From an uncultured beta proteobacterium (GTDB lineage: Bacteria; Pseudomonadota; Gammaproteobacteria; Burkholderiales; Burkholderiaceae_B), in assembly GCA_903821335.1 (NCBI GenBank), contig CAIJKV010000343.1, positions 1 through 32,695 of the forward strand: a stretch of 32,695 bases of DNA. The letters are read 5' to 3'. Every line of letters begins with the position of its first letter. The stretch's first letter is position 1. Below are positions 1-32,695 of this stretch, piece by piece. Under the pieces are notes generated by a model. That model was not told the DNA's origin. It did no database searches and saw only the letters and a list, made by a program, of their open reading frames with translations. A program made the position numbers and the translations under genes.

Positions 1-178
1 CCAGTTCTGGCTTGAGATCAAGGCCGGGGTCAACAGCAACCGCGTCATGAGCGATTTGCGCTTCATGATACTCAAGGCATTCACCGATGCCGGCATCGAT
101 CTGCCGTTCCCGCAACGGGTTCTTCAGTTCAAGGAAGGTACGTCCATGCCAGTGCGGATTGCGGACAGCGAGTCCTGA
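1..178 (+). CDS. MscS-family mechanosensitive channel, C-terminal fragment
   Basis: Only the last 58 codons are in the window (reading frame starts at base 2, stop TGA at 176-178). The translated piece runs from QFWLEIKAGVNSN to PVRIADSES. It contains the block 'DAGIDLPFPQRVLQF', which closely resembles the conserved 'EAGIEIPFPQRD' end of the cytoplasmic C-terminal domain of MscS-type small-conductance channels. These are inner-membrane channels that release solutes on osmotic downshock. The start, the membrane segments and any extra N-terminal domains (for example a DUF3772 or MscK-like periplasmic part) lie outside, so the subfamily cannot be decided. It is transcribed towards the lipoprotein gene at 251-754, with a strong hairpin between the two. 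Confidence 0.8.
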   Translation, partial: QFWLEIKAGVNSNRVMSDLRFMILKAFTDAGIDLPFPQRVLQFKEGTSMPVRIADSES

Positions 179-200
179 GGCCGGCGAGGCTTGGAAAGCA

Positions 201-225
201 CAACGGCGACCCGAGGTCGCCGTTG
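201..225. terminator. Hairpin between convergent genes, probable bidirectional terminator
   Basis: A perfect 10-bp inverted repeat (CAACGGCGAC, loop CCGAG, GTCGCCGTTG) lies between the stop of the MscS-type gene at 178 and the stop of the lipoprotein gene at 251. On the minus strand the stem is followed by TGCTTTCC, a short T-rich run. On the plus strand there is no T-run. The position between two convergent genes and the GC-rich stem support a terminator, best for the minus-strand gene. Confidence 0.55.
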
Positions 226-250
226 CGGTGTTGTGGTGACAAACAACCTA

Positions 251-754
251 CTACTGGGATATGGGCGTGACACGGGTTGGGCCCGCACCGCTTACAACTT
301 GCACCCGCTGATTCATCCCGATTGGCACATCATTTTCCTGCGCGATCACACGGATTTCACCATTATCCAGACGCACCGTGATTTCCAGGCCGTCTCTTCT
401 GCCGACACGATCCTCCACGGCATTGCCCGCCAAGGCGCCCAAGATAGCCCCCCCAACAATAGCCAGTGTGCGGCCATTGCCGCCACCGACTGCACTGCCA
501 GCGACACCACCCACCGCGCCACCGGCAATCATCCCTGCGCCGCTGGTCTGGTCTGATTGAATAGTGATCGGACGCACGCCGATCACGGTTCCAGTCCGTA
601 CGACCTGCTCACGCTGAGCCTGCCCAAAGGAATAGACGTTGGCCGACGCGCTGGGCTGGGCACAACCGGAAACCAACGACACCCCAGCCATCAGCGCACC
701 GACAGCAATCAGGCGTACGGCATGAGAATGGTTGAAACTATTGAGTGATGTCAT
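251..754 (-). CDS. Glycine-zipper 2TM outer-membrane lipoprotein (SlyB/Pcp-like)
   Basis: A 167-residue protein with a type II signal peptide. The hydrophobic stretch LIAVGALMAGVSLVSG is followed by Cys31, giving a good lipobox (LVSG|C). The middle (about residues 70-115) is a glycine-zipper two-helix region with GxxxG spacing (for example GGAVGGVAGSAVGG and GAILGALAGNAVED), followed by a small C-terminal domain that ends in VTPISQ. This is the architecture of SlyB/Pcp lipoproteins, which sit in the outer membrane and are linked to envelope integrity. I chose the ATG at 754 because GGAG lies about 7 bases upstream; GGAG would lie inside the coding sequence if an upstream start were used. The gene is transcribed alone and is convergent with the MscS-type gene. 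The exact function is unknown. Confidence 0.85.
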   Translation of the reverse strand: MTSLNSFNHSHAVRLIAVGALMAGVSLVSGCAQPSASANVYSFGQAQREQVVRTGTVIGVRPITIQSDQTSGAGMIAGGAVGGVAGSAVGGGNGRTLAIVGGAILGALAGNAVEDRVGRRDGLEITVRLDNGEIRVIAQENDVPIGMNQRVQVVSGAGPTRVTPISQ

Positions 755-782
755 CAAAGGACTCCAGACTAAAGTGCTAGAA

Positions 783-788
783 ATCATA
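783..788 (-). promoter_or_regulatory. Possible -10 box for the glycine-zipper lipoprotein gene
   Basis: Read on the minus strand this is TATGAT (5 of 6 matches to TATAAT), about 29 bases before the ATG at 754, which would give a short leader holding the GGAG ribosome site. No convincing -35 hexamer is seen 16-18 bases upstream, so the call is weak. Confidence 0.25.
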
Positions 789-859
789 CGCTTAACTTGC
801 CTGCCATGACGTTGCGGAAACCGTCAGAAACAAATGTTTTAGAGTCATGCATGCTTGAC

Positions 860-1807
860 TCAGACCATTCCCGGCAACCGGATACCGTACTGGGCGTGGA
901 GTTCGGTATTGATTTCAGCACGAGTCGGTGCATGATTCTGAGGGCCTCGTGAAGCAATTTTGATCGAGCCCATCAGATTACCCAGCTTGCAGGAATCGAG
1001 CCAGGACCAACCCGAGGTCAACCCGTGCAGCAGACCAGCACGGTGTGCATCCCCGCAACCCGTCGGGTCGATCACGGCAGACGGCACCACTGCATCGACA
1101 TGCTTTTCATGACCGTCTTGATATAGCGTAGCACCGCCCGCGCCGCGCGTCACCACGACCGCCTGCAAGTGTCTGGCCAACTCGACAATTGTTTTGCCTG
1201 TGCGTTGCTCGACCACGCTTGCTTCGTAATCGTTGACCGTCATGGCCTGCGCCAGGCCCAGCATGCGCGAGATATCCTCACCATCGAACAGGGGCATAGC
1301 CTGGCCAAGGTCGAAAATAAAGGGGATGCCCTGCGCATGCAGGCGCTCGGCGTGAGCGATCATGCCTGACTTGGAGTCGGGCGCCACAATGGCCCACGGC
1401 ACCTGACGGCCAGACAAATCGTTTTCCGAGGAAAACTCCATCGCACCGGGATGAAAGGCCGAGATCTGGTTATCGTCCAGATCCGTGGTGATGAAGCACT
1501 GTGCGGTTAACGTGCCGGGTGCGGTGCGGATCAAGCTGACATCAATTCCCAACTGTCCAAAACGCTGTAAGTAGTCAGTGGCATCTTCACCAACCGTTGC
1601 GACTGGCACGGGTTGACCACCGAGCAAGTTCAGGTTGTAAGCAATATTTCCCGCGCAGCCACCGTACTCGCGACGCATGCTTGGCACCAGGAACGACACG
1701 CTGAGCGCATGGATACGATCGGCCAGGATGTGATCCTTAAACCGTCCTTCGAAGACTGCAATCGTATCGAACGCGACTGAACCACAAATCAATACTGGCG
1801 ATGTCAT
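860..1807 (-). CDS. PfkB-family carbohydrate/nucleoside kinase
   Basis: A 315-residue ribokinase-like (PfkB) kinase. The N-terminal substrate motif is REYGGCAGNIAYNLNLLGG (about residues 46-64). The C-terminal signature is DPTGCGDAHRAGLLHG (247-262), in which Asp253 should be the catalytic base and GCG should form the anion hole. The substrate may be adenosine or a sugar: the overall look is closer to bacterial adenosine-kinase-like proteins, but this is not proven. The ATG at 1807 is chosen over an upstream ATG at 1834 because TTGAGG lies 5 bases before it, and because the upstream extension would run into the preceding gene. It starts 7 bases after the stop of the DUF3426 gene and is probably the last gene of the aroQ-acc-prmA unit. 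Confidence 0.85.
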   Translation of the reverse strand: MTSPVLICGSVAFDTIAVFEGRFKDHILADRIHALSVSFLVPSMRREYGGCAGNIAYNLNLLGGQPVPVATVGEDATDYLQRFGQLGIDVSLIRTAPGTLTAQCFITTDLDDNQISAFHPGAMEFSSENDLSGRQVPWAIVAPDSKSGMIAHAERLHAQGIPFIFDLGQAMPLFDGEDISRMLGLAQAMTVNDYEASVVEQRTGKTIVELARHLQAVVVTRGAGGATLYQDGHEKHVDAVVPSAVIDPTGCGDAHRAGLLHGLTSGWSWLDSCKLGNLMGSIKIASRGPQNHAPTRAEINTELHAQYGIRLPGMV

Positions 1808-1814
1808 AGAAGCC

Positions 1815-2849
1815 TCAAGGAAAAAATTTATCAAGTTGAAATCCGTTTATCTTTAAGCCGGTCACCGTGACGGGAAGCGTCAGGTCGACCTCCTGGCCGG
1901 ACGCAAAGGGCTGATCCAGCAGCGTGGATGGCAAGTACTGGTGCGGGGCAATCACTTTTCGCACAACGACCGTACCCGACGCGTCTTTCAACTCAAGCAA
2001 CAGATGCGGCCAAGGCTGTGACTTGTCAAACCGGTTGCGCATGGACAAGCGCAACGACAGTTCGGTCGCCTGGCCTTCCTGACCGGAGTTGCTGATCTGT
2101 TGCAACGAAGAGGAATCAATGGAAATACGCTCGAGATGACGCACAAAGTTCACTTCACACCCCACACGTGCGCACAAGGCAGTGAGTGTGGGACGCATAT
2201 TGGGCACCACGGTAGCAATTTCATTTCTGTATACGTACACAACCTGACCGAGCAGCACCACGAGCGCGACGAGACATCCAACACCCCAAAGCAGCCGGGA
2301 AAGCGATTCAGACGACTCGTCCGGCGTCGTCATGAACCCGGGCTGAGTACGGCCGACTGCGGCGGGACCCTCGCCGCGCAAGCGTGATTCGCCCTGTACG
2401 GAGACTACTGTCTCGCCTGTGTTGTCGTGCGATGCAGAAAAAAACGTCGGCGCATCACCTTTGGCCAGGGCGTGGCGCAACTCGCCAGTCGTTGCCGTGA
2501 ACGTGTGCTCGGTGGCAGTCAGCGGGCGATAACGCATCACCGCGGGTCCGCCCTCGTCGGCGTCGGGCGCGGGTTCGAATTCTGGTTCGAATTCTGGTTC
2601 TGGTTCTGGTTCGGGTTCTGGCTCGGGTTCAGGTTCGAACACGAGCGACGAAATGGCGACAGGATGAGAAACTACCTCGGGCTCCACGGCAAGTTTCGTC
2701 AAGGTCGGCAGTTGCGTCTCGAGACAGGCATAACCGTCAAAAATATGTGAACAACTCCCGCAACGGACAAGTCCGTCATGCAGCCGCAACTGATCCAACA
2801 CCACCTGAAAGGCGCACTGACATTTGGGGCAACGAGTGACCAGGCTCAT
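1815..2849 (-). CDS. Zinc-ribbon membrane protein, MJ0042 finger plus DUF3426
   Basis: A 344-residue protein. The N-terminus is an MJ0042-type zinc finger with Cys7-x2-Cys10 and Cys30-x2-Cys33 (TRCPKC ... VRCGSC). Residues 71-93 are a Glu-Pro repeat (FEP/EPE units), followed by a low-complexity linker. One membrane helix lies at about 188-207 (LLWGVGCLVALVVLLGQVVY). The C-terminal part, with LSLRLSMRNRFDKSQPWPHLLLEL and the end KINGFQLDKFFP, fits DUF3426. The layout implies a cytoplasmic zinc ribbon joined through the membrane to a periplasmic domain. The function is not established; the family commonly follows prmA in betaproteobacteria. The ATG at 2849 is preceded by GGTGATG and makes the zinc finger N-terminal. 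The gap to prmA is 16 bases. Confidence 0.85.
   Translation of the reverse strand: MSLVTRCPKCQCAFQVVLDQLRLHDGLVRCGSCSHIFDGYACLETQLPTLTKLAVEPEVVSHPVAISSLVFEPEPEPEPEPEPEPEFEPEFEPAPDADEGGPAVMRYRPLTATEHTFTATTGELRHALAKGDAPTFFSASHDNTGETVVSVQGESRLRGEGPAAVGRTQPGFMTTPDESSESLSRLLWGVGCLVALVVLLGQVVYVYRNEIATVVPNMRPTLTALCARVGCEVNFVRHLERISIDSSSLQQISNSGQEGQATELSLRLSMRNRFDKSQPWPHLLLELKDASGTVVVRKVIAPHQYLPSTLLDQPFASGQEVDLTLPVTVTGLKINGFQLDKFFP
2572..2638 (-). repeat. Imperfect hexanucleotide tandem repeat encoding a Glu-Pro tract
   Basis: On the plus strand, about eleven GGTTCN-like 6-base units run in series: GGTTCG and AATTCT units twice, then GGTTCT, GGTTCT, GGTTCG, GGTTCT, GGCTCG, GGTTCA, GGTTCG. On the coding (minus) strand they encode the EP/EF repeat at residues 71-93 of the DUF3426 protein. 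The unit is a multiple of three, so copy-number change would alter tract length without breaking the frame. Confidence 0.85.
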
Positions 2850-2865
2850 CGACGCATCACCATTG

Positions 2866-3768
2866 TTACGGCTTGACGCCTGCAAGGCAGACCCAGCCAT
2901 CACGCGCATTCCATACCGCCATCGGCAGCCAAGGTGAGTACGCCGCCGCCACTTCGACGGCCTGGCGTTCAAGCACACCGGACAAAATCAGCTGGCCACC
3001 AGACTTGACCCGTCCGGCCAGCATGGGTGCGAGGACTTTGAGCGGGTTGGACAGGATGTTTGCCACGACCACATCAAACTGCCCCTCAGACAAGCCATCC
3101 GGGAGCATGGACTGCACAATGACCCCGTTGGCCTGCGCATTGTCGCGGGTCGACTGCACGGCCTGTTCATCAATGTCCACGCCCACCACTGTGCCAGCGC
3201 CCAACATCACGGCGGCGATGGCCAGAATACCCGAGCCACATCCATAGTCCAGCACGGTCGCTGCGTCGGGCAACTGATCGGCCAACCATTCGAGACACAA
3301 GTGCGTCGTGGGATGGCTACCCGTACCAAAGGCAAGACCCGGATCAAGTTGAATGGCGATGTGTTGCGCGTCACGCTGCGCTGGTATCTGGTCGGCATGC
3401 CAGCTTGGCACGATCAGGATGCGTTCACCCACCCGGATTGGACCGAACTGCGCTTGTGTCAGGCGCACCCAGTCCGCATCGGGGACATCCCGTAAGTGCC
3501 AGGGCAGGTCAACAGGCTGCCCGAGGTTCTCACGCGCCAGTTCAAGCAACTGCTCTGGATCGAGGCCATCAGGCATCAGGACAACCAGCCGATTCCGGGT
3601 CCAGGCCTGCGTGTTGGGTTCGCTGCCGGGTTCACCGAAAAGCGGCTCCTCGGCGTCCGTATCCATGTCGGCGTCCTCAACGGACACCGACAAGGCCCCT
3701 GTCTCAAGCAGTACGTCCGAGAGGGGCTCTGCAAGCGCACCAGGACAAATCATTACCAATTCACGCAT
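2866..3768 (-). CDS. prmA: Ribosomal protein L11 methyltransferase
   Basis: A 300-residue SAM-dependent methyltransferase, the usual length for PrmA, which trimethylates ribosomal protein L11 in the cytoplasm. The N-terminal L11-recognition domain begins MRELVMICPGALAEPL. The catalytic domain has the conserved GLAFGTGSHPTT segment and the SAM-binding loop VLDYGCGSGILAIAA. It also has the acidic residue of motif II (VVGVDIDEQAV) and the VVANILSNPL motif typical of PrmA. It lies 52 bases after accC, in the order accB-accC-prmA that is common in proteobacteria. The start is the ATG at 3768, with GGAAATCACC just before it. Confidence 0.95.
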   Translation of the reverse strand: MRELVMICPGALAEPLSDVLLETGALSVSVEDADMDTDAEEPLFGEPGSEPNTQAWTRNRLVVLMPDGLDPEQLLELARENLGQPVDLPWHLRDVPDADWVRLTQAQFGPIRVGERILIVPSWHADQIPAQRDAQHIAIQLDPGLAFGTGSHPTTHLCLEWLADQLPDAATVLDYGCGSGILAIAAVMLGAGTVVGVDIDEQAVQSTRDNAQANGVIVQSMLPDGLSEGQFDVVVANILSNPLKVLAPMLAGRVKSGGQLILSGVLERQAVEVAAAYSPWLPMAVWNARDGWVCLAGVKP

Positions 3769-3819
3769 GGTGATTTCCGAAAACCCGGCCCTCAGGCCTG
3801 GCGAGACAGTCCACTCCGA

Positions 3820-5166
3820 TCAGGGGCGGGCTGCCAGTTTGTGTTCGAGATAGTGAATACTCGTTCCACCCTCTGCAAAACGCGCATCGACGAGTAATTC
3901 GCGATGTAAGGGGATATTGGTCTTGATGCCTTCGACGACCATTTCCGACAATGCGATGGACATGCGCGCCAGCGCTTGCTCGCGGGTATCGCCATACGTG
4001 ATGACCTTGCCGATCATCGAGTCGTAGTGAGGCGGCACAAAGTACCCATTGAACACATGCGAATCGATCCGCACCCCGGGACCTCCTGGCGTGTGCCAGT
4101 TGGTGATACGTCCGGGACTGGGCACAAAGGTAAACGGGTCTTCGGCGTTGATACGGCATTCCAGGGCATGGCCCTTGAGAACGATGTCGCGCTGACGAAG
4201 TGTGAACTTTTCACCCGCGGCGATGCGGATCTGCTGCTGCACCAAGTCTATGCCCGTAATCAGTTCGGTCACCGGATGCTCGACCTGAATGCGGGTATTC
4301 ATTTCAATAAAATAGAACTCGCCGTTTTCATACAGGAACTCAAAGGTTCCGGCGCCTCGATAGCTCATTTTCTTGCAGGCCTCGGCACAACGCTCACCGA
4401 TGCGTTCAATCAGGCGACGGGCGATGCCCGGGGCCGGGGCCTCTTCGATCACCTTCTGATGCCGACGCTGCATAGAGCAGTCACGTTCGCCGAGCCAGAC
4501 CGCGTTGCGCCCGCCATCAGCCAGAATCTGAATTTCGATGTGACGAGGATTTTCAAGAAATTTCTCGAGGTAAACCTCGGGATTATTGAACGCAGCACCC
4601 GCCTCGGACTTGGTCATGGTCACGGCGTTGAGCAGGGCCGCTTCGGTATGCACGACACGCATGCCCCGGCCGCCGCCGCCGCCCGCGGCCTTGATAATCA
4701 CCGGATAACCGACCTCACGTGCAAGACGCAGGATTTCCTGGGGATCATCGGGCAACGCGCCTGGCGAACCCGGCACGACGGGTACACCCGCTTCGATCAT
4801 GGCCTGCTTGGCGCAGACCTTGTCGCCCATCAGGCGGATGGTTTCCGGGCGTGGCCCAATAAACACGAAGCCGCTTTTTTCAACGCGATCAGCAAAATCG
4901 GCATTTTCCGACAAGAACCCATAACCGGGGTGGATGGCCTCGGCGTCGGTGACTTCGGCGGCCGAAATGATGGCCGGCATGTTCAGGTAACTGTCTTTCG
5001 AGGCCGCCGGGCCAATACACACGGACTCGTCGGCCAGGCGTACATACTTGGCGTCGCGATCAGCCTCGGAGTGCACCACGACAGTCTTGATACCGAGTTC
5101 GCGGCACGCACGCTGGATACGCAGGGCAATTTCGCCTCGGTTGGCGATCAGAATCTTTTCAAACAT
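3820..5166 (-). CDS. accC: Acetyl-CoA carboxylase biotin carboxylase subunit
   Basis: A 448-residue enzyme that uses ATP and bicarbonate to carboxylate the biotin on AccB, the first step of fatty acid synthesis. It begins with the canonical [17 protein letters not shown]. It has the ATP-grasp glycine loop ([13 protein letters not shown]), the catalytic block [22 protein letters not shown], and a complete C-terminal domain. The ATG at 5166 is preferred over an upstream TTG at 5175, since it matches the family start and lies just one base beyond the accB stop codon. This tight spacing implies translational coupling with accB. No key residue appears to be missing. Confidence 0.97.
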
Positions 5167-5167
5167 G

Positions 5168-5602
5168 TCAGGCAATCACGAAGAGGGGCTGACCATATTC
5201 GACGGGCTCACCATTTTCAACCAGGATTTCCTTGATGATGCCCGACTTGTCAGCTTCGATTTCATTGAGCAGTTTCATCGCCTCGATAATGCAGAGCGGC
5301 TCGCCTTCCTTGACTGCTTGTCCGATCTCAACAAAAGGTGCAGAGCCCGGGTTGGCTGATCGGTAGAAGGTGCCCACCATCGGTGCCTTGACCGTGTGAC
5401 CCACCGGGGCTGGCGGCGCGACTGGCGCGGCTGGGGCAGCGGCGGCTGGAGCCTGCACCGGAGCCGTTGCGTAGGCGACGGGCTGCACAGTTTGAGAAAA
5501 CTTGACGATGCGAACCTTGCCTTCACCTTCTGTGATTTCGAGCTCGGCGATGCCGGACTCAGACACAAGGTCGATCAAGGTTTTCAGTTTTCTGAGATCC
5601 AT
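5168..5602 (-). CDS. accB: Acetyl-CoA carboxylase biotin carboxyl carrier protein
   Basis: A 144-residue biotin carrier. The N-terminus [13 protein letters not shown] is typical. An Ala-Pro-rich flexible linker spans about residues 45-67 ([14 protein letters not shown]...). The biotinyl domain follows, with the signature [10 protein letters not shown], where Lys110 is the biotin attachment site. The protein shuttles carboxybiotin between AccC and the carboxyltransferase. It sits 44 bases after aroQ and is coupled to accC. The ribosome site before the ATG at 5602 (ACGGAAATATT) is modest. Confidence 0.96.
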
Positions 5603-5646
5603 AATATTTCCGTAAGATTTTTTTGAATGACCCGCCGATCGACGAT

Positions 5647-6093
5647 CTAGACCGGCTCGACATGCTGTGCGGCAAACCGCACGGCAGCCTCGTACCCCAG
5701 GGGGCCAAGACCAGCCACCACACCCAGCGCCAGATCGGACAGGTAGGAGTGATGACGAAAAGGTTCACGCTTGTAGACGTTTGAGAGATGCACTTCAACA
5801 TACGGCAATTTCACACCCGCCAGTGCATCACGAATGGCAACACTGGTGTGCGTGTAGGCACCCGCATTGATCACAATAAAATCCGTGCCGTCCAGCCGTG
5901 CTGCCTGAATACGATCAACGAGCACACCTTCGTGGTTGCTTTGAAAGGCGGTCAGCGTCGCACCCAGGGTCGTGGCAAGACCCGCCAGGACGGCATTGAG
6001 CTCGTCCAGCGTAGTGTGTCCGTACAAATGCGGTTCACGCGTCCCAAGCAAATTCAGGTTGGGACCGTGCAAGACCAGGATACTTTGCGACAT
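5647..6093 (-). CDS. aroQ: Type II 3-dehydroquinate dehydratase
   Basis: A 148-residue enzyme of the shikimate pathway that converts 3-dehydroquinate to 3-dehydroshikimate. The type II signature is clear: [17 protein letters not shown] near the N-terminus (with the catalytic Tyr in HLYG), the middle [16 protein letters not shown], and the C-terminal [20 protein letters not shown], which carries the catalytic His. The length matches the dodecameric type II family. It is the first gene of the aroQ-accB-accC-prmA unit, and a candidate promoter lies just upstream (6136-6164). The shikimate pathway partner aroE is elsewhere in this window (11811-12662). AAGG precedes the ATG at 6093. Confidence 0.96.
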
Positions 6094-6135
6094 GCGTTAG
6101 GTGAGCCTTGCAGCAAAATCAATGAAACAGTGCAT

Positions 6136-6164
6136 TTTTTACGCTAAAAAACGTGATTTGTCCA
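6136..6164 (-). promoter_or_regulatory. Candidate sigma-70 promoter for the aroQ-acc unit
   Basis: Read on the minus strand: TGGACA (5 of 6 matches to TTGACA), a 17-base spacer, then TAAAAA (4 of 6 matches to TATAAT). The -35 lies just downstream of the tlpA stop codon, and transcription would begin about 35 bases before the aroQ ATG. The spacer and -10 contain an AT-rich palindrome at 6135-6151 (TTTTTTA-CGC-TAAAAAA on the plus strand), unusual in this GC-rich DNA, which might itself be a protein-binding site or a weak terminator for tlpA. Confidence 0.4.
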
Positions 6165-6165
6165 T

Positions 6166-6744
6166 TTACGTCTTCGATTTGACAATGAACGCAGCGATCC
6201 GGCGCGTTAAATCATCCGGCTGCACCTGACCCAGAATTGAGTCGATCATGTTGCCTTTAGCATCGAACAGCACGGTAAAGGGCAGGCCACCCGCAGTATT
6301 GCCCAAGTCTCTTACCATTGCGACCCCTCCGAGCCCTGCCACAAGTAACGGGTAAGAAACGGGTATTTTGTCAACAAATTGACGGATATTAGCAACCGTA
6401 TCGATACCAATGCCTACAAATCTGACATTTGGCATTTTTTGAGCCATTGCACTCAGAGTTGGCATCTCTTCAACGCATGGCGCACACCATGTCGCCCAGA
6501 AATTCACCACCAGGGGCTGACCGGCAAAACTCGCCAGAGCAACGTCACGCCCTTCCAGATCGGTCAGGCTGGTTGCGAAAAAATTGCCGACCCCCTCTGC
6601 CGCTGGCGTCGACAACTCCGCCTGCAATCCGACGGATCGGTTCGCCTGCGGTGCCCCGCGCGATGACTCCCGCCAGGCCAACCATCCCGTGGCAGCGATG
6701 GCAGCCAGGCCCCCGACACCCAGGGCAAATGTTCTTCTCTTCAT
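6166..6744 (-). CDS. TlpA-family thiol:disulfide oxidoreductase
   Basis: A 192-residue membrane-anchored thioredoxin-fold protein. Residues about 5-23 form an N-terminal hydrophobic anchor or signal (TFALGVGGLAAIAATGWLA). The redox motif WCAPC has Cys87 and Cys90 within VVNFWATWCAPCVEEMPTL. The TlpA/ResA-type features include the later cis-Pro segment GGLPFTVLFD. Such proteins reduce disulfides in the periplasm, for example during cytochrome c maturation. The ATG at 6744 (MKRRTFALG) is chosen because an upstream start at 6807 would place 21 non-signal residues before the anchor. The gene is divergent from mpl and lies upstream of aroQ on the same strand. The specific partner is unknown. Confidence 0.9.
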   Translation of the reverse strand: MKRRTFALGVGGLAAIAATGWLAWRESSRGAPQANRSVGLQAELSTPAAEGVGNFFATSLTDLEGRDVALASFAGQPLVVNFWATWCAPCVEEMPTLSAMAQKMPNVRFVGIGIDTVANIRQFVDKIPVSYPLLVAGLGGVAMVRDLGNTAGGLPFTVLFDAKGNMIDSILGQVQPDDLTRRIAAFIVKSKT

Positions 6745-6860
6745 GGGTTCAATAATACTGCCTTGTCCGCAAATTGAGCAGCGCCGACACGCCGCCGTTG
6801 GCCGCACGGCCTGCGCGCCATCACAACATCTCCATCTACAATGCGCACAGGAGATTGGTC

Positions 6861-8231
6861 ATGCATCTGCATATACTGGGAATTTGCGGCACATTCATGG
6901 GTGGGCTGGCGCTGATTGCGCGCGCAGCGGGCCACCGCGTGACGGGCTGTGACGCCGGGGTTTACCCCCCAATGAGCACTCAGCTTTCCGAGCAAGGCAT
7001 CGAACTCATTGAGGGTTTTGACCCCGGGCAACTCGCATTGCGCCCCGACCTGTTCGTCGTGGGCAACGTTGTATCTCGCGGCAATCCGCTGATGGAAGCG
7101 ATCCTCGACGCGGGTCTGCCTTATACGTCTGGCCCCCAATGGCTGGGCGAGCACATCCTGAACGGCCAGCATGTGCTTGCCATCGCGGGCACACACGGCA
7201 AAACCACCACCAGTTCGATGCTGGCCTGGATTCTTCAATGTGCCGGCAAGGCGCCTAATTTCCTGATCGGGGGTGTTGCCCCTGGCCTGCAGGTATCCGC
7301 ACGCTTCGATCCCTCGGTCGCGCTTTTCGTGATCGAGGCGGACGAATACGACACCGCTTTCTTCGACAAGCGTTCCAAGTTCGTTCACTATCGGCCACGC
7401 ACAGCAGTACTGAACAACCTTGAATACGATCATGCGGACATTTTCCCGGATCTTGCCGCCATCGAAACCCAGTTTCATCATTTACTGCGTACCGTGCCAC
7501 GCAGTGGACGCGTCATCATCCCCGCCCAGGACCCGGCCCTGGAACGCGTGATTGCCCGCGGATGCTGGTCAGCGCTGCAACGTGTTGGTGAGGCCGCGGG
7601 CTGGCACACGCGCGCGAACGGCGCACAATCTTTTGAGGTCGCCGATGGCACAACACCGCTGGGCGAGGTGCGCTGGAATCTGACAGGGGAACACAACCGC
7701 AACAATGCGCTGGCAGCGCTGGCCGCCGCCGCGCACGCAGGCGTGTCGCCTGGGGACGGGATCGCCGCGCTCAGCCAGTTCGCCGGCGTCAAGCGACGCA
7801 TGGAAATACGCGGTACCGTTAACCAGGTCACGGTTTACGATGATTTTGCCCATCACCCGACAGCCATTCGCACGACCCTGGACGGCCTGCGCCTCCAGGT
7901 TGGCTCTGCCCGCATTCTGGCCGTGCTCGAACCACGTTCCAACACCATGAAACTTGGCACCATGGCAGCACGCCTGCCTGAGGCACTGACAAATGCCGAT
8001 CTGGTTTTTTGCTTTGGCCAGCACACCGGCAAACACGCACTGGGCTGGGATCCTGCCGTCGTCCTGTCGGAACTGGGTTCGCGCATGCAAGCCCACGACC
8101 AACTCGATCAACTGGTCACTGCGATTGTCGGTGCCGCGCGGCCGGGAGACCACATTCTGGTCATGAGCAACGGCAGTTTCGGGGGCTTACACACCCAATT
8201 GCTCGATGCCCTCGGCGCTACGCAACACTAA
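6861..8231 (+). CDS. mpl: UDP-N-acetylmuramate:L-alanyl-gamma-D-glutamyl-meso-DAP ligase
   Basis: A 456-residue Mur-ligase-family enzyme that reattaches the recycled tripeptide to UDP-MurNAc in murein recycling. The start MHLHILGICGTFMGGLALIA is the typical Mpl Rossmann-like N-terminus. The ATP loop is AIAGTHGKTTTSSM (residues 108-120). The central domain contains IEADEYDTAFFDKRSKFVHY and LNNLEYDHADIFPDL, which are characteristic of Mpl rather than MurC. The C-terminal domain has VYDDFAHHPTAI and LEPRSNTMKLG. The ATG at 6861 has GGAG 8 bases upstream, whereas an upstream in-frame ATG at 6774 would add 29 unrelated residues. It is followed after 14 bases by the YqiA-like gene. Confidence 0.95.
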   Translation: MHLHILGICGTFMGGLALIARAAGHRVTGCDAGVYPPMSTQLSEQGIELIEGFDPGQLALRPDLFVVGNVVSRGNPLMEAILDAGLPYTSGPQWLGEHILNGQHVLAIAGTHGKTTTSSMLAWILQCAGKAPNFLIGGVAPGLQVSARFDPSVALFVIEADEYDTAFFDKRSKFVHYRPRTAVLNNLEYDHADIFPDLAAIETQFHHLLRTVPRSGRVIIPAQDPALERVIARGCWSALQRVGEAAGWHTRANGAQSFEVADGTTPLGEVRWNLTGEHNRNNALAALAAAAHAGVSPGDGIAALSQFAGVKRRMEIRGTVNQVTVYDDFAHHPTAIRTTLDGLRLQVGSARILAVLEPRSNTMKLGTMAARLPEALTNADLVFCFGQHTGKHALGWDPAVVLSELGSRMQAHDQLDQLVTAIVGAARPGDHILVMSNGSFGGLHTQLLDALGATQH

Positions 8232-8245
8232 CCCGGCACTGACCC

Positions 8246-8836
8246 ATGATTCTTTACCTGCACGGTTTTCGCTCGTCGCCGCAATCGTTCAAAGCGCGCC
8301 TGATGGAAAAGGCAATGGCTGCGCGGGGGGCCTCGGGTCTCTGGCGTTGCCCGCAACTTCCGGCCAGCCCGGCGGCGGCGATCATCGTCGCACGCGAGAT
8401 GGCCCGGGAACTGATCGACGCGGGCCCGGACAACGACCCGTCACAACTGGCCATCGTCGGCTCCTCGCTCGGTGGATACTACGCGACCTGGTTGGCAGAA
8501 GAGCTGGGCGCGCGCGCGGTGTTGCTCAACCCTGCCGTACAGGCGCCACGTGACCTGGCCACTCAGGTTGGGTCGCATACCGAATTCCATCGTGATGCGC
8601 CTTTCGTATTTTTACCTGAGTATGTATGCGAACTGGCTGCCATCTCAGTCGCTCGCATTACCCGCCCCGAGCGGTATCTGCTGGTCGCCGCAACCGGCGA
8701 CGAGGTATTGAACTGGCAGGAAATGCGCGATTTTTTCCCAGGATGCCAACAAATGATCATTCAAGGCAGCGATCATGGCCTTTCCGATTTTGAAACCTGG
8801 CTACCCGAAGTCATGGACTTTACGGGTCACGCCTGA
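8246..8836 (+). CDS. YqiA/YcfP-family alpha/beta-fold esterase
   Basis: A 196-residue small alpha/beta hydrolase starting MILYLHGFRSSPQSFKA, which is characteristic of the YqiA family (short-chain acyl or palmitoyl-CoA esterases in E. coli). The likely triad is Ser74 in GSSLGG, Asp152 in ATGDEVLNW, and His177 in GSDHGLSDF. In Burkholderiales it commonly sits between mpl and the RNB ribonuclease gene, as here, with an 11-base gap to the next start. The physiological substrate is not known. Confidence 0.88.
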   Translation: MILYLHGFRSSPQSFKARLMEKAMAARGASGLWRCPQLPASPAAAIIVAREMARELIDAGPDNDPSQLAIVGSSLGGYYATWLAEELGARAVLLNPAVQAPRDLATQVGSHTEFHRDAPFVFLPEYVCELAAISVARITRPERYLLVAATGDEVLNWQEMRDFFPGCQQMIIQGSDHGLSDFETWLPEVMDFTGHA

Positions 8837-8847
8837 AGGAACACTGT

Positions 8848-10884
8848 ATGTACGTTTTATATGAAGATGATGGCGCGTTCAAGGCGAGCCACATCATGTC
8901 CGAAGGCGACGGGACGTTGCAAGTAGAGTCTGCCACGGGCAAGCGCAGCAAGATCAAGCGCACGAACTGCCTATTCACGTTCGCCGATCCTGGGCCTGAA
9001 GCACTCATGCAGCAGGCGGAAAAGCAGGCGCTGGACATCGACATTCCATTTTTGTGGGAATGCGCGCCACAAGATGAATTTGACGTCGACGCGCTGGGCA
9101 CCGACTACTTCGGGCATATGCCAAGTCCAGTCGAAAAGACCGCGCTCCTGCTGCGACTACACAGCGCGCCGGTCTATTTCCATCGGCGCGGGAAGGGCCG
9201 TTACCGAACCGCCCCGCCAGAAATACTGACTGCAGCGCTCGCTGCAGTGGAAAAGAAACAACGCGCAGCCGCTGAAATCCAGCTTTGGGTCGACGAAATG
9301 GCCGCGGGCCGACTGCCCGAGTCTATCGCCCAGGCAGCCACCAGCCTGGTGACGCGCCCGGACAAGAACTCACCGGTCTGGAAAGCTCTGGATGCGGCTT
9401 GCGCCCAGCAACAAAAATCGCCCGACCGCCTGTTGCTTGATCTGGGTGCCTGGCCGCATGCGCTGGCATTGCACAAAGTGCGGTTCTTGGCCACGCATTT
9501 TCCGCGCGGCACCGATTTTCCAGAGATTGAACTGCCACAGGCAGGACAAGACCTGCCGCTCGCCGAGATCGATGCCTACTCGGTCGATGACATCACCACC
9601 ACTGAAATTGACGACGCCTTGTCTGTCACCAGACTGCCTGACGGGAATATCCGCATTGGCGTCCATGTGGCAGCGCCCGGACTGGCCGTCACACGCAACA
9701 GCGCGCTGGACAAACAAGCCCGCGCACGGATGTCGACGGTCTACACGCCCGGCGAAAAAATCCCGATGCAACCCGACAGCGTGATTCAGGCGTTTTCGCT
9801 TGAGGCGGGGCGCGCGGTGCCGGCGCTATCTCTATACGTGACCGCCAACCCGGAAACCGGCGAAATCCTTGAGCATACAAGCCGGCTCGAGCGGGTGTCC
9901 GTGCGCGAGAACCTGCGGCACAATATGCTCGATACGCACATCACCGAAGAGTCGCTCGCCGACCCGTCGATCGTGTTGCCCTACAACGACTGGATTCGAC
10001 CGCTCTGGCAGTTCGCCCTGTTGCTTGCCAAGCAACGCGAAACCGTGCGCGGCAAGCCGGAAAACAATTCCCGCGTCGAATACAGTTTTTATCTTGACGG
10101 CAACGCCGATGACCCCGACACGCCCGTGCGTATCGTTCCCCGGCAACGCAATGCGCCACTCGACAGGCTGGTGGCTGAATACATGATCCTGGCAAACAGC
10201 ACCTGGGCCGGCCTGCTGGCCGCGCGTGGTGTGCCCGGAATTTACCGGTCTCAGCAAACAGGCCGCGTGCGCATGAGCACCCACCCACTTCCACACGAAT
10301 CAATTGGGGTCACGCAGTACGCCTGGTGCACTTCGCCATTGCGTCGCTACGTCGACTTGGTTAACCAGTGGCAACTCATCGCAGCAGTCGAGCACGGTGT
10401 GTCCGCCGCGCTCGTGGCGCCTTTCAAACCCAAGGACGCGGACCTGTTCGCCATCATCGGCGCGTTCGACGCGCAATACATGGCCTGGAATGATTTCCAG
10501 AATCTCTTGGAACGCTATTGGTGCCTGAGGTGGCTGCAACAGCAAGGCATCACGCAATGCCCTGCCAGCGTACTCAAGGAAAATCTGGTGCGACTGGGCA
10601 ATGCACCCCTCGTGACACGGCTCTCTGGCTTGCCCAATCTTGAGCGTGGCCAGAGAATCGAAATTGAAATCATGGGGACCGATGAACTGATGCTCGAACT
10701 GGACTGCCGCTACGCAGGCCTGGCGCCTGATACTGGGCTTGCCCCTGAACCGGTCGACGATCTGGACGCTGACGCTGAACCAGGCCTGGAACCCGTGGCC
10801 GAGTTTGAACCCGACGAAGCTGGCGCGACCGAACTTGACGCGCTGACAGCCACAGCACCTGTTCCCGGAGCTGTCACCGACTAA
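8848..10884 (+). CDS. RNB-domain (RNase II/VacB family) exoribonuclease
   Basis: A 678-residue 3'-5' exoribonuclease of the RNase II/R superfamily. The RNB catalytic domain has SVDDITTTEIDDAL (EIDDA at residues 253-257), with the metal-binding acidic residues. The fourth position is Glu rather than the Asp of E. coli RNase II, as in several RNB subfamilies. Further on are NSRVEYSFYLDG and the conserved TSPLRRYVDLVNQWQL. The N-terminal region (1-110) has a short OB-like start (MYVLYEDDGAFKASHI) rather than the long cold-shock domains of RNase R. The last 55 residues or so form an acidic, Pro-rich tail (APEPVDDLDADAEPGLEP...). GGAA lies 8 bases before the ATG at 8848. Confidence 0.92.
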   Translation: MYVLYEDDGAFKASHIMSEGDGTLQVESATGKRSKIKRTNCLFTFADPGPEALMQQAEKQALDIDIPFLWECAPQDEFDVDALGTDYFGHMPSPVEKTALLLRLHSAPVYFHRRGKGRYRTAPPEILTAALAAVEKKQRAAAEIQLWVDEMAAGRLPESIAQAATSLVTRPDKNSPVWKALDAACAQQQKSPDRLLLDLGAWPHALALHKVRFLATHFPRGTDFPEIELPQAGQDLPLAEIDAYSVDDITTTEIDDALSVTRLPDGNIRIGVHVAAPGLAVTRNSALDKQARARMSTVYTPGEKIPMQPDSVIQAFSLEAGRAVPALSLYVTANPETGEILEHTSRLERVSVRENLRHNMLDTHITEESLADPSIVLPYNDWIRPLWQFALLLAKQRETVRGKPENNSRVEYSFYLDGNADDPDTPVRIVPRQRNAPLDRLVAEYMILANSTWAGLLAARGVPGIYRSQQTGRVRMSTHPLPHESIGVTQYAWCTSPLRRYVDLVNQWQLIAAVEHGVSAALVAPFKPKDADLFAIIGAFDAQYMAWNDFQNLLERYWCLRWLQQQGITQCPASVLKENLVRLGNAPLVTRLSGLPNLERGQRIEIEIMGTDELMLELDCRYAGLAPDTGLAPEPVDDLDADAEPGLEPVAEFEPDEAGATELDALTATAPVPGAVTD

Positions 10885-10920
10885 AATCAGCACAGACTCC
10901 TTGACCGACCCGACAAGACC

Positions 10921-11814
10921 GTGGCCACGCACACCGCATCCGCCTTCACGCGCGCACTCCAGTTCTGGCAGGCACCCCAACAACGCTTCTTGCGCTGGGG
11001 GGTGGTGCTGTCACTGGTGCTGCACCTCGTCGCACTGACCTGGCAACGCCATCAGGCACCTGCCGCCGTCCCTGCGTTGCCCGCGCTTGAAATCGTGATG
11101 GTCAATGCCTCGACCGAAAGCGCGCCAGCCGTCGCCCGGTTGCTCGCGCAACACAATCTTGATGGCGGTGGCCAGGCAGCAACCGGCGTTGCCTCAACCC
11201 CGTTGCCGCACACGGACAGGTCGGCGCAAACCATCATGCTTGAGGCGTTGACAAAAAGAAGACTGCAGCTCGAAGCCGAACAGCGTCAACTGCTGACGCA
11301 ACTCGAATCCCCAAGTCAAGTTTCAGAGGCAAGGCCGACTGAACATTTCGTCAAGGACGCGCGTCACACAGGGCGTGATGAAGTTGACCAGGAAAGCGTG
11401 CTGCACAACGCCCGCCTCGCCGCGCTTTCGCAACAGGTACAGGTTTACAACCAGCTGCCCCGCAAATATTTTGATGCCCCATCGACCTCTGCGAGCCCTT
11501 ACGCTGCCTATATCGACCAGTGGCGCACGCAAATCGAACAAACTGGTACCCGCTACTACCCCCAGGGAACGGGCAGCAAGGCCTACGGGAGCCTTCGCGC
11601 GACGGTCACCATCCGGTCCAACGGCAGCGTGGCTGATGTGGTGATCGACCAGCCTTCGGACCAGGCGCTGCTTAACCAGGCCGTGCTGCGAATCGTGGGG
11701 CTGGCCGCCCCCTTCGCCCCCTTTGCGCCAGATATCGCACGCCAGGTGGATCAGATCGTCATCACCCGGACCTGGCACTTCGTCAACGGCGCACTGCAAA
11801 CCACACAACCATGA
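10921..11814 (+). CDS. TonB-family C-terminal domain protein
   Basis: A 297-residue protein with a short cytoplasmic N-terminus and one membrane helix at about 27-41 (GVVLSLVLHLVALTW). A charged coiled-coil-like stretch follows (LEALTKRRLQLEAEQRQLL, about 104-123). The C-terminal domain (about 185-290) has the TonB-like pattern YYPQGTGSKAYGSLRATVTI, GSVADVVIDQPSDQALLNQAV and IVITRTWHF. The GTG at 10921 is the first possible start after an in-frame stop, which is the stop of the RNB gene itself; no clear Shine-Dalgarno is present. No exbB or exbD is nearby. TonB-like proteins in this position are frequent in Burkholderiales, but their role need not be siderophore uptake. It is translationally coupled to aroE by an ATGA overlap. 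Confidence 0.85.
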   Translation: MATHTASAFTRALQFWQAPQQRFLRWGVVLSLVLHLVALTWQRHQAPAAVPALPALEIVMVNASTESAPAVARLLAQHNLDGGGQAATGVASTPLPHTDRSAQTIMLEALTKRRLQLEAEQRQLLTQLESPSQVSEARPTEHFVKDARHTGRDEVDQESVLHNARLAALSQQVQVYNQLPRKYFDAPSTSASPYAAYIDQWRTQIEQTGTRYYPQGTGSKAYGSLRATVTIRSNGSVADVVIDQPSDQALLNQAVLRIVGLAAPFAPFAPDIARQVDQIVITRTWHFVNGALQTTQP

Positions 11815-12662
11815 CTCACTCAGATCGCCCCCGTTTCGCAGTGATCGGCAATCCGGTCAAGCATAGTCGCTCACCCGCTATTCACCGGCAGTTTTCGCTG
11901 CAAACAGGCATCGACCTGGACTACGACCTGCTCGAAGCACCCGTTGATCAGTTTGTCGCCACGACGCAGGCTTTTTTTACCCAAGGCGGTTGTGGGTTGA
12001 ACGTCACGGTTCCGTTCAAAGAACAAGCCTGGCAACTGGCACAGGAAAATCTGAGCACGCGCGCGCGGCAAGCTCAGGCCGTCAACACGCTGTGGGTGCG
12101 TGACGGTGCCCTGCATGGTTGCAATACTGACGGCGTCGGCCTGGTGAGCGACTTGAAACGACTGGGCATCGATCTTAAACAGGCACACATCCTGATGATA
12201 GGTGCCGGAGGTGCCGCACGGGGCGTGATCGGCCCGTTGCTCGAAGCAGGCTGCGCCCGGCTGCACATTGTCAACCGGACCGCGCAACGTGCTTATGCGC
12301 TGCTGGGTGAATGGTCAGAGCAAAGCGGGGAACCTGTGCCCGGACTGACAGCTGGCGGACTGCCCGAGGCCCCGACGCCCGGGGGGTGGGATCTGGTCAT
12401 CAATGCCAGCGCCAGCAGCCTCGCGCACACCGCCCCCGAGGTGCCTGCCAGCCTGTATGCCACGCATGCATGGGCCTATGACATGATGTATGCCGCCCAG
12501 CCAACCCCTTTTATGCAACAAGCCCTGCAGGATGGCGCACGGCACGTGTCCGACGGCCTGGGCATGCTGGTCGGGCAGGCGGCCGAAAGTTTTGCGATCT
12601 GGCATGGCGTAAAGCCTGATACCGCACCGGTACTTGCGTCGCTCCGGCTCGAGCTGTCGTAA
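11811..12662 (+). CDS. aroE: Shikimate dehydrogenase (NADP+)
   Basis: A 283-residue enzyme that reduces 3-dehydroshikimate to shikimate. Motifs are in order: GNPVKHSRSPAIH for shikimate binding (residues 13-25), GLNVTVPFKEQAW with catalytic Lys70, NTLW followed by NTDGVGLVSDL with the catalytic Asp, and the NADP-binding loop MIGAGGAARGV. VNRTAQRA follows, consistent with NADP preference. The C-terminal YDMMYAAQPTPFMQQA and DGLGMLVGQAAESF are typical. Its ATG overlaps the TonB-family gene stop (ATGA). The length is normal. Confidence 0.96.
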   Translation: MTHSDRPRFAVIGNPVKHSRSPAIHRQFSLQTGIDLDYDLLEAPVDQFVATTQAFFTQGGCGLNVTVPFKEQAWQLAQENLSTRARQAQAVNTLWVRDGALHGCNTDGVGLVSDLKRLGIDLKQAHILMIGAGGAARGVIGPLLEAGCARLHIVNRTAQRAYALLGEWSEQSGEPVPGLTAGGLPEAPTPGGWDLVINASASSLAHTAPEVPASLYATHAWAYDMMYAAQPTPFMQQALQDGARHVSDGLGMLVGQAAESFAIWHGVKPDTAPVLASLRLELS

Positions 12663-12735
12663 TTAGTCACGGTTAACCAAAAGGAATTGCCATCGTTGCC
12701 TTTCGATCCCGTCGTTGGGCATTACACTTCAGGCT

Positions 12736-13914
12736 ATGCGTACAGCCCGCCGTTACCTCGCCCGTGAAATTTATCGCTCCACATCGGTCGTGGTGCTGGC
12801 TCTGATCGGACTTTTCACCTTTTTCACGCTCGTCGATGAACTCGATACCGTTGGTGACAAATTCCCCCTGACCGCTCTGTTCTACCTTCAATTCCTTGCG
12901 GTGCCAGCACGGCTGTATGACCTGCTGCCCATCGGCCTGCTGATCGGGTCCATCCTGGCCCTGGCCGGCCTGGCCCAGCGCAATGAACTTGTGATCCTCC
13001 GCGTTTCCGGCGTCAGCGGCATGGGTTTGCTCGGTATGCTCTGGGCCATCTCCATCCCAGTCATCGTCGGGGCGATCCTGTTGTCGGAAATCCTCACGCC
13101 GATCGCCGAAATCAAAAACAGTGAGGCCAACCTGCTGATGCGCGGACGCGTGGAAGGTGGTCGACTCGCGAGTGGTTACTGGTTCAAGGAGCCGACCCCA
13201 CAAGGTGGAACACGCGTAATCAACGTTGGGAAACTGCTGGCGTCGGGCAATGTCGAGGATTTGCGCATGTACGAATTTCCTGGCGGATACGAACTGTCCA
13301 CCATGTCTCAGGCGCAAACCGGTCGTTTCGCAGACGGCCAGCTCATCATGCAGAACGTGACGGAAAACAAGATTTCCCCTGGGGCCAAGGACGTACTCGC
13401 AGACGCCAAGGTCACTGGCCAGCCGATCATGACCGTCACGCACATCCCGGATCGCACCGTGGAAACGAGCCTCACTCCCGAACGACTGGTCGCGCGCATC
13501 CTGACACCGGAACGCATGTCGTTGCTGGCGCTTCGGGACTACATTGCCTACCTGAACAAGAACCAGCTTCAAGCCGACCGCCAGATCGTCGCAGTCTGGC
13601 GCAAGTTTTCCTATCCCTTCACGTTGCTGGTGATGATCACCATCGCGGCCCCCATCAGCTTCATGCAAACGCGACGTGGTGGCGTCGGTGCCAAGGTATT
13701 CCTGGGCATACTGCTGGGCACCGGATTCTTCATGCTGAACCAACTCGCGCTCAATGTCGGGATGCTCTACAAGTGGCCACCGGTCGTGACCGCGCTGCTG
13801 CCCAATATCGGCGCAATGTTCCTGGCCCTGCTTGCCGTGTTCATGATGGAAAACCGGCACTCGCTGACAAGCCGCACCACCAGCCTGTGGCCCTGGGGAA
13901 AATCAGCGGTATGA
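12736..13914 (+). CDS. lptG: LPS export ABC transporter permease LptG
   Basis: A 392-residue YjgQ/YjgP-type permease with the expected plan: helices at the N-terminus ([21 protein letters not shown]), a large periplasmic beta-jellyroll section between about residues 130 and 270, and C-terminal helices ([41 protein letters not shown]). LptG with LptF and LptB extracts LPS from the inner membrane. It is called LptG rather than LptF because of the start [13 protein letters not shown] and the short periplasmic part; LptF is not next to it. The ATG at 12736 matches the family N-terminus, but its ribosome site is poor. A TTG at 12715 is an alternative. It overlaps apaH by ATGA. Confidence 0.9.
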
Positions 13915-14747
13915 CCATGCCCAGCATCTGGATGATCGGGGATGTACAGGGCTGTTGCAATGCCCTGGACGACCTGCTGGCCAAGCCTGAAATCGCAGGC
14001 GACACGGATGCTAATTTCTGGTTCGCCGGTGATTTGGTCAACCGCGGGCCACACTCCCTGACGACGCTGCGCAGGATCATGTCCATGGAAGACCGCAGTG
14101 TTGCGATTCTTGGCAATCACGACCTGCATTTGCTTGCGGTTGCCGCTGGCGTCAGGCGCCCGGGGAAGAACGACACACTCCTTGATGTCCTTGACGCGCC
14201 CGACTCGCAGGAAATTATCGACTGGCTGCGCTGGCGTCCGCTGGCGCATTATGCGCACGGGCACCTGATGGTCCATGCCGGCGTGCTGGCCAAATGGGAT
14301 ATCACCAAGACACTACAACTCGCCTACGAAGTCGAAACCGCGCTGCGCAGCAACAACTGGCAAAAAACGCTACAAAAAATGTACGGCAACGAACCCAGCC
14401 GCTGGAACGAGGATCATACCGGCGGTAAACGCTTGCGGGTCATCATCAACGCGCTGACTCGCATGCGCATGTGTACGACCAAAGGTCGCATGGTCCTGCC
14501 CATCAAGGCAGCACCCGGCCAGCGCGTCGACGGCCTGGTGCCCTGGTTTGATGTACCGGATCGCGCCACGCGCGATATCACCGTCGTGTTCGGTCACTGG
14601 TCGACGCTGGGACTGGTGATGCGGTCAGACGTCATCTGCCTAGACACGGGTTGCGTCTGGGGAGGCCACCTCACCGCCGTGCGCATGCAGGACAGGCAGG
14701 TCGTGCAGGTCTCCTGTAAACAAAACGCTGACCCCCTGGCCGACTAG
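13911..14747 (+). CDS. apaH: Symmetrical bis(5'-nucleosyl)-tetraphosphatase
   Basis: A 278-residue metallophosphatase that splits Ap4A into two ADP. The three metal-binding motifs are present near the N-terminus: [21 protein letters not shown] and GNHDLH. C-terminal motifs are [19 protein letters not shown] and [17 protein letters not shown], diagnostic of ApaH. The start ATG overlaps the lptG stop (ATGA), so the two are probably co-translated. It ends 26 bases before the stop of the convergent hydrolase gene, with no obvious terminator in between. Confidence 0.95.
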
Positions 14748-14773
14748 GCAAAGACGGGCATTGCGCTACGGGT

Positions 14774-15646
14774 CTAAACGACCTGTCCTTGCTCAAACCA
14801 CCGCAGCAAGATGGCATTCACCGCCTCGGCAGCCTCATATTGCACCCAATGCCCGACGCACGGCACGATTCGGCCAACGCGACCCGTATGGCCCGACACC
14901 AGCGTCTGCATTAAGACCTCCGGCGTGCAGGTGACCTCGTGTTCGCCCCAGAGGAACAACGTCTCCCCGGCGTACCCTTCCAGCGTTGCGGGCAACCCGC
15001 CCGTTTGCGAAATTCCCCGGCTACGAAAACGCGTGTCGATGCAGGCTTGCGTATGGATCCGCATCGCCAGGCTGTCAATCTGATCATCCCCATGCAACAT
15101 ATGCACCCACAGATTGTGCTGCATTGCGGCTGACAGTTCCTCATCACTGAGCGCACGCTTCCAGTTGACAAGCGTTCCGCGCGGACGACGGGGGCCGCCA
15201 TGACCGCCCGGCCCCAGCAACCCGAGACGGCGTATGTTGTCAGGCCGCCTGACAGCGATATGCGCGCAAACAAGTCCACCAAAGGAAAAACCACACAGGT
15301 TAAAAGCGGTATCGGTGCCGATCAGTTGTTCAAGGCTTGCCAGCGTGAGGTCGACCAGCGATGATAAATCGTCAAACGCCGGCGTCGAGGAATCACCATA
15401 GCCAGGCAAATTGGGGATCAGCAAGGAAAACCTGCTCGACAGGGCATCAATATTGCGCGCCCAATGCAGCCAGCTGCCATGGCCGCCATGGATCAGTACC
15501 AGGGGCTCGCCTTGGCCAAACTGACGCCAGACCACCTCGCACCCGTCCACGCTGACAACGTGGCGTCGTGCGCACAACTCTTGCGCCGCGAGCCAGGACT
15601 CAGCCTGCGCATCTTCGATCATCCACTCGGTATTTCGACTCGTCAT
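14774..15646 (-). CDS. Alpha/beta-fold hydrolase, MhpC-like
   Basis: A 290-residue alpha/beta hydrolase. The oxyanion segment is LVLIHGGHGSWLHW (residues 49-62). The nucleophile elbow is CGFSFGG, with Ser121. The C-terminal His is His266 in CVGHWVQYEAAEAV. The acid position carries Glu (WGEHEV, Glu237) rather than the common Asp. The fold and length resemble meta-cleavage-product hydrolases and lactonases, but esterase or thioesterase activity is equally possible. The ATG at 15646 is chosen because AAGGA lies 8 bases upstream, better placed than for the two GTG codons just before it. It is the last gene of a minus-strand set with acyl-CoA enzymes and a Bug binding protein, which suggests a catabolic role. 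Confidence 0.82.
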   Translation of the reverse strand: MTSRNTEWMIEDAQAESWLAAQELCARRHVVSVDGCEVVWRQFGQGEPLVLIHGGHGSWLHWARNIDALSSRFSLLIPNLPGYGDSSTPAFDDLSSLVDLTLASLEQLIGTDTAFNLCGFSFGGLVCAHIAVRRPDNIRRLGLLGPGGHGGPRRPRGTLVNWKRALSDEELSAAMQHNLWVHMLHGDDQIDSLAMRIHTQACIDTRFRSRGISQTGGLPATLEGYAGETLFLWGEHEVTCTPEVLMQTLVSGHTGRVGRIVPCVGHWVQYEAAEAVNAILLRWFEQGQVV

Positions 15647-15695
15647 CACCACATTCCTTTTCCAATGCCGCTACCTGTGTCGTGAGGATTATTCA

Positions 15696-17795
15696 CTACC
15701 CCAGCACAACAATACCGTCGGCTGCACGCACACCCTGCCCTGCCGGTAAGACGAAAATCGGATTGATTTCCGCCTCGATCAAACGCGCCCCGAGTTGCGC
15801 CACCATCTGCGAGAACGCCACGATCGCCCCAACCAGCGCGTCGACATCAGCTTTGGGGCGGCCTCGAAAACCATCCAGCAAGGGCCAGGTTTTCAACTCA
15901 TGCGCCAACGACCACGCCTCAAGCTGTGACAAACCACCCTGCGGTGGCAACAGCCGCATCGCGGTGTCATTGAACAATTCGGCGGTCACCCCGCCCATCC
16001 CCAGCAAAATGGCCGTACCCAGCACATCCCGATGCATTCCCAGGATCAGCTCTGTGCCACCCGTGATCATCTCCTGGACCAGGAAACGATCGGGCTCAAC
16101 TCCCGCGCGGGCCAGCACCTCCTGACGCATCGTCAGCAAACGCGCGGCGACCTGCTCCGTGGTGACGTCGACTGCTACACCTCCGACATCACTCTTGTGT
16201 GTAATCTGTCGGGACAGCAACTTGAGCACAACCCGCCCACCCAGCTTTTCTGCAGCCTCGCGCGCCTCGAGACCCGTCGCCACGACGATCTCGCGGACTC
16301 CGGGCACGCCGAACCGTGCAAACATTTGCTTGGCTTGAACCTCGTCGAGCGACCCGGCGGTCAGAAGGTCAACGCGTTCGTCTGCCGCATTGACCAGCAC
16401 TGGCGTGGCAGCTGTCTGAGTTGTTGCCTTGAATGTAGCCACCTGCAACATCCCGGTCAACGCCGCCGTGCAACTTTCGGGTGCCGCAAACGCGGGCACA
16501 CCGCGCTGATTCAGCAGCGCGCCGACTTCAGGGGCATGAGGACTCACGAAGGCGATCACGGGCTTGGCTGAACCTGCCAGGCAATCCTGAATCGCGTCAG
16601 CCATCAAGTGCGGCATGGCCAGGCTTGATGACCCGACAATGATCACCAGCGCGTCATAACTCGGGCTGTCGAGCAAGGCGCGAATCGCGCCACGCAACAA
16701 ATCAGGCTGCAAGCCCGCCAGGGTCACATCGATAGGATTGCGGTCCAACGCGGCATGATCTCCCGTTTGCAAGGCCCGCAACCTTTCGCCGGTGGCCGCA
16801 TCGGGTGCTGGCGTCTCAAACCCGGACACCCCCAGACTGTCGGACACCAACGTGCCTGCGCCACCGGTCGACGTCAAAATCGCCACACGATTCCCGCGCA
16901 ATATCCGACCCGTCGACAAGGCTGCAGGCATATCAAGCAAATCGCTGAACGTCTGCGCACGGATCACCCCCAGTTGCCTGAACAGTGCGTCGTACATACG
17001 GTCGGCACCCGCCATCGCTCCGGTATGCGACACTGCGGCCTTGGCACCCGCCTCGGATCGTCCAATTTTGAACGCCACGACCGGCTTGCCAGCACGTGTG
17101 GCTTTCAATACCGCCGCGCGGAATTTTTCAGGATACCGAATCGTCTCGACGTAGAGCGCGATCACGCGCGTTGCCTCGTCATCCACCAGATAATCCACAA
17201 AGTCGGCAAGTTCCAGGTCAACCTCGTTGCTCGTGGAAATCAACTTCGACAGGCCGATCCCGCGCGCCGCTGCACGCGACAGCAACGCGCCCAGAATACC
17301 GCCGCTTTGCGAAACAACACCGATCGACCCGGCTGGGAAATGATCCATTTCAAGCGCGCCACTGGCCGACAGAGGGATGTTGTCGGTCAGGTTGACCAGT
17401 CCGATCGTATTGGGCCCAAGCAGTCGCATGGTGCCTGCCGACTCCAGCAATTGCTGTTGGCGCCGCGCGCCCTGCTCTCCGGTCTCAGCGTAGCCACTGG
17501 CCAGCACAATCGCGGCAGCGCAGCCACGCTCGGACAACTCACGCACAGCCTGATGGGCACGCTCGGCACCCAGCAGAACGATCCCCACGTCGGGCACACC
17601 AGGCAGCGATTGCACATCCGGATAACACTTCAAGCCATCTACACTTTCGATGCGCGGATTCACAGGGTAGATTTCCCCGGTGAATCCATGTTTACGCAGG
17701 TAGGCGACAGGACGGCCTGCCGTCTTTCGAACATCAGCCGAAGCGCCGATGATGGCAACACTGGTGGGCCTGAGCAGACGGGCAATCGCATTCAT
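15696..17795 (-). CDS. ADP-forming acyl-CoA synthetase (acetate-CoA ligase family)
   Basis: A 699-residue single-chain NDP-forming acyl-CoA synthetase. Domain order: N-terminal CoA-binding Rossmann domain (LRPTSVAIIGASAD, residues 8-21), ligase-CoA domains with the phosphohistidine loop AVSHTGAMAG (His257), and a C-terminal ATP-grasp domain from about residue 480, containing KLLSRQITHKSDVGGVAVDV and the end AEINPIFVL. Such enzymes link an acyl-CoA to a free acid with ADP/ATP exchange. The acid cannot be predicted. It lies between the enoyl-CoA hydratase and the hydrolase genes on the same strand, with gaps of about 50 bases. In Alcaligenaceae, similar proteins often occur with Bug proteins and CoA-ester enzymes. 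Confidence 0.9.
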   Translation of the reverse strand: MNAIARLLRPTSVAIIGASADVRKTAGRPVAYLRKHGFTGEIYPVNPRIESVDGLKCYPDVQSLPGVPDVGIVLLGAERAHQAVRELSERGCAAAIVLASGYAETGEQGARRQQQLLESAGTMRLLGPNTIGLVNLTDNIPLSASGALEMDHFPAGSIGVVSQSGGILGALLSRAAARGIGLSKLISTSNEVDLELADFVDYLVDDEATRVIALYVETIRYPEKFRAAVLKATRAGKPVVAFKIGRSEAGAKAAVSHTGAMAGADRMYDALFRQLGVIRAQTFSDLLDMPAALSTGRILRGNRVAILTSTGGAGTLVSDSLGVSGFETPAPDAATGERLRALQTGDHAALDRNPIDVTLAGLQPDLLRGAIRALLDSPSYDALVIIVGSSSLAMPHLMADAIQDCLAGSAKPVIAFVSPHAPEVGALLNQRGVPAFAAPESCTAALTGMLQVATFKATTQTAATPVLVNAADERVDLLTAGSLDEVQAKQMFARFGVPGVREIVVATGLEAREAAEKLGGRVVLKLLSRQITHKSDVGGVAVDVTTEQVAARLLTMRQEVLARAGVEPDRFLVQEMITGGTELILGMHRDVLGTAILLGMGGVTAELFNDTAMRLLPPQGGLSQLEAWSLAHELKTWPLLDGFRGRPKADVDALVGAIVAFSQMVAQLGARLIEAEINPIFVLPAGQGVRAADGIVVLG

Positions 17796-17851
17796 CGTTC
17801 ATGATCCTTTTTTCATTTTTGGCAGAGTCGGGCCATCGCCCGCGAGACCGA

Positions 17852-18646
17852 TCAGGCCATGATCTTTGGACTGATCCGGGCCAGGAAGGCCATCACAGCC
17901 TCGCGATGTTCAGCGCTTGTGTAGCAAATGCCTTGCGCCTGACTGCCCTGTGCGAAGACCTGCGGTGAGGTCAGTTCAAACGTCTGGTTCAAAATCGTCT
18001 TACCCAGCGCGAGCGCAGTACTCGACCCTTTGCTCAGTTCCACGGCCCAGGCCTGGGCGTGCCCCACCAGCTCCAGGTCATCAACCAACCGGTCTGCGAT
18101 GCCAAGGTCAAGCGCCTCTTGCGCGGCAACCTTGCGACCGCTGAAGATGAGCTCCTTGGCTTTCGAGAGCCCCACGCGGCGCGGCAGGAAATACATGCCT
18201 CCACCGTCAGGAATCAGACCCCGATTGATATAGGACCAGGTAAAGCTACTGGACGGACACGCCACGATAAAGTCACAGGCCAGGGCCGTATCGGCACCCA
18301 GTCCTGAAGCCGCACCGTTGACCGCCGCGATGGTTGGCTTGGGCATCGTGTGGAGCAGCGATTGCGTATGGTGCACGCGCTGTTGGCGCGCCCAACCGTT
18401 AAAGGCGATCTCGCCCGGCGGGGCTTGCATGCGACGCTCCATCCCGGCGACATCGCCGCCGGCGCAGAATCCCTTGCCGCGACCTGTCAGGACCAACGCG
18501 CGAATCTCGCGATCAGCCGCGACGTGTTCAAGCGCGGCAATGAATTCCGTGCGCATGTCGTCGCTCATGGCATTGCGTTTTTCAGGGCGATTCAGGTAAA
18601 TCGTCGCGACGCTGGCCTCTACCTGCATTTCAATGAGTTTGTACAT
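17852..18646 (-). CDS. Enoyl-CoA hydratase/isomerase family protein, PaaG-like
   Basis: A 264-residue crotonase-fold enzyme. The two oxyanion-hole segments are KGFCAGGDVAGM (residues 58-69) and AAVNGAASGLGADTALACDF (108-125). The rat enoyl-CoA hydratase Glu144 position is not Glu. Instead an Asp is present in RGLIPDGGG (Asp147), a pattern seen in PaaG-type isomerases that act on ring or unsaturated CoA esters. It therefore may be an isomerase rather than a hydratase. ATG at 18646 follows AGGACCGGTGGA. It is located between the Bug protein gene (57 bases upstream) and the acyl-CoA synthetase (56 bases downstream), in a likely operon for CoA-ester catabolism. Confidence 0.88.
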   Translation of the reverse strand: MYKLIEMQVEASVATIYLNRPEKRNAMSDDMRTEFIAALEHVAADREIRALVLTGRGKGFCAGGDVAGMERRMQAPPGEIAFNGWARQQRVHHTQSLLHTMPKPTIAAVNGAASGLGADTALACDFIVACPSSSFTWSYINRGLIPDGGGMYFLPRRVGLSKAKELIFSGRKVAAQEALDLGIADRLVDDLELVGHAQAWAVELSKGSSTALALGKTILNQTFELTSPQVFAQGSQAQGICYTSAEHREAVMAFLARISPKIMA

Positions 18647-18702
18647 TCCACCGGTCCTGTCTCTGAAGTTAAGTATTGATAGGCTTTTACAATGCGTCCT
18701 GC

Positions 18703-19692
18703 TCAGTTAGTCGTGATGTGCGCATCCCGAACCACCTGGCTCCAGCGTTTTTCTTCGTTGCGCACGAAGGTTTCCATTTGCTCGGGTGGTCCGGTACTGA
18801 CGACCAGACCTTCCTCGGTGACACGCGTCTTGAAACCTTCTGTCTTGACAGCCTCTGCAGCCGCTGCGTTGAGCCGGGCCACCACGTTGGCAGGCGTGCC
18901 AGTCGGCGCCAGCAGGCCATACCAGCTCTGTGCGACGTATCCGGGCACACCCGACTCGGCGATCGTGGGAATATCGGGCCTCGCATCAGAACGCTCGGCT
19001 GCGGTCACCCCCAGCGCACGAAGTTTGCCGCTGTCAAGCAGAGGGGCTGCCCCGGCTGCCGTGGCGAACATCAGGTCGACCTGCCCACCCATCAAGTCGG
19101 TCAGGGCGGGGCTAGCCCCCCGGTACGGCACATGCGTCATGTCAACTTTCGCGAGGATATTGAAGAGTGCCCCCGCAAGATGCGCAGACGTTCCATTGCC
19201 CTGGGAAGCATAGGTGAGCCGGCCTGGATTCGTCTGGGCGGCGACGATCACGTCCTTGACAGACTTAAACGGACTGTCGGCGCGAACGACCAGAATGTTT
19301 GGTGACCAGCCAATCAGCACCACCGGGGTGAAGGCTGTATCGGCCGAATACGGCAGGCTTGGCATCAAACTCGGGTTCACTGCATTGGCGAAGGTTGCCA
19401 TCAGCAATGTGTAGCCATCGGGTGCGCTTTTCGCGACAGCATCGGTGCCGATGATGGTGCCTGCCCCCGGCTTGTTTTCAATGATGACGGTTTGCCCGAG
19501 GGACGCGGCCAGGCCCACGCCCAGCGTGCGCGCCACGGCGTCGGTGCCGCCTCCCGCGGCAAAGGGCACGACGATACGCACGGCCTTTTCAGGAAAATCC
19601 GCCTGGGCACTCGATGAAAACAACCCTGCCAACAGCGCACCGACGCACAGGTTGACGAAATGACTCGCAGACGACGGACGAAAAAATTGCAC
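18703..19692 (-). CDS. Bug-family (TctC) tripartite tricarboxylate transporter solute-binding protein
   Basis: A 329-residue periplasmic binding protein. The signal peptide is hydrophobic (FVNLCVGALLAGLF) with cleavage predicted after SSSAQA, giving a mature start DFPEK. The mature protein begins with the family hallmark VRIVVPFAAGGGTDAVARTL, then NKPGAGTIIGTDAVAKSAPDGYTLLMAT. I chose the GTG at 19692, since AAGGGGA sits 5 bases upstream and the signal peptide becomes normal in length. A GTG at 19743 would add 17 residues. No tctA or tctB membrane genes are nearby. It heads the minus-strand catabolic set and diverges from a second Bug gene at 19899. The ligand is unknown; family members bind carboxylates, amino acids and aromatic acids. 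Confidence 0.9.
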   Translation of the reverse strand: MQFFRPSSASHFVNLCVGALLAGLFSSSAQADFPEKAVRIVVPFAAGGGTDAVARTLGVGLAASLGQTVIIENKPGAGTIIGTDAVAKSAPDGYTLLMATFANAVNPSLMPSLPYSADTAFTPVVLIGWSPNILVVRADSPFKSVKDVIVAAQTNPGRLTYASQGNGTSAHLAGALFNILAKVDMTHVPYRGASPALTDLMGGQVDLMFATAAGAAPLLDSGKLRALGVTAAERSDARPDIPTIAESGVPGYVAQSWYGLLAPTGTPANVVARLNAAAAEAVKTEGFKTRVTEEGLVVSTGPPEQMETFVRNEEKRWSQVVRDAHITTN

Positions 19693-19808
19693 CGGCTTCC
19701 CCTTGGCAAACACACACGTGCCTGCTTGCAGCAGTGTAGGCACACGAACCCCAGCCTAGCATGGCACGATTCCAACAGCCAGTCGTCGCGCAAGGGTTAG
19801 GAAATCTG

Positions 19809-19837
19809 TTGCGTAGCCAGACCCCGTCGAGTATAAG
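19809..19837 (+). promoter_or_regulatory. Candidate sigma-70 promoter in the divergent Bug-Bug intergenic region
   Basis: TTGCGT (TTG matches the -35 core) at 19809-19814, a 17-base spacer, then TATAAG (5 of 6 matches to TATAAT) at 19832-19837. Transcription would start about 55 bases before the ATG at 19899. The 206-base region between the two divergent genes holds no other gene that I can see, and is the logical place for an operator, although no clear inverted-repeat binding site stands out. Confidence 0.4.
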
Positions 19838-19898
19838 AAACACTGGACACATAACAAGATGATCCGCACACGGTTGCGGTCACACCAGGAGATGACAA

Positions 19899-20909
19899 AT
19901 GGATCGACGGCGGGCGCTTTCCTCACTTGCGGCGTGTCTGGCGGGGGGTATCACACCAGGTATCGTTTCTCAATCCGTTCAGGCGCAAGCCGTTGCAGTT
20001 CAATCACTAGCAGGCCGCCAGTTTCGTTTCGTGGTGAGCTACCCGGCCGGTGGCGTGGTGGACTTCGCCGCACGCACGGTCGCCGACGGTTTGAATCAGG
20101 CGACGGGTTCCCTGGTGATCGTTGAAAACCGCGCGGGTGCGGCCGGCAATATCGCCACCGAATTCGTCGCACGTCAGCCTGGCGATGCGGGCGTGTTTGG
20201 CGTGTTTTCAAACTCGACACTGTCGACCAATCCGTTCGTGCCACAGCTTGCGTCCAAGAACGTTGATCCTTACAAAGACCTGGTACCGGTGGCGGCGATC
20301 GTCGACATGATTCTGGTACTGGCCGTCACGCCCCAACTGGGCGTGTCGACCATCGATGAATTTCTGGCCAAGGCCAGATCCTCACCACAGCCACTGCGCA
20401 TTGGTCTGGCAGGGATCGGGTCACCTCATCACCTGGCAGCGCTATTGCTTGAAAAATCTGCTTCACTGAACCTGATCCTCGTGCCGTACAAAGGCGGAGC
20501 CCCGATGATCGCCGATGCCGCCGGCGGCCATCTTGATGCCGTGTTCACCACGGTTCCGGTCGGTGGCCCCATGGTGGCAAGCGGAAAATTGCGCTGGATT
20601 GCGATTGCCCAGCCTACCGTGATCAACAGCCTGCCCGGTATACCCTCGCTTGTGAATGTTTTCAAGGGAGCAACGATTCCATCGTGGGTGGGTGTTTTTG
20701 CGCCAACAAGCACCCCCTCAAGCCTTGTGCTGTCCATGCATGAGGCCTTGAACCAAGTCGTCAACAGCACGGCAATCGCTGAAAAATTGCGCAAAAACGG
20801 ACTCGAGCCGCTCGATCAAACGCTTGCGCAGACCGGCAAACTCATCAGCGATGAAGCGGTTTTCATGAAAAACTTCCTGTCAGAATTCAAACTTGATTTT
20901 TCGGCCTGA
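19899..20909 (+). CDS. Bug-family (TctC) solute-binding protein, second copy
   Basis: A 336-residue periplasmic binding protein. The N-terminus MDRRRALSSLAACLAGG is a signal peptide with consecutive arginines (possibly Tat-like, not certain), with likely cleavage near SVQAQA. The mature hallmark is RFVVSYPAGGVVDFAARTVADGL, then ENRAGAAGNIATEFVA. Compared with its divergent neighbour at 18703-19692, the fold is the same but the sequence is clearly different, so this is not a recent duplication. AGGAG lies 8 bases before the ATG at 19899. The gene precedes the LigJ-like hydratase gene by 32 bases and may supply its substrate precursor. Ligand unknown. Confidence 0.9.
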   Translation: MDRRRALSSLAACLAGGITPGIVSQSVQAQAVAVQSLAGRQFRFVVSYPAGGVVDFAARTVADGLNQATGSLVIVENRAGAAGNIATEFVARQPGDAGVFGVFSNSTLSTNPFVPQLASKNVDPYKDLVPVAAIVDMILVLAVTPQLGVSTIDEFLAKARSSPQPLRIGLAGIGSPHHLAALLLEKSASLNLILVPYKGGAPMIADAAGGHLDAVFTTVPVGGPMVASGKLRWIAIAQPTVINSLPGIPSLVNVFKGATIPSWVGVFAPTSTPSSLVLSMHEALNQVVNSTAIAEKLRKNGLEPLDQTLAQTGKLISDEAVFMKNFLSEFKLDFSA

Positions 20910-20941
20910 TCCTTTAACACTTCACCGTACCCCTCTCTCCC

Positions 20942-21982
20942 ATGATCATCGATTGCCACGGTCACTTCACCACCACCCCGCCCCAGGTCGCAGCGTTCCG
21001 TGCGCGTCAGACGGCTGAGTTCAAGCGCACCGGCCAAACGCCCACCGAAGCGCCACCCGCTGTGACCGACGAGGAAATCCGTGTCGGCATCGACAAGAAC
21101 CAATTGCGCATCATGCGTGAACGAGGCATCGACCTGACGATTTTTTCTCCACGGGCGGTGGGGATGGATCACCACATGGGCAACGAAGACACCAATGTGG
21201 TGTGGGCTCGCTATTGCAACGACCTGGTGCACCGGGCGTGCAGGATGTTCCCGGACCAGTTCGTCGGGGTATGCCAGTTGCCACAGGCCGCTGGGGTCAA
21301 GCCTGGCGCGCGTGTGTTTGAAGAGCTTGATCGCTGCATCAACGAATACGGGTTTATCGGTGCAAACCTGAACCCGGACCCGACGGGTGGCCGCTGGAGC
21401 GACCCGCCACTTTGGGACAAGGACTGGTGGTATCCCCTTTACGAGAAAATGGTCTCGCTGAACATCCCGGCCATGATTCACGTCAGTGGCTCCTGCAATC
21501 CGCACTTCAATGCGGTCGCCACGCACTACATCAATGGCGACACGACCGCATTCGTGCAGTGCATGACCTCAGACATTTTCAAAGATTTCCCAACCCTGAA
21601 ATTCATCATCCCGCATGGCGGTGGCGCAGCGCCCTATCACTGGGGTCGGTACCGCGGCATGGCTCAGGACATGGGTTTGCCGCCGCTTGAAGAAAAAGTG
21701 CTGAACAATGTGTTTTTCGACACCTGTGTCTACCACCAGCCAGGAATCGACTTGCTGCTACGCGTGGTGCCCGCCAGGAACATACTGTTCGCCTCCGAGA
21801 CTGTGGGCGCCGTCCAGGGCATTGATCCACTCACCAACCATTACTTTGACGATACCCGCCGGTACATCGACGCTTCGCCTTCGGCGAATGCGCTGGAGAA
21901 ACAGCAAATTTATTCGGACAACGTACTCGGTGTGTACCCGCGACTGCGCGCGCACCCAAGGTGCCGCGACTGCGCACTCTGA
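20942..21982 (+). CDS. Amidohydrolase-family 4-oxalomesaconate hydratase-like protein (LigJ-like)
   Basis: A 346-residue amidohydrolase-superfamily protein that strongly recalls LigJ of Sphingobium SYK-6, which hydrates 4-oxalomesaconate in protocatechuate 4,5-cleavage. It starts MIIDCHGHFTT, giving the HxH metal pair His6/His8. Other expected ligands are His180 (AMIHVSGSCN) and Glu286 (FASETVGAVQGIDP). Family landmarks are NLNPDPTGGRW, PHGGGAAPYHWGR and NVFFDTCVYHQPGID. The similarity is from memory, not from a search. The ATG at 20942 fits the family start, but no Shine-Dalgarno is visible (CCTCTCTCCC precedes it). No ring-cleavage dioxygenase or other pathway gene is in the window. The last ten or so residues differ from what I recall of LigJ. 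Confidence 0.82.
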   Translation: MIIDCHGHFTTTPPQVAAFRARQTAEFKRTGQTPTEAPPAVTDEEIRVGIDKNQLRIMRERGIDLTIFSPRAVGMDHHMGNEDTNVVWARYCNDLVHRACRMFPDQFVGVCQLPQAAGVKPGARVFEELDRCINEYGFIGANLNPDPTGGRWSDPPLWDKDWWYPLYEKMVSLNIPAMIHVSGSCNPHFNAVATHYINGDTTAFVQCMTSDIFKDFPTLKFIIPHGGGAAPYHWGRYRGMAQDMGLPPLEEKVLNNVFFDTCVYHQPGIDLLLRVVPARNILFASETVGAVQGIDPLTNHYFDDTRRYIDASPSANALEKQQIYSDNVLGVYPRLRAHPRCRDCAL

Positions 21983-22042
21983 GGATCAAATAGGTGTTGC
22001 CATCGCACGCGGCAGCGATTCAAGTGCCCCCGTCGCAGGCAA

Positions 22043-22795
22043 TCAGGTCAGCAGCTCCGCCCTGATCGCTTCGCGCGCCAGCCTGCCCAGCTGCGTGCGG
22101 GTTGGAGGTGCGCCACCAGGGGTTTGCCCACCGGCCCAGATGACAGGCAGAAACACCACTTCAATACTGACCCCCGAGCCGCCAAGCAGCCGCCACAAGT
22201 TCCCCGCCAGTGTTTCTTCGCCAACATAGGCGGCAAAGTCGCTACGACCCCCCTGATGGTAATAGCGCAAAGCCACCGGCTGGATCGCTGTGCCTGATTT
22301 GCGGGCGGGCTCAAACAGGTTGGCGTAGAAAGCCAGCACGTCAAACCCCGGCGATGTCGTACCTTCGGGGAACAAACCCACCGATTGCCCGCGTTCAAAA
22401 TGCTGTGCAATCGCCTGGCCCGCCTGGTGCACGGCATGGCGCGACGCGCGCTCAATAAAGATAGTGTCCGCACCCGCAGCCAGCCAACCAATCAGCGGCC
22501 AACTGCGAATCTCACTTTTGGCAACAAACGCTGTGGAGCGCACACCGTTCAGCACAAAGATATCTACCCAGGACACATGGTTGAGGACCCATAACACGGG
22601 TCCGTCCAAACAGGGTGTTCCCATTGAGGACACACGCAGCCCACAAATCCACAGCAATATCCGCGACCAATGCTTTTTTGCCCAAAGCCGATAGGGCAGC
22701 GCACCCAGGGGAAAGGTCAGCGCGATCGTCAACAGCCCGATGAGGATCCAGACCAGGCAGGCAATCGCCCGGGGCACAAACCGCAGCACGGTCAA
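22043..22795 (-). CDS. 1-acyl-sn-glycerol-3-phosphate acyltransferase family protein (PlsC-like)
   Basis: A 250-residue membrane-associated acyltransferase. After an N-terminal hydrophobic segment (AIACLVWILIGLLTIALTFPLG) come the HX4D motif NHVSWVD (His73, Asp78) and the substrate motif LFPEGTTSPG (Glu144). It should transfer a fatty acyl group to lysophosphatidic acid or a related lipid. The proposed start is TTG at 22795, which overlaps the stop of the pyrC' gene (TTGA) and has GGAG 8 bases upstream; GTG at 22789 is the alternative. An ATG much further upstream would read through pyrC' in another frame and is rejected. It is the last gene of the yqgE-ruvX-pyr unit and is convergent with the LigJ-like gene. 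Confidence 0.88.
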   Translation of the reverse strand: MTVLRFVPRAIACLVWILIGLLTIALTFPLGALPYRLWAKKHWSRILLWICGLRVSSMGTPCLDGPVLWVLNHVSWVDIFVLNGVRSTAFVAKSEIRSWPLIGWLAAGADTIFIERASRHAVHQAGQAIAQHFERGQSVGLFPEGTTSPGFDVLAFYANLFEPARKSGTAIQPVALRYYHQGGRSDFAAYVGEETLAGNLWRLLGGSGVSIEVVFLPVIWAGGQTPGGAPPTRTQLGRLAREAIRAELLT

Positions 22796-24087
22796 GCAGG
22801 CAGCTCCCACACGACGCGTCCGCGCACGACAGTCGTCGTCACACGTCCAGGCAAGTCGAAACCCAGAAATGGCGTGTGCTGGCTTTGACTGAGCAAGGAC
22901 TGTCGGGTCACTTGACGTGAAGCATGTGGGTCCAGCAGGCACAAGTCTGCATCCACACCCACACCAAGCTGGCCGCACGGCGGAACAGCAGGCGAAGAAC
23001 ACATCAGGATACGGGCTGGATCACACGTGACGCGCGCGATGGCATCGAGCAAGGGCACGCGCGCATCCTGCGCCCACTTAAGTGTCAACGAGAGGAGTAA
23101 TTCAAGTCCCGTCGCACCTGGCTCGGCCTCTGCAAACGGCAAATTCTTGCCGTCGTCCGACACGGGGGTGTGGTCTGAACAGACAGCGTCGATCGTTCCG
23201 TCGGCCAGGCCGGCACGGATGGCATCGCGGTCACGCTGACCACGCAGCGGGGGATCAAGCCTGAAATTGGTGTCGTAGTAACCAATGTCCACATCAGTCA
23301 GATGCACATGGTTCGCCGACACATCACAGGTCACGGGCAGGCCTTCGCGCTTGGCGGCACGCACGAGTGCTATACCCGCCGCCGTCGACAGCCGGCACAG
23401 GTGCAGGCGCACACCGCAGGCGCGCTGCAACTCAAACAGGGTATGAAGCGCGATGGTTTCGGTCTGGGCTGGAATCCCTGCCAGCCCCAGGCGCGAGGCA
23501 TAGGCGCCGCTGGCGGCAACCCCACCACGGGACAGCCACGGATCGGTTGCACGCAGCCACAGGACATAGTCAAACGTGCGGGCGTATTGCATGACACGCA
23601 ACAGGACGGTGGTATCCAGCACAGGCGTATCAGCCTGCGAAAACGCCACACAGCCCGCCTCGGTGAGCTCAGCCATCTCGGTGATGACCTCACCTTGCAA
23701 GCCGATTGTCATCGCCCCCAGCGGATACAAATTCACAAGATCCAACTGGCGGGCGCGATGCTTGAGCATCTCGACCAGGCCCGGCTCATCAAGCGTCGGA
23801 TCAGTATCTGGCGGCAACACCAGGGTGGTGATGCCGCCGGCCAGCGCCGCGCGCATTTCAGATTCAAGCGTTGCGCGATCTTCGACAGGTGTGCGCAGGC
23901 GTGCCGCCAAATCCACGATGCCAGGCAAGACTAGCCTGTCGGTTGCGTCAAGGATACGGTCAGCCATGAACCCAACAGGCGCCACGTCAAGCGCGGCAAT
24001 CTTGCCATGCGAGACAAACACGTCGGCCACACGGTCGATGCCATTGGCCGGGTCAATCAGGCGACCATTTCTGATATGCAGATTCAT
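22792..24087 (-). CDS. pyrX: Dihydroorotase-like inactive subunit (PyrC'/PyrX)
   Basis: A 431-residue homologue of class I dihydroorotase, encoded directly after pyrB (4-base overlap). The metal-binding HxH that should follow LVLPGIVDL is replaced by Ala61-Ala62-Arg63 (DLAARLRTP instead of DLHVHLREP). The equivalents of the Asp near FSDD (here FSQAD), the HAED block (here LRATDP) and the next His (here CRLSTAAG) also lack ligands, while Asp305 in CSDHTP remains. This matches the non-catalytic PyrC' proteins known from pseudomonads and related bacteria, which hold the aspartate transcarbamoylase complex together. The active dihydroorotase must be elsewhere. The symbol follows usage for such homologues; pyrC' is also used. 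Confidence 0.9.
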
Positions 24088-25037
24088 GCCGATGCTCCCG
24101 CGACAATACTCATGACCGCCATACGAACGGCAATTCCAAACGTCACCTGATTCAGAATGACTGACTGTTTGCCGTCAGCGACCGCCGAGTCGATTTCAAC
24201 GCCGCGATTCATTGGGCCGGGATGCATGACGATGGCATCGGGCTTTGCCAGCGCAAGTTTTTCCGCAGTCAGCCCATAGTGCTTGAAGTATTCGTGCGAC
24301 GACGGCAACAACGCACCGCGCATGCGTTCATTCTGCAGGCGCAGCATGATGATGACATCCACGCCTTTCAACCCTTCGCGCATGTCGGTAAACACCTGCA
24401 CGCCCATTTGCTCCAGCCCGGACGGCAACAGGGTCAAGGGCCCGATGGCCCGCACTTGCGCCACACCGAGCGTGGTCAAAGCATGAATGTTGGAGCGTGC
24501 GACGCGCGAATGCAGTACGTCACCGACAATCGCGACCGTGAGGTTGGAAAAGTCCTTCTTGAAGTGCCGGATCGTGTACATGTCCAGCAACGCCTGAGTA
24601 GGATGCGCATGGCGCCCGTCACCGGCGTTGACGACGTGCACATGGGGCGCGACGTGCTGCGCAATCAGGTAGGGGGCACCACTTGCCTCGTGTCGTACGA
24701 CAAACAGGTCGGCCTGCATGGCCGAGAGGTTCGCGATGGTATCGAGCAAGGTCTCGCCCTTGGCTGCGGACGACACGTTGATATTCAGGTTGAACACATC
24801 GGCCGACAGGCGTTTGGCCGCGATCTCAAAGGTCGTGCGGGTACGCGTGGAGTTTTCAAAAAACAGGTTGAACACGCTTTTACCGCGCAGCAACGGGACT
24901 TTCTTGACGTCGCGGTCTGCCAGCGGCACGAACGTCTGCGCGGTGTCGAGAATGTGCGTCAGAATGTCGCGCGACAGGCCTTCCGTGGTGATCAGGTGGG
25001 TCAGTTCACCGTGCCGATTGAGTTGGGGGTTACGCAT
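24084..25037 (-). CDS. pyrB: Aspartate carbamoyltransferase catalytic subunit
   Basis: A 317-residue enzyme that condenses aspartate and carbamoyl phosphate in pyrimidine synthesis. The carbamoyl-phosphate motif [12 protein letters not shown] is intact. [15 protein letters not shown] and [13 protein letters not shown] are present, and the length is normal for class A-type trimers that pair with PyrC'. Its ATG shares one base with the pyrR stop (TGATG), and its stop overlaps the start of pyrC' (ATGA). No pyrI regulatory chain is present, consistent with the pyrB-pyrC' complex type. Confidence 0.97.
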
Positions 25038-25579
25038 CAGTCTTCCTCGGTTTCAAGGGTCAGGACCAGCCTCCCGGCGTCGGTCTGGGAAAGCACCAGA
25101 TTGCCAGCCGGCGCCGGTGAAACACAGCCTCCTGCGGCGACCGCCGCGATCGGAAGCTCACGTCCACCACGATCGACCAGGACAGCCAGCCTGATCGACG
25201 CGGGCCGGCCATAATCAAACAGCTCGTTCATGGCCGCGCGTATCGTGCGACCGGTGTAGAGCACGTCGTCGACGAGCACCAGGTGCTTATCCGTGACAGG
25301 AAAGGTTATCTCGGAGGGCTGCACTTGCGAATGCAGGCCAATCCGGTCAAAGTCATCGCGGTAAAAACTGATGTCCAGCGTGCCATAAGGCTGCACCAGC
25401 TTGAGGTCACGGTGCAGTCGCTGGGCCAGCCACGCGCCGCCCGAGTGAATGCCGACCAGATGCACTTGCTGCACCGGCAGGGCCTGGATTTCGTGTCGCA
25501 CGGCCACCAGCAGGTCCGCATAAAGCGTTTCGGCGTCGGGCAGGGTGTCGGGGGAGTAGAGGTGGGGTGTCTGGGACAT
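25037..25579 (-). CDS. pyrR: Bifunctional pyr operon regulator/uracil phosphoribosyltransferase
   Basis: A 180-residue type I phosphoribosyltransferase. The PRPP-binding signature is [18 protein letters not shown]. An [12 protein letters not shown] loop lies nearer the N-terminus, with [13 protein letters not shown] between them, as in PyrR. In Gram-positive bacteria PyrR binds pyr mRNA to cause attenuation. Here no anti-terminator leader is visible and the gene is embedded between ruvX (9 bases) and pyrB (overlap), so the regulatory role is uncertain. Uracil phosphoribosyltransferase activity is plausible. Confidence 0.93.
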
Positions 25580-25588
25580 GGTGTGAAC

Positions 25589-25981
25589 TCAAGTCAGCGC
25601 GTCAAAGTAGCGTTGCAGAATAATAGCCGCTGCAAGTGCGTCATCGGGGGCATTACCGGCAATTCTCTGGGCTTGCAGGCTCGAACCCCGTTCATCCACG
25701 AGTTCAACGGGCAGCCGGTATCGCCCCTCGAGCTGGTGTGCAAAGCGGCGGCACCGGTTGGTGGCGTACTGATCCGTGCCGTCTGTAGCAAGCGCCAGCC
25801 CAACCACCAGCCGCTCAGGTTGCCAGGTGTCGATCAGTGCTGATATCCGGTTAAACCGGCCCACGCGGGTGGGCTCCAGAATGATGTCCAGCGGACGAGC
25901 CTGCCTGAGTAAAGAATTCCCGAGCGCGACACCCAGTTTTTTGGTGCCATAGTCAAACGCGAGGAGCGTTTCTTCAGGCAT
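25589..25981 (-). CDS. ruvX: Holliday junction resolvase-like protein RuvX/YqgF
   Basis: A 130-residue RNase H-fold protein. Acidic site residues lie in LLAFDYGTKKLGVAL (Asp10), in ELVDERGSSLQAQ and in the C-terminal DDALAAAIILQRYFD. Members take part in pre-16S rRNA maturation (5' end processing) and were first proposed as resolvases. The start ATG at 25981 overlaps the end of the yqgE gene by 8 bases (ATGCCTGA). An upstream start at 26014 would add 11 residues that lie wholly within yqgE. Gene order yqgE-ruvX-pyrR-pyrB is widely conserved. Confidence 0.94.
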   Translation of the reverse strand: MPEETLLAFDYGTKKLGVALGNSLLRQARPLDIILEPTRVGRFNRISALIDTWQPERLVVGLALATDGTDQYATNRCRRFAHQLEGRYRLPVELVDERGSSLQAQRIAGNAPDDALAAAIILQRYFDALT

Positions 25982-26558
25982 GCCCGGCTTCACCCGCCAG
26001 CATCGCAGGGTCAATCCCCAGCAGTCGCAAAGCCGCCGGGTACCGGTCTTCGGGAGGGACGCCGAAAATGATCTGTACGTCGGCCGGCACGTTCAGCCAG
26101 GCATTCTGAGCCATTTCGTTCTCGAGCTGACCCGCTCCCCAGCCCGCATAACCGAGCGTCACCAGCATTTTTTCGGGCCCCACGCCGCCAGCCACCGCCT
26201 CGAGCACATCACGGGAAGTCGTCAGCGCCAGATCGCCAAACCTGATGCTGGACGTGTAGTCACCGGCCGGCGCATGCAGCACAAAACCACGGTCAGTCTG
26301 GACCGGCCCGCCAAAAAAAACCGGCGTATCTCTGCCAGGCTCGATTTCAAGCTTGAGATCGATCTTCTGTAACAAACCGGCCACAGTGAGATCCGTTGGA
26401 CGGTTGATCACCAGGCCCAGCGCACCCTTATTGGAGTGTTCGCAGACGTAAATCACCGTGCCGGCCAAGTCTCCTTCCACCATGCCAGGCATGGCCATCA
26501 AAAACTGGTTGGACAGGTCATTCGCTGCGTCAGAGGGTCTATTCTTCTGTTCGGTCAT
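25974..26558 (-). CDS. YqgE/AlgH family protein
   Basis: A 194-residue protein of the YqgE/AlgH (DUF179) family. It begins with a short variable stretch and then NQFLMAMPGMVEGDLAGTVIYVCEHSNKGALGLVINRP, the family hallmark. It continues with FFGGPVQTDRGFVLH and GYAGWGAGQLENEM, also typical. Function is not well defined; AlgH was linked to alginate regulation in Pseudomonas. AAGG lies 7 bases before the ATG at 26558. It overlaps ruvX and follows rubredoxin on the same strand. Confidence 0.93.
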   Translation of the reverse strand: MTEQKNRPSDAANDLSNQFLMAMPGMVEGDLAGTVIYVCEHSNKGALGLVINRPTDLTVAGLLQKIDLKLEIEPGRDTPVFFGGPVQTDRGFVLHAPAGDYTSSIRFGDLALTTSRDVLEAVAGGVGPEKMLVTLGYAGWGAGQLENEMAQNAWLNVPADVQIIFGVPPEDRYPAALRLLGIDPAMLAGEAGHA

Positions 26559-26576
26559 GATCGATCCTTGAAAACT

Positions 26577-26592
26577 GCCCGCCTGAACGGGC
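26577..26592 (-). terminator. Weak intrinsic terminator between rubredoxin and yqgE
   Basis: On the minus strand the sequence forms a five-pair GC stem (GCCCG, loop TTCAGG, CGGGC), followed by AGTTTTC. It lies after the rubredoxin stop at 26608 and before the yqgE ATG at 26558. The short stem and short T-run suggest partial termination only. Confidence 0.4.
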
Positions 26593-26607
26593 CTGTTCCT
26601 GATGGAA

Positions 26608-26772
26608 TCAGATTTCCATCAGCTCGAAATCTTCCTTGCGCGCTCCGCATTCCGGGCATACCCAGTTTGGCGGCACATCTTCCCAACGCGTGCCTGGGGC
26701 GATACCCTCTTCTGGCAAACCAAGCTTTTCTTCGTAAATCCACCCACAAATCAGACACATCCAAGTACGCAT
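26608..26772 (-). CDS. Rubredoxin
   Basis: A 54-residue iron-binding electron carrier. The four cysteine ligands are Cys6-x2-Cys9 (MCLICGWIY) and Cys39-x2-Cys42 (VCPECGARK), with the usual PGTRWEDVPPNWVCP connecting loop. The start at 26772 is preferred, with AGAGGGAACC just upstream, which gives the normal rubredoxin length. An ATG at 26832 would add 20 residues that do not look like the family. The gene lies upstream of yqgE and diverges from the thiD-like gene. Its redox partner is not apparent here. Confidence 0.96.
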   Translation of the reverse strand: MRTWMCLICGWIYEEKLGLPEEGIAPGTRWEDVPPNWVCPECGARKEDFELMEI

Positions 26773-26948
26773 GGTTCCCTCTTGAATAAGACCACCACTT
26801 CCTGCGACAGGCAGACCAGTATGGCGGGTCATCTCTTACAATGGGGTCAATCTTACCGAAACCAACACTTGCCTGCCGGCACATATCCGCTTTAATTGAT
26901 ATGAAACACCGGTGACAAGCCCCAGACGTGCTTCCGGACATCGCTTAA

Positions 26949-27761
26949 GTGCCAAATAATTCTTTACCTATTACGCTGGTTTTCGGCCCCTTTGACCCGA
27001 CTGGCTCAGACGGTCTCCCAGCGGACGCGATTACCTGCGCAGCGCTGGGCAGTCATGCCCTGTGCACCCTGACTGCCTTCACCACACAGGACACAGCCGA
27101 CACCGAGGCGGTTCACCCTTGTTCGGCCGAACAGATCGATGACCAGGCTCGGTGCGTGCTCGAGGACATGGCGGTGCAGGCCATCAAGGTGGGCGCGCTG
27201 TCTTCAACCGAGGCGGTCAGTGCAGTGGCACAGATTGCCGCCGACTACAGTCAGGTCCCCCTGGTATTGCACCTCGGGTTGCAGGCGCTGGATTCCGAAG
27301 AAATACCGGAAGAAGATGACGCAGAAGATCTGACCGGCGCCACGATTGAGCTGCTGGTCCCTCAGGCGCATGTCGTGGTGCTTGAGGCCGCCCGCCTGGC
27401 GCAATGGATCACCGAGGATGTCCTCGAGGCCTCAGGCCAGACCACAGGCCCACAGGCGCTGCAGGCGATCGGCGCCAACTGGGTGCTGGTCACAGGCAGC
27501 CTGCAGCGGCCGGGGCACCGTGTCAACGTACTGGTCGGCCCCGACAACGAAACAATTTCCTGGCCCTGGACGGCACCGCCTGACCGGGTACGTGACTCAG
27601 GTGGCATTGTCGCCACAGCCATCGCGGCACTGCTCGCGCACGGGCTGACGGTGCCAGAGGCTGCCCGGCAGGCCTGCACCTATGCCGAACAGGCGCTTGC
27701 GCAGTCGTTTCAGCCCGGCATGGGCAACCGGATTGCACGCAGGATTCCCGCCACATCATGA
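26949..27761 (+). CDS. ThiD-like (HMP/HMP-P kinase) protein with degenerate active site
   Basis: A 270-residue ribokinase-fold protein resembling betaproteobacterial hydroxymethylpyrimidine (phosphate) kinases (ThiD) in length, in the CAALGSHALCTLTAFTTQDT segment, and in the C-terminal AEQALAQSFQPGMGNRI. Important motifs are altered. The usual GSDPSGGAGIQAD near the N-terminus is FDPTGSDGLPAD, and the anion-hole/catalytic GSGC (or GTGC) loop is DSGG at 216-219, with Gly219 replacing the catalytic Cys. An acidic insert EEIPEEDDAED is also present. It may have lost kinase activity or changed function. The GTG at 26949 follows an in-frame TAA directly, and no clear ribosome site is seen. It overlaps thiE (ATGA), so it is likely still expressed with thiamine synthesis. 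Confidence 0.8.
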   Translation: MPNNSLPITLVFGPFDPTGSDGLPADAITCAALGSHALCTLTAFTTQDTADTEAVHPCSAEQIDDQARCVLEDMAVQAIKVGALSSTEAVSAVAQIAADYSQVPLVLHLGLQALDSEEIPEEDDAEDLTGATIELLVPQAHVVVLEAARLAQWITEDVLEASGQTTGPQALQAIGANWVLVTGSLQRPGHRVNVLVGPDNETISWPWTAPPDRVRDSGGIVATAIAALLAHGLTVPEAARQACTYAEQALAQSFQPGMGNRIARRIPATS

Positions 27762-28426
27762 CCACGCACGCCAGGTTTCCATCCGGGCTTTACGGTGTCA
27801 CGCCAGACTGGGACGACCCTGATCGCCTCGAACTCGCGGTCCGGCAAGCCGCCCGGGGTGGCATGCGATCACTACAACTTCGTCACAAGACCGCCAGCCC
27901 CGCACTGCGCCTGACGTTGGCCCGAAGATGCCAACAGGTGTGCCACGAGCTGGGCGTCGTTTTTCTGGTCAACGACGACTGGCGCGTAGCCCTGGAAGTG
28001 GGTGCCGACGGCGTCCACCTCGGGCAACACGACGACGAACCTGGCGCAGTACGCAAGGCCATTGGCCCAGCGATGCTGCTTGGCGTGTCCTGTTATGCCG
28101 ACCTTGCGCGCGCACGCGCGCTGCTCGATCACCAGGTTGCCTACATCGCCTTTGGTGCCATGTTCGTGTCGCCCACCAAACCACTGGCGCCGCCGGCCCC
28201 CCTGGGGGTCCTGACGCAAGGACGCGCCCTGGTCGACACTCTTGGTTTGCCCAGACCGGCTGTAGTCGCCATTGGGGGCATCGGCCCACAAAACGTGCAA
28301 AAAGTGGCCGATGCAGGTGCCCACGCCATCGCGGTGGTGGGCAGCCTCTTTCAGGCACCAGATATTGAAGCCGCCGCGCGCGTACTGTCCGCGCCCTTTG
28401 CCACACACACCACACCAGTTTTTTAA
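27758..28426 (+). CDS. thiE: Thiamine phosphate synthase
   Basis: A 222-residue TIM-barrel enzyme that joins HMP-pyrophosphate and thiazole phosphate to give thiamine monophosphate. Conserved elements are [32 protein letters not shown], the loop MFVSPTKP, and [16 protein letters not shown]-type glycine-rich phosphate binding at the C-terminus ([12 protein letters not shown]). It starts with ATG overlapping the thiD-like stop (ATGA). No TPP riboswitch is recognisable upstream of the pair. It is followed by hemL after 37 bases. Confidence 0.95.
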
Positions 28427-28463
28427 TCCATCATTTTTCTCCCGCCTAACCGGAGCCTTCCAA

Positions 28464-29750
28464 ATGTCCCGTAATGCAGAACTTTTTGCCCGTGCCTGCC
28501 TGAGCATCCCCGGCGGCGTCAATTCACCCGTGCGGGCCTTCCGCTCGGTAGGCGGCACGCCCCGCTTTGTCGCGCGCGCGCTGGGTCCCTATTTCTGGGA
28601 CGCCGAGGACGTACGCTACATTGACTACATCGGATCCTGGGGTCCCGCCATCCTGGGACACGCACACCCTGAGGTCGTGCGTGCTGTGCAGCAAGCGGCG
28701 GTGCATGGTCTGTCATACGGCGCCCCAACCGAAGCCGAGATCGAAATTGCTGAAATGTTGATCGCGCGCCTGCCGTCTATCGAGCAGGTTCGCCTGGTCA
28801 GTTCGGGCACCGAAGCCACCATGACCGCCATCCGCCTGGCCCGTGGCGCCACGGGTCGCAACAAGATCGTCAAATTCGAAGGCTGCTACCACGGCCACGC
28901 AGACAGTCTGCTGGTCAAGGCTGGGTCAGGCCTGCTGACATTTGGCAACCCTACTTCGGCAGGCGTGCCCCCCGAATTCGTCGCGCACACCATCGTGCTG
29001 GACTACAACGACATTGAGGGCGTGAAAGCCGCCTTCGCGCAGCACGGCAAAGATATCGCCTGCATCATCGTCGAACCGATTGCCGGCAACATGAATCTGG
29101 TCAAACCAATCCCCGGTTTCCTTGAAACGCTGCGCAGCGAATGTACTGCGCACGGCGCACTACTGATATTTGATGAAGTCATGACGGGTTTCCGCGTCGG
29201 CCCTCAGGGCGTGCAAGGCCTGTCAGGCGTGACGCCAGACCTGACGACACTGGCCAAGGTCATCGGTGGCGGCATGCCGATCGGCGCTTTCGGCGGCCGC
29301 AAGGACATCATGCAGCACATCGCCCCTCTGGGCGGCGTATACCAGGCCGGCACGCTGTCGGGCAATCCGGTGGCGGTAGCCGCCGGTATCACCACGCTCA
29401 AGTTGCTGGCGGCACCTGGCTTCTATGAAGACCTGGCGGCTCGCACCCGCACGTTGACCGAGGGCATGGTTGCCCGTGCCCGCGCGCATGGAATCGCGTT
29501 CAGCGCCGACAGCGTGGGTGGCATGTTCGGCCTGTATTTTGCGGACAAAGTCCCCACCACGCTCGCTGAGGTGTCGGCCAGCAACATTGACATGTTCAAG
29601 GTGTTCTTCCACGCCATGCTCGACGAAGGTGTGTACTTCGCGCCGTCGGCCTACGAGGCCGGTTTCGTGTCCAGCACGCACGACGACAACGTGATTCAGG
29701 CTACGATCGATGCCGCTGACCGCGTGTTTGCGAAACTGGCAAAGGGTTAG
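28464..29750 (+). CDS. hemL: Glutamate-1-semialdehyde 2,1-aminomutase
   Basis: A 428-residue PLP enzyme of the C5 pathway for 5-aminolevulinate and tetrapyrrole synthesis. It has the start [26 protein letters not shown], and [20 protein letters not shown] is typical. The PLP lysine is Lys265 in [16 protein letters not shown], preceded by [13 protein letters not shown] with the PLP-pairing Asp. GGAG lies 9 bases before the ATG at 28464; a longer frame upstream at 28272 overlaps thiE and is rejected. Its stop codon overlaps the stop of livF on the other strand. Confidence 0.96.
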
Positions 29751-30451
29751 ACACCAAGATAGCGTGACCACATGCTGCGGTCTGCCTGGAGCTCAACCGA
29801 GCTACCCTGCCAGACCGCACAGCCCCGTTCAAGAATGACGTGGCGATCAGCCAGTTTGATCAGTCGCTCAACATACTTGTCAATGACCAATATCGTCTGG
29901 CCACTGCGGCGCAGTTGGGCAAGGCAATGCCAGATCTCTTCGCGCACTTTGGGGGCCAGGCCCTCGGTGGCTTCATCCAGAATCAGCAAGCGCGGGTTCG
30001 TCACCAGCGCACGTCCAATGGCAAGCATTTGCTGTTCACCGCCTGACAACTGATTGCCCATGTTGTCTGCGCGCTCGCGCAGACGCGGAAACATGCCGAA
30101 CACACGGTGAATGTCCCATCCTTCGTGCACGCCAGGATTGCGCTGGTCGGCGAATGCAGTGAGATGCTCACGCACTGTGAGGTTGGGAAAGCACTGACGG
30201 CCCTCAGGCACAATCGCGACACCCAGTCGCGCGATACGATCTGGCGCCCACCCCGTGATGTCGTGACCAGCAAAATGCAATGACCCCGTGATCAGCGGCA
30301 ACTGCCCAAAGATCGTTCGAACCAGTGTGGTCTTGCCCATGCCGTTGCGCCCAAGGATCGCAACGACTTCACCCGCCGCAATGTCGAGCGACACGCCAAA
30401 CAACACCTGACTCAGTCCATAACCGCTGGCCACGCTCCTCACGCTAAGCAT
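29747..30451 (-). CDS. livF: Branched-chain-type amino acid ABC transporter ATPase, LivF family
   Basis: A 234-residue ABC ATPase. Walker A is GRNGMGKTT, the signature is [15 protein letters not shown], and Walker B is [14 protein letters not shown], followed by the LivF-type region [15 protein letters not shown]. The start ATG at 30451 overlaps the livG stop by 8 bases (ATGCTTAG). The gene is the last of livH-M-G-F and ends tail-to-tail with hemL. The protein's substrate is not defined, since no binding protein is in the window; branched-chain amino acids, amides or aromatic acids are possible for this family. Confidence 0.9.
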
Positions 30452-31217
30452 CGGGCACCTCGTCGATCCACTCGTCGCCCAGATAGGCTTCGCGCACGGC
30501 TGCACTGGCACGAATCTCGTCAGGCGTCCCGGTCGCGATCATGCGTCCATAGACCAGCACCGAAATGCGATCCGCCAAACGAAACACTGCATCCATATCG
30601 TGTTCAACAAGCAACATCGCAACCCGTCCACGCATCGAGGCGATCAGCGCGGTCATACGCAACGTTTCGTCTGGCCCCATGCCCGCCATGGGCTCGTCCA
30701 GCAACAACACTTTGGGATGTCCCGCCAACGCCAGCGCAAACTCGACCTTTCTCTGTTCGCCATGCGACAAGGTCCCGGCCGGCAGTGCCCACAAGGCAGG
30801 CTCGATCGTGCAATCCATCGCGAGCTGCCGGGCGGCCTGAGTCAGAACGCTGTCGTCACGGCCGGCGCGCCAGAAGCAAAAGCTGCTGCCTGCGTGCGCC
30901 TGCACCGCCAGCAACAGGTTTTCAAATACCGTCGACTGCTGGAAAATATTCGTCACCTGATATGACCGGGACAGACCCGCTGCCACGCGGTGATGTAACG
31001 ACGCATGTGTGATGTCGCGCCCCGCAATCGAGAGTGTGCCACCATCGGCCGGCGCGGTACCCGACAGCAGGTGAATAAGTGTCGATTTGCCCGCACCGTT
31101 CGGCCCGATCAGCGCGTGAATTTCGCCCGGCAGCACGGTCAGCGACACGTGATCCGTCGCCACCAGTGCGCCATACCGCTTGACCAGGTTTTCAGCATGC
31201 AGGGCCGGCATCGTCAT
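30444..31217 (-). CDS. livG: Branched-chain-type amino acid ABC transporter ATPase, LivG family
   Basis: A 257-residue ABC ATPase. Walker A is GPNGAGKST, the signature is LSHGEQRKVEFALAL, and Walker B is KVLLLDEPMAGMGP. The family-typical SRSYQVTNIFQQSTVFENLLLA block lies between. Its C-terminus, GTPDEIRASAAVREAYLG, is diagnostic of LivG. The start ATG at 31217 overlaps the livM stop (ATGA); a longer upstream frame is rejected because it would overlap livM by over 100 bases. 'LSHGEQ' instead of 'LSYGQQ' is a variation seen in related urea/amide-type ATPases, so the substrate call is open. Confidence 0.9.
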   Translation of the reverse strand: MTMPALHAENLVKRYGALVATDHVSLTVLPGEIHALIGPNGAGKSTLIHLLSGTAPADGGTLSIAGRDITHASLHHRVAAGLSRSYQVTNIFQQSTVFENLLLAVQAHAGSSFCFWRAGRDDSVLTQAARQLAMDCTIEPALWALPAGTLSHGEQRKVEFALALAGHPKVLLLDEPMAGMGPDETLRMTALIASMRGRVAMLLVEHDMDAVFRLADRISVLVYGRMIATGTPDEIRASAAVREAYLGDEWIDEVPDA

Positions 31218-32203
31218 GGCGCTGCCTTTTGTCGCGTCGCCAGGGCAACCTTGCCTGGCCACCAACTGGCCAGCCCAGCTGGCGCCAGCAACACAATCGC
31301 CAGCAGCAACACGCCCAGCGGCAGATGCCAATACTCGGTGTAGAGCCGTAAAAATTCCTCAAGGGTGAGCAGCACCGCCGCGCCCACCACCCCGCCATAA
31401 CGCAAGCCAATCCCGCCCACGATCACCATAATGATGAGACTCGCAGACTCGGTCCAGTGCATCAGGCTGGGCGACACAAACAGGTTGTGATTGGCCAGCA
31501 ATACACCAGCCAGGCCCGCCATCGCACCCGCCAGTACAAAAGCCAGCAACTTGATGGCCACCACCGGGTACCCGAGTGCCTGCATGCGCGATTCGTTTTC
31601 GCGTATGCCCTGCAGCGCCCGCCCGAACCGGGCATTGACCAGCCGATTGATCAGCGACAAGCAGGCCACGACAATAGCCAGTACGAGATAATAAAAGCTG
31701 GTGTCGTTCGCCAGGTCGATCCCGGGAATCTGCGAATAGCCAGTGAGGTTAATGCCGTCGTCGCCACCATATTTGCGCAGCGATATGAAAATGTAATAGA
31801 CCATCTGCGCGAACGCGAGCGTGATCATAATGAAGTACACGCCACGGGTACGCAACGATATGGCACCGATTACCAGCGCCAGCAGGGCGACCATCAACAT
31901 GGCGACTGGCCAGGCGACCAGCGCGCTGGTCACCCCTTCGAGAGCAAGAATTGCCACCATGTAGGCGCCTGCGCCAAAGAAGGCGGCATGACCCAGCGCC
32001 ACCATGCCGCCATAGCCCAGGATGAAATTCAGGCTACTGGCAGCCAGGGCAAAAATCATCACCCGACGCACGAACGACACATAAAAGCCGAGGTCAATCA
32101 CTGGCGCGATGAGCGGAAATGCGACCAGCACCGCCAACATAGTCCAGGACATGACTTTAGCGAGGCGTCGGCTGGCGGGTTGCACGACGTTAAGACCAGT
32201 CAT
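31214..32203 (-). CDS. livM: Branched-chain-type ABC transporter permease, LivM family
   Basis: A 329-residue inner-membrane permease with many hydrophobic helices. Family landmarks are ILGYGGMVALGHAAFFGAGAYM, TRGVYFIMITLAFAQMVYY, the loop IRENESRMQALGYPV, and IMVIVGGIGLRYGGVVGA. The start ATG at 32203 is preceded by GCAGGTGGTCTC. It is separated from livH by 60 bases and overlaps livG. Confidence 0.92.
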   Translation of the reverse strand: MTGLNVVQPASRRLAKVMSWTMLAVLVAFPLIAPVIDLGFYVSFVRRVMIFALAASSLNFILGYGGMVALGHAAFFGAGAYMVAILALEGVTSALVAWPVAMLMVALLALVIGAISLRTRGVYFIMITLAFAQMVYYIFISLRKYGGDDGINLTGYSQIPGIDLANDTSFYYLVLAIVVACLSLINRLVNARFGRALQGIRENESRMQALGYPVVAIKLLAFVLAGAMAGLAGVLLANHNLFVSPSLMHWTESASLIIMVIVGGIGLRYGGVVGAAVLLTLEEFLRLYTEYWHLPLGVLLLAIVLLAPAGLASWWPGKVALATRQKAAP

Positions 32204-32263
32204 GAGACCACCTGCGTCAAAATTGATCCATGCCTGGTTGAAGCGGTCATGTCTTGCATGCGT

Positions 32264-32695
32264 TCACCCGCGCGCAGGAAACAGGCCCGAAGGCCGCAAC
32301 ACCAGCACCGCCGCCATCAGGATGTAGATCGATATCGCCGCAAGCGTGGGGCCGACACTCGAGGCCACCGCGGGCGAAAAAAAGGTCTTCAGCAACGTGG
32401 GCAAAAAGGCCCGGCCTGCCGTATCAACAAACCCGACCAGCAGTGCACCGACCAGCGCGCCACGCATCGAACCAATCCCGCCAATCACGATGCACACCAG
32501 CACCAGGATCAGGATCTGTTCACCCATCCCGGCCTGGATGGCCGTCACGGGGCCCAGCAAGGCACCCGCCAGCGCGGCCAGCATGGCACCCAGCATGAAC
32601 ACCCCAAGGAACAACAACGGCACCCGCACGCCCATCAGTGTCGCCATTTGACGATTTGACGCACCCGCGCGCACCAGCACCCCGGCGCGCGTGCG
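32264..32695 (-). CDS. livH: Branched-chain-type ABC transporter permease, LivH family (partial)
   Basis: The C-terminal 143 codons are in the window; the frame runs on past the right edge (RTRAGVLVRAGASNRQMA). Landmarks are GVRVPLLFLGVFMLGAMLAALAGALLGPV and the conserved IVIGGIGSMRGALVGALLVG. The C-terminal RPSGLFPARG matches the usual 'RPxGLFG' end. The N-terminal helices and start are outside. The upstream binding protein, if any, would be off the right edge. Confidence 0.9.
   Translation of the reverse strand, partial: RTRAGVLVRAGASNRQMATLMGVRVPLLFLGVFMLGAMLAALAGALLGPVTAIQAGMGEQILILVLVCIVIGGIGSMRGALVGALLVGFVDTAGRAFLPTLLKTFFSPAVASSVGPTLAAISIYILMAAVLVLRPSGLFPARG

Follow-up and report, generated by a model that had tools for sequence, protein, structure and literature searches.

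LigJ, a 4-oxalomesaconate hydratase, is named as the KCH hydratase in passages of PMC12314914, and routes leading to oxalomesaconate are treated in passages of PMC8091115. The syringate route also involves the ester hydrolases DesC, DesD and MgaC, the first two being CHMOD methylesterases of the alpha/beta fold according to passages of PMC12314914. As for CoA thioester chemistry, the feruloyl-CoA synthetase FCS1 has a fused domain build (PMC6388921, in part), as does the ADP-forming 4-hydroxybutyrate-CoA ligase 8wzu, and Asp136 is assigned a catalytic role in the isomerase PaaG in passages of PMC7497051. Finally, an excess of orphan Bug solute-binding proteins has been described in Bordetella (passages of PMC5994714).

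The locus analyzed here lies in a window of 32,695 nucleotides, one whole contig from the genome of an uncultured beta proteobacterium (3.99 Mb in 408 contigs). The original prediction, made from the sequence of this window, was a six-gene divergent catabolic block with no known pathway assignment, located between housekeeping genes and having the look of an accessory insertion.

Gene content and predicted activities

The places and strands predicted for the six open reading frames were confirmed by an ORF check and by Pfam, and the proposed gene names (a hydrolase, an ADP-forming acyl-CoA synthetase, a PaaG-like crotonase, two Bug proteins and a LigJ-like hydratase) were borne out by Pfam and sequence matches. 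The flanks were also as predicted, i.e. apaH on one side and plsC and pyr genes on the other: ApaH and dihydroorotase score above the NCBIfam cut-offs, and the acyltransferase belongs to PF01553. The features are as follows.

13773..14747, plus strand: apaH, conserved flank (NCBIfam; the match begins at residue 51, which puts the true start at about 13.92 kb)
14774..15652, minus strand: HYD, serine alpha/beta hydrolase (Pfam and profile search; at the apaH–plsC site in 30 of 32 genus genomes)
15653..19898, no strand: interval holding the trio BUG1, ECH and ACS, exact borders not placed (trio absent from the HYD–LIGJ interval in 28 of 28 other genus genomes)
15696..17795, minus strand: ACS, fused ADP-forming acyl-CoA synthetase, third gene of the trio (Pfam CoA_binding_2, Succ_CoA_lig and ATP-grasp_5)
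17852..18646, minus strand: ECH, PaaG-type crotonase, second gene of the trio (Pfam ECH_1)
18703..19743, minus strand: BUG1, TctC/Bug solute-binding protein, first gene of the trio (PF03401, 264 bits, gathering cut-off 27)
19744..19898, no strand: divergent gap of 155 bases between BUG1 and BUG2, with a promoter-like site on the minus strand (19857-19830)
19899..20909, plus strand: BUG2, TctC/Bug solute-binding protein, directly upstream of LIGJ (PF03401, 165 bits, cut-off 27)
20942..21982, plus strand: LIGJ, 4-oxalomesaconate-hydratase-like protein of the amidohydrolase superfamily (Pfam Amidohydro_2; adjoins plsC in 30 of 32 genus genomes)
22043..23002, minus strand: PlsC-type acyltransferase, conserved flank (Pfam PF01553)

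The annotated start of BUG1 is a GTG, and the true start may lie further downstream. The genes of the run BUG1-ECH-ACS-HYD are separated by 56, 56 and 43 bases, from which spacing we infer that the four genes may be co-transcribed. Five promoter-like sites were found in the region versus 1.8 expected, by consensus match only, and they were not used as evidence. The two Bug genes are to be viewed against a background of 126 TctC/Bug matches and three TctA matches in the whole genome of about 4 Mb, a pattern of many TctC and few TctA that resembles the Bug expansions described for Bordetella in passages of PMC5994714. Owing to this genome-wide excess, the presence of two Bug genes at the locus tells little by itself.

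ACS shares with the ADP-forming acyl-CoA synthetases, as represented by 8wzu, the fused domain order and the active histidine. Indeed, His257, in the motif SHTGA, aligned with its counterpart in 8wzu and is the candidate phosphorylated residue. ACS differs from the described families in scoring far below all NCBIfam equivalog cut-offs (best 384 bits versus 1200). ECH retains the catalytic aspartate of PaaG (1,2-epoxyphenylacetyl-CoA isomerase; 3hrx, 6slb), since its Asp147 aligned with Asp136, but it reaches 177 bits against a TIGR02280 cut-off of 345, and the block contains no other paa gene. At what we take to be the positions of the two hydratase glutamates, the alignment reads Asp and Tyr in ECH, which makes an isomerase likelier than a hydratase. 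ECH thus looks like a PaaG-type isomerase, in keeping with the PaaG-like reading made at the outset. A model in which ACS and ECH act as an Fcs–Ech (feruloyl-CoA) pair was also considered and found no support among the crotonase matches listed: no model or protein name of the hydroxycinnamoyl-CoA hydratase/lyase type occurred among the best 25 of 73 NCBIfam matches or the best 60 of 226 PDB matches.

HYD belongs to the same alpha/beta fold class as the meta-cleavage-product hydrolases HsaD, BphD and MhpC. A profile search ranked HsaD first (five distinct chains) and an epoxide hydrolase next; BphD and MhpC also appear in the top 11. None of the 20 aligned rows deviates at Ser123 or His268; the acid residue is an Asp in most rows and a Glu (Glu239) in the window protein. 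An AlphaFold model of HYD (3 sequences) had a mean pLDDT of 68 and a pTM of 0.74, and Foldseek placed the carboxylesterase 4ccy first and HsaD second of 1593 matches with E up to 0.001. Since a carboxylesterase stands above HsaD, the fold does not decide the reaction. DesC, DesD and MgaC, as described in passages of PMC12314914, are of the same fold class and are likened to HYD by description, not by sequence; by analogy, DesC/DesD acting with LigJ is a possible model for HYD and LIGJ. In one homologue of HYD (L265:9114-9899), the range delimited by the match contains a stop codon, reflecting either a real break or an end effect.

Distribution of the six genes in related genomes

We compared the locus across 32 genomes of the genus, the source genome included. 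HYD and LIGJ are both present at the apaH–plsC site in 29 of them. LIGJ adjoins plsC in 30 genomes, the exceptions being G003, with a 57% copy at another place, and G012, with a 62% copy on a different contig and HYD placed between apaH and plsC. HYD occupies the site in 30 genomes as well (exceptions, G001 and G003). On the far side, apaH was found in 26 of the 29 genomes having both genes; the view stops at a contig edge in G008 and G024, and no apaH lies within 3.5 kb before HYD in G025. LIGJ is split across two contigs in G005 and G023. BUG2 stands between HYD and LIGJ in eight of the 29 genomes, counting the source genome. By contrast, none of the 28 other genomes, in all of which the HYD–LIGJ interval is readable, holds BUG1, ECH or ACS there.

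The block therefore splits into a core pair, HYD and LIGJ, to which some genomes add BUG2, and the trio BUG1-ECH-ACS, which is distinct from it. The presence/absence comparison between apaH and plsC thus had a divided outcome: the core pair is kept by the genus, whereas a trio between HYD and BUG2 is unique to the source genome, and a six-gene unit was not borne out.

The trio recurs elsewhere. With a threshold of E <= 1e-200, a trio-type ACS was found in 23 of the 32 genus genomes and, in the 22 besides the source genome, it lies outside the apaH–plsC site. ECH adjoins ACS in 17 of these 22 (a contig end cuts ECH in L071, L035 and L037), the full order BUG1-ECH-ACS is seen in ten, and three have BUG1-ACS without ECH. 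The surroundings of the trio vary among genus genomes, some being common to groups such as G004, G014, G018 and G031. Within the family, ACS is present in 79 of 268 genomes, i.e. in 56 genomes of other genera once the 23 of the genus are subtracted; in 20 of those 56 that were examined, ECH stands beside ACS in 18 and the trio is complete in ten. This recurrence at other places in the genus and in other genera shows that BUG1-ECH-ACS is a module of its own.

Several neighborhoods contain further genes. A gene for a bacteriorhodopsin-like protein lies just downstream of the trio-type ACS in G006 (L074:9870-10712). In three stretches from another genus (g32; L275, L227 and L282), the trio is 2-3 kb from a LIGJ paralogue; in L275, which was scanned, a VOC/glyoxalase-family gene and an FAA hydrolase gene lie between ACS and LIGJ, and the same clusters occur in L227. 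At the apaH–plsC locus itself, pyrB and pyrC of five stretches (L054, L058, L059, L063 and L068, from G004, G016, G018, G014 and G031, respectively) are 48-61% identical to those of the window, the range in the other stretches being 73-97%. In these five, the small gene adjoining pyrB (25037-25579 in the window) has no match; the pyr cluster of this subclade looks displaced.

Descent of the trio and of its surroundings

A quick tree of ten proteins of the locus (29 rows) placed the source genome as sister to G012 and G021 with an SH-aLRT of 100. A window gene labelled yqiA by its place (8246-8836, plus strand) matched only G021 and G012 among the relatives' stretches examined, a restriction consistent with this sister position. 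HYD of the window also groups with G021 and G012, as in the species tree, with modest support (89/79). In a quick LIGJ tree, the window protein and that of G021 occupy basal positions among the genus rows, and L116-L118, three rows from other Burkholderiales, are nested within the genus, indicating that LIGJ has moved between genera too. Given this nesting and the modest support for HYD, the descent of the core genes is not perfectly vertical.

The trio has a different history. AU tests, for which the constrained groups were chosen after the trio trees had been seen but were drawn from the species tree, rejected joining ACS with the copies of G012 and G021 (p 1.4e-5), joining ECH with the same two (p 0.019) and joining BUG1 with the copy of G021 alone (p 1.5e-4). 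Joining BUG1 with an eight-row genus clade was rejected as well (p 0.006). From the trees and AU rejections, we conclude that the trio did not descend with the remainder of the locus. While gene-level evidence of transfer had been considered not visible in the sequence, there is thus gene-level evidence of separate descent. The initial description of the block as an accessory insertion holds for the trio, i.e. three genes of six, and fails for HYD and LIGJ, the pair kept in 29 of 32 genomes; the insertion of the trio is probably lateral.

Where the trio came from is less clear-cut. In a careful ACS tree, from which the long branches L082 and L230 were left out, the window protein falls outside a 100/100 clade of 17 genus rows; forcing it into this clade was not rejected (p 0.156). 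For this reason the trio may have moved within the genus or may reflect old paralogy, the more so since the window ECH groups with G031, G004, G018 and G014, another subclade of the genus (98/86). A trio belonging to the genus could thus have been relocated in this lineage, or exchanged between species of the genus, in which case no outside donor would be needed; the single trio-type ACS of the source genome, whose next best matches reach 38% and 36%, fits this possibility. Against it stand the rejected unions with the sister-species copies for all three genes, the rejection of BUG1 from the eight-row genus clade, and the closer relationship of ACS to other genera: its full-length identity to the proteins of G134, G129, G139 and G135 is 79%, versus at most 73% within the genus. 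On balance, we regard an origin without an outside donor as rather unlikely. An assembly error would be another way to obtain an arrangement that is unique within the genus, particularly in a genome of 408 contigs, but it would require two misjoins about 4.2 kb apart in a single 32.7 kb contig, and the trio matches its flanks in composition and is bordered by short gene gaps on both sides, which makes this explanation very improbable.

As for insertion marks, no tRNA was found in the window, the trio and its flanks show no shift in GC or tetranucleotides, and the two 14-base families of direct repeats do not bracket the trio. A perfect 16-base inverted repeat has its arms in HYD (15059-15074) and BUG2 (20175-20190), on either side of the trio, and is the sole such 16-mer in the window. 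It was set aside as an insertion mark because such a repeat also arose in six of 200 block shuffles of the region and because HYD of four relatives differs from the arm by 5-6 mismatches. The relatives' intergenic DNA aligned too poorly for the borders of the insert to be placed.

LIGJ, pathway context and a probable composite origin of the block

Among solved structures, LIGJ is closest to the 4-oxalomesaconate hydratases (2gwg from R. palustris, E 7e-137; LigJ 6dxq, E 1e-126), LigY (5vn5) reaching only 1e-55. It aligns with LigJ from residue 1 to about 340, with conservation of H6, H8, H180, H225 and E286, among which the metal ligands presumably lie. The genomic context differs from that of LigJ systems: LigA and a true LigK were not found in the genus, and LIGJ stands with HYD, sometimes with BUG2, and not with lig genes. 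At 78 named non-genus loci, some of them on stretches shortened by contig ends, the neighbors of LIGJ within 4.5 kb include genes of the LigK/RraA type (34), LigB type (15), LigC type (13), LigI type (13) and LigA type (12). For LigK and LigB, one representative each scored over the cut-off, and for LigA a PF07746 match occurs at the same place in the L184 contig; the LigC-type and LigI-type labels are our assumption, their representatives hitting other models below cut-off. The nearest non-genus LIGJ (L116, 80%) stands with a BUG2 homologue (63%) and an RraA-like gene, and in two genomes of another genus (L278 and L279) a 63-64% LIGJ is found with a crotonase, an RraA-like gene and a Bug gene. 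These RraA-like neighbors make a hydratase–aldolase pair with an RraA-like aldolase possible.

The strong similarity of LIGJ to LigJ, with the His and Glu positions conserved, would be expected if LIGJ served in protocatechuate 4,5-cleavage or gallate breakdown of the ordinary kind, with the remaining genes elsewhere in the genome, and one of the six RraA-like proteins matched in the source genome could replace LigK. However, LigA (PF07746) was found in none of the 32 genus genomes by a search whose built-in controls were silent but which gave a match in four of five lig-type genomes used as a positive control, and no LigK scored over the cut-off in any of the 32 (cut-off 304.5, a true member scoring 390; best identity 37%). 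The LigB family (PF02900) has matches in 16 of the 32 genomes, of which only that of the source genome was typed: this single match has 4,5-DOPA dioxygenase as its nearest model and stays under the cut-off of that model (163 versus 233), and GalA-type fusions, which would carry PF02900, have no other match in the source genome. The canonical lig pathway was rejected on the LigA and LigK results, which also render doubtful a lig-type aromatic role for LIGJ, and we consider a complete pathway dispersed in the genome to be unlikely. LIGJ is a core gene of the genus without its textbook pathway. The other functional alternative, that all six genes form one pathway for uptake, CoA activation, isomerization, hydration and hydrolysis of a single substrate, agrees with the tight spacing of the genes in the window and with two observations in other genera. 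Of 23 genomes having both a trio-type ACS and a LIGJ homologue, seven have the two genes no more than 30 kb apart, measured between starts, versus 0.40 expected from random placement, so that a functional link between LIGJ and ACS is hinted at, and two of 11 HYD surroundings contain a BUG-ACS-HYD run, its ACS being a different one (35-36%). Yet the seven close pairs come from two genera and do not amount to seven events, the LIGJ copy concerned is a 57-59% paralogue, HYD and a trio-type ACS are that close in none of 14 cases, and the six genes are together in none of the 28 other genus genomes with a readable interval; a single six-gene pathway is accordingly improbable. The BUG-ACS-HYD runs do provide a parallel for the order BUG1-ECH-ACS-HYD of the window. 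They comprise an upstream acyl-CoA dehydrogenase gene, then a Bug gene, a different ADP-forming synthetase gene and a HYD homologue (L271:8970-14129, scanned, and its cluster mate L270:5089-10319), and in them HYD and CoA activation are a natural pairing.

We consider it probable that the block is a composite of two modules, the trio having been inserted from a source other than the copy of the sister species. According to this composite explanation, the inherited content of the apaH–plsC site would be HYD on the minus strand, facing away from BUG2-LIGJ, or from LIGJ alone, on the plus strand; the co-directional BUG1-ECH-ACS would be an accessory operon whose location varies among relatives and which entered the HYD–BUG2 gap in the source lineage. 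The insertion would have made HYD the last gene of the run BUG1-ECH-ACS-HYD. The chemistry that we propose for the two modules is tentative, with somewhat less than an even chance of being right. BUG1 would bind a carboxylate, ACS would convert it to its CoA thioester via a phosphohistidine at His257, and ECH would shift the double bond of the thioester with Asp147 in a PaaG-like manner, after which beta-oxidation genes elsewhere in the genome would take over. BUG2 would bind, and LIGJ hydrate, an oxo-tricarboxylate of the oxalomesaconate kind, and HYD would hydrolyze an ester or a C–C bond of a ring-cleavage-like product. More speculatively, and with a rather low probability in our estimation, the core LIGJ and the meta-cleavage-like HYD could form a stripped-down route for ready-made oxo-tricarboxylates, i.e. 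ring-opening products released by other organisms or by light, taken up through Bug proteins and used without a lig-type ring-cleaving dioxygenase of the organism's own; in the source lineage, this route would have been wired to a CoA-activation operon by the lateral insertion that captured HYD.

The statement that no described pathway has this set of genes stands as far as our search of open-licence PubMed Central reached, in which none of the papers listed was recognized as dealing with this gene set or with LIGJ in this lineage. Isolate names hint at a freshwater origin, which is a guess. Two metagenome-assembled genome records match the locus of the genus: JARXAG010000119, from a Burkholderiaceae bacterium, and CAMBPA010000077, whose label, Bordetella parapertussis, is probably a misnomer. 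The title Bordetella parapertussis is borne by the records of the environmental contigs L115 and L122; since L115 carries the locus of the genus, its label looks wrong.

For the genus, these results mean that the LigJ annotation is unsafe, because key partners in the textbook pathway were not found even though the gene itself is conserved. The locus would also be a case of operon capture, the resident gene HYD now standing behind an incoming operon. More generally, what looks like a single pathway in a catabolic block can be composed of two modules that differ in history.
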